Shown: in pieces, positions 1 through 36,683 of the stretch | Layout: each line of letters starts with the position of its first letter | Numbering within the stretch: position 1 is the stretch's first letter | From: Allomuricauda sp. | Lineage (GTDB): Bacteria; Bacteroidota; Bacteroidia; Flavobacteriales; Flavobacteriaceae | NCBI GenBank assembly: GCA_028284725.1 | Contig: JANQRD010000270.1 | Coordinates: forward strand, 1-36,683 | DNA length: 36,683 nt | Direction of reading: 5' to 3' | Notes under the pieces: generated by a model | The model's database searches: none | The model's input: the letters and a program-made list of their open reading frames with translations, nothing else | Told to the model about the DNA's origin: nothing | Program-made: the position numbers and the translations under genes

Positions 1-437
1 TTTTCCTCACGGGCATCCATCCATTTTTTATCCTTCCAATCGTAGGGGGCGTCCCAAACCATGGAAGCCGTTTTCGGGGGCTGTTCGCAATACCTACCGA
101 AGGGATCGGCTTTTTCCGTCCAAATGTCATTGTTGTGTGAATGGATTTTGTACTTATACTTGGTTCCTTTATCCACTCCTGGAATAAATCCCTCCCAAAT
201 ACCACTTTCATCCCAACGTACATAAAGTTCATGCTCACCAGCGTTCCAATGGTTAAAATCTCCAACCACCGATACCGCTTTGGCCGATGGGGCCCAAACG
301 GCAAAATAAGTTCCCTTCTCACCATCCACCTCGGTCAAATGTGAACCCAATTTGTCGTATAGTCTGTAGTGCTTTCCTGATTTAAAAAGATTGATATCAA
401 AATCTGTGAAAAAGCTATGGGGAATTACCTTTGCCAT
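1..437 (-). CDS. glgB: 1,4-alpha-glucan branching enzyme, N-terminal part (truncated by window edge)
   Basis: Partial gene: about 145 N-terminal residues are present, out of roughly 630 expected for the family, and the rest lies beyond position 1. Branching enzyme transfers alpha-1,4-glucan segments to alpha-1,6 positions in cytoplasmic glycogen synthesis. The visible part is the N-terminal region with a CBM48-like fold: a YFAVWAPSAKAVSVVGDFN stretch, then HWN, a WDESGIWEGFIPG turn, and TKYKYKI leading to KADPFGRYCEQPP. These are typical of GlgB. The catalytic GH13 domain is not in the window. The start ATG (437-435) lies 2 nt after the mak stop, so it is almost certainly the third gene of a glgE-mak-glgB transcript. 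No frameshift is seen in this part. Confidence 0.93.
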   Translation of the reverse strand, partial: MAKVIPHSFFTDFDINLFKSGKHYRLYDKLGSHLTEVDGEKGTYFAVWAPSAKAVSVVGDFNHWNAGEHELYVRWDESGIWEGFIPGVDKGTKYKYKIHSHNNDIWTEKADPFGRYCEQPPKTASMVWDAPYDWKDKKWMDAREE

Positions 438-439
438 GT

Positions 440-2044
440 CTAGTTGTTGTTAATTATACTCATAATGCCGCGTAGGGGAATTACCGCCCACAACGGTCTT
501 GAATTCATTTCATACCCTAACTCATACACTGCTTTTTCGAGCATGCAGTATTCCAAAAGAAAAATCCGTTCCTGGGTATAGCCAATGTTAATGTTATGCT
601 CTTGGATCAAATCCACATAAGTCTCCAGAAAAACACCTATGAAATAGGTATACAAAATCTCCCCAGCATGGAAAAGTTCTTCTTGACTATAGGGGTATTT
701 ATCAGGATTGTCAAAAATGGTGGCGTATACAGCGTAATGAAATGATCTAAATATGCCCGCCACATCCTTTAAAGGAGGTTGCTTCACCTTTCGATCCCGA
801 ATGGTACTTTCTGGCTCTCCTTCAAAGTCCAATAAATAAAAATCATCATTCTTTACCAATACCTGCCCTAAATGATAATCCCCATGCACCCGAAGGCGCT
901 CCCCTTTTAATTTGGTCCAATCGAAGTTGATAAAGCGCTTTCTAATCTCATTTTTGCGTTCCAAAAACTCCTTTGCCAGATCGGCCGACATTCCTTTTAA
1001 TCGACCCACATTGTTCTCAACGGTATTCAAACGGTTTTGGAACTGATACAGCAACCTGTTTTTCAGCCATACTTCATAATCTCCATTAAAATGCTCAGGG
1101 GTGAAAGCGGTGTCCTCAAACTCGGAACCCAGGGCAATGTGCATTTCCGCAGTTCGTTTTGCTAGGGTCTGAAGTTTTAAAAAGATATTGAGTCCCGCCC
1201 AGTCTATAATCTGAGGGGGAACATCGGATATTTGCAATCTTTTGAACAATTCTGTTTGGGGAAGTGCATAAACATCCAGTTTTTTACGTTCCAAACATTG
1301 AAAAATATTGTCAACCTCTTTCTGCATAAAATCCCAAGCATCTCCATCATTCGGAACCAAACTTTGCATCAAAGCAATGGTGATGTTGGCATTGTCCGAA
1401 TCAATAATGCTCAGACTTCCCATATAGGCCGGAGTATTTTTATACCCTTTTTTTTCTGAAAGAAAACGACTCATTTCATAATCTGGGTTTTTATCAGCGT
1501 ATATCCGCCTAAAAAACTTGATCACATATTTGTCGTTCATGATGATGGAGGTATTGCTCTGCTCCAATCCCATGAAACGGGAAGATACGTACTCGGTATC
1601 TGTAAAATCATTGCTTTTATGGTACCTGACCCTAGTTGTATCATTGGGTTCAGCGGTCATCAATCGTTCAAACACCAGTTTTCTAAAGGCATCCAGATTC
1701 AGTGCATCGATGATAAATCCATCCTGCCCGTTGAGTTTTAAGGGTAAGATGCGGTCTTTTTTGGCAAAATTCTCATCCGATACAAAAGCAATGGGCAAGA
1801 AGTAATGTTGGTAAAAGGCTTCCTCAAAGTTTATCTCCAAAATCAGTCCATAGTACACCTCACCATGTTGTTGGATCTTAAAGTGCTCCTGAAGTTCGAT
1901 GTATTTTAATTTACTGGACTTTCCTCCGTACCAACGTTGCCTTACCACATAATCCTGAAGGACGGTCGACAAAAATACCTCAATGAAATTGTCATCTTCC
2001 AACAGTTGTTCCCAGGCGATAGTAAACTCGTAAGGAGGTTTCAC
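440..2044 (-). CDS. mak: Maltokinase (ATP:maltose 1-phosphotransferase)
   Basis: A 534-residue protein that phosphorylates maltose to maltose-1-phosphate, the donor used by GlgE. The kinase core is recognisable from the catalytic-loop sequence HGDYHLGQ (about residues 385-392) followed by DFEGEP (about 404-409), the aminoglycoside-phosphotransferase-like arrangement used by maltokinases. The N-terminal 100 residues (WYGGKSSK... then FLPIAFV) match the N-terminal cap of the family. It is a stand-alone protein, not fused to trehalose synthase as in many bacteria, and is longer than the roughly 450-residue mycobacterial enzymes. It lies 18 nt after glgE and 2 nt before glgB. Function is firm by family and context; maltose as substrate is inferred from the pathway. 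Confidence 0.9.
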   Translation of the reverse strand: MKPPYEFTIAWEQLLEDDNFIEVFLSTVLQDYVVRQRWYGGKSSKLKYIELQEHFKIQQHGEVYYGLILEINFEEAFYQHYFLPIAFVSDENFAKKDRILPLKLNGQDGFIIDALNLDAFRKLVFERLMTAEPNDTTRVRYHKSNDFTDTEYVSSRFMGLEQSNTSIIMNDKYVIKFFRRIYADKNPDYEMSRFLSEKKGYKNTPAYMGSLSIIDSDNANITIALMQSLVPNDGDAWDFMQKEVDNIFQCLERKKLDVYALPQTELFKRLQISDVPPQIIDWAGLNIFLKLQTLAKRTAEMHIALGSEFEDTAFTPEHFNGDYEVWLKNRLLYQFQNRLNTVENNVGRLKGMSADLAKEFLERKNEIRKRFINFDWTKLKGERLRVHGDYHLGQVLVKNDDFYLLDFEGEPESTIRDRKVKQPPLKDVAGIFRSFHYAVYATIFDNPDKYPYSQEELFHAGEILYTYFIGVFLETYVDLIQEHNINIGYTQERIFLLEYCMLEKAVYELGYEMNSRPLWAVIPLRGIMSIINNN

Positions 2045-2062
2045 AATAGTCTCTTGTTTGAA

Positions 2063-4003
2063 TTAATCCTTTAAAATATGGAACAAATGGAACGGTAAAT
2101 TGGGGTGCAGTTCCACAAAATTCCATTCATCGTGCCAATGGTACTCGTTCTGTGTGATTTCATCTTTGATTCGTATGCCCTGCCCATGAACGATCCCTAG
2201 CTCAAATAATGGAAGTTGCAATGAACCTTGCCGCATATATTGTGAATCCAAGCTAATCACAATAAGCATTTCATCGGTCTTGTCATCATTCCATTTGTAA
2301 AAGGCCATCATTTCGTCGTTTCCAATTTCACAAAATCGAATGTTGTTGGTCTGCTGCAGTGCTTCATGCGCATGTCGAATCTCATTTATTCTTGAAATAA
2401 GATGCGTTAACGCATTCTCAATCGACCAATCCCAATGGCGCACCTCATATTTTTCACAATCCAAGTATTCTTCCTTGTTTGGCATGGGTTCAGTGACCAT
2501 ATACTCAAATACAGGCCCATAAATGCCCAAATTACCGCTCAAAGTCGCAGCAAGTGCATACCGAATCAAATGCATGGACTCATTGGCCCCTTGAAGGTGA
2601 TAGGGATTGATATCAGGCGTATTGGGCCAAAAATTAGGACGGTAATACTCGCGCATTTCGCTTTGGGTGAGTTCGGTGACATACTCCGTTAGATCATGTT
2701 TGCTAACCCGCCAAGTAAAATAGGTGTACGATTGGGAAAAACCCTGTTTTGCCAACTGCTGCATCACTTTGGGACGCGAAAAGGCCTCTGATAAAAACAA
2801 TACATCAGGATGTTGCTTTTTGACCTCTGCAATCAACCATCCCCAAAAATAGTAGGGCTTGGTGTGCGGATTGTCTACGCGAAACACCTTAACCCCAAAG
2901 CCTATCCAATGGAGTACAATGCTCAAAAGTTCCTCCCAAAGGGCTTTGTAATCCTTTGTCTCAAAATAAAAATTGACAATATCTTGATACTTTTTTGGTG
3001 GATTTTCCGCATATTGAATCGTACCGTCCGGCCTTTTTCTAAACCATTCCGAATGCTCGGTCACATATGGATGATCGGGAGCTGCCTGAAAAGCAATGTC
3101 CATGGCAACTTCAATTCCCAAATCAGCAGCCTTTTTTACCAACCTTTTAAAATCCTTTTCGGTGCCCAATTCTGGATGAATGGATTTGTGCCCTCCCAGC
3201 TTTGATCCAATGCCCCACGGCACCCCGGAATCCCCTTTTTTGGCATTCACCGTATTGTTTTTGCCTTTCCGATTGACTTCACCTATGGGATGAATGGGTG
3301 GAAAATACAACGTATCGAAACCCATTTTAGCTATTCTGGGCAGAAGTGCCTCACAGTCCTTAAACGTACCATGGGTATCCCGCTTAGGAGATGAAGACCT
3401 TGGGAAAAACTCGTACCACGTACTGAAAACAGCTTTTTTTCGATCCACATAGACCAAAAGCTCCTTGCTCTCATTGGCGAAAAGGCGCTGGGGATGGTTC
3501 AAAAACCATTGTTTCAGTTTTTCGGAAACGGCAAATTGTACTGCTTCCTTATATTGTGCCTCGTCCTCAAATTTTGTCTGCCAATCCTTTAAAGTTTGTT
3601 TATCATTGGCCGCAACCTTCTTTGCCAAAAACTTTAAGTATTGCACCCCATCCAATAGCTCACTTTTTAGATGCTGGCCATCTTTAAGTTTTGCCTCAAC
3701 ACCGTGCTGCCAATTGAGTGCATAGTCAACCCAACCTTTAATCTTATAATGATAGAATCCCTGCTTTTTTACTTGGAATGTCGCCTCATACAGATCGTTT
3801 CCCAAGTGTTGCATTCTTACGTTCTTGTATTTTTTTTCATTCTCATGACGGTACAGGAGTTCCGCCTGCATCACATCGTGCCCATCGGGTAAGATATCAG
3901 CAGTAACATGCACCATATCCCCTACAACCCGCTTAATAAAAAATTCGCCGGATTCTATTTGGGGCAGCATATTATCAATAACCACCCGCTGTTGTCTGAA
4001 CAT
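2063..4003 (-). CDS. glgE: Alpha-1,4-glucan:maltose-1-phosphate maltosyltransferase
   Basis: A 646-residue GH13 enzyme that extends alpha-1,4-glucans with maltose from maltose-1-phosphate in the cytoplasm. The N-terminal domain (VVIDNMLPQIESGEFFIKR...) is the GlgE-specific beta-sandwich region. The barrel carries YFPPIHPIGEVNRKGKNN. The nucleophile Asp377 is in FRVDNPHTKP, and the acid/base Glu406 is in FLSEAF, 29 residues later, the same spacing as in characterised GlgE (Asp394/Glu423 in Streptomyces). NFWPNTPDINPYHLQG is another family signature. It is the first gene of a minus-strand operon with mak and glgB. A possible -7 element (TATATTTA on the minus strand) lies at 4037-4030. Length is normal for the family. 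Confidence 0.95.
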   Translation of the reverse strand: MFRQQRVVIDNMLPQIESGEFFIKRVVGDMVHVTADILPDGHDVMQAELLYRHENEKKYKNVRMQHLGNDLYEATFQVKKQGFYHYKIKGWVDYALNWQHGVEAKLKDGQHLKSELLDGVQYLKFLAKKVAANDKQTLKDWQTKFEDEAQYKEAVQFAVSEKLKQWFLNHPQRLFANESKELLVYVDRKKAVFSTWYEFFPRSSSPKRDTHGTFKDCEALLPRIAKMGFDTLYFPPIHPIGEVNRKGKNNTVNAKKGDSGVPWGIGSKLGGHKSIHPELGTEKDFKRLVKKAADLGIEVAMDIAFQAAPDHPYVTEHSEWFRKRPDGTIQYAENPPKKYQDIVNFYFETKDYKALWEELLSIVLHWIGFGVKVFRVDNPHTKPYYFWGWLIAEVKKQHPDVLFLSEAFSRPKVMQQLAKQGFSQSYTYFTWRVSKHDLTEYVTELTQSEMREYYRPNFWPNTPDINPYHLQGANESMHLIRYALAATLSGNLGIYGPVFEYMVTEPMPNKEEYLDCEKYEVRHWDWSIENALTHLISRINEIRHAHEALQQTNNIRFCEIGNDEMMAFYKWNDDKTDEMLIVISLDSQYMRQGSLQLPLFELGIVHGQGIRIKDEITQNEYHWHDEWNFVELHPNLPFHLFHILKD

Positions 4004-4029
4004 AATTTAGTTTTAGTCGGTCTTTCATA

Positions 4030-4037
4030 TAAATATA
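4030..4037 (-). promoter_or_regulatory. Candidate -7 promoter element for glgE operon
   Basis: On the minus strand the sequence reads TATATTTA, 7 of 8 matches to the Bacteroidota -7 consensus TAnnTTTG, about 26 bases before the glgE start. No convincing TTG -33 element is seen at the right distance, so this is a weak assignment. Confidence 0.3.
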
Positions 4038-4173
4038 GAAATTAAACTAGGATTTTAGCGGGAATCAAAACATATTTCTTTTTGGGAATAATCACTTCGC
4101 TGAAAATTGTGGAATGCTTTTTGATTTAGGTAGCAAAACAAATGAAATGAACGCAAATCAAAAATCAAAAATC

Positions 4174-4752
4174 ATGAATAAAATCAATACAATTTTCGGT
4201 GCATTGCTTGTATTAATTACCGTTGCTTGTGAAGGTCCGGCGGGGCCCCCAGGTTTTGACGGTGCTCCTGGAGCTCCCGGTCAAGATGGATTGGACGGCA
4301 TCCAGGGTCAGGTTGTAGAAGTGGATGGCGTAAACTTCGCCTACGATACCAGCGGTAACATTTACAATGCCTTGATCACTTTTAGCGACATTACGGATTT
4401 CGAGGTTTTTGAATCCGATGCCGTTCTGGTATACCGATTTGATGGGACCATCGACCTTAGCGATGGCAGCACTGCAGATGCATGGAGCCAGATTCCCCAG
4501 AGTTTCTTCTTGCCCGAAGGCACTATCCAATATGTTTCGGCCCACACTTTTGTAGATGTTGAACTGTTCATTGATGGAAACTTTGATCTTTCCATCCTCG
4601 ATACCAGCTTCACGGACAATCAATCCTTTAGGATTGTATTTGTACCCAGTGTATTTGCAAACGCCTCTAAAATGGACACTTCCAATATTTCGAATGTAAT
4701 GGGAGCCCTGGGTATCGAAGAGAGTGATGTTATAAAATTGAACTTGCAATAA
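4174..4752 (+). CDS. Lipoprotein with short collagen-like Gly-X-Y stretch
   Basis: About 192 residues from the chosen ATG at 4174; an in-frame ATG at 4147 is also possible and would add 9 residues. The N-terminus MNKINTIFGALLVLITVAC is a lipoprotein signal with the lipobox Cys at residue 19. Immediately after the Cys come about nine Gly-X-Y triplets (GPA GPP GFD GAP GAP GQD GLD GIQ), a collagen-like stretch. The remaining 150 residues look like a beta-rich globular domain of unknown function, without Cys. Known family behaviour: small collagen-like lipoproteins of this build are common in Bacteroidota, but their role is unresolved. It is monocistronic: glgE diverges upstream and a strong hairpin follows. 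Surface or periplasmic location is inferred from the signal only. Confidence 0.8.
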   Translation: MNKINTIFGALLVLITVACEGPAGPPGFDGAPGAPGQDGLDGIQGQVVEVDGVNFAYDTSGNIYNALITFSDITDFEVFESDAVLVYRFDGTIDLSDGSTADAWSQIPQSFFLPEGTIQYVSAHTFVDVELFIDGNFDLSILDTSFTDNQSFRIVFVPSVFANASKMDTSNISNVMGALGIEESDVIKLNLQ

Positions 4753-4773
4753 TCCTCCAAAAAATGCTAACTT

Positions 4774-4805
4774 AAAGTCCTGTTGGTTTTCAACAGGACT
4801 TTTTT
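4774..4805 (+). terminator. Rho-independent terminator after the collagen-like lipoprotein
   Basis: A perfect 12-bp inverted repeat (AAAGTCCTGTTG / CAACAGGACTTT) flanks a 5-base loop and runs directly into a T tract. It starts 21 nt after the stop codon at 4752. Confidence 0.9.
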
Positions 4806-4874
4806 GTTTGGATTAAATGTGACCAAGTTTGAAAGGATTCACGCAAAAATTCGTCTATTGTTAAAAATTCGAAC

Positions 4875-5366
4875 ATGGGGAAAAAATTGCTATTAATTGC
4901 CCTTCTTATTGTAGCGGGATGTAAGGGTATTTCACAAGAAGAGAAAAAAGAAAGTAAAAAAGAGGTGGCGTATGCAGTCACCAAAACCGATGCAGAATGG
5001 AAGGCGGAATTAACGGATATGGAGTATTATGTACTTCGCAAAGCGGCCACGGAAAGTGCTTTTTCCAGTGAACTATTAAATAACAAGGAAAAAGGAACCT
5101 ATGTATGTGCGGCCTGTGCTACCCCTTTGTTCCACAGTGAGCACAAATTTGATTCCGGTACCGGATGGCCCAGTTTCGACCGTGAAATTGAGGGTAATGT
5201 TGCCTACGATGTGGATTATAAGATAGGCTATCCCCGCACAGAAGAGCACTGTGCCACCTGCGGAGGCCATTTGGGGCATGTTTTTAACGATGGTCCCAGA
5301 AACACCACCGGAAAAAGGCATTGTATTAACGGTGTCGCCCTCGATTTCATCCCAGATTCCAACTAA
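4875..5366 (+). CDS. msrB: Peptide-methionine (R)-S-oxide reductase, exported lipoprotein form
   Basis: A 163-residue MsrB that reduces methionine-R-sulfoxide in proteins. The N-terminus MGKKLLLIALLIVAGCKG is a lipoprotein signal with the lipobox Cys at residue 16, so the enzyme is predicted to be membrane-anchored in the periplasm. A charged Glu/Lys linker follows, then the MsrB domain from about residue 37. Zinc ligands are C78/C81 and C126/C129; the catalytic Cys is C150 in RHCINGVALDF. The GWPSF loop has Thr96 (SGTGWPSF) where many MsrBs place the resolving Cys, so recycling probably uses another thiol or an outside partner. It lies 28 nt upstream of a second, cytosolic msrB, suggesting one transcript. 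Confidence 0.94.
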   Translation: MGKKLLLIALLIVAGCKGISQEEKKESKKEVAYAVTKTDAEWKAELTDMEYYVLRKAATESAFSSELLNNKEKGTYVCAACATPLFHSEHKFDSGTGWPSFDREIEGNVAYDVDYKIGYPRTEEHCATCGGHLGHVFNDGPRNTTGKRHCINGVALDFIPDSN

Positions 5367-5394
5367 AACGAACCAACCCCACAACCCATAATGC

Positions 5395-5802
5395 ATGGAA
5401 AAGAAATACGGAGTGGAAAAAACCGAGAACGAGTGGAGAGCTGAACTTTCTCCAGAAGAGTATTATGTACTTCGACAAAAAGGTACGGAAAGACCTCATA
5501 CGGGCGAATTCAACCTTCATTTTGAAAATGGGGATTACCACTGCAAGGCCTGCAATGCCAAACTATTTGAGAGTGAACACAAATTTGAAAGTGGCTGTGG
5601 TTGGCCCTCATTTGACGAAGCCGTAGAAGGTGCCATTGAGTATATTAGGGATACATCGCATGGTATGATTCGAACCGAAACGGTCTGCGCCAATTGCGGA
5701 AGCCATTTGGGACATGTCTTTAACGATGGTCCTAGAGAAACTACTGGACAGCGGTATTGTATCAATTCAGTAAGTATCGGTTTTGATCCTGACGAAAGTT
5801 AG
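5395..5802 (+). CDS. msrB: Peptide-methionine (R)-S-oxide reductase, cytosolic form
   Basis: A 135-residue MsrB without signal peptide, a paralogue of the gene just upstream. Zinc ligands are C50/C53 and C98/C101; the catalytic Cys is C122 in QRYCINSVSIGF. It has C68 in SGCGWPSF, the usual resolving-Cys position, which the upstream lipoprotein copy lacks. The two domains share long blocks (GHVFNDGPR, the WPSF loop, EYYVLR), so they likely arose by duplication followed by specialisation for two compartments. The ATG at 5395 is chosen because an ATG at 5391 is in another frame. Family assignment is secure. Confidence 0.94.
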   Translation: MEKKYGVEKTENEWRAELSPEEYYVLRQKGTERPHTGEFNLHFENGDYHCKACNAKLFESEHKFESGCGWPSFDEAVEGAIEYIRDTSHGMIRTETVCANCGSHLGHVFNDGPRETTGQRYCINSVSIGFDPDES

Positions 5803-5883
5803 GCCATTTGCCTGAAGACGCATTTTATAGGTTTCCCCTACATATAATATTGGTGTCAATTCGTGAAAATTTGTGTCAAAAAT

Positions 5884-5891
5884 TAAATTTG
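5884..5891 (+). promoter_or_regulatory. -7 promoter element (TAAATTTG) for the DUF1572 gene
   Basis: TAAATTTG is a perfect match to TAnnTTTG, 21 bases before the ATG at 5913. The -33 region has only TTCG near 5860. A short inverted repeat (GTAGT/ACTAC, 5894-5908) lies in the leader. Confidence 0.5.
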
Positions 5892-5912
5892 AAGTAGTTT
5901 TATACTACAAAC

Positions 5913-6455
5913 ATGAATTTTCAGGAGAATTATCTAAAAAGCGTCGTTTTCGAGTTTCAGCGCTACAAATCCATGGGTGATAAGACCCTTGCCCAACTTT
6001 CTGAAGAAGAAATCGATTGGCAATTCAAGGAGAGTGACAATTCCAATTCCATTTCCATAATCGTAAAACATTTATGGGGCAACATGCTCAGTCGCTGGAC
6101 CAACTTCCTCACCGAAGATGGCGAAAAAACCTGGCGGAATCGAGAAGCTGAATTTGAAGGAACCTTTACCTCAAAAAAAGAAATGCTCACGGCTTGGGAA
6201 GAAGGATGGAACTGTGTGTTCGATGCGCTGAAAGGCATCAATTCATCCAATTTCGATACGAAAGTAAAAATCAGGAATCAGGACCACACCATTGTTGAAG
6301 CCATAAACCGCCAGTTGGCACATTATGCCAGCCATGTGGGGCAAATGGTTTACCTTGGAAAAATGATCAAAGGGGATGACTGGGTCTCGCTTTCCATACC
6401 CAAAGGAGGTACGGACGCCTTCAACAAAAAGATGTTTGGCAAGACCTCATCCTAA
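5913..6455 (+). CDS. DUF1572 / DinB-like protein
   Basis: A 180-residue soluble protein of the DinB/DUF1572 helical-bundle superfamily. Three His residues fit the metal site of that fold: H53 (IIVKHLWGN), H137 and H141 (LAHYASHVGQMVYLGK). Conserved SISIIVKHLWGNMLSRWTNFLTEDGEK and GGTDAFNKKMFG segments are typical of the flavobacterial family. Members may be metal-dependent thiol transferases of the bacillithiol-transferase type, but the substrate here is unknown. It stands alone between msrB and lpdA, with its own likely promoter. Family assignment is good; function is open. Confidence 0.85.
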   Translation: MNFQENYLKSVVFEFQRYKSMGDKTLAQLSEEEIDWQFKESDNSNSISIIVKHLWGNMLSRWTNFLTEDGEKTWRNREAEFEGTFTSKKEMLTAWEEGWNCVFDALKGINSSNFDTKVKIRNQDHTIVEAINRQLAHYASHVGQMVYLGKMIKGDDWVSLSIPKGGTDAFNKKMFGKTSS

Positions 6456-6490
6456 CACTTTTCTTCCATTTAATCCAGAAAATCGAAATC

Positions 6491-6522
6491 TTGGTTTTTG
6501 GTGTTTGAATTACGTACTTTTG
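6491..6522 (+). promoter_or_regulatory. Bacteroidota-type promoter of lpdA
   Basis: TTG at 6491-6493 and TACTTTTG at 6515-6522 form a -33/-7 pair with a 21-base spacer. The predicted transcript start near 6526 leaves a leader of about 30 nt before the ATG at 6556. Confidence 0.6.
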
Positions 6523-6555
6523 CACTTCATTTTTAACAGCTAAAATCAAAATCTA

Positions 6556-7947
6556 ATGAGCAACTTCGATGTTATTGTTTTGGGTAGTGGTCCAGGTGGA
6601 TACGTAACGGCAATCAGAGCCTCTCAACTTGGATTCAAGACAGCCATTGTGGAAAAAGAGAGCTTAGGTGGCGTATGTCTTAACTGGGGCTGTATCCCTA
6701 CCAAAGCCCTGCTGAAGTCCGCACAGGTTTTTGAATACCTTAAACATGCCGAAGATTACGGGTTAAGTGCTAAAAAAGTAGAGCACGACTTTGATGCCGT
6801 AGTCCAAAGAAGTAGAGGTGTTGCAGATGGAATGAGCAAAGGGGTTCAATTTCTGATGAAAAAAAACAAGATTGAGGTACTCAACGGATTTGGAAAAATA
6901 CAGCCCGGTAAAAAAGTTATCGTAAAAGGGGAGCATGGTGAGGCAGCAGAATACACAGCCGATCATATCATCATTGCCACTGGGGCCCGAAGCAGGGAAT
7001 TGCCAAGTCTTCCACAAGATGGTAAAAAAGTTATCGGGTATCGCGAGTCCATGACACTGGAAAAGCAGCCTAAAAAGATGATCGTGGTTGGGAGCGGTGC
7101 GATCGGAATTGAGTTTGCCTACTTCTACAATGCCATGGGCACCGAAGTCACTGTAGTTGAATTTTTACCAAACATCGTTCCAGTCGAAGATGAGGACGTA
7201 TCCAAACAATTGGAGCGCAGCTTTAAAAAAGCCGGAGTAAAAATCAAAACTTCTGCAGAAGTTACCCATGTTGACACTTCAGGTGAAGGTGTAAAAGCCA
7301 CTGTTAAGACCGCTAAAGGAGAAGAAGTGCTCGAAGCGGATATCGTACTTTCCGCAGTCGGCATCAAAACCAACATTGAAAATATCGGCTTGGAAGATGT
7401 GGGCATCGCGGTAGATCGAGATAAAATTCTGGTGAACGATTATTACCAGACCAATATCCCTGGATACTACGCCATTGGTGATGTCACTCCCGGACAGGCT
7501 TTGGCACACGTTGCTTCCGCGGAAGGTATCCTTTGTGTTGAAAAAATAGCCGGAATGCATGTAGAACCTTTGGATTATGGTAACATCCCAGGATGTACTT
7601 ACTGCTTGCCCGAGGTCGCCTCTGTCGGTTTGACCGAAAAGCAGGCCAAGGAGCAGGGCTACGACATTAAGGTCGGTAAGTTTCCATTTTCAGCTAGTGG
7701 AAAGGCCAAAGCAGCTGGTCACTCTGATGGTTTTGTAAAAGTGATCTTCGATGCTAAATACGGTGAATGGTTAGGGTGCCATATGATTGGATCCGGCGTG
7801 ACCGATATGATTGCTGAGGCTGTTGTTGCAAGAAAATTAGAAACCACAGGACACGAAGTGTTAAAAGCTGTGCATCCACACCCTACCATGAGCGAAGCGG
7901 TTATGGAGGCGGTGGCCGATGCCTATGACGAAGTGATTCATTTGTAA
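6556..7947 (+). CDS. lpdA: Dihydrolipoyl dehydrogenase
   Basis: A 463-residue E3 flavoprotein that reoxidises dihydrolipoamide in pyruvate/2-oxoglutarate/branched-chain dehydrogenase complexes or the glycine cleavage system, passing electrons to NAD+. Features in order: FAD-binding GSGPGGYVTA (10-19), redox disulfide C41/C46 in GGVCLNWGCIPTK, second FAD motif IIIATGARSRELP, NAD-binding GSGAIGIEFAYF, FAD motif GYYAIGDV, and the C-terminal dimer motif HPHPTMSEAV with the catalytic His. Full length, no anomaly. No E1 or E2 gene is adjacent, so which complex it serves cannot be told from the window. Confidence 0.97.
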   Translation: MSNFDVIVLGSGPGGYVTAIRASQLGFKTAIVEKESLGGVCLNWGCIPTKALLKSAQVFEYLKHAEDYGLSAKKVEHDFDAVVQRSRGVADGMSKGVQFLMKKNKIEVLNGFGKIQPGKKVIVKGEHGEAAEYTADHIIIATGARSRELPSLPQDGKKVIGYRESMTLEKQPKKMIVVGSGAIGIEFAYFYNAMGTEVTVVEFLPNIVPVEDEDVSKQLERSFKKAGVKIKTSAEVTHVDTSGEGVKATVKTAKGEEVLEADIVLSAVGIKTNIENIGLEDVGIAVDRDKILVNDYYQTNIPGYYAIGDVTPGQALAHVASAEGILCVEKIAGMHVEPLDYGNIPGCTYCLPEVASVGLTEKQAKEQGYDIKVGKFPFSASGKAKAAGHSDGFVKVIFDAKYGEWLGCHMIGSGVTDMIAEAVVARKLETTGHEVLKAVHPHPTMSEAVMEAVADAYDEVIHL

Positions 7948-7956
7948 TCCTTTCCT

Positions 7957-8241
7957 GTGCTGAAAGTATTTAGGCTTACTGCAATTTTAGAGGGTATCTC
8001 TTACTTGCTCTTGTTCGGATTCTCTATGCCCTTAAAATATTGGGCTGGTATTTTAGAACCCAATAAGGTGGTGGGTTACATCCACGGTGGGCTTTTTATC
8101 GCCTATGTGGTCATCGCCCTGGTTTTTTGCTGGGAACGCAAGTGGAGCATTAAACGCTATATTGTTCTTTTTATCGCCTCTCTCCTACCTTTCGGGACAT
8201 TTTATGCGGACAAAAAATACTTGAAGGATTTGGCAGCTTAG
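7957..8241 (+). CDS. DUF3817-family small membrane protein
   Basis: A 94-residue protein starting with GTG at 7957, 9 nt after lpdA and probably cotranscribed. It has about three hydrophobic segments (approximately residues 10-26, 42-58, 66-82) and the DUF3817 pattern: LEGISYLLLFG, MPLKYW, GYIHGGLFIAYV, then a C-terminal LPFGTFYADKKYL. The family is found at the start of some transporters and as stand-alone proteins of unknown role. Its stop shares four bases with the stop of the convergent PQQ dehydrogenase gene. Confidence 0.82.
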   Translation: MLKVFRLTAILEGISYLLLFGFSMPLKYWAGILEPNKVVGYIHGGLFIAYVVIALVFCWERKWSIKRYIVLFIASLLPFGTFYADKKYLKDLAA

Positions 8242-9410
8242 TTTTCGACCAGTCTGTAGATAGAGCCGTCAAAGGAGCAAATGTACAGCTCATTTGCATT
8301 GTCCACCCCAAAGGAGGAAATATTCAAACCGGATTCCACCAAAAGTTCGTTTTCAGGATTGTTTTGGGTAGCTTCAAGAGCCCAAATACGTCCTGTTATA
8401 AAATCGGCATAGACATATTTTCCGACCAAAGAAGGGACTAGGGTGCCTCTGTACACGTAACCTCCGGTGATTGACCTATCGTTGTTATCATGGTTGTACT
8501 CAAATACGGGAGAAATCAAACCTGTGTCATCACAATCTCCCATAAAACAGCGAGTACCTTCGAAAAAGTTCCAACCGTAATTGCCCCCAGCCTCAATAAT
8601 ATCTATTTCTTCCCGTTCGCCTTGCCCCACATCTCCTGCCCAAAGCAAGCCGGTAATCGGATCAAAACTCATACGCCAGGGGTTCCGTAATCCGTAGGCA
8701 TAAATTTCCCCCCGAGTATTCACTTGATCGAAAAACGGATTGCTCGGAGGAATCGCATAATTGAAAATCGCCTGTTGATTATCCACATCGATTCGCAAAA
8801 TTGCCCCCAAGAGATTCGCAAGGTTCTGTGCATGGCCATCGGGATCTCCACCAGATCCGCCATCGCCCGAAGCAATGTATAAATATCCATCTAGCCCAAA
8901 AGTCAACTGACCACCGTTATGATTTGTGAAAGGTTGTGGTATTTGCAGTAAGACAACCTCACTATTTGCATCTACGGTGTTGGAATTGAGCGGGGAAACC
9001 TGAAAACGTGATGTTATGGATAAGTCCGAATCTGGAGTGTAATTCACATAAAAGTAGCCATTGGTGGCAAAATCGGGATGAAAAGCCAATCCCAAAAGCC
9101 CCAGTTCATCAGCTTGAGTGCTCACTCTATCGCTGATGTCCAAAAATATAGTGGATTCAGAAGCATTTTCATCGTTGGAAAACACCCTTATGGTTCCACC
9201 CTGCTCTACCACAAAAATTCGATTTGTACCATCATCGGGACTTTGCAGGTCCAATGGTTGACTAAAACCGAGATTGGGAAATGCATTGACAACGGAATAC
9301 GAGGTTCCGGGTGTGCCATCATCATCTGTAGATTGATTGTTAGAGTCGTCATCTCCGCAGGAGATTAAGAGGAAAAAACCCATTAGGGCAAGTGGAGCAA
9401 TCTTTTTCAT
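8238..9410 (-). CDS. PQQ-dependent sugar dehydrogenase (soluble aldose dehydrogenase type), lipoprotein
   Basis: A 390-residue protein of the glucose/sorbosone dehydrogenase six-bladed propeller family, which oxidises aldose sugars with pyrroloquinoline quinone. The N-terminus MKKIAPLALMGFFLLISCGDD is a lipoprotein signal (Cys18), followed by an Asp/Ser/Asn-rich linker. Family signatures: ELGLLGLAFHPDFATNGYFY (about residue 100), NHNGGQLTFGLDGYLYIASG (about 160), YGLRNPWRMSFDP (about 245), and GEREEIDIIEAGGNYGWNFFEG. Actual PQQ use and substrate are inferences; many flavobacterial homologues are annotated only as PQQ-dependent sugar dehydrogenases. The gene lies downstream of aroQ on the same strand, with its own possible -7 element. 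Confidence 0.9.
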   Translation of the reverse strand: MKKIAPLALMGFFLLISCGDDDSNNQSTDDDGTPGTSYSVVNAFPNLGFSQPLDLQSPDDGTNRIFVVEQGGTIRVFSNDENASESTIFLDISDRVSTQADELGLLGLAFHPDFATNGYFYVNYTPDSDLSITSRFQVSPLNSNTVDANSEVVLLQIPQPFTNHNGGQLTFGLDGYLYIASGDGGSGGDPDGHAQNLANLLGAILRIDVDNQQAIFNYAIPPSNPFFDQVNTRGEIYAYGLRNPWRMSFDPITGLLWAGDVGQGEREEIDIIEAGGNYGWNFFEGTRCFMGDCDDTGLISPVFEYNHDNNDRSITGGYVYRGTLVPSLVGKYVYADFITGRIWALEATQNNPENELLVESGLNISSFGVDNANELYICSFDGSIYRLVEN

Positions 9411-9430
9411 ATCAATGTTATGGGGTTATA

Positions 9431-9438
9431 TAAAGATA
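9431..9438 (-). promoter_or_regulatory. Candidate -7 element for the PQQ dehydrogenase gene
   Basis: The minus strand reads TATCTTTA, 7 of 8 matches to TAnnTTTG, 20 bases before the ATG. The 78-base gap after aroQ is enough for an independent promoter, but no clear -33 TTG is seen. Confidence 0.35.
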
Positions 9439-9488
9439 CGAAAACTGCGGGCGGAGGGTCGTTAAATAAGGCTAGTTACGGCCAAGAA

Positions 9489-9905
9489 TTACTCTAAAAA
9501 ACTTTGGATGGCCAAATCATAGCTTTGAAGGCCAAAGCCCAATATTACTCCTTTCGCCCCTGAAGAAATATAGGAAATATGTCTAAAATCCTCTCTTTTG
9601 TGCGTATTGGATATATGTACCTCGACCACAGGTGTATTTATTGCTTTAACGGCATCGCCAATGCCAACAGAAGTATGTGTGTACGAAGCCGCGTTAAGTA
9701 CAATGCCATCATAATCGAACCCAACTTCCTGAATCTTACTGATCAATTCGCCTTCCACGTTGGATTGGTAGTATTCCAATTCTAGTTGGGGAAACTTGCT
9801 TTTGAGCTGCTCAAAATAGTCCTCAAAGGTAGTATTGCCATATACTTCAGGCTCCCTTTTTCCCAATAGATTCAAATTTGGGCCGTTGATGATCATTACT
9901 CTCAT
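9489..9905 (-). CDS. aroQ: Type II 3-dehydroquinate dehydratase
   Basis: A 138-residue enzyme of the shikimate pathway (3-dehydroquinate to 3-dehydroshikimate). The start is set at 9905 (MRVMIINGPNLNLLGKREP) because AroQ proteins begin this way; the open frame extends 20 codons further up but crosses a terminator. Signatures: NGPNLNLLGKREPEVYG with catalytic Tyr22, NAASYTHTS with the catalytic His, and VEVHISNTHKREDFRHIS. A -7-like element (TACTTTTA) ends only 5 nt before the ATG, suggesting a leaderless or near-leaderless mRNA. Its proximity to xerD, across two barrel genes, resembles other flavobacteria. Confidence 0.95.
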   Translation of the reverse strand: MRVMIINGPNLNLLGKREPEVYGNTTFEDYFEQLKSKFPQLELEYYQSNVEGELISKIQEVGFDYDGIVLNAASYTHTSVGIGDAVKAINTPVVEVHISNTHKREDFRHISYISSGAKGVILGFGLQSYDLAIQSFLE

Positions 9906-9910
9906 GACCG

Positions 9911-9918
9911 TAAAAGTA
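9911..9918 (-). promoter_or_regulatory. Candidate -7 element immediately before aroQ
   Basis: TACTTTTA on the minus strand is separated from the aroQ ATG by 5 bases. If active, the transcript would begin at or within a base or two of the start codon. Confidence 0.4.
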
Positions 9919-9929
9919 CAACATCTGTT

Positions 9930-9958
9930 AAAAAAGAAAAGCAGGGAATATCCCTGCT
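9930..9958 (-). terminator. Terminator of the small barrel gene 9983-10444
   Basis: On the minus strand an 8-bp stem (AGCAGGGA / TCCCTGCT) with a 3-base loop is followed by a T-rich run TTTCTTTTTT. It sits about 25 nt after the stop codon and directly before the aroQ promoter, so it isolates the two units. Confidence 0.8.
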
Positions 9959-9982
9959 CTTTCAATTTGATGCTATTATTTC

Positions 9983-10444
9983 CTAGTTGAAGGCATACAT
10001 CAAGCCAAAACCAAAGGCTCCGGCTTCGCCGTCGCCATTATCGCTTAACACCAATGCAGGTCTCCAATCAAAATTGACAACAATGGGTACACCATCTATT
10101 TTGAAATCAAGCCCTGCATGAGGACGAAGCGCAAAAATATTATCGGCTCCATCAAGAAGAATAACACTTGGGCCAACACCTGCATACCATCTCAGCCCAT
10201 CTGCTCCCACAAACTCTTTATGAAAGGAATACAATGCTGTGATAATGGTAGCATTGTCCTCAAAACCAAGATGGGCCTGCCCCACATGTTTGTCGGAGAA
10301 AAAGTACTTTCCGCTCGGGCCAAAAAAAGTGGCGCTGTCGTACAAATCAACACCAAGACCCACCGCGCCAGTATAACTGGTTTGTGCTTTTGTGGTTAAT
10401 GTGCACAAAAATGCTAGGGCAAAAACAAAAACTAATTTTTTCAT
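9983..10444 (-). CDS. Exported small outer-membrane beta-barrel-like protein
   Basis: 153 residues. MKKLVFVFALAFLCTLTTKAQ is a typical signal peptide with cleavage after AQ. The mature part has alternating hydrophobic/polar strands (AVGLGVDLYD, WYAGVGPSVIL, GVPIVVNFDWRPALVL, GAFGFGLMYAFN) and ends in an aromatic plus Asn, as small beta-barrels in Bacteroidota often do. It lies 42 nt downstream of a similar, slightly larger barrel gene on the same strand and is followed by a terminator. No specific function is recognised; export to the outer membrane is inferred. Confidence 0.75.
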   Translation of the reverse strand: MKKLVFVFALAFLCTLTTKAQTSYTGAVGLGVDLYDSATFFGPSGKYFFSDKHVGQAHLGFEDNATIITALYSFHKEFVGADGLRWYAGVGPSVILLDGADNIFALRPHAGLDFKIDGVPIVVNFDWRPALVLSDNGDGEAGAFGFGLMYAFN

Positions 10445-10486
10445 TTCTAAGTATTTATGGTTACTATTTAAACATTGAAGGGCTTG

Positions 10487-11002
10487 TTAAAACAAGAACA
10501 AGACTCCTAAAGTTGCAATGGCAAATGTTCCATCGTTGCTCACCGCCATATACGAAGCGTTGAGTTCAGTATTCCCCGTGATATTATAACCAATCAATGG
10601 CCTATAATAAAATCCTCCTTCATTGCCAGCATTGATTCCGACTGCATAGCCTGCATCGGCACCAAACTTAAAATGGTACGTCGGGTAAATCCGCACCGAG
10701 GCCGCCACAGGCAAAAACTGAATGTCCTCAAACTCTGCTTCAATAGTGATTCCTCCACCAGAAACTGTTTGGGTATCACCAAAAGCGTTTATAAATCCTG
10801 TGGCCAAACCAGCGTCCAGTAATTCAGAAACACCCCAGTGATAAGCAACATCCACCCCAATTGAAAAACTGGATGCATCTCCGGCATCGCCAACAGGCAA
10901 ACCAGCGTTAAGCCCAGCTTTAAAGTTAGTGCGATCTACTTGCCCCCATGAGGCAAAACTTGCAATACATACGGCTACAGCCACTAAAAAAGTCTTTTTC
11001 AT
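10487..11002 (-). CDS. Exported outer-membrane beta-barrel-like protein
   Basis: 171 residues from the ATG at 11002, chosen because MKKTFLVAVAVCIASFASWGQ is a signal peptide; the frame is open another 37 codons upstream, but that part is not signal-like and contains the likely promoter. The mature part shows barrel-type strands (NFKAGLNAGLPVGDAG, FSIGVDVAYHWG, FLPVAASVRIYP, YHFKFGADAGYAVGINAG, and a final TFAIATLGVLFLF ending in Phe). It is probably cotranscribed with the 153-residue barrel downstream. It resembles generic PF13568-like outer-membrane barrels, without a known role. Confidence 0.78.
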   Translation of the reverse strand: MKKTFLVAVAVCIASFASWGQVDRTNFKAGLNAGLPVGDAGDASSFSIGVDVAYHWGVSELLDAGLATGFINAFGDTQTVSGGGITIEAEFEDIQFLPVAASVRIYPTYHFKFGADAGYAVGINAGNEGGFYYRPLIGYNITGNTELNASYMAVSNDGTFAIATLGVLFLF

Positions 11003-11040
11003 GTTTGTTAAATTTATCAAAAGGTAAAACGCACCTCTGA

Positions 11041-11073
11041 TAAATATAGTATCGGCAAATGTTAAAAAACCAA
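11041..11073 (-). promoter_or_regulatory. Candidate promoter of the two-barrel operon
   Basis: On the minus strand TTG (11073-11071) is followed after 22 bases by TATATTTA (11048-11041; 7 of 8 to TAnnTTTG). The implied leader is about 35 nt to the ATG at 11002. This supports the downstream start choice. Confidence 0.45.
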
Positions 11074-11219
11074 TACACAAACCAAATCTTTTGCCCTTAG
11101 GGGCTGCCTCCATTTCGTGATGAATTTATCCAAAGCGAATGTCTTTTCTGATATCAAATTGATCAATATGGAATATCAATTGACCGTTACAACTAAAGAA
11201 TCGAAATACAAATTGTAGT

Positions 11220-11227
11220 TATCTTTA
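11220..11227 (+). promoter_or_regulatory. Candidate -7 element immediately before xerD
   Basis: TATCTTTA (7 of 8 to TAnnTTTG) is followed by AGGT and then the ATG at 11232. As at aroQ, transcription would start at or next to the start codon. No clear -33 TTG is seen. Confidence 0.4.
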
Positions 11228-11231
11228 AGGT

Positions 11232-12155
11232 ATGAACTGGAAACAGGCGTTGCAGGATTATCAGCATTATTTAAGAATTGAACGGGGACTTTCTGAAAAT
11301 TCGATTTCCAGCTATTCGCAGGATCTTCAAAAGCTCATTGATTATCTCAAAGAGCACAAAACCTCGGAATCTCCTGTCAAAATTGGCCAAGAGACCCTCC
11401 AAGAATTCGTTTACAGTACGGCAAAAACCGTAAATCCCAGAAGTCAAGCGCGTATGATCTCGGGATTGAAAGGTTTTTTCAATTATTTGATTTTTGAGGA
11501 CTACAGGCCCGACAATCCATTGGATTTGATCGATACTCCCAAAATTGGAAGAAAGCTACCGGATACCCTTTCCAACTCCGAAATCGACAAACTTATCGCT
11601 GCCATCGATTTGTCCAAACCAGAAGGTGAGCGCAATCGGGCCATGTTGGAAACCCTGTATGGATGTGGACTACGAGTATCCGAGCTTGTCAACTTAAAGC
11701 TGTCTGATCTTTTTTTTGATGAAGATTTTATTCTGGTCACGGGCAAGGGGAACAAGCAACGGTTTGTGCCGATTACCAAAGTCAACAAAAAATATATTGA
11801 TATTTACCGCTACGAGATTCGAGTTCATTTGCAAATTCGAAAAGGACACGAGGATTTTCTGTTCTTAAATCGCAGAGGCAAACAACTCACTAGAGCGATG
11901 ATATTTACCATCATCAAACAATTGGCGGAAAAAATCAACCTTAACAAAAGCATTAGTCCACATACTTTTCGGCATTCGTTCGCCACTCACTTGTTGGAAG
12001 GTGGTGCAGATCTCAGGGCCATTCAGCAGATGCTGGGACATGAGAGTATCACCACCACCGAGGTTTATATGCATGTTGACCGTAGCCATTTGGCCAAGGT
12101 ACTGCACAATTTTCATCCAAGAAAACTGGAAGAAGAAAAAGAAATAGAAAACTAG
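11232..12155 (+). CDS. xerD: Tyrosine recombinase XerD (chromosome dimer resolution)
   Basis: A 307-residue tyrosine recombinase that acts with XerC at dif sites to resolve chromosome dimers. The N-terminal SAM-like core-binding domain (about 1-90) precedes the catalytic domain. All catalytic residues fall at the same numbers as in E. coli XerD: R148 (GCGLRVSEL), K172 (TGKGNKQR), H244 and R247 (SPHTFRHSFATH), H270 (LGHESI) and Y279 (TTTEVYMHV). Length and context (aroQ nearby, no phage genes) argue for the housekeeping enzyme rather than an integrase. It is convergent with the next gene, the two stops sharing the bases CTAG. Confidence 0.93.
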   Translation: MNWKQALQDYQHYLRIERGLSENSISSYSQDLQKLIDYLKEHKTSESPVKIGQETLQEFVYSTAKTVNPRSQARMISGLKGFFNYLIFEDYRPDNPLDLIDTPKIGRKLPDTLSNSEIDKLIAAIDLSKPEGERNRAMLETLYGCGLRVSELVNLKLSDLFFDEDFILVTGKGNKQRFVPITKVNKKYIDIYRYEIRVHLQIRKGHEDFLFLNRRGKQLTRAMIFTIIKQLAEKINLNKSISPHTFRHSFATHLLEGGADLRAIQQMLGHESITTTEVYMHVDRSHLAKVLHNFHPRKLEEEKEIEN

Positions 12156-12670
12156 AATTTTAACCGGGTGCCCAATTCCAGCCGGGTTTTCCCTTTGGGA
12201 AATCCTACTTTGTGAAATTCTTGCTTGCCAACAGGCTGAACCAATCTAGCCTCCATAGACCAGCTTGGCTGAATATCATGCCCCACTCCAAAAAAGACCT
12301 CCTGAAGAGGTGTTGGATTGGGTCTTCCACTACCCTTGTTCAAAAGGTCCCATTCCAATTGATATCCACCTAATAAATAAGACTTTTCGCTGAAGTATTG
12401 TTTAAATTGGATGGGCACATTGAACCGATCGGCAAAGTACGTTCTGTAATGGTCTCCCCCTATGCTGATTTCAGTTCCCTCAGCCAATGGAAAGTGTATT
12501 CTGAACCAAGCGTAGTTGGAAACAGGGTCGAATTGTGGGTAGTCGTGCCCATCAATATAAATTGATGGTTTTTCTTTTGTTGAGGAGGGATTTCCTGTGG
12601 TTTGTCCGAAACACCAAGATCCAAACGCCAAGGAAACCATCAAAACAGATTTGGGAAAATGAGCCGCCAT
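12152..12670 (-). CDS. Exported hypothetical protein, probable outer-membrane protein
   Basis: 172 residues. The N-terminus MAAHFPKSVLMVSLAFGSWCFGQ is a signal peptide, followed by a Ser/Thr/Lys-rich linker and a beta-rich domain (YAWFRIHFPLAEGTEISIGGD, SYLLGGYQLEWDL, WSMEARLVQPVG, TRLELGTRLKF). Its C-terminal Phe suggests an outer-membrane barrel. No family with a known role is recognised. It converges on xerD with a 4-base overlap of stop codons and diverges from the GH13 gene. The Cys in the signal region lacks a good lipobox, so lipidation is unlikely. Confidence 0.7.
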   Translation of the reverse strand: MAAHFPKSVLMVSLAFGSWCFGQTTGNPSSTKEKPSIYIDGHDYPQFDPVSNYAWFRIHFPLAEGTEISIGGDHYRTYFADRFNVPIQFKQYFSEKSYLLGGYQLEWDLLNKGSGRPNPTPLQEVFFGVGHDIQPSWSMEARLVQPVGKQEFHKVGFPKGKTRLELGTRLKF

Positions 12671-12783
12671 GGTTGCTATTTGTGTATAAGATACCTCAAC
12701 TTCTTTTTACCCTTGAATGATTTTGCGAAATTTTAACCAAAATCCGGCCCCAAAAAAACGAGCAATCGATTCAAAAAAGAGTT

Positions 12784-12791
12784 TAAATTTG
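12784..12791 (+). promoter_or_regulatory. -7 promoter element (TAAATTTG) for the GH13 gene
   Basis: A perfect TAnnTTTG match 21 bases before the ATG at 12813, the same spacing as at the DUF1572 gene. The -33 region lacks an obvious TTG. Confidence 0.5.
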
Positions 12792-12812
12792 AAATCTTAA
12801 AATTTTAGCTCA

Positions 12813-14504
12813 ATGGAACCCAATCAGCGAAAGTGGTGGAAAGAAGGAGTCGTATACCAAGTTTATCCTAGAAGTTTTCAAGACACAACCGGAAACGGTG
12901 TCGGAGACATCCAAGGAATTATAAAGCGCTTGGATTACATCAAAAGTCTTGGTATCGATATTATTTGGTTATCTCCTGTGTACAAATCCCCCAATGATGA
13001 CAATGGGTATGACATCAGTGATTATCGTGCCATCATGGAAGAGTTTGGAACGATGTCCGATTTTGACGAACTCCTCGAAGAAATGCACGCTCGTGATTTG
13101 AAGCTCGTAATGGATCTTGTAGTGAACCATACCAGCGACGAGCATCATTGGTTCAAAGAATCCAGAAAGTCGAGGGACAATCCCTACCGGGATTACTATC
13201 ATTGGTGGCCAGCCGAAAAAGGCACTCCTCCCAAGCGGTTTAGTTATTTTGATGTGGATGGAAATGCCTGGAAGTATGATGAGCTTACCGATAGCTATTA
13301 CCTCCACTACTTTTCAATAAAACAGCCTGACCTAAAATGGGAAAACCCAAAAGTGCGCCAGGAAATTTACGATATGATGCATTTTTGGTTCAAAAAGGGG
13401 ATTGACGGCTTCCGCATGGATGTAATCCCTTTTATTTCCAAAGACACGGACTATCCGGAACTCCCGGTCGAGTACAACGGCAACTATGTTCCCTTTTATG
13501 CCAATGGCCCCCGATTACATGAGTATTTGCATGAAATGAATCAAGAGGTCCTAAGCAAATATGACATCATGACGGTTGGAGAAACCCCCGGGGTCTCACG
13601 AGACCAAGCGTTGCTTTTTGTGGATGAGGATCGGGAAGAACTTAATATGTTCTTTCATTTTGAACTGATGTCCTTAGATCGTGATGGGGATGAGGTGTTT
13701 TGGATGCGAAAAGACCGTTGGAAACTGACCGAGTTCAAAAAAATCCATTCGGATTGGGATGCAACCTTTGCTGAAAAAGGTTGGGGCAGTATGTTCTTGA
13801 GCAATCATGATAATCCACGGACGGTCAGCCGTTGGGGTAATGATTCCGAAGAACATTGGCATCATTCAGCGACCATGCTGCAAACATTTTTGCTCACCAT
13901 GAAAGGTACCCCCTATTTTTATTACGGGGACGAAATTGGAATGACCAACATCCGCTTTGATAACATTGAGGACTATCAGGACATCAATACACTGAACCGT
14001 TACGAACTCCTCAAGGAACAAGGAGTGGAATTGGACGCTTTTATCGCCAACGAAAAAGAGGCCAGCCGGGATAATGGGCGTACCCCAATGCAATGGGACA
14101 GTACTGAAAATGCTGGTTTTTCTGAAGAAAAACCATGGTTAAAGGTGCATCCAAACCATAAAGAGGGGCTCAATGTGGCCGATCAAGAAAAAGATGAAAG
14201 TTCCGTGCTGAACTATTTCAAGAAAATGGTACAGTTACGAAAAAATCACTTAGGATTGGTCTATGGGGATTACAAACTACTTCTGAAAGATAATGAACAG
14301 GTGTATGCCTATACTCGTACCCTAGAAGACGAAAAATACCTTGTTTTATTAAGTTTTTCTACTGAAACAGCGAAGGTTGAGATAGAGGAAGCTGAAAACA
14401 CCTCCGTGGAGCTTTTACTTTCCAATGATGGACATAGCGCACATCGAGGGGGTAACGGCTTCGAGTTGAAACCGTATCAAGCTTGTGTGTATAAGCTCAA
14501 CTAG
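12813..14504 (+). CDS. GH13 alpha-glucosidase, probably oligo-1,6-glucosidase
   Basis: 563 residues without signal peptide, so cytoplasmic. It cleaves glucose from the non-reducing end of alpha-glucosides. Catalytic residues: nucleophile D203 (GIDGFRMDVIPF), acid/base E257 (MTVGETPGVS) and D333 (LSNHDNPRTVSRWGND). Val204 after the nucleophile and the KQPDLKW motif (about residue 170) are hallmarks of alpha-1,6-specific enzymes; alpha-1,4 enzymes usually carry Ala/Gly/Thr there. It is not trehalose synthase (no matching N-terminus or GFRLDAVPYL motif). It could trim isomaltose or branch remnants from the glucan made by the glgE operon, but it is 9 kb away and not in that operon. Confidence 0.9.
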   Translation: MEPNQRKWWKEGVVYQVYPRSFQDTTGNGVGDIQGIIKRLDYIKSLGIDIIWLSPVYKSPNDDNGYDISDYRAIMEEFGTMSDFDELLEEMHARDLKLVMDLVVNHTSDEHHWFKESRKSRDNPYRDYYHWWPAEKGTPPKRFSYFDVDGNAWKYDELTDSYYLHYFSIKQPDLKWENPKVRQEIYDMMHFWFKKGIDGFRMDVIPFISKDTDYPELPVEYNGNYVPFYANGPRLHEYLHEMNQEVLSKYDIMTVGETPGVSRDQALLFVDEDREELNMFFHFELMSLDRDGDEVFWMRKDRWKLTEFKKIHSDWDATFAEKGWGSMFLSNHDNPRTVSRWGNDSEEHWHHSATMLQTFLLTMKGTPYFYYGDEIGMTNIRFDNIEDYQDINTLNRYELLKEQGVELDAFIANEKEASRDNGRTPMQWDSTENAGFSEEKPWLKVHPNHKEGLNVADQEKDESSVLNYFKKMVQLRKNHLGLVYGDYKLLLKDNEQVYAYTRTLEDEKYLVLLSFSTETAKVEIEEAENTSVELLLSNDGHSAHRGGNGFELKPYQACVYKLN

Positions 14505-15808
14505 CTGACCGCTTTTCTGGATTTAGAAACTTGATATGTTTTTTTGAACGGCCTGATGATTAATCGAGCCTCGCGGTCAAATCGGATGTAATTATACACC
14601 CAATTGATGAAAACAACCACTCTATTTCGAAAGCCAATTAAAAAGTAGAGGTGTACAAACATCCACACGAACCAAGCAAACACGCCCTGGAACTTGAACT
14701 TCGGCAAATCCACCACAGCTTTGTTACGGCCCACGGTGGCCATACTTCCCTTGTCTCGGTACACAAAAGGTTTCATAGGTTTATTTTCAACAAGTTTCAC
14801 CAAGTTTTCACCTAGATTCTCTCCCTGTTGAATGGCTGGCTGTGCCATCATGGGATGCCCGTGAGGAAACGCCTCGGTTTCCATCTGACCCACATCACCA
14901 ATGGCAAAAATTTCTTGGAATCCTTCAACCTGATGAAACCGGTTCACTTTTAACCGATTGCCCCTGCAAAGCAAATCATCCGCATCCAGTCCTTTAATAC
15001 AAACCGCTTTGACCCCTGCGGCCCATACCAAGGTAGCGGCTTCAAATGAGATATCGGTATCCGTAGTAACATGTTTCCCATCATAATCTGTAACACGGAT
15101 GTCCTTCCAAACATGCACCCCAAGTCCTTCCAAAAAGCGTTCCGCCTTGCTGGATGCGATCTCGCTCATGGCGGGTAAAATCCGGTCGCTCCCCTGTACT
15201 AGATTGATCTGTGCCCTTCGCGTATCCAAATCGGGATAATCTTTGGGCAGAATCCCCTTCTTAATTTCTGCTAAAGCACCTGCCAATTCCACGCCCGTAG
15301 GGCCTCCGCCTACAATCACAAAATTCATTAGGGCATCACGCTCGTGCAAATCATCGGTGAGCAAAGCTTGCTCAAAATTTTCCAAAATCAAGCTTCGAAG
15401 ATTCAACGACTGGGGAATGGTCTTCATCGCCATCCCTTTTTCCTCAATATTTTTATTTCCGAAGTAATTCGTCTCCGTACCTGTTGCAATGACCAGGTAA
15501 TCATATTGGATATCACCAATATTGGTTTCGAGCTTTCGCAATGCTGTATCGATCCGGGACACCTCAGCCAATCTAAAGTAAAAATTAGGATACCCCTGCA
15601 GTACCTTCCGAATGGGATATGCGATGGAATCCGGTTCTAAACCACCTGTGGAAACCTGGTACAATAGTGGTTGAAAGGTATGGTAGTTGTGCTTGTCCAA
15701 CAACACTACCTGAATGTCCTTTTTGGATAATTTTTTAGCTAAGGCTATGCCCCCAAAACCGCCACCTATTACGATGACCCTGGGGAAACTGGATTGCGGA
15801 ATATTCAT
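14501..15808 (-). CDS. ndh: Type II NADH dehydrogenase (NDH-2-like FAD oxidoreductase)
   Basis: 435 residues from the ATG at 15808; ATG 15817 is the alternative. It is a single-subunit, non-proton-pumping NADH:quinone oxidoreductase on the inner face of the membrane. Signatures: FAD-binding VIVIGGGFGGIALAKKL at the N-terminus, DKHNYHTFQPLLYQVSTGGL, NAD-binding FVIVGGGPTGVELAGALAE, and FAIGDVGQ for the second FAD contact. The C-terminal 60 residues contain a hydrophobic stretch (FAWFVWMFVHLYFLIGF) expected for membrane attachment. A further upstream ATG (15835) is unlikely because a perfect -7 element covers it. The stop overlaps that of the convergent GH13 gene in a CTAG. Confidence 0.93.
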   Translation of the reverse strand: MNIPQSSFPRVIVIGGGFGGIALAKKLSKKDIQVVLLDKHNYHTFQPLLYQVSTGGLEPDSIAYPIRKVLQGYPNFYFRLAEVSRIDTALRKLETNIGDIQYDYLVIATGTETNYFGNKNIEEKGMAMKTIPQSLNLRSLILENFEQALLTDDLHERDALMNFVIVGGGPTGVELAGALAEIKKGILPKDYPDLDTRRAQINLVQGSDRILPAMSEIASSKAERFLEGLGVHVWKDIRVTDYDGKHVTTDTDISFEAATLVWAAGVKAVCIKGLDADDLLCRGNRLKVNRFHQVEGFQEIFAIGDVGQMETEAFPHGHPMMAQPAIQQGENLGENLVKLVENKPMKPFVYRDKGSMATVGRNKAVVDLPKFKFQGVFAWFVWMFVHLYFLIGFRNRVVVFINWVYNYIRFDREARLIIRPFKKTYQVSKSRKAVS

Positions 15809-15822
15809 GCTTGACATTACTA

Positions 15823-15830
15823 CAAATTTA
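15823..15830 (-). promoter_or_regulatory. -7 promoter element (TAAATTTG) of ndh
   Basis: A perfect TAnnTTTG match on the minus strand, lying inside the codons of the longest possible open frame. This places the transcript start near 15818 and rules out the ATG at 15835. Confidence 0.5.
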
Positions 15831-15929
15831 CGCATTCCTGTAGTGGCAGAGGGGCTTTTCAGTCAGCTTTTTTAGTATCTTTAAATTAGGTGGTCAGACA
15901 TCAAAACAAATCGGAATTTTAGACTAAAC

Positions 15930-15955
15930 TGTAACAAAAAAGGCATTCTGGGTAC
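15930..15955 (+). promoter_or_regulatory. Possible ECF-type promoter of the sigma-factor gene
   Basis: TGTAAC (15930-15935), then GGTAC (15951-15955), with a 15-base spacer. An AAC-containing -35 and a GC-containing -10 about 16 bases later is the general form of ECF sigma promoters, which are often autoregulated. Nothing matching TAnnTTTG is seen here. Inference only. Confidence 0.25.
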
Positions 15956-15980
15956 AAATACAGCAAACTTACCAACCTTA

Positions 15981-16475
15981 GTGAATAAAGAACTGGAACA
16001 TCGCTTTGTAACGGAGCTTGAAGACAATCAGAACATTGTGCATAAAGTGTGTAGTCTCTATACCAACGATAGGGACTCCCACAATGATCTGTTCCAGGAA
16101 ATTACCATACAGCTATGGAAAGCCTATCCAAAGTTTAGGGGAGATGCAAAATTTAGCACCTGGATGTACCGGGTAGCTTTGAACACCGCTATTACATTGT
16201 ATAGGAAATCGAAGAAGAAAGTACAGACACAGGACTATGATTCGGTAATTTTTAAGATCAAGACCGACGAATATGATGACACGCAGGAACAACAGTTAAA
16301 GTTGATGTACAACGCGATAAAGCAGTTGGGCGATATTGATAAAGCATTGGTGTTTTTATACCTGGAAGACAAGGATTACTCTGAAATCTCCGAAACCCTG
16401 GGTATAACCGAAGTCAATGCGAGGGTAAAAATGAATAGGGTAAAAAACAAATTAAGAACCATATTAAATCCTTAA
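15981..16475 (+). CDS. ECF-type RNA polymerase sigma factor
   Basis: 164 residues, GTG start at 15981; no in-frame ATG precedes it. Region 2 is seen in SHNDLFQEITIQLWKAYPKFRGDAKFSTWMYRVALNTAITLYRKSKK (about residues 32-78), including the -10-recognition WMYRVALNTA segment. Region 4 is a helix-turn-helix near DYSEISETLGITEVNARVKMNRVKNKLR (about 134-161). It lacks region 3, as ECF factors do. It lies 3 nt upstream of a membrane-protein gene that may be its anti-sigma partner. The target regulon is not visible. Confidence 0.93.
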   Translation: MNKELEHRFVTELEDNQNIVHKVCSLYTNDRDSHNDLFQEITIQLWKAYPKFRGDAKFSTWMYRVALNTAITLYRKSKKKVQTQDYDSVIFKIKTDEYDDTQEQQLKLMYNAIKQLGDIDKALVFLYLEDKDYSEISETLGITEVNARVKMNRVKNKLRTILNP

Positions 16476-16478
16476 GAC

Positions 16479-17126
16479 ATGGTGGATGAATTGGAACTCT
16501 TAAAGAAAGATTGGCAAAAAAAGGAAGCAAACCTTCCTAAGCTGTCTTACGACGAAATTTATAAGATGATCTGGAAAAAATCATCTTCCATTGTAAAATG
16601 GATCTTTTATATCAGCATATTGGAGTTTGTGATACCCCATCTGCTCTATCTGGTTCCGTCAATGCGGAACAATTTGGACATTTATGCCAATCTCGGGTTG
16701 ACCAATGTAGTGCTTGTGGTCAGCATTGTGCAGTATCTGGTTGTTTTCTACTTCATTTACCTCTTTTACAAAAGATATCGGGAGATCTCCGTGCTCGACA
16801 GCGCAAAACAACTGACTTCCAATATTCTAAGGACACGAAAAACTGTAAAATACTACGTCATTTTCTCCCTGTCCATGGTATTGCTCACTTTTGCCATGTT
16901 GACCGTTGGCGTATACTTCAGCGACAACATAGTGGACACTTTGGGGTTAGGCAACCAACTGGCCTCCATGCCTTTGGAAAAGGTCAAACTTATCATCATG
17001 GCTAGTTTTGCCATACTGGGCGTTGTATTCACTCTGGTCTTCGGGGGAATTTACTTTTTGTTGTACGGGCTATTGACCCGAAAACTGCGAAGAAACTATA
17101 AAGAACTCCAAAAATTGGAAGTTTAA
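16479..17126 (+). CDS. Four-helix membrane protein, candidate partner of the ECF sigma factor
   Basis: 215 residues. A cytosolic N-terminus of about 40 residues (MVDELELLKKDWQKKEANLPKLSYDEIYKMI) is followed by four predicted membrane helices (about 45-62, 76-97, 122-146, 170-196) and a basic C-terminal tail. The N-terminal LKKDWQK pattern is common in flavobacterial proteins encoded directly after ECF sigma factors. The 3-nt gap indicates translational coupling. By analogy with sigma/anti-sigma operons it may hold the sigma factor at the membrane, but no zinc-binding HxxxCxxC anti-sigma motif is present. Function is inferred from position only. Confidence 0.75.
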   Translation: MVDELELLKKDWQKKEANLPKLSYDEIYKMIWKKSSSIVKWIFYISILEFVIPHLLYLVPSMRNNLDIYANLGLTNVVLVVSIVQYLVVFYFIYLFYKRYREISVLDSAKQLTSNILRTRKTVKYYVIFSLSMVLLTFAMLTVGVYFSDNIVDTLGLGNQLASMPLEKVKLIIMASFAILGVVFTLVFGGIYFLLYGLLTRKLRRNYKELQKLEV

Positions 17127-17935
17127 TTACCCTTGTAACTGTATCGCCTTTTTTCATGCTCCGCCTCGTAGGCCGCAAGTTCCTCTTGGGGAATAACCTT
17201 TAAAAATGAAGGGTGCTGTTCAATGGCGTACTCCAATTTCTCCAATATGGAGTCAATGGATTCGTTGTCGTAATCGATTTCCAAAGGAGCTTTAATTTGC
17301 ATGGATTGAAGAATCCCTTTCTTTTTTACGCGAAGTCCTTTTTTATCAAAAGAGCGCCTAAATCCATCAATCACAACCGGAACCACAACAGGCTTATACC
17401 GTTTGATGATATGTGCTGTCCCCTTGCGCAAGGGTTTCCACGGAGTGGTTGTTCCCTGGGGAAAGGTAATCACCCAACCATCATCCAACGCTTTTGCTAT
17501 ATTGCTGATATCGCTGAACTTCACCTGACGGTTAACATCCTGTCCATCAGCCCTCCAGGTCCTTTCGATACTGATGGAGCCCGCATAGGCCAATATTTTG
17601 GTGAGTACACTTTTTTTCATTGTCTCCTTGGCCGCTACATAGTAAATGTTCAGTTTAGGCCTCCAGAGATAACCTAAATTCTTGATGCTGTCCTCACGTC
17701 CGCTTAAACTAGCATTGAACACATGGAACATGGCCACCACATCGGCAAAATACGTTTGGTGGTTGCTTACGAAAAGTACATTAGTTTCAGGTAAATCCCG
17801 TATGATCTGGGAACCTTCTATCTCCAATGTATTGAATCCTTTGTAACGTTGGTGGGTAATCATTCCGGCGATTCTGATCAGCCAGCGTTTCAAAAATAAA
17901 ATATGCCCAAAAGGATTTTCTTTAAAAAGACCCAT
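17123..17935 (-). CDS. PlsC-like lysophospholipid acyltransferase
   Basis: 270 residues. It belongs to the 1-acylglycerol-3-phosphate acyltransferase family, which acylates lysophosphatidic acid or related lipids at the inner membrane. Block I reads VSNHQTYFADV, with five residues between His and Asp instead of the usual four. Block III reads TFPQGTTTPWKPLRKGT in place of the common FPEGTRS. Both departures are in the key motifs, so the acyl acceptor may be unusual (ornithine or other aminolipids are possible; unproven). It lies 40 nt after the Nudix gene, probably cotranscribed, and its stop overlaps that of the sigma-partner gene. Confidence 0.85.
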   Translation of the reverse strand: MGLFKENPFGHILFLKRWLIRIAGMITHQRYKGFNTLEIEGSQIIRDLPETNVLFVSNHQTYFADVVAMFHVFNASLSGREDSIKNLGYLWRPKLNIYYVAAKETMKKSVLTKILAYAGSISIERTWRADGQDVNRQVKFSDISNIAKALDDGWVITFPQGTTTPWKPLRKGTAHIIKRYKPVVVPVVIDGFRRSFDKKGLRVKKKGILQSMQIKAPLEIDYDNESIDSILEKLEYAIEQHPSFLKVIPQEELAAYEAEHEKRRYSYKGN

Positions 17936-17975
17936 GTATTTATGAGGTGTTACAAGCTAATTTACAAAATACGCA

Positions 17976-18617
17976 TCAAAGCACTTGTTCCAAAAGTTCC
18001 TTGATTTCGCTCATCATCATTGCAGTGGCTCCCCAAACGGTATAACCATTTAATTTATAAGCAGGTACATCGATACTTTTGGCGTACGAAGTGGTTAATT
18101 TTTCTTCAATATGATTGGAATTGTCCAAAAAATCCCGCAAATATACCTCAACCAACGTTTCCACCTCGCTTTCTTGAATGACAAAAGGTCTAGGATTTGG
18201 GTAAATCCCCATAAATGGACGCACCAAAAAATTGCTGGGCGGAATGTAGACCTCGCTCAATTCCCGTAGTACCTCAACTTCCCGTGATGGAACACCCACT
18301 TCCTCCTCGGTCTCCCGTAGAGCCGTCTCCAAAATGTCCTTGTCTCCTTCTTCTTCCTTCCCTCCAGGAAAACCTATCTGATTGGAATGGACCCCTTCAT
18401 ACGTTTTGCGCAAAATCAAAAGCATTCTTGTTTCCGCATCCATATCTGGATAAAAAAGTGCCATCACCCCCGCCCTTTTGGGGTTCATCTTACGGATGTC
18501 GTTGGATTTCAACCATTGAATCCGCATAAGCGGAGACATTTTATCGTGCGAATCGCTGCCGGGTAGTGGCAGATTTTTTATTTTTAAAGCTTGTTGATAA
18601 AATTCTTTAAAATCCAT
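17976..18617 (-). CDS. Nudix hydrolase, CoA pyrophosphatase-like
   Basis: 213 residues from the ATG at 18617 (MDFKEFYQQALKIKN). The open frame continues upstream, but that part lies wholly on the opposite strand of the cyclophilin gene and is low-complexity. The sequence RKTYEGVHSNQIGFPGG followed by LRETEEEVGV combines the CoA-pyrophosphatase motif with a Nudix box. The first Glu of the Nudix consensus (E-x7-REU) is Lys here, a position also relaxed in E. coli NudL-type proteins. The likely reaction is hydrolysis of CoA or acyl-CoA to phosphopantetheine and 3',5'-ADP, consistent with the lipid acyltransferase gene downstream. Its start codon shares two bases with the divergent cyclophilin start. 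Confidence 0.85.
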   Translation of the reverse strand: MDFKEFYQQALKIKNLPLPGSDSHDKMSPLMRIQWLKSNDIRKMNPKRAGVMALFYPDMDAETRMLLILRKTYEGVHSNQIGFPGGKEEEGDKDILETALRETEEEVGVPSREVEVLRELSEVYIPPSNFLVRPFMGIYPNPRPFVIQESEVETLVEVYLRDFLDNSNHIEEKLTTSYAKSIDVPAYKLNGYTVWGATAMMMSEIKELLEQVL

Positions 18618-19347
18618 GTTGATCAAACCATCAGCAATAGCTGCAAGTATACTATTATTTTTTATGGTCTCTTGTGGAGAATCCCCAAAAAAGGAATCCC
18701 CAACAGCTAAAGAAGCCGTTACAAAATCGGATTCCTTACAACAAGAAATCGATACCACCACAGTTAAAGAGATTCTTGAAGAGGAGAAGGAAGAGGCATT
18801 CGTCTTGGATGAGGAAAATGCCATTGATTTCTTTTTTAACTACGCCAAGGATTTAAAAGAAAACAGGGTACGGCTTACAACAAGCATGGGCAGTTTTACC
18901 GTGCTACTTTACGACAATGTACCCTATCACAAGGCCAACTTCATCTATCTGGCCAGAAAGGGATATTTTGACAATACGCAATTTCACAGGGTAGTGAAAG
19001 ATTTTATTATCCAAGGGGGCAACTCTGACGATAGGGAAACTTCCAAAAAAAGACGCTTAATCGGAAGATACCTACTTCCCCCCGATGCAAAAAAGGGATA
19101 TAAACACCATCGTGGTACCATTTCAATGCCCAGTAGTGAGCGAAATAATCCCCATAAATTGGCATCTCCTTATGAATTTTTTATTGTGGTGACCAAACCG
19201 GGCTCTTACCATTTGGATGGTTCTTACACCCCTTTTGGAAGGGTCATTGAAGGCATGGATGTGGTGGATGCCATAAACAATGTTCCCGTTGGTGATGGGG
19301 ATTGGCCCTGGCAAAATGTCTACATCCTGAAAGCTGAGGTACTATAA
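18616..19347 (+). CDS. Cyclophilin-type peptidyl-prolyl isomerase, lipoprotein
   Basis: 243 residues. The N-terminus MLIKPSAIAASILLFFMVSCGES is a lipoprotein signal (Cys20). A 60-residue acidic linker follows (Glu/Lys/Thr-rich), then a cyclophilin domain from about residue 83 (VRLTTSMGSFTVLLYDNVPYHKANFIYLA). The catalytic Arg lies in FHRVVKDFIIQGG, and the active-site region ends with PFGRVIEGMDVVDAI. It is predicted to act as a periplasmic folding catalyst anchored to a membrane. It contains an insertion rich in Lys/Arg (SKKRRLIGRYLLPPDAKKGYKHH), as in other Bacteroidota cyclophilins. The start overlaps the divergent Nudix start in a shared CATG. Confidence 0.92.
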   Translation: MLIKPSAIAASILLFFMVSCGESPKKESPTAKEAVTKSDSLQQEIDTTTVKEILEEEKEEAFVLDEENAIDFFFNYAKDLKENRVRLTTSMGSFTVLLYDNVPYHKANFIYLARKGYFDNTQFHRVVKDFIIQGGNSDDRETSKKRRLIGRYLLPPDAKKGYKHHRGTISMPSSERNNPHKLASPYEFFIVVTKPGSYHLDGSYTPFGRVIEGMDVVDAINNVPVGDGDWPWQNVYILKAEVL

Positions 19348-19959
19348 TTAGGTTTCTTTCTTGTAGATGTTTGGAAGACGGATTCCAAACCTTACAGCCA
19401 AGATCCGCAGGACGATAACCACCAAAATGGCAGCTCCAAAAGCGTAGCTATCCGGAATTGGTAATAGCACAAAAAGAAAATAGCTGGCCCCTCCAGCTAT
19501 ACAGGCCGTGGCGTATATCTCCTTTCTAAAAATCACAGGAATCTCATTACATAAAATATCCCGGATCACACCTCCAAAACTTGCGGTCATTGTACCCAGA
19601 GCGATGCACATTACAGGTAACAATCCAGCTTGAAGGCCTTTTTCAATTCCCACCATGGTATAGAGTCCAATACCAATGGTATCGAACAAAAACAATGAAG
19701 TGCGAAGATATTTCAAGTGATTGGCAAAGATGATACTGAAGAAAACGGTAATCAAAATGGTGGTGACATAGGTAAGATCACGCATCCAAATCACTGGCGT
19801 ATTGCCGATAAGCAAATCACGAAGTGTACCTCCGCCGATTGATGTCACAAAGGCGATGATGACTACCCCAAAGAGATCCAATCGCTTTTCCATGGCCACC
19901 AAAACACCGGATACAGCGAACGCCGCAGTACCTAAAATATCCATAGTCAGATAAAACAT
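19348..19959 (-). CDS. TRIC-type (YicG/UPF0126) membrane channel protein
   Basis: 203 residues, about seven membrane helices arranged as two repeats. Each repeat carries the family signature: GGGTLRDLLIGNTPVIW (about 42-58) and GGVIRDILCNEIPVIF (about 128-143). Prokaryotic TRIC homologues form trimeric cation channels. The gene lies 3 nt after the RDD-family gene, so the two are one operon reading away from the MoxR cluster. Its stop is directly adjacent to the cyclophilin stop. The role in this organism (K+ or other monovalent cation balance) is inference. Confidence 0.9.
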   Translation of the reverse strand: MFYLTMDILGTAAFAVSGVLVAMEKRLDLFGVVIIAFVTSIGGGTLRDLLIGNTPVIWMRDLTYVTTILITVFFSIIFANHLKYLRTSLFLFDTIGIGLYTMVGIEKGLQAGLLPVMCIALGTMTASFGGVIRDILCNEIPVIFRKEIYATACIAGGASYFLFVLLPIPDSYAFGAAILVVIVLRILAVRFGIRLPNIYKKET

Positions 19960-19962
19960 GGG

Positions 19963-20682
19963 CTACAGATTTTGTGTGTAATAATTGTAGTCCTTAATAA
20001 TCACATCCACGAAATCAATAGGTTGTAAGGTGGTGGAACTTATCCCGGTAACCTCCTTAATGCGTTTGTCCAATGAAATAATAACGTTATGATTACCATT
20101 ATACCTGGATTTATCATACAGTTCCTTTATGGTCTGCATTTCGGAATCCTTGAACACGGTAACCTGTGGAAATTGGGGTTTGTAATCTAGTGGTAGCTCC
20201 CTCAGCAAGGTATCTTTTAAGGACACCTTTTTCTTTTCACTGATTACCGTAGTTCCGGCTGCGATGTCCCCGATACGTTGCCCCTTGCCCCGAATCAAAA
20301 TGGTAAGGACAGCGCCGCCACCCGAAGTCAAGCTAACATCGATAATCCGTAACACCCAACGCACAAAATAATTGGCAAAACTTGGTTTTGAGCCATCCAG
20401 TTTAACAACCCGTAAGGACATTAACCCCTTTCCTATGGTCTTCCCATCCGAGAAGGTCTCAAATAACAAATAATACAAAAATGCAGGTAGGCTCAACACC
20501 AAATAATAGGCCCATTGATCATCCAAATCCAGTTCCAATGAAATCAATAAAACGATAACCAAAATCAAATAGGCCAATATCACAAAGCTATCAATAAGAT
20601 AGGCCAACATGCGCTCCCCCAAATTGGAGGTGTTTTGGTTGATGGTTATATTTTGGGCAGTTTCTATTTGAAATTGATCCAT
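19963..20682 (-). CDS. RDD-family membrane protein
   Basis: 239 residues. The RDD domain occupies about residues 18-145. It starts GERMLAYLIDSFVILAYL, where RMLAYLID replaces the name-giving R..DD pattern, followed by a second helix, FSDGKTIGKGLMSLRVV, and a third helix region with GQRIGDIAAGTTVI. A soluble C-terminal tail of about 90 residues (LKDTLLRELPLDYKPQFPQVTVF...) follows. RDD proteins are poorly understood membrane proteins; some act in Na+/H+ exchange. Divergent by only 35 nt from the SpoIIM-like gene, it belongs with the MoxR/DUF58 cluster, as seen in many other genomes. Confidence 0.88.
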   Translation of the reverse strand: MDQFQIETAQNITINQNTSNLGERMLAYLIDSFVILAYLILVIVLLISLELDLDDQWAYYLVLSLPAFLYYLLFETFSDGKTIGKGLMSLRVVKLDGSKPSFANYFVRWVLRIIDVSLTSGGGAVLTILIRGKGQRIGDIAAGTTVISEKKKVSLKDTLLRELPLDYKPQFPQVTVFKDSEMQTIKELYDKSRYNGNHNVIISLDKRIKEVTGISSTTLQPIDFVDVIIKDYNYYTQNL

Positions 20683-20693
20683 ATTTTAGTTTC

Positions 20694-20705
20694 TTTACTT
20701 GTAAA
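20694..20705. promoter_or_regulatory. Small palindrome in the RDD / SpoIIM-like divergent gap
   Basis: TTTAC-TT-GTAAA, a perfect 5-bp inverted repeat, occupies the middle of the 35-base gap between two divergent operons. It could be an operator or just an AT-rich coincidence. Confidence 0.25.
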
Positions 20706-20717
20706 CCAAAAGTTTTA

Positions 20718-21695
20718 ATGCGAGAGGCTGCTTTTGTAAAGCAAAATAAGGACAAATGGGCTGCTTTTGAAAATGTTTTGAACAACAAAAGCCAGCTTCG
20801 TCCCGATGAACTTTCGGACCTCTACATTGAAATCACCGACCATCTGAGTTACGCTAAAACCTTTTATCCAAGGAGTAATACCGAATTTTATCTGAACTCC
20901 CTGGCCTCCCAAGCGCATCAAAAAATCTATAAAACAAAACGGGAATCAAAGAACCGTATTGTGACCTTTTGGAAAACTGAGTTTCCCGGTATGTTCCATC
21001 AACATCATCGCGAGTTGTTAATTTCGTTCTTAGTGTTTTCCTTTTTTGTACTGGTTGGTGCCTTCTCATCCGCCAACGAGGGGGATTTTGTGCGTTCCAT
21101 TTTGGGCAACGGTTACGTTAATATGACGTTGGAAAACATTGAAAAGGGAGATCCAATGGCCGTATACAAGCAACAAGGGGAATTCAACATGTTTTTGGGC
21201 ATTACCATCAACAACATTAAAGTCGCCATTTATGCCTTTGCCCTTGGTATTTTTTTGGGTGTGGGGACATTGTACATCATGCTCCAGAACGGTATCATGC
21301 TGGGTAGTTTCCAATACTTTTTTTATGAAAAAGGGCTACTTTGGGAGTCGGTCCGAACCATTTGGATTCATGGTACTATCGAAATCTCTGTAATCATTAT
21401 TGCTGGATGTGCTGGACTGGTCTTGGCCAATGGAATCCTGTTTCCTGGTACTTACACCCGATTGGAATCATTCAAAAGAGGCGTAAAAAACGGATTGAAA
21501 ATCATGATCAGTACCGTACCCTTTTTTATAATAGCCGGTTTTTTGGAAGGCTTTGTCACCCGGCATACCGAAATGCCCGATTGGCTTGCCATATTGATTA
21601 TTTCCGGCTCCTTGTTCCTAATTGTATTTTACTACATCATTTATCCTAACCAACTGAAAAGAAAAGCAAAACATGCAACAACAGAAGTACATTGA
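20718..21695 (+). CDS. SpoIIM-like (DUF95) membrane protein
   Basis: 325 residues. A cytosolic helical N-terminus of about 95 residues (KDKWAAFENVLNN..., DLYIEITDHLSYAKTFYPRS) precedes five or six membrane helices (from about 98). The signature WIHGTIEISVIIIAGCAG matches the family motif HGxxExxxxxxAG of the stage II sporulation protein M superfamily. The family is widespread in bacteria that do not sporulate, so the name says nothing about spores here. It is the first gene of a run of six overlapping or abutting genes; its 3' end overlaps the next gene by 23 nt. Confidence 0.88.
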   Translation: MREAAFVKQNKDKWAAFENVLNNKSQLRPDELSDLYIEITDHLSYAKTFYPRSNTEFYLNSLASQAHQKIYKTKRESKNRIVTFWKTEFPGMFHQHHRELLISFLVFSFFVLVGAFSSANEGDFVRSILGNGYVNMTLENIEKGDPMAVYKQQGEFNMFLGITINNIKVAIYAFALGIFLGVGTLYIMLQNGIMLGSFQYFFYEKGLLWESVRTIWIHGTIEISVIIIAGCAGLVLANGILFPGTYTRLESFKRGVKNGLKIMISTVPFFIIAGFLEGFVTRHTEMPDWLAILIISGSLFLIVFYYIIYPNQLKRKAKHATTEVH

Positions 21696-22557
21696 ATTTA
21701 AAAAACAGCGGGAATTAGGCGAGATTTTGTCCGATTCTTTTGCATTTATGCGTAACCAATTCAAACCTTTTTTTAGCGCGATTCTAAAAATCGTGGGGCC
21801 GTATTTATTGGTGATGTTGGTCTCATTGGGGCTCTACTACTATTTTATTGGGAATTTGGCCAGTTTGGGCGCGGGAGGTTCCAACGATTTTGTAAGTCCA
21901 TTGTTGATGATTCTGGTATTCTTCCTCTTTTTTATAAGCATCATCGCCGCCTATGTAATGGCGCAGGCCACCGTGCTATTTTACATCAAATCATACGCCA
22001 ACAACAAGGGTACCACAGATTTTGATGAAATCAAAAAGAACGTTTATGCCAATTTTTGGAACTTTATAGGATTGGGGTTTTTGGTGGGACTTTCCGTAGG
22101 GGTGGGTTTTATGCTATGTTTCATTCCCGGAATTTACCTTTACCCGGTTTTGGCGCTTTCCTTTAGCATTATGGTGTTCAACCAAAAGGGTATTTCCGAC
22201 TCCTATCAATACAGCTTCACACTGATCAAGGACAACTGGTGGATCACCTTCGCTACCTTGTTGGTGATTGGAATCATAGTCGGGGTTGCAGGTTATGCCT
22301 TCAATATTCCCGCTTACATTTATATGTTCATCAAAATGGGTACAAGTGCAGGCGAAGTGGATGCCCTTGGATTTGGTGGTGGTATTTTCGATCCCATATA
22401 CATCCTATTGAATCTTCTCGCCGTAACGGTACAATTTCTTTTGAACATCATCACCTTGGTCGCAAGCGTACTCATTTATTTCAACCTCAACGAAAAGAAA
22501 AACTTTACGGGCACCTACGAACGGATAGAGAATTTAGGGAAATCGACAGAGGGTTAA
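21673..22557 (+). CDS. Polytopic membrane protein of the MoxR/DUF58 cluster
   Basis: 294 residues with a cytosolic N-terminus (KQRELGEILSDSFAFMRNQFKPFF) and about six membrane helices (around 37-60, 75-105, 131-165, 190-215, 243-275). The N-terminal GEILSDSFAFMRNQFK pattern resembles membrane domains found next to glycerophosphodiester phosphodiesterases, but no catalytic domain is present. It starts 23 nt before the end of the SpoIIM-like gene and is followed directly (0 nt) by the DUF4129 gene, so it is translationally coupled to both. No function is recognised beyond cluster membership. Confidence 0.8.
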   Translation: MQQQKYIEFKKQRELGEILSDSFAFMRNQFKPFFSAILKIVGPYLLVMLVSLGLYYYFIGNLASLGAGGSNDFVSPLLMILVFFLFFISIIAAYVMAQATVLFYIKSYANNKGTTDFDEIKKNVYANFWNFIGLGFLVGLSVGVGFMLCFIPGIYLYPVLALSFSIMVFNQKGISDSYQYSFTLIKDNWWITFATLLVIGIIVGVAGYAFNIPAYIYMFIKMGTSAGEVDALGFGGGIFDPIYILLNLLAVTVQFLLNIITLVASVLIYFNLNEKKNFTGTYERIENLGKSTEG

Positions 22558-23292
22558 ATGCAGAAAGTACTGCTTTTTGGAGTTTTTGTATTGCTTTGGA
22601 GCCTTGGTTTCGGGCAAAACGATTCCATTGTCCAATATGACAACTCCAGAATCAGTCCCCTGGAAATCACTGAAGATGATTTAAAGCCCTATTGGGAAGA
22701 CGAAAGTTTTGACTACGAGGTCGTAAAACAGGAAAATGGCTGGTGGACCAGCATTAAAAACTGGCTGTACAATATTTTAAGACGCTTTTTTGAATGGATC
22801 TTTGGTGTGGAGGAAGCCACAGGCTATGTAGAAGGCTTTTTTAGAATAGTGCCATACCTACTTCTGGGAATTCTGCTCTTTCTCATCATTCGCTTTTTCA
22901 TCAAAACAAAGACACGCTCGTTAATTTTCAGTCAGCAAAATCCCAATATGGTTTCGCTTTCCGAAGAAGAACGGATCATCAAAACCCAGGACATCCAGCA
23001 ACTAATCAATAACGCACTGGCTGAAAAGAACTACCGTTTGGCCATCCGATACTATTATCTATATATCCTGAAACTGCTTTCGGAGCGAGAGCTTATAGAC
23101 TGGAAGCGTCAAAAAACAAACGACGATTACATTGATGAACTTTCGGGAAGTGTTTTAAAGAACCCCTTTACAAGGGCCACACTACTATACGATTACATTT
23201 GGTATGGTGAGTTCAACATTGATCAAGAACGATATCGTAGGGCGGAGGATGTATTCGATTCATTGAAAAAAGCAATTGCCACTGATGTCTAA
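22558..23292 (+). CDS. DUF4129-domain membrane protein
   Basis: 244 residues. An N-terminal signal or anchor (MQKVLLFGVFVLLWSLGFGQ) is followed by a periplasmic part of about 75 residues. One membrane helix follows (about 97-118, RIVPYLLLGILLFLIIRFF), then a cytosolic C-terminal domain with the DUF4129 pattern NYRLAIRYYYLYILKLLSERELIDWKRQKTNDDY and FTRATLLYDYIWYGEF. In other genomes DUF4129 is often fused to transglutaminase domains and encoded beside MoxR and DUF58; here it stands alone. The ATG follows the preceding stop codon directly (TAAATG). Confidence 0.85.
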   Translation: MQKVLLFGVFVLLWSLGFGQNDSIVQYDNSRISPLEITEDDLKPYWEDESFDYEVVKQENGWWTSIKNWLYNILRRFFEWIFGVEEATGYVEGFFRIVPYLLLGILLFLIIRFFIKTKTRSLIFSQQNPNMVSLSEEERIIKTQDIQQLINNALAEKNYRLAIRYYYLYILKLLSERELIDWKRQKTNDDYIDELSGSVLKNPFTRATLLYDYIWYGEFNIDQERYRRAEDVFDSLKKAIATDV

Positions 23293-24499
23293 AACAGGTT
23301 GGACATATATGATCTTAAGTGTGCTAACCATCGGGTTTATTCTGCTCATGGAATATAGCAAACCCAAAAAGATCAATTGGTTTCCCTCTTATGTCTCGCA
23401 CCACAAAATTCCCTATGGCACCTATGTACTCAATGATCTGTTGACCCATTTCTTTGCAGAAAGGGTAAAGCAAGTTCATAAACCACCTTTTGAACTGCTG
23501 AGCAGGGATGGCAACCTGCGGGGAACCTACTTTTTTGCCAATGAGCACATTTCATTTGGTGAGACCGAGCTTAATGCACTTTTAGATTGGGTGGATCAGG
23601 GAAATACTGTTTTTATTGCGTCCAATGGTTTTGAAGGTCCGTTGTTGGACACTCTTAATCTCGAACAATACAGCATATACAACGGGCACAATTTAAAACC
23701 AAAGTTCTACCATCAATTGGTGAATCCAGATTTGGATAACAAAACGGTTTCCTTTGAGAAGGATTATTACACCCTGACTTTCAGCGCAATTGACACGCTA
23801 AATACTTCAGTTCTTGGCGAAGTGTATGCTGAGGCGGACAGTACGGAGAGCATTGTCAAACAAATCAATGTTATCAAACAGCCTTTTGGCAATGGTGAAA
23901 TTGTGCTGTCCACATTTCCGAAAGCCTTCACCAATTACTTTATCCTAAAGGATAACAATAGGGATTACACCGCTGGACTTTTGTCTTACCTAAAGGGAGA
24001 TGGCGACCTATTTGTGGATAATTTCCACAAAACTGGGAAATCACGGTACACTTCCCCAATGTACCTTTTTCTGAATACCAAGGAGTTTAAATGGGCGTAT
24101 TATTTGGTATTGATAGGCACCCTGATCTATGTGATTTTTGAAGGCAAACGGAAGCAACGTGCGATTCCTGTAGTGACCCCGTTAAAGAATCAGACTTTGG
24201 CATTTACCCGGACCATCGCCGATATGTATTTTGAAAAAGGGGAACAAAAACAGATTACCGAACACAAAATCAGCTACTTTTTGGAATATCTTCGGTCCCG
24301 TTTACACGTCTCCACCCAAGATCTGGATGAAGCCTTTCTGAAGAAATTGGCCATCCGAAGCAACAACGATTTTGAGGATGTTAAAGCGCTGTTCGACCTC
24401 ATTAAAAAATTACAGCCCCAGCAGGGTATAACAGATTCCGAATTGCAAGAATTGAACAAAAAAATAGAAGCATTTAAAGCGAACGTTGATGGAAAATAA
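23285..24499 (+). CDS. DUF4350-domain membrane protein
   Basis: 404 residues from the ATG at 23285, 8 nt inside the previous gene; a TTG three codons earlier is less likely. An N-terminal helix (TYMILSVLTIGFILLMEYS) is followed by a periplasmic region containing DUF4350 (SHHKIPYGTYVLNDLLTHFF, GNTVFIASNGFEG, GEIVLSTFPKAFTNYF). A second helix (about 266-284, WAYYLVLIGTLIYVIF) leads to a cytosolic tail of about 120 residues rich in charged helices. DUF4350 resembles a glutamine-amidotransferase-like fold used as a sensor or scaffold; no catalytic residues are recognised. It overlaps the MoxR gene by 11 nt. Confidence 0.85.
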   Translation: MSKTGWTYMILSVLTIGFILLMEYSKPKKINWFPSYVSHHKIPYGTYVLNDLLTHFFAERVKQVHKPPFELLSRDGNLRGTYFFANEHISFGETELNALLDWVDQGNTVFIASNGFEGPLLDTLNLEQYSIYNGHNLKPKFYHQLVNPDLDNKTVSFEKDYYTLTFSAIDTLNTSVLGEVYAEADSTESIVKQINVIKQPFGNGEIVLSTFPKAFTNYFILKDNNRDYTAGLLSYLKGDGDLFVDNFHKTGKSRYTSPMYLFLNTKEFKWAYYLVLIGTLIYVIFEGKRKQRAIPVVTPLKNQTLAFTRTIADMYFEKGEQKQITEHKISYFLEYLRSRLHVSTQDLDEAFLKKLAIRSNNDFEDVKALFDLIKKLQPQQGITDSELQELNKKIEAFKANVDGK

Positions 24500-25472
24500 C
24501 GATTTGAACTTTGATAACAGGGTTCCCCTTGAAGAGTTAAAGATTACAGTGGAACAGATCAAACAAGAGCTTGCCCAAGTTATTGTGGGACAGCACAATT
24601 TTATGGAACTGCTCATTGTATCGGTCTTGGTAGATGGCCACGCGCTGATCGAAGGTGTCCCTGGTATCGCAAAAACAGTAACGGCCAAATTATTTGCAAA
24701 AACCCTAAAAACGGGGTTCAGCCGCATACAGTTTACACCAGACCTGATGCCGAGTGATATTTTGGGAACATCGGTGTTCAATGTTAAAAACTCCGAATTT
24801 GAGTTCAAGAAAGGGCCTATTTTTTCCAATGTCATTCTTATTGATGAAATCAACCGTGCCCCAGCCAAAACCCAGGCAGCCCTGTTCGAGACCATGGAAG
24901 AACGCCAAGCTACAGTAGATGGAACCACCTACCCTATGGCCGAACCGTTTATGGTGCTGGCTACCCAGAATCCCATTGAGCAAGAAGGAACCTATGCGCT
25001 TCCAGAAGCCCAATTGGATCGGTTTATCTTTAAGATTAAGGTGGATTACCCATCAGTCGAGGAAGAGGTGAAAATCGTACAAACCCATCATGAGCGCAAA
25101 GGTGAAAAACCCCAGGACAAAATAAAGGCGGTGCTTACGCCCAAAAAACTGGCTGAATTCAAAAAGAACATCCATGATATCATCGTTGAGGAAAAAATCA
25201 TCAATTACATTGCCAATATCATAACAAGTACGCGAAATCATCCCCATCTGTATTTGGGCGCTTCCCCAAGGGCGTCCATTGCCACTTTGGCGACATCAAA
25301 AGCTTTTGCCGCAATTTCAGGAAGGGATTTTGTGATTCCTGAAGATGTAAAAAAGGCATTGGTGCCTGTGCTCAATCATAGGGTCATCCTCACCCCTGAA
25401 AGAGAAATGGAAGGGATGACCACGGAAAATGTGATCCACATGATCATGGAATCGGTTGAAATCCCAAGATAA
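24489..25472 (+). CDS. MoxR-family AAA+ ATPase
   Basis: 327 residues, ATG at 24489. A cytosolic AAA+ ATPase of the MoxR family (AAA_3), a class thought to remodel or mature partner proteins. Walker A is EGVPGIAKTVTAK (about 56-68), Walker B VILIDEINRAPAKTQ (about 116-130), sensor 1 VLATQNPIEQEGTYALPEAQLDRF (about 156-180), and sensor 2 LGASPRASI near residue 258. The gene overlaps DUF4350 by 11 nt and lies 2 nt before DUF58, the classic MoxR partner. No von Willebrand A-domain gene follows within the cluster. Confidence 0.95.
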   Translation: MENNDLNFDNRVPLEELKITVEQIKQELAQVIVGQHNFMELLIVSVLVDGHALIEGVPGIAKTVTAKLFAKTLKTGFSRIQFTPDLMPSDILGTSVFNVKNSEFEFKKGPIFSNVILIDEINRAPAKTQAALFETMEERQATVDGTTYPMAEPFMVLATQNPIEQEGTYALPEAQLDRFIFKIKVDYPSVEEEVKIVQTHHERKGEKPQDKIKAVLTPKKLAEFKKNIHDIIVEEKIINYIANIITSTRNHPHLYLGASPRASIATLATSKAFAAISGRDFVIPEDVKKALVPVLNHRVILTPEREMEGMTTENVIHMIMESVEIPR

Positions 25473-25474
25473 GC

Positions 25475-26806
25475 ATGCGATTTTTTAAATCGTTTTACAT
25501 ACACAACACATTTTTTCGGTATATCGCCGTGCTTGCGGCTTGCTTTGTCATTTCATATTGGGAACCTACGCTCTATCCCATCTGTTGGATATTGGTCTTC
25601 TTGCTGTTAGGGCTTTTTGTATTCGATAGTTTTTGGCTCTTCAGCATCCCAAATCCCATTTCAGCCCAAAGAAATCTTCCCCAAAAGCTTTCCAATAGCG
25701 ACTACAATACGCTGTTTGTTCATATTTCTTCTAATTATCCTTTTAAGGTCGGGCTTTCTATTATTGATGAACTGCCTATTCAGTTCCAAAAAAGGGATTT
25801 CGAGCATAAAATATTTCTTCAAAAAGGAGAAAAACACGAGTTCGACTATGCCGTTAGGCCTGTGGAGCGTGGCGAATATGTTTTTGGGAATTTAAATGTC
25901 TATGTTTCTTCTCCATTATGTATTGTAAAGCGGCGCTTTGTCTTCCAAAAAGATCAAATGGTTCCCGTTTACCCATCAATCATTCAGATGCAGCAATACG
26001 ATTTTTTGGCCATCAGCAATCGTTTGACGGAATTTGGGTTAAAAAAAATACGTCGTATCGGACATACCCAAGAGTTTGAACAGATCAAGGAATATATTAA
26101 AGGGGACGATATTCGCACCATTAACTGGAAGGCAACAGCGAAAAAAAGCCAATTGATGGTCAATCAGTACCAGGATGAAAAATCCCAACCCATTTACTCG
26201 ATCATCGACACGGGAAGGGTTATGAAAATGCCTTTCAATGGCTTAAAACTGTTGGACTACGCGATAAATTCCACTTTAGCCTTTTCCAACGTCGCACTCA
26301 AAAGAAACGATAAAACTGGATTGATTACCTTTTCCAAGAACATTGAATCTTTTGTTCCTGCGGTTCAAAAAATATCCCATCTCAACACCATTCTGGAAAA
26401 GCTATACAACATCACCACAGAGTTTACCGATTCGGATTTTGGACTGCTTTATGCACACATCAAACGAAAAGTCAACCAAAGAAGTCTGCTTTTGCTGTAT
26501 ACCAATTTTGAACATATCTCTGCACTGAAAAGGCAGTTGCCTTTTTTGATGGCCATAGCCAAAAAACACTTGCTAGTGGTGATTTTTTTCGAAAACACAG
26601 AATTGGAGTCTCTAATTTCAACGGATGCTGAAGATCTTCAGACCATTTATCACAAGACTATAGCCGAAAAGTTTTCCTTGGAAAAAAGATTGATGCAAAG
26701 AGAACTGCAACAATATGGCATCCAAACCATTTTGACTAAACCGGAAAGCTTGACCATCAACGCCATCAACAAATACCTCGAAATTAAAGCACGGGGCATT
26801 CTTTAA
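25475..26806 (+). CDS. DUF58-domain membrane protein
   Basis: 443 residues. Two N-terminal membrane helices (about 13-30 and 34-54) are followed by a beta-rich segment and the DUF58 core YIKGDDIRTINWKATAKKSQLMVNQYQDEKSQPIYSIIDTGR (about 208-250). DUF58 is related to the von Willebrand A fold; the DTGR segment occupies the position of the metal-site DxSxS but is not a full match. The C-terminal part (NQRSLLLLYTNFEH..., LVVIFFENTELESLI) continues that fold. It is the last gene of the plus-strand run, ending 19 nt before a convergent gene. Confidence 0.92.
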   Translation: MRFFKSFYIHNTFFRYIAVLAACFVISYWEPTLYPICWILVFLLLGLFVFDSFWLFSIPNPISAQRNLPQKLSNSDYNTLFVHISSNYPFKVGLSIIDELPIQFQKRDFEHKIFLQKGEKHEFDYAVRPVERGEYVFGNLNVYVSSPLCIVKRRFVFQKDQMVPVYPSIIQMQQYDFLAISNRLTEFGLKKIRRIGHTQEFEQIKEYIKGDDIRTINWKATAKKSQLMVNQYQDEKSQPIYSIIDTGRVMKMPFNGLKLLDYAINSTLAFSNVALKRNDKTGLITFSKNIESFVPAVQKISHLNTILEKLYNITTEFTDSDFGLLYAHIKRKVNQRSLLLLYTNFEHISALKRQLPFLMAIAKKHLLVVIFFENTELESLISTDAEDLQTIYHKTIAEKFSLEKRLMQRELQQYGIQTILTKPESLTINAINKYLEIKARGIL

Positions 26807-26825
26807 AAGTACTTTGGTGGAAATA

Positions 26826-27296
26826 CTACTCAAAAAAAGTTTGTGGGTACCCTAAGGTGGTCAATGCAGGAAGTTGATTGTCCAAAACCAAAACTTCCGT
26901 GGATTTCGTAGCAAGCTTAAAATCAGCCGGATTTAGGTTTTGTGTCGTCAGACTGCCCATGGGACGTCTTTTATCCCGCTTTTTTGAAAAGATTTCAATG
27001 GTGACTCCGATTGTAACACCACCCAATACTGTAGCCGCTAAATCGTCATTGTCCCATCCATTCTCACGTTGTCCAGAGTCCACAGCTTCTTTGGCCACCC
27101 CAATCAAGGCACTGCCAGCCACGGCACCAACGAAGGTCCAGACCCGATTACCATCAGAGGCACGTTTTGCGATACCAGCTCCTGCCAAACCAAAAAGGTT
27201 ACCACCCAAATAGTGAAGGGCTTTGTCCCGCTCTACTTGGCCTTGGAGGTTGGATGCAAACACTAAAAAAGCTAATGTGGGGATTAGTGTTCTCAT
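26826..27296 (-). CDS. Small exported YfiM-like protein
   Basis: 156 residues. MRTLIPTLAFLVFASNLQGQ is a signal peptide. The mature part has DKALHYLGGNLFGLAGAGIA, a glycine-rich hydrophobic helix, then AKEAVDSGQRENGWDNDDLAATVLGGVTIGVTIEIF. The D-K-x-x-H-x-x-G and K-E-x-x-D patterns resemble the YfiM/DUF2279-like family of small envelope proteins, whose role is unknown. It lies 42 nt after the nitronate monooxygenase gene on the same strand and may be the last gene of the mnmA transcript; a weak -7-like TACATTTA is at 27314-27307. Confidence 0.65.
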   Translation of the reverse strand: MRTLIPTLAFLVFASNLQGQVERDKALHYLGGNLFGLAGAGIAKRASDGNRVWTFVGAVAGSALIGVAKEAVDSGQRENGWDNDDLAATVLGGVTIGVTIEIFSKKRDKRRPMGSLTTQNLNPADFKLATKSTEVLVLDNQLPALTTLGYPQTFFE

Positions 27297-27338
27297 GTTC
27301 TCAGGGTAAATGTAGCGAAAATTGGCTAACTCACTACT

Positions 27339-28283
27339 TCAAAAACGGCCCACCTCTTTTTTCGCCAGGTCAAATTCCGTCAGTAAATCTGTCATGATTT
27401 GGGAAGCAGGCTTAATGTCGTGAATCAATCCAGAAACCTGCCCTATTTCCAATTCACCCTCATCCAAATTACCCTCGAACATGCCTTTCTTGGCTCGTGC
27501 CCTTCCCAATAGCTGCTTTAATTCTTCCACGGAGGCGCCTTTTGCATAGGCTTCTTGCACCTCATGATAGAACTTGTTTTTAAGCATCCGCACAGGTGCC
27601 AATTCTTTTAAGGTAAGATGGGTATCTCCTTCCTTGGCGGCAACAATTTGTTCTTTGAAGCGTATATGGGAAGAACCTTCATCACTGGCGGCAAACCTAC
27701 TTCCAATTTGAACTCCGTCTGCTCCCAAGACCATAGCTGCCAACATCGCTCGCCCTGTGGCAATTCCTCCAGCAGCGATTAGGGGAATCTTAATCTGTTC
27801 TTTCACTGATGGAATCAGCACCATGGTTGTGGTCTCGTCCCGACCATTGTGACCCCCAGCTTCAAAACCTTCAGCCACGACTGCATCCACACCTGCATCC
27901 TGAGCCTTTAATGCAAATTTGACACTACTTACCACATGAACCACGGTAATGCCCTTGCTTTTTAAGAAATCTGTCCATGTTTTTGGATTCCCAGCAGAAG
28001 TAAAAACAATTTTCACGTCATGGTCGACAATAATTTCCATTAGCTTTTCTATGTCCGGATACAGCATCGGGACATTGACCCCAAAAGGTTTATCTGTGGC
28101 TTTCTTGCACTTTTCGATATGCTCGCGAAGCACTTCGGGGTACATGCTACCAGCACCCAACAACCCAAGCCCTCCTGTATTGGAAACCGCTGATGCCAAT
28201 CGCCAACCACTTGCCCAGATCATTCCACCCTGGACGATGGGATATTGAATTCCAAAAAGTGTGGCGATTTTATTTTGACCCAT
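27339..28283 (-). CDS. Nitronate monooxygenase-like FMN-dependent oxidoreductase
   Basis: 314 residues from the ATG at 28283 (MGQNKIATLFGIQYPIVQGG). An upstream in-frame ATG at 28307 would overlap mnmA and is less likely. The TIM-barrel nitronate monooxygenase/2-nitropropane dioxygenase family is marked by PIVQGGMIWASG, FGVNVPM, EGFEAGGHNGRDE (FMN/substrate His region) and PLIAAGGIATGRAMLAAMVLGADGVQIGSRFAAS (phosphate-binding glycines). The family detoxifies nitronates such as propionate-3-nitronate or acts on unknown enoyl substrates; the substrate here is open. It starts 1 nt after the mnmA stop, so the two are tightly coupled. Confidence 0.9.
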   Translation of the reverse strand: MGQNKIATLFGIQYPIVQGGMIWASGWRLASAVSNTGGLGLLGAGSMYPEVLREHIEKCKKATDKPFGVNVPMLYPDIEKLMEIIVDHDVKIVFTSAGNPKTWTDFLKSKGITVVHVVSSVKFALKAQDAGVDAVVAEGFEAGGHNGRDETTTMVLIPSVKEQIKIPLIAAGGIATGRAMLAAMVLGADGVQIGSRFAASDEGSSHIRFKEQIVAAKEGDTHLTLKELAPVRMLKNKFYHEVQEAYAKGASVEELKQLLGRARAKKGMFEGNLDEGELEIGQVSGLIHDIKPASQIMTDLLTEFDLAKKEVGRF

Positions 28284-28284
28284 A

Positions 28285-29475
28285 TTATGAAATAACCCCT
28301 GAGCCAATTAGTTCATCATCTTGATACCACGCCACGAACTGCCCTTTGGTGATTGCGGATTGTTTATCAACAAAATCCACATAAAGCCCCCCATCAGTTC
28401 TGTACAATATAGCAGGTTGAAGTGGTTGTCGATACCGTATTCGGGCCATCACTTCCATACTTTCATCCACTTCCAGTGCCAAATCCTTTCGCACCCAATG
28501 CAGCTCATCATCCTTTACAAAAAGTGTATGTCTTAAAAGTCCGGGATGGGATTTTCCTTGTCCAGTGTAAATGATGTTTTGCTCCACATCCGTATCAATA
28601 ACGAAAAGTGGTTCTTTGGTGCCTCCTACATTTAGGCCCTTTCGCTGCCCAATGGTAAAATAATGTGCCCCTTGATGTTCTCCAACAACTTTTCCATCAT
28701 CCAAGGAGTATTCAGGTTTTTCTGCGTTGAACGCCAACTCCTCAGTTTTGCTATCGAATATCGGAGCTGTAGTTGAAAACTGTTGCGCATCACTGGGCAC
28801 TTCAACAATGACCCCTTTTTTTGGTTTAAGCTTCTGTTGTAAAAATTCGGGCAGATGTACCTTGCCGATAAAGCAAAGTCCTTGGGAATCCTTTTTATCG
28901 GCGGTTATTAAATCGTTTTCTGCAGCTATTTTTCTCACTTCAGGCTTTAAAAGCTCGCCTATGGGAAACAACGTTTTAGAAAGTTGTTCCTGGGACAACT
29001 GGCACAGAAAGTACGACTGATCTTTATTGGGATCTTTGCCCGCAAGGAGCTGATAGGTTTCTGAACCATCCTCATTTTTAATTATGCCCTTTCGACAATA
29101 ATGTCCCGTAGCTACGTAATCCGCACCCAACTGCATTGCAATCTTCAGGAAGACATCAAACTTTATTTCCCGATTGCACAGCACGTCCGGATTCGGCGTA
29201 CGTCCCTTTTCGTATTCACTGAACATGTAGTCCACGATACGTTCTTTGTACTCCGCACTCAAATCCACCGTTTGAAAGGGGATTCCAAGTTTTTCCGCAA
29301 CAATGAGTGCATCATTGCTGTCTTCCACCCAAGGACATTCATCGGAAATAATCACGGAATCATCATGCCAATTCTTCATAAAAAGGCCGATCACCTCATA
29401 TCCCTGCTCTTTTAGGAGGTATGCCGCCACACTGGAATCCACTCCTCCAGAAAGTCCTACAACTACCTTTTTCAT
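28285..29475 (-). CDS. mnmA: tRNA-specific 2-thiouridylase
   Basis: 396 residues. It puts the 2-thio group on U34 of the tRNAs for Lys, Glu and Gln, using ATP and a persulfide relay. The PP-loop is [17 protein letters not shown] (about 5-21). Catalytic Cys100 lies in [12 protein letters not shown] and the second Cys201 in [11 protein letters not shown]. coli MnmA uses Cys102 and Cys199. TGHYCRK and [10 protein letters not shown] are further family motifs. It carries a short insertion around residues 215-250 relative to the compact enzyme, as in other Bacteroidota. A perfect -7 element (TATTTTTG) lies about 20 nt upstream. Confidence 0.96.
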
Positions 29476-29493
29476 TCCACTGATTTAACGGTG

Positions 29494-29501
29494 CAAAAAT
29501 A
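29494..29501 (-). promoter_or_regulatory. -7 promoter element (TATTTTTG) of mnmA
   Basis: A perfect TAnnTTTG match on the minus strand, ending 18 bases before the mnmA ATG. The -33 position has only TTATGG. Confidence 0.5.
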
Positions 29502-29577
29502 CAAAATGGCACGTAGTTATACCATAAGGTGCAGTTTAGCTTCGATTTGCATTGCAGACGATTTCAAAACGTTGATC

Positions 29578-29608
29578 TTTTGTGACAAAAAGGTGATATT
29601 CTTCACCT
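29578..29608. promoter_or_regulatory. Two adjacent inverted repeats upstream of the FAS1 locus
   Basis: TTTTGT-G-ACAAAA (29578-29590) is directly followed by AGGTGA-6 nt-TCACCT (29591-29608). They lie in the 272-base gap between divergent mnmA and the first FAS1 gene, which otherwise holds no recognisable gene. They may be operator half-sites or a weak bidirectional hairpin; no T tract follows. Confidence 0.3.
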
Positions 29609-29747
29609 AACCTTGTTAATAGATTGGTATTTCGCTTAACATGGAGCATGAACATTTAAAGTTGAGCTAACCAAGAATTAAGACTGCATTTAACTAGATG
29701 CCGCTATTAAATTATACTTTCAAATCGTTGAACACAGAACCAAATTA

Positions 29748-31799
29748 ATGAAAATGAAAACCATCCCACATTTAGGAAAATTCCTTGTTTTACTTATTTT
29801 TTCCCTATTCATTGTTTCCTGTGGCAAAAGTGATGACAATGGCGATTCCGGAACCGATGACGATGTCAGTACTACCGATGATGATCCAAATGGGGAAAAT
29901 AGCCTTCCCAATATCATTGAATTGGCAGAGACGGTCGACATGCTCAGCTCATTATTGGATGCTGTGGATGCCGCCGATGCTGGCTTGGAAGAGGCCCTGT
30001 CCGGTGATGGCCCATTTACCGTCTTCGCCCCTACCAATGACGCGTTCAATGATTTACTAGATCAATTGGAGGATTTTGAGTCTTTGGGAGACTTTGATGA
30101 CGATACCGAAAAGGAACTATTGGCCGAAATTCTAAAATATCATGTCGTGAGTGGAGCCGCCGAGTTCTCTACCGATTTGTCTGATGGGGACATTTTGGAA
30201 ACCTTGCAAACAGAAACATTAACTGTGAATATTGACGGAAGCGTTTTTATTCAAGATAAAACAGAAGATCTTGCAGAGGTAGTAAGCGCCGATAATGACG
30301 CTTCAAACGGTGTGGTGCACATCATCAATAAGATTTTGTTGCCTCAAGCTGTTCTGGATGCACTTTTTCCAAAACCGAGCATTGTTGAATTGGTTGTGGA
30401 AATGGAGGAGCTTTCCTTGTTAGAGGAAGCGGTTCTAAAAGCTGAGTTGGACGATGATTTGTCCGCCGAGGGGCCATTTACCCTCTTTGCCCCTACGAAT
30501 ACGGCGATAGAGGAACTATTTGAACTTCTGGGAGATAGTTTCAATAGTTTTGATGATTTTGACAATATTGTGGAACTGGAAATACTTAAACAGATTCTAG
30601 AATACCATGTTGTTCCAGGTAACATTACCTCTGCTGATTTAGCTCCTGGCACACAAGCTACCCTGCTGTCTGATGAAAGCATTGAAATCATTGCCTCTGG
30701 CGATACCTTCGTTATTGGTGATGCTTCGGATGTGGATGCCAATTTGCTCAATATTGATAACTTGGGAAGCAATGGTGTGGTGCACATCATAGACAAAATT
30801 TTGATTCCGCAGGAAGTGCAGGATTTCTTGGATACCCTTAACCCCGATGACCCCACTTCAGGGATTCCAACAATAAGAGAGTTAGTGGAAAGCTCAGAAG
30901 AATTCTCCTTCCTCAAAGAAGCTTTGGAACTAACTGGTTTACTGGAAACTTTAGGGGAAGAAGGCCCATACACCGTTTTCGCCCCTACCAATGACACCAT
31001 TAACCTGCTCTTTGGACTTCTGGGTGAATCATTGAGCAGTTTGGAGGATTTTGACCTTGATTTTGAAATAGACCTGCTGCGACAAGTATTGAGCTATCAC
31101 GTATTGCCTGAGGTTGTTGCTTCGAGCGATTTAGCTGTTGGTAACGTGAACACCTTGTTACCAGAGGACCAGCTTGGGATAGGTTTCGAAGACGGTGATT
31201 TTTTTTTGCAGGATGCAATTGGGTTGAATGTTGATATTCTAATTACCGACATCCCAGCTGGGAATGGGGTGATCCACACTATAGATAGGATCTTAGTGCC
31301 ACAATCCGTGATAGACACCTTAGTTAGTGAAGCTGAAAGCACGCTTTTGGCTCTTTTGGAGGAGCTTGATGATCTCGACCTATGTTTGAGTGCATTTATA
31401 ATGGTACGCGACGAGTTTGAAGATGCCATACATGAAGAGTTCACTTTTTTCCTTCCAACCAATCAGGCATTTTTGGAACTGTTCGACGAACTGGATGAAA
31501 TCGATTCCTTGGCAGATTTTGATACCGAAGAAGAGCTTAGGTTACTTGGAGAAATTCTTGCATATCATTTCATAGAGGGTAATAAAGCCACATCTTCCGA
31601 TTTATTCGACCAACAAGAATTGCTTACACTTCAAGGAGAAACATTAAACATAAATATTGATAATAATGTGTACATCCTTGATAAAACCGAAGTACCCTCA
31701 AAAGTGACCTCTCCAGATACAGAAATATTGAATGGGGTCGTTCACATTATAGATAAAGTATTGCTTCCGCAGGAAGTGTTGGAACAGCTTTCATCCTAG
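29748..31799 (+). CDS. Multi-fasciclin (FAS1) lipoprotein, four domains
   Basis: 683 residues. The N-terminal lipoprotein signal ends FSLFIVSCGKS (Cys25), and an Asp/Thr/Gly-rich linker of about 30 residues follows. Four FAS1 domains lie at about residues 55-205, 211-358, 374-522 and 530-680. Domains 1-3 show the family H1 motif FTVFAPTNDAF (or a close variant), a YHVV box and the closing NGVVHIIDKILLPQ. The fourth is divergent: FTFFLPTNQAF, YHFIEG, and a Cys in DDLDLCLSAF. FAS1 domains mediate weak adhesion to protein or polysaccharide. The protein is very acidic and nearly Cys-free. Surface exposure is inferred. Its own terminator follows, so it is a separate unit from the next FAS1 gene. 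Confidence 0.93.
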   Translation: MKMKTIPHLGKFLVLLIFSLFIVSCGKSDDNGDSGTDDDVSTTDDDPNGENSLPNIIELAETVDMLSSLLDAVDAADAGLEEALSGDGPFTVFAPTNDAFNDLLDQLEDFESLGDFDDDTEKELLAEILKYHVVSGAAEFSTDLSDGDILETLQTETLTVNIDGSVFIQDKTEDLAEVVSADNDASNGVVHIINKILLPQAVLDALFPKPSIVELVVEMEELSLLEEAVLKAELDDDLSAEGPFTLFAPTNTAIEELFELLGDSFNSFDDFDNIVELEILKQILEYHVVPGNITSADLAPGTQATLLSDESIEIIASGDTFVIGDASDVDANLLNIDNLGSNGVVHIIDKILIPQEVQDFLDTLNPDDPTSGIPTIRELVESSEEFSFLKEALELTGLLETLGEEGPYTVFAPTNDTINLLFGLLGESLSSLEDFDLDFEIDLLRQVLSYHVLPEVVASSDLAVGNVNTLLPEDQLGIGFEDGDFFLQDAIGLNVDILITDIPAGNGVIHTIDRILVPQSVIDTLVSEAESTLLALLEELDDLDLCLSAFIMVRDEFEDAIHEEFTFFLPTNQAFLELFDELDEIDSLADFDTEEELRLLGEILAYHFIEGNKATSSDLFDQQELLTLQGETLNINIDNNVYILDKTEVPSKVTSPDTEILNGVVHIIDKVLLPQEVLEQLSS

Positions 31800-31822
31800 A
31801 ATATTAGTTTTTCCTTTACGTT

Positions 31823-31860
31823 AAAGTCCGGCCAGCCCTTTGGGGCATGTCGGATTTTTT
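31823..31860 (+). terminator. Terminator after the first FAS1 gene
   Basis: A long imperfect hairpin (AAAGTCCGGC... / ...TGTCGGATTTT, with inner GCCC-TTT-GGGGC pairing and two internal mismatches) ends in a T run. It starts 24 nt after the stop at 31799. Confidence 0.75.
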
Positions 31861-31926
31861 ATTGAGTCTATTGATTTTTCATGAAAAATGTTAAATTTTT
31901 TATAAAAAAGAATAAGCAAAAGCAAC

Positions 31927-31934
31927 TACTTTTG
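31927..31934 (+). promoter_or_regulatory. -7 promoter element (TACTTTTG) of the second FAS1 gene
   Basis: A perfect TAnnTTTG match 52 bases before the ATG at 31987. The upstream 50 bases are extremely AT-rich without a clear TTG, as an UP-like region would be. It supports independent transcription of this gene. Confidence 0.45.
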
Positions 31935-31986
31935 TTTAAAAGTATCTTTCAAGAGTTGAACAAATTATTTATCTAAAAACAATCTC

Positions 31987-33879
31987 ATGAAAGCACTGAT
32001 CAAATTGTCCCAATTTTCCCTACTATTTCTTGCTCTAATATTGACGTCCTGTGAAAGCGACGACGACAACGACATTCTAAATCCACCACAAAGCGATACT
32101 GATATCGTAGAGGCCGCCCAAGCAACTTCAGATTTAAGCAGTTTGGTAAGTGCATTGCAAAAGGCTGATGAAAGTGCCAACAACGACTTGGTCAGTGCTT
32201 TAAGTGGGGAAGGGCCTTTCACGGTCTTTGCACCTACCAACGCTGCCTTTGCGGATCTACTCGCCCAATTGGATGGATTCGATTCCTTGGATGACTTCAA
32301 TACGCAGGAACTTCAAGATTTACTTGCTGTCATCCTAACCTACCACGTAGTTCCAGGAGTTGGTGCCATTTCCACAACCTTAACCGACGGACAAACCCTC
32401 ACAACGCTACAAGGAAGTAGTTTGGAAGTCTCTACTCAAGGTGGAGTGTTCATTTCTGATGCAACCGATGTCGATGCCGAGGTTACCACGGCAGATGTGG
32501 TAGCTTCCAATGGTGTAGTACATATTATAGATAAAGTATTGCTGCCACAAACTATTTTGGATGACTTGGCTGACATTATTTTGGTACCCATCACCGATTT
32601 GGTGGTAGGAAATGAAAATCTCGAAAGCTTACTTTTCGCATTGACTGCAGCTGATGGAGATTTGCCCACGGTTTTGAGAGGTGACGGACCATTTACTGTA
32701 CTTGCTCCCACCGATAACGCATTTGAAACCTTCTTGGATGGCTCCGATTTGGCAGACATTCCAGTTGACGTTTTAACCAATGTACTTTTAAATCACGTCA
32801 TTGAAGGAGCACTGCTTCAAGCAGATTTAGAAGGTTTAGGTTCCGGATATACCAACACTTTGGCCACCGGAGCAGGAGATGAAAATATCAGTATCTTCTT
32901 CGATACTGCAGGAGGAGTGGAATTCAACGGTGTTTCTTCCGTAGAAACTGCTGATGTAAAAGCACTAAACGGTGTGGTTCATATAGTTGATGCCGTAATA
33001 GATCTACCTAATATTGTAGACCATGCCGTGGCCAATCCAAGCCTTACATCTTTGGTCGCTGCTTTGACCGATGGTGGAAATACCACATTTACTGACTTGT
33101 TGTCCGATGAAGCTCAAGACTTTACGGTATTTGCACCAGTTAACGATGCCTTTGCAGCATTCACAAATCCTAGTTCCAATGATATCAATGATATTCTTTC
33201 CAATCACGTTATTGTCGGGACGGCAGCATTCTCCTCTGGGTTGACTAACTCATATGTCAATACTGCAGCTGAATTCGACACCGACGAGCCATTTAGTCTG
33301 TACATTAACACTGACGACGGCGTAACACTGAATGGTATCAGTAATGTTGCCATCCCAGACATCGTGGCCACAAATGGCGTAATACATGCCGTGGACGCTG
33401 TTATCGATTTGCCAAATTTAGTAGAATTTGTATCCGCAGACCCCAACTTCGATTCTTTAGAGGCCGCATTGACCACGGACGGGCAGCCTGACTTCATATT
33501 AACACTATTGGGAGATGGTCCTTTCACCGTCTTTGCTCCAACCAATGAGGCATTCCAGGCTTTGTTGGACAGCAACGATATGTGGAATGGTTTGGGGGAC
33601 ATAGATTCTGCATTGCTAACAAGCGTATTACAGCACCATGTGATTTCGGGAGCAAACATCCGTTCAGGTGATCTTACTCCAAATGGAGATACGGTGACTC
33701 CAGCCACTCTTGAAGGTGATACTTTCACAATTACACTTCCAGGCACCAATGAGAACATTGCCGATGTTACCGATGGTTCGGGCAATACTGGAATCGGAAT
33801 TGATGTAGTTGATCTACAAGCTGCAAACGGTGTAATCCATGTTTTGGATGCCGTTTTGATTCCTGATACCACAAATTAA
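31987..33879 (+). CDS. Multi-fasciclin (FAS1) lipoprotein, four domains of two subtypes
   Basis: 630 residues. The signal MKALIKLSQFSLLFLALILTSC gives a lipobox Cys22, with an acidic linker (ESDDDND) after it. FAS1 domains lie at about 40-195, 202-340, 342-475 and 477-628. Domains 1 and 4 are of the long type (about 150 residues, FTVFAPTN, YHVVPG/HHVISG). Domains 2 and 3 are shorter (about 135 residues) with a different beta-rich middle (EFNGVSSVETADVKALNGVVHIVDAVIDLP and VTLNGISNVAIPDIVATNGVIHAVDAVIDLP) and NHVI instead of YHVV. The mix suggests domain shuffling. It is followed by a perfect palindromic terminator. Likely role: a surface adhesion or matrix protein; not proven. Confidence 0.93.
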   Translation: MKALIKLSQFSLLFLALILTSCESDDDNDILNPPQSDTDIVEAAQATSDLSSLVSALQKADESANNDLVSALSGEGPFTVFAPTNAAFADLLAQLDGFDSLDDFNTQELQDLLAVILTYHVVPGVGAISTTLTDGQTLTTLQGSSLEVSTQGGVFISDATDVDAEVTTADVVASNGVVHIIDKVLLPQTILDDLADIILVPITDLVVGNENLESLLFALTAADGDLPTVLRGDGPFTVLAPTDNAFETFLDGSDLADIPVDVLTNVLLNHVIEGALLQADLEGLGSGYTNTLATGAGDENISIFFDTAGGVEFNGVSSVETADVKALNGVVHIVDAVIDLPNIVDHAVANPSLTSLVAALTDGGNTTFTDLLSDEAQDFTVFAPVNDAFAAFTNPSSNDINDILSNHVIVGTAAFSSGLTNSYVNTAAEFDTDEPFSLYINTDDGVTLNGISNVAIPDIVATNGVIHAVDAVIDLPNLVEFVSADPNFDSLEAALTTDGQPDFILTLLGDGPFTVFAPTNEAFQALLDSNDMWNGLGDIDSALLTSVLQHHVISGANIRSGDLTPNGDTVTPATLEGDTFTITLPGTNENIADVTDGSGNTGIGIDVVDLQAANGVIHVLDAVLIPDTTN

Positions 33880-33883
33880 AATT

Positions 33884-33913
33884 AAAAAAGGGCCATGATC
33901 ATGGCCCTTTTTT
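33884..33913. terminator. Perfect 30-nt palindromic terminator between FAS1 genes 2 and 3
   Basis: A perfect palindrome centred between 33898 and 33899, with A6 on one side, T6 on the other and a GC-rich middle (GGGCCATGATCATGGCCC). It begins 5 nt after the stop codon. By symmetry it could terminate transcription from both directions. Confidence 0.88.
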
Positions 33914-33950
33914 CATCCCACGATTAATATAACCCTTAAACACTTTTGAA

Positions 33951-36683
33951 ATGAAAAAGATACTACGATTAAGGAGCTATCTCGTTTTGATTGCTCTTAC
34001 GGTATTTTCATTTTCTTCCTGTGATGAAGAAGATGACGAACAAGCAGCGGACCTAGGGTCTGTTGAAGCACAAAGTAATATTGTTGAAACCGCACAAGAA
34101 ACCGATGCACTCAGCTCATTGGTGGATGCTTTGCTGAAAGCAGACGAAAATGAAGATTCAGACTTGGTTACCACCTTAAGTGGTGAAGGGCCATTTACGG
34201 TATTCGCCCCAACAAACGATGCGTTTACCGCCCTACTTGAAAGTCTGGACGACTTTGACTCCTTAGAAGACTTTGATACGGATGAAGAAAGGACACTTTT
34301 GGCCACTATATTGCAGTATCATGTCGTTTTGGGACAAGCAGTTGCTTCAACAGAGCTGTCGGATGGGCAATCCATTACGACTGTCCAAGGAGAGGATGTT
34401 ACAGTTGTTATAAATGAAGGTGTATTTATTGGAGATGCCACCGATACCGATGCAGAGGTTATCATTCCAGATGTTGATACTTCCAATGGCATTGTGCATG
34501 TTATCGATAAGGTTTTATTACCTCAAGCTATCATAGATGCGCTCAATGAAGGAGGGAACTTAGTAGATCTTGTAGTGAACACTGAAACCCTATCTTTATT
34601 GGAAGCAGCAGTAATCAAAGCTGGCCTTGTGGAAACTTTAAGTGGCGAAGGGCCTTTTACCGTATTTGCACCTACGAATGATGCTTTCGAAGCTTTATTA
34701 ATGGCTTTGGGCAGTGATTACATGAGTCTGGACGATTTTGATACCGAAGAAGAGATTGAACTGCTTACCAATATTTTGTTGTACCATGTCATTCCAGCGC
34801 AGGTATTGGAAGCCGATTTGGAAGCAGGCGAAGTACCAACAGCTTTTGCAGAAAACCCATTGACCATTATTGAGGAAGAGGGGACATTTGTTATCGGGGA
34901 TGCCTCGGATGAGAATGCCAATATTACCGCGACAGACTTTATTGCTACCAATGGCGTAGCCCACACCATAGACAAAGTGTTGTTGCCTCAAGCCGCTATC
35001 GATTTTGTGGCCTCCTTACAATTGAAGGACATTGTGGAAATTGCCATAGAGACAGATGATCTCAGTTTGTTGGTTGAAGCCTTGCAAACTGCCAATGCAG
35101 GCTTGGTAGAAACCTTAAGTGGGGATGGGCCATTTACAGTCTTCGCGCCCACAAACAATGCATTTGTTGCCTTACTGGAAGTACTTGGTGATGATTATAA
35201 CAGCTTGGCTGATTTTGATACCCAGGAAGAAATCGATTTACTGATCGACATTCTTACCTATCACGTTGTTTCCGGAACAGCCGCATTTTCCACTGACCTG
35301 TCCGATGGACAAAAAATACCGACAGTTTTTGGCGATGAATTGGGCATCAACCTAAAAGATGGAACCGTACACGTTGTAGATGCTACGGATGACAATGCCA
35401 CCGTTATTCTTCCCGATGTAAAAGCGAGCAATGGCGTGGTCCATGTGATCGACAAGGTACTGCTCCCACAGGTAGCACTTGATTTTGTGGCCTCCTTACA
35501 ATTAAAAACCATTGTGGAGATTGCCATAGAAACGGATGACCTCAGTTTGTTGGTTAAGGCATTGCAAACGGCCAATGCAGGACTCGTGGAAACCTTGAGT
35601 GGCGATGGACCCTTTACAGTGTTCGCACCTACCAATGAGGCTTTTGGTGATTTGCTAGATCTTTTGGGGGATGACTACCACAGCCTATCCGACTTCGATA
35701 CCCAAGAAGAAATTGATTTACTGATCGATATTCTCACCTACCATGTGGTTTCAGGAGTTGCTGCCTTCTCTACTGATCTTTCAGATGGACAACAAATCCC
35801 AACAGTTTTTGGCGATGAATTGGGCATCAACCTCAAAGATGGTACTGTAAATGTTGTGGATGCAACGGACGAAAATGCAACTGTTGTCCTTCCCGATGTT
35901 GAGGCCAGCAATGGGGTGGTTCATGTCATCAACAAAGTGTTGCTTCCACAGGTGGCGCTGGATTTTGTGGCAAAACTACAATTGAAAACGATTGTGGAAA
36001 TCGCCATAGAAACGGATGACCTCAGCCTATTGGTAGAAGCATTACAGACCGCCAATGCAGGACTTGTGGAAACCTTAAGCGGAGATGGGCCATTTACGGT
36101 ATTCGCTCCCACCAATGAAGCCTTCGGTGACTTGTTGGACCTTTTGGGTGATGACTTCCATAGTCTTTCTGACTTTGACACTCCCGAGGAACTGGATTTA
36201 TTGGTCACTGTACTTACCTACCATGTAGTGGCAGGAACTGCTGCCTTTTCTACCGATCTATCCAACGGCCAGCAAATAGAGACCTTCCAGGGAGAAAAAG
36301 TGGGCATCAACATAAAGAATGGAACGGTCCATATTGAAGACGCGACAGATGAAAATGCAACTGTAGTTCTGCCTGATGTTGAAGCGAGCAACGGAGTGGT
36401 CCATGTAATCAACAAAGTGCTGCTTCCACAAGCAGCTTTGGATATACTTTCCCCTCCCACTCCCAATATTGTGGAATTGGCACAGTCGGTTGACGATTTG
36501 AGCCTTTTGGTCGATGCATTGATACAAGCAGATGCCGGCTTGGTAGATGTGTTGAGCGGTGAAGGTCCGTTCACGGTATTTGCACCAACAAATGAAGCAT
36601 TTGTTGATCTTCTACACGCATTGGGCAATCAATATAATAGTTTGGAGGATTTCGATACTGATGAAGAAAAAGAATTGTTGGCC
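33951..36683 (+). CDS. Multi-fasciclin (FAS1) lipoprotein, at least six domains (cut by window end)
   Basis: At least 911 residues, with no stop before the window ends. The ATG at 33951 opens a lipoprotein signal ending TVFSFSSC (Cys24), followed by an acidic linker. FAS1 domains begin at about residues 43, 204, 357, 517, 677 and 839; the sixth is cut off. Each shows an FTVFAPTN H1 motif, and each complete domain shows YHVV/YHVI and a closing NG(V/I)(V/A)H(V/T)I(D/N)KVLLPQ. Domains 3-5 are near copies at DNA level with a period of exactly 480 nt (160 codons), so they arose by recent in-frame tandem duplication. The gene lies 37 nt after a palindromic terminator; no clear -7 motif is seen in that gap. 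Function as a surface adhesin is inferred. Confidence 0.93.
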   Translation, partial: MKKILRLRSYLVLIALTVFSFSSCDEEDDEQAADLGSVEAQSNIVETAQETDALSSLVDALLKADENEDSDLVTTLSGEGPFTVFAPTNDAFTALLESLDDFDSLEDFDTDEERTLLATILQYHVVLGQAVASTELSDGQSITTVQGEDVTVVINEGVFIGDATDTDAEVIIPDVDTSNGIVHVIDKVLLPQAIIDALNEGGNLVDLVVNTETLSLLEAAVIKAGLVETLSGEGPFTVFAPTNDAFEALLMALGSDYMSLDDFDTEEEIELLTNILLYHVIPAQVLEADLEAGEVPTAFAENPLTIIEEEGTFVIGDASDENANITATDFIATNGVAHTIDKVLLPQAAIDFVASLQLKDIVEIAIETDDLSLLVEALQTANAGLVETLSGDGPFTVFAPTNNAFVALLEVLGDDYNSLADFDTQEEIDLLIDILTYHVVSGTAAFSTDLSDGQKIPTVFGDELGINLKDGTVHVVDATDDNATVILPDVKASNGVVHVIDKVLLPQVALDFVASLQLKTIVEIAIETDDLSLLVKALQTANAGLVETLSGDGPFTVFAPTNEAFGDLLDLLGDDYHSLSDFDTQEEIDLLIDILTYHVVSGVAAFSTDLSDGQQIPTVFGDELGINLKDGTVNVVDATDENATVVLPDVEASNGVVHVINKVLLPQVALDFVAKLQLKTIVEIAIETDDLSLLVEALQTANAGLVETLSGDGPFTVFAPTNEAFGDLLDLLGDDFHSLSDFDTPEELDLLVTVLTYHVVAGTAAFSTDLSNGQQIETFQGEKVGINIKNGTVHIEDATDENATVVLPDVEASNGVVHVINKVLLPQAALDILSPPTPNIVELAQSVDDLSLLVDALIQADAGLVDVLSGEGPFTVFAPTNEAFVDLLHALGNQYNSLEDFDTDEEKELLA
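35001..36440 (+). repeat. Three tandem 480-bp units encoding FAS1 domains 3-5 of the third protein
   Basis: Units 35001-35480, 35481-35960 and 35961-36440 each open with GATTTTGTGG and keep exact register, including CTCAG at the same offset and GCCAATGCAGG. Comparing units 1 and 2 by eye, about 16 of 160 residues differ, and the first 100 bases differ at about 12 positions, mostly third-codon bases. No frame break occurs. Preceding domains have a 465-nt spacing and are clearly older. Confidence 0.9.

Follow-up and report, generated by a model that had tools for sequence, protein, structure and literature searches.

Core tandem-FAS1 lipoprotein genes of Flagellimonas and relatives share a promoter operator with proteorhodopsin and photolyase genes in an apparent light regulon

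The analysed window, a 36,683-nucleotide stretch of Allomuricauda sp. DNA corresponding to contig C98 of a 270-contig genome assembly (89% complete), ends in 7 kb occupied by three consecutive lipoprotein genes composed almost solely of FAS1 domains (4, 4 and 6 by Pfam Fasciclin profile search; Table 1). The second of these is the core gene of the locus in Flagellimonas, Maribacter and related genera, and the operator in its promoter is shared with proteorhodopsin and photolyase genes. The reading that we favour, and hold as somewhat better than evenly balanced, is that these proteins are periostin-like surface lipoproteins with a role in adhesion or matrix formation, made as part of a light or photoprotection regulon, perhaps under a LitR/CarH-type repressor. 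The FAS1 domain family itself is known, in a layout uncommon for bacteria, while its place in an apparent light regulon would be new. Open-access titles and abstract openings, with subscription journals mostly outside their compass, gave no description of a light-regulon operator in marine Bacteroidota, and the open-access literature, within the same bounds, no statement that flavobacterial fasciclins belong to a light regulon.

Table 1. Features of the FAS1 locus, with positions counted along the window.
Feature	Position	Strand	Basis and remarks
mnmA, conserved left border of the slot	28285..29475	-	synteny; right border yidC on contig C180
Gene 1, lipoprotein, 4 FAS1 domains	29748..31799	+	Pfam profile match, lipobox
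Gene 1 FAS1 domains	29940-30344, 30411-30809, 30900-31301, 31416-31769	+	Pfam
Terminator-like hairpin and T-run 3' of gene 1	31824..31857	+	folding; also in the five remaining gene 1-gene 2 gaps (L129, L140, L157, L161, L169)
Operator array 5' of gene 2	31890..31961	+	GTTAAAT at 31890, degenerate site at 31911, GTTTAAA at 31934, GTTGAAC at 31955; spacing 21/23/21
TATCTTTC, resembling the Bacteroidota -7 element TAnnTTTG	31943..31950	+	sequence; between the last two operator sites
Gene 2, lipoprotein CESDDDND, 4 FAS1 domains, locus core gene	31987..33879	+	Pfam, synteny, structure model
Gene 2 FAS1 domains	32131-32547, 32626-33000, 33043-33405, 33493-33864	+	Pfam
13-bp hairpin between genes 2 and 3, A and T runs on its flanks	33884..33913	.	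folding; gene 2 terminator, possible gene 3 attenuator
Gene 3, lipoprotein, 6 FAS1 domains	33951..36683, stop at base 264 of contig C180	+	Pfam, contig joint
Gene 3 FAS1 domains	34152-34523, 34590-34988, 35058-35468, 35538-35948, 36018-36428, 36498-end	+	Pfam

The FAS1 matches are not due to chance, because the whole-protein Pfam Fasciclin E-values are 1.6e-98, 2.1e-87 and 6.5e-150 for genes 1, 2 and 3; each of the domains scores more than 22 bits and passes the curated cut-off (PF02469). The H1 motif is present in 14/14 domains and the H2 motif in 13/14 inside the window, the H2 of the fourteenth being on contig C180. This fourteenth domain, the sixth of gene 3, breaks off at Pfam position 55 of 123 with the contig end. 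The first 18 bases of C180 are identical to the last 18 of the window, and the 18-mer occurs at only those two places in the 89% complete assembly. C180 keeps the frame of gene 3 open to the stop at base 264, giving a protein of 992 aa after joining, and goes on to hyp186, yidC and a pyrG-like gene. On either side of the break the domain matches the consensus of the last gene-3 domain in relatives, which makes a repeat collapsed at this point unlikely. Where relatives have the region on a single contig, gene 3 also has yidC after it, directly or behind hyp186, and C180, read to yidC, holds no further FAS1 gene after gene 3. The joined sequence puts the locus total at 14 FAS1 domains. The initial annotation, which had described three acidic, nearly Cys-free FAS1 lipoproteins of 4, 4 and at least 6 domains separated by terminators, and had proposed a PF02469 search and an extension to the right, is borne out on these points: the profile recovers 4, 4 and 6 FAS1 stretches with a pI of 4.05 for each protein, a hairpin with a T-run lies 3' of both gene 1 and gene 2, and the extension completes gene 3.

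The three mature proteins share the pI of 4.05, with 15.6-22.6% D+E and 0.8-2.9% K+R, and Cys is confined to the lipobox in genes 2 and 3 with one extra in gene 1 (gene 3 as far as the window in each case). After signal cleavage they would begin CGKSDD, CESDDD and CDEEDD. By an LES-like criterion of our own, a lipobox followed by at least two D/E at +2 to +6, such a start is found in 78/80 gene 2, 20/23 gene 3 and 4/6 gene 1 proteins, and 53/80 of the gene-2 proteins have exactly SDDDN or SDDDD after the lipobox Cys. Lipoprotein export signals of Bacteroidetes include SDDDD in B. fragilis and SDDFE in F. johnsoniae (excerpt of PMC5080379). The products of genes 1-3 are thus predicted to be surface-type lipoproteins, presumably exposed on the cell. 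The gene-2 structure model (mean pLDDT 85.5) finds its best solved Foldseek matches in human TGFBIp (E 2.7e-38) and periostin along all four domains, the top structures being 7asg (2.7e-38), 5nv6, 5yjg and 5yjh at 22-26% identity; whole-chain TM-scores are low (0.34-0.39), from which it follows that domain angles differ or are badly predicted. Sequence search also ranks TGFBIp and periostin as the best solved relatives, for genes 2 and 3. The gene-3 model (pLDDT 62, pTM 0.35) was set aside as evidence. The likeness to these animal matrix proteins lies in the four tandem FAS1 domains of genes 1 and 2, with gene 2 aligned end to end. The window proteins differ as bacterial lipoproteins with an export signal, a markedly acidic composition, up to six domains and no more than one Cys besides the lipobox; only FAS1 passes the Pfam cut-off in genes 1-3 and the N-terminal cysteine-rich (CROPT) domain is absent, so that they are alike in build and not members of the family. 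Rhodobacter Fdp (1w7d) and Mycobacterium MPT70 (1nyo) have the FAS1 fold in common with them, with one domain rather than the 4-6 found here, and Fdp is associated with adherence (excerpt of PMC7561615). By analogy, an adhesive role for the FAS1 rods is plausible.

The locus was compared across the best 80 of 191 relatives, 81 loci with the window. Those with names belong to Flagellimonas, Allomuricauda and Muricauda, then to Maribacter, Robiginitalea, Ulvibacterium, Croceitalea and others. Both borders of the slot mnmA-[FAS1]-yidC are present in 72/80 loci; one is missing in L134, L137, L157, L170 and L171, and both in L104, L105 and L112. With ORFs of fewer than two FAS1 domains excluded from the architectures, 55 of the 81 loci have one gene with at least two domains, 18 have two, seven have three and one has four. 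The domain total, genes cut by a contig end being counted as seen, is 4 in 51 loci, 13 in four and 14 in the window only. On a tree of flanking genes, from which 4/81 loci were excluded, gene 1 occurs in 6/77 tips, window included. Of the 75 tips whose gene 2 is complete, 68 have four domains in it, six have three and one has five. Among the 22 copies of gene 3, four have 4 domains, 13 have 5 and five have 6, the window counting as six after joining. Gene 2 is by this comparison near-constant, and genes 1 and 3 come and go.

In four-domain copies of gene 2 the nearest domain from outside the genome lies at the same position for d1 to d4 in 68/72, 69/72, 71/72 and 67/71 cases, and in four-domain gene 1 in 18/20; the middle domains of gene 3 are out of register. 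In gene 3 copies with 5-6 domains, d3 and d4 form the most similar pair in 18/18, at 67% to 95% nucleotide identity, and they are also most alike in the window (79% of bases). Their dS falls to 0.20 (L107); most domain-pair dS values are saturated, and nucleotide identity and order alone were relied on. These patterns indicate that gene 3 varies in length because its inner domain, d3/d4, duplicates. Six-domain copies sit among five-domain ones on the flanking-gene tree. The gene-3 state (absent, 4, 5 or 6) requires 13 changes on 76 tips against 20.9 with shuffled labels, and domain number among the 22 carriers 7 against 8.2, so presence is partly inherited and domain number has been left nearly free of signal by repeated change. 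The initial annotation had expected domain number and length to evolve quickly, and had set this against relatives of invariant number and order. The relatives do vary, in the d3/d4 region of gene 3 and in the presence of genes 1 and 3, but the expectation fails for gene 2. It had also taken one or two domains as usual for bacterial FAS1 proteins, which is near the single domain given as typical of prokaryotes (excerpt of PMC6032426). At family level, however, the gene-2 profile matches 172/199 genomes, many in frames of 450-1000 codons where the match may be to a single domain, and a first search had found FAS1 in 40/40 same-genus genomes, the window's own included; multi-FAS1 proteins are ordinary in Flavobacteriaceae, though unusual against that review's picture.

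The gene-2 promoter region carries GTTWAAC-like sites at about 0, 21, 45 and 66 nt. Strict counts were made on 73 gene-2 upstreams, 8/81 loci having no usable gene-2 start. They contain 62 GTTWAA pairs exactly 21 nt apart against a Markov mean of 0.1 (maximum 3), a comparison in which the relatives are not independent, and the spacing also peaks at 45 and 66 nt. A strict 21-nt GTTWAA pair is present in 45/73 upstreams, and in 55 with GTTNA; it is absent from the gene-2 upstream of the window, where the genome-wide pattern described below matches at 31933-31964 with one mismatch. A matrix trained on 26 photolyase-operon promoters (26/27 sites found by a relaxed expression, with L282 and L283 dropped from 29 loci) gives 73/73 gene-2 upstreams a score beyond the 99th percentile of shuffled sequences, which, like the hairpin shuffles, preserve single-base composition only. 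The window scores 14.7 bits, near the lowest of the 73, with its second site degenerate. At a cut-off of 14 bits, chosen by us, 78/80 gene-2 promoters are recovered, with 179 hits there against 17 elsewhere in 1.67 Mb; by position, 16 of these 17 lie in the gap 5' of a FAS1 gene or within ~350 nt of one. The two promoters without a hit are L170, which starts inside the gene, and L167, whose ORF start is misplaced and which has a hit 115 nt before the match. Among 29 mostly single-FAS1 loci the operator occurs only at L034, and control loci around a large B12-binding gene (metH-like by size) gave 0 hits in 46 kb. The background percentiles of the matrix are contaminated by gene 2 and by the divergent mnmA that shares the gap, and we relied on the shuffles, the 1.67-Mb scan and the B12-locus control.

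The consensus of the Bacteroidota -7 promoter element is TAnnTTTG. Taken alone it is a weak signal 5' of gene 2 (22/73 against a shuffled mean of 8.8), and its inspection led to the GTTWAAC array. A genome-wide TGTTWAAC-N13-TGTTWAAC pattern was not enriched over its reversed control in 25 genomes (72 matches versus 78; with three mismatches, 168 versus 553); it was replaced by the matrix and a longer pattern. The array unit is near-palindromic, such that direct and inverted order are indistinguishable, and the sites flank the likely -7 element.

A gene-2-like layout also stands 5' of an SRPBCC-like gene (named by eye) and its photolyase (PF00875), and photolyase-operon promoters have TAnnTTTG 19-24 nt 5' of the start codon in 24/27 cases. 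Proteorhodopsin passes the cut-off in 12/60 genomes, two sub-cut-off matches being left out of the operator scan. The operator is present in 10/12 of these loci, five of them with two pairs 42-45 nt apart as in gene 2, and the matrix finds none at the remaining two; the window's own genome, 89% complete, has no rhodopsin match. In 8 genomes the longer pattern matches 85 times, at about 51 places, and its reversed control 3 times. Because it was built with the photolyase and gene-2 sites in view, neither of these groups counts as independent evidence, whereas rhodopsin, msrA, the glycosylase/peroxiredoxin places and the second photolyase are independent of its design. Neighbours were read at 22 motif places, representatives by Pfam and the rest matched by eye. 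Eleven adjoin photobiology or oxidative-damage genes: rhodopsin/beta-carotene dioxygenase at two, photolyase at two, the SRPBCC-photolyase operon at one, msrA (peptide methionine sulfoxide reductase) at two and HhH-GPD glycosylase/peroxiredoxin at four. Two more adjoin a mevalonate-type kinase (by eye, no Pfam hit) and one a flavin reductase beside an FAD monooxygenase; the other eight show no evident tie to light, having unrelated genes (htpG twice, CIA30, others) or none close by. In an earlier comparison, rhodopsin, blh and photolyase-like genes were the only ones shared by six of six flavobacterial genomes with rhodopsin and missing from 13 without it, and their joint regulation was speculated upon (excerpt of PMC2668756).

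A candidate regulator is present. Each of the 16/16 genomes searched has a frame of 300-318 codons with a B12-binding_2 match, and in the window's genome (contig C139) a MerR_1 plus B12-binding_2 protein is followed by a desaturase-like oxidoreductase (desaturase by eye). TTTGTTTAAY lies just 5' of the start of the MerR plus B12-binding gene in 8/8 script-readable loci, of 15; the full matrix scores -1.2 to 12.3 bits at this promoter, below the 14-bit cut-off in 15/15. In the dark, LitR of Pseudomonas occupies several sites across the promoters of photolyase-type genes and represses them, and the PplR/PmlR2 regulons hold photolyase/cryptochrome-type genes under such multiple sites; their core is TGTACA-N12 rather than GTTTAAC-N14, and the gene lists in the excerpt contain no FAS1 gene (PMC9758184). 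A LitR/CarH-type repressor perhaps acts on the gene-2 operator. In our model the locus is a conserved outer-membrane lipoprotein module whose tandem FAS1 rods resemble periostin and TGFBIp, and gene 2, its core gene, would belong to a light or photoprotection regulon. Two 21-bp-spaced GTTWAAC-like pairs cover the gene-2 promoter, as they do 5' of proteorhodopsin; photolyase and cryptochrome genes mostly have one such pair. Most likely a LitR/CarH (MerR) repressor would be bound to the array in the dark and released by light, so that the coat is made in lit cells. The acidic rods at the surface would serve adhesion or the formation of matrix or aggregates, their length varied through duplication of the inner domain of gene 3.

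How genes 1 and 3 relate to this switch depends on the gaps. The gap between genes 2 and 3 is 66-81 nt in 18 genomes. A hairpin occurs in 18/18 of these short gaps, inside the first 50 nt past the gene-2 stop, at -16.2 to -23.6 kcal/mol; each is below all 200 single-base shuffles, stem sequences differ between genomes, and a stricter terminator criterion misses 4/18. A fold of -9 kcal/mol or lower also lies 3' of gene 2 in 49/60 other genomes, single-gene genomes among them, and because the same kind of hairpin recurs there it is best seen as gene 2's terminator. From its end to the gene-3 start there remain ~35 nt, with no operator of their own in the short gaps. Genes 2 and 3 probably form a two-gene unit in which gene 3 is reached by read-through of this terminator, probably at a lower level, although a very short gene-3 promoter may stand behind the hairpin. 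The operator lies within 200 nt of gene 3 in 3/22 copies, and at the five loci with a gap of at least 196 nt 5' of gene 3 (L137, L141, L142, L148, L149) the gene-2 operator is repeated in front of gene 3. Gene 1 seems to stand outside the operator, which is found 5' of 0/5 copies tested (of 6), and may be expressed independently; its gap to gene 2, 152-198 nt, has room for a promoter.

Two other readings turn on regulation. The operator could be of the LytTR type, two-component or density-sensing, with the FAS1 proteins as biofilm adhesins that respond to social or surface signals and photolyase and rhodopsin genes sharing the regulator for another reason. Repeats 21 bp apart in a 9-bp plus 12-bp arrangement are used by LytTR regulators (excerpt of PMC6193735), and the exact 21-nt spacing with a GTT(A/T)A core fits this. 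In a near-palindromic unit, however, direct and inverted order are not distinguished; half of the 22 motif places adjoin photobiology or oxidative-damage genes, the rhodopsin loci have the same layout, and sites flanking a likely -7 element are better suited to a repressor than to an upstream activator. We consider this reading unlikely. The initial annotation had instead proposed an adhesion module with independent, perhaps alternative, expression of the three genes, each from its own promoter. Hairpins after genes 1 and 2, the latter a real terminator by its conservation, and gene 1-gene 2 gaps long enough to house a promoter speak for it. For genes 2 and 3, however, the 18 short gaps have ~35 nt past the hairpin and no operator in them, and where the gap is long the operator 5' of gene 3 is the one used by gene 2, pointing to co-regulation. 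This part of the proposal is not supported, and the proposal as a whole we find more doubtful still than the LytTR reading.

A further alternative concerns function rather than control: the rods might form a sunscreen on the cell surface, induced by light, by binding a carotenoid or some other long hydrophobic pigment in the manner of AstaP of green algae, a stress-inducible FAS1 carotenoid binder in a photoprotective setting (excerpt of PMC10147662). Besides the light-type regulon, the good rank of AstaP-pink1 among solved single-domain relatives, in fold as in sequence (1e-16 for gene 2, below Rhodobacter Fdp), favours such a ligand. AstaP has a single domain, however, and along the full chain the nearer relatives are TGFBIp and periostin; a cyanobacterial FAS1 homologue does not bind carotenoid and single residues are not decisive (excerpt of PMC10147662). 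Of the alternatives this is the one to which we give the least credence. Diatom fasciclins, FAS1 adhesion proteins tied to light acquisition, offer another analogy; they occur together with rhodopsins under light limitation, and a rafting of cells towards light is the hypothesis of that study, although they are eukaryotic, secreted and up under light limitation (excerpt of PMC10939406). A cyanobacterial fasciclin protein is overrepresented in the exoprotein pool under continuous light (excerpt of PMC4937211). Neither of these last two papers, as excerpted, concerns flavobacterial fasciclins. Pigment binding as in AstaP, or rafting as in diatoms, is speculative here. An extended picture, in which lit flavobacteria are coated with multi-FAS1 lipoproteins co-regulated with proteorhodopsin and photolyases, and rods carrying carotenoid or tying aggregates together act as sunscreen or matrix with a length tuned by duplication, we regard as improbable in its entirety.

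The periostin-like, light-regulated reading bears on a protein family that is widespread in bacteria and whose role is mostly obscure. The shared operator would turn the label 'adhesin' into a testable claim about a light response. For marine Bacteroidota, which matter greatly in ocean photobiology, it also provides a candidate light-regulon operator, and the duplicating inner domain of gene 3 may offer a natural series for rod length.

The slot between mnmA and yidC holds additional FAS1 sequences in some relatives. An extra two-domain FAS1 gene, only distantly akin to gene 2, occurs there in a few genomes (loci L083, L141, L148, L149, L168 and L171; L083 and L169 belong to one and the same genome). 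A one-domain FAS1 scrap lies between mnmA and gene 2 at locus L085, with another in the same place at L100; it is closest to gene 1, of which it is probably a remnant. BLAST recovered hyp186, the gene following gene 3 ahead of yidC, in 26 of the 80 named relatives (the best 80 of 191).

Coordinates of features in the window and at related loci
Feature	Location	Remarks
MsrB-like genes	window 4875-5366, 5395-5802	two in tandem
hyp186	L019:558-1118	convergent to acidic FAS1 genes; product very basic, secreted-type
One-domain FAS1 lipoprotein	L021:4638-5219 (G000, contig C20)	flanked by nosZ-like and cytochrome c genes
FAS1 lipoprotein	L022:8093-8695 (G000, contig C153)	immediately after SusC/SusD-like pair, before sialidase-like gene
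Extra two-domain FAS1 gene	L083:4883-5839
One-domain FAS1 scrap	L085:10082-10303
Operator copy	L034:1240-1273 (G003)	35 bits; at single-domain FAS1 gene

The MsrB-like pair, one member of which carries a lipobox-like signal, was recognised by eye, as were the neighbourhoods of the two FAS1 lipoprotein genes found elsewhere in the same genome (G000), the first of which looks like a nitrous-oxide reductase cluster. When 29 mostly single-FAS1 loci were scanned with the operator matrix, the other 28 lacked the operator and one relative (G003) carried a strong copy.
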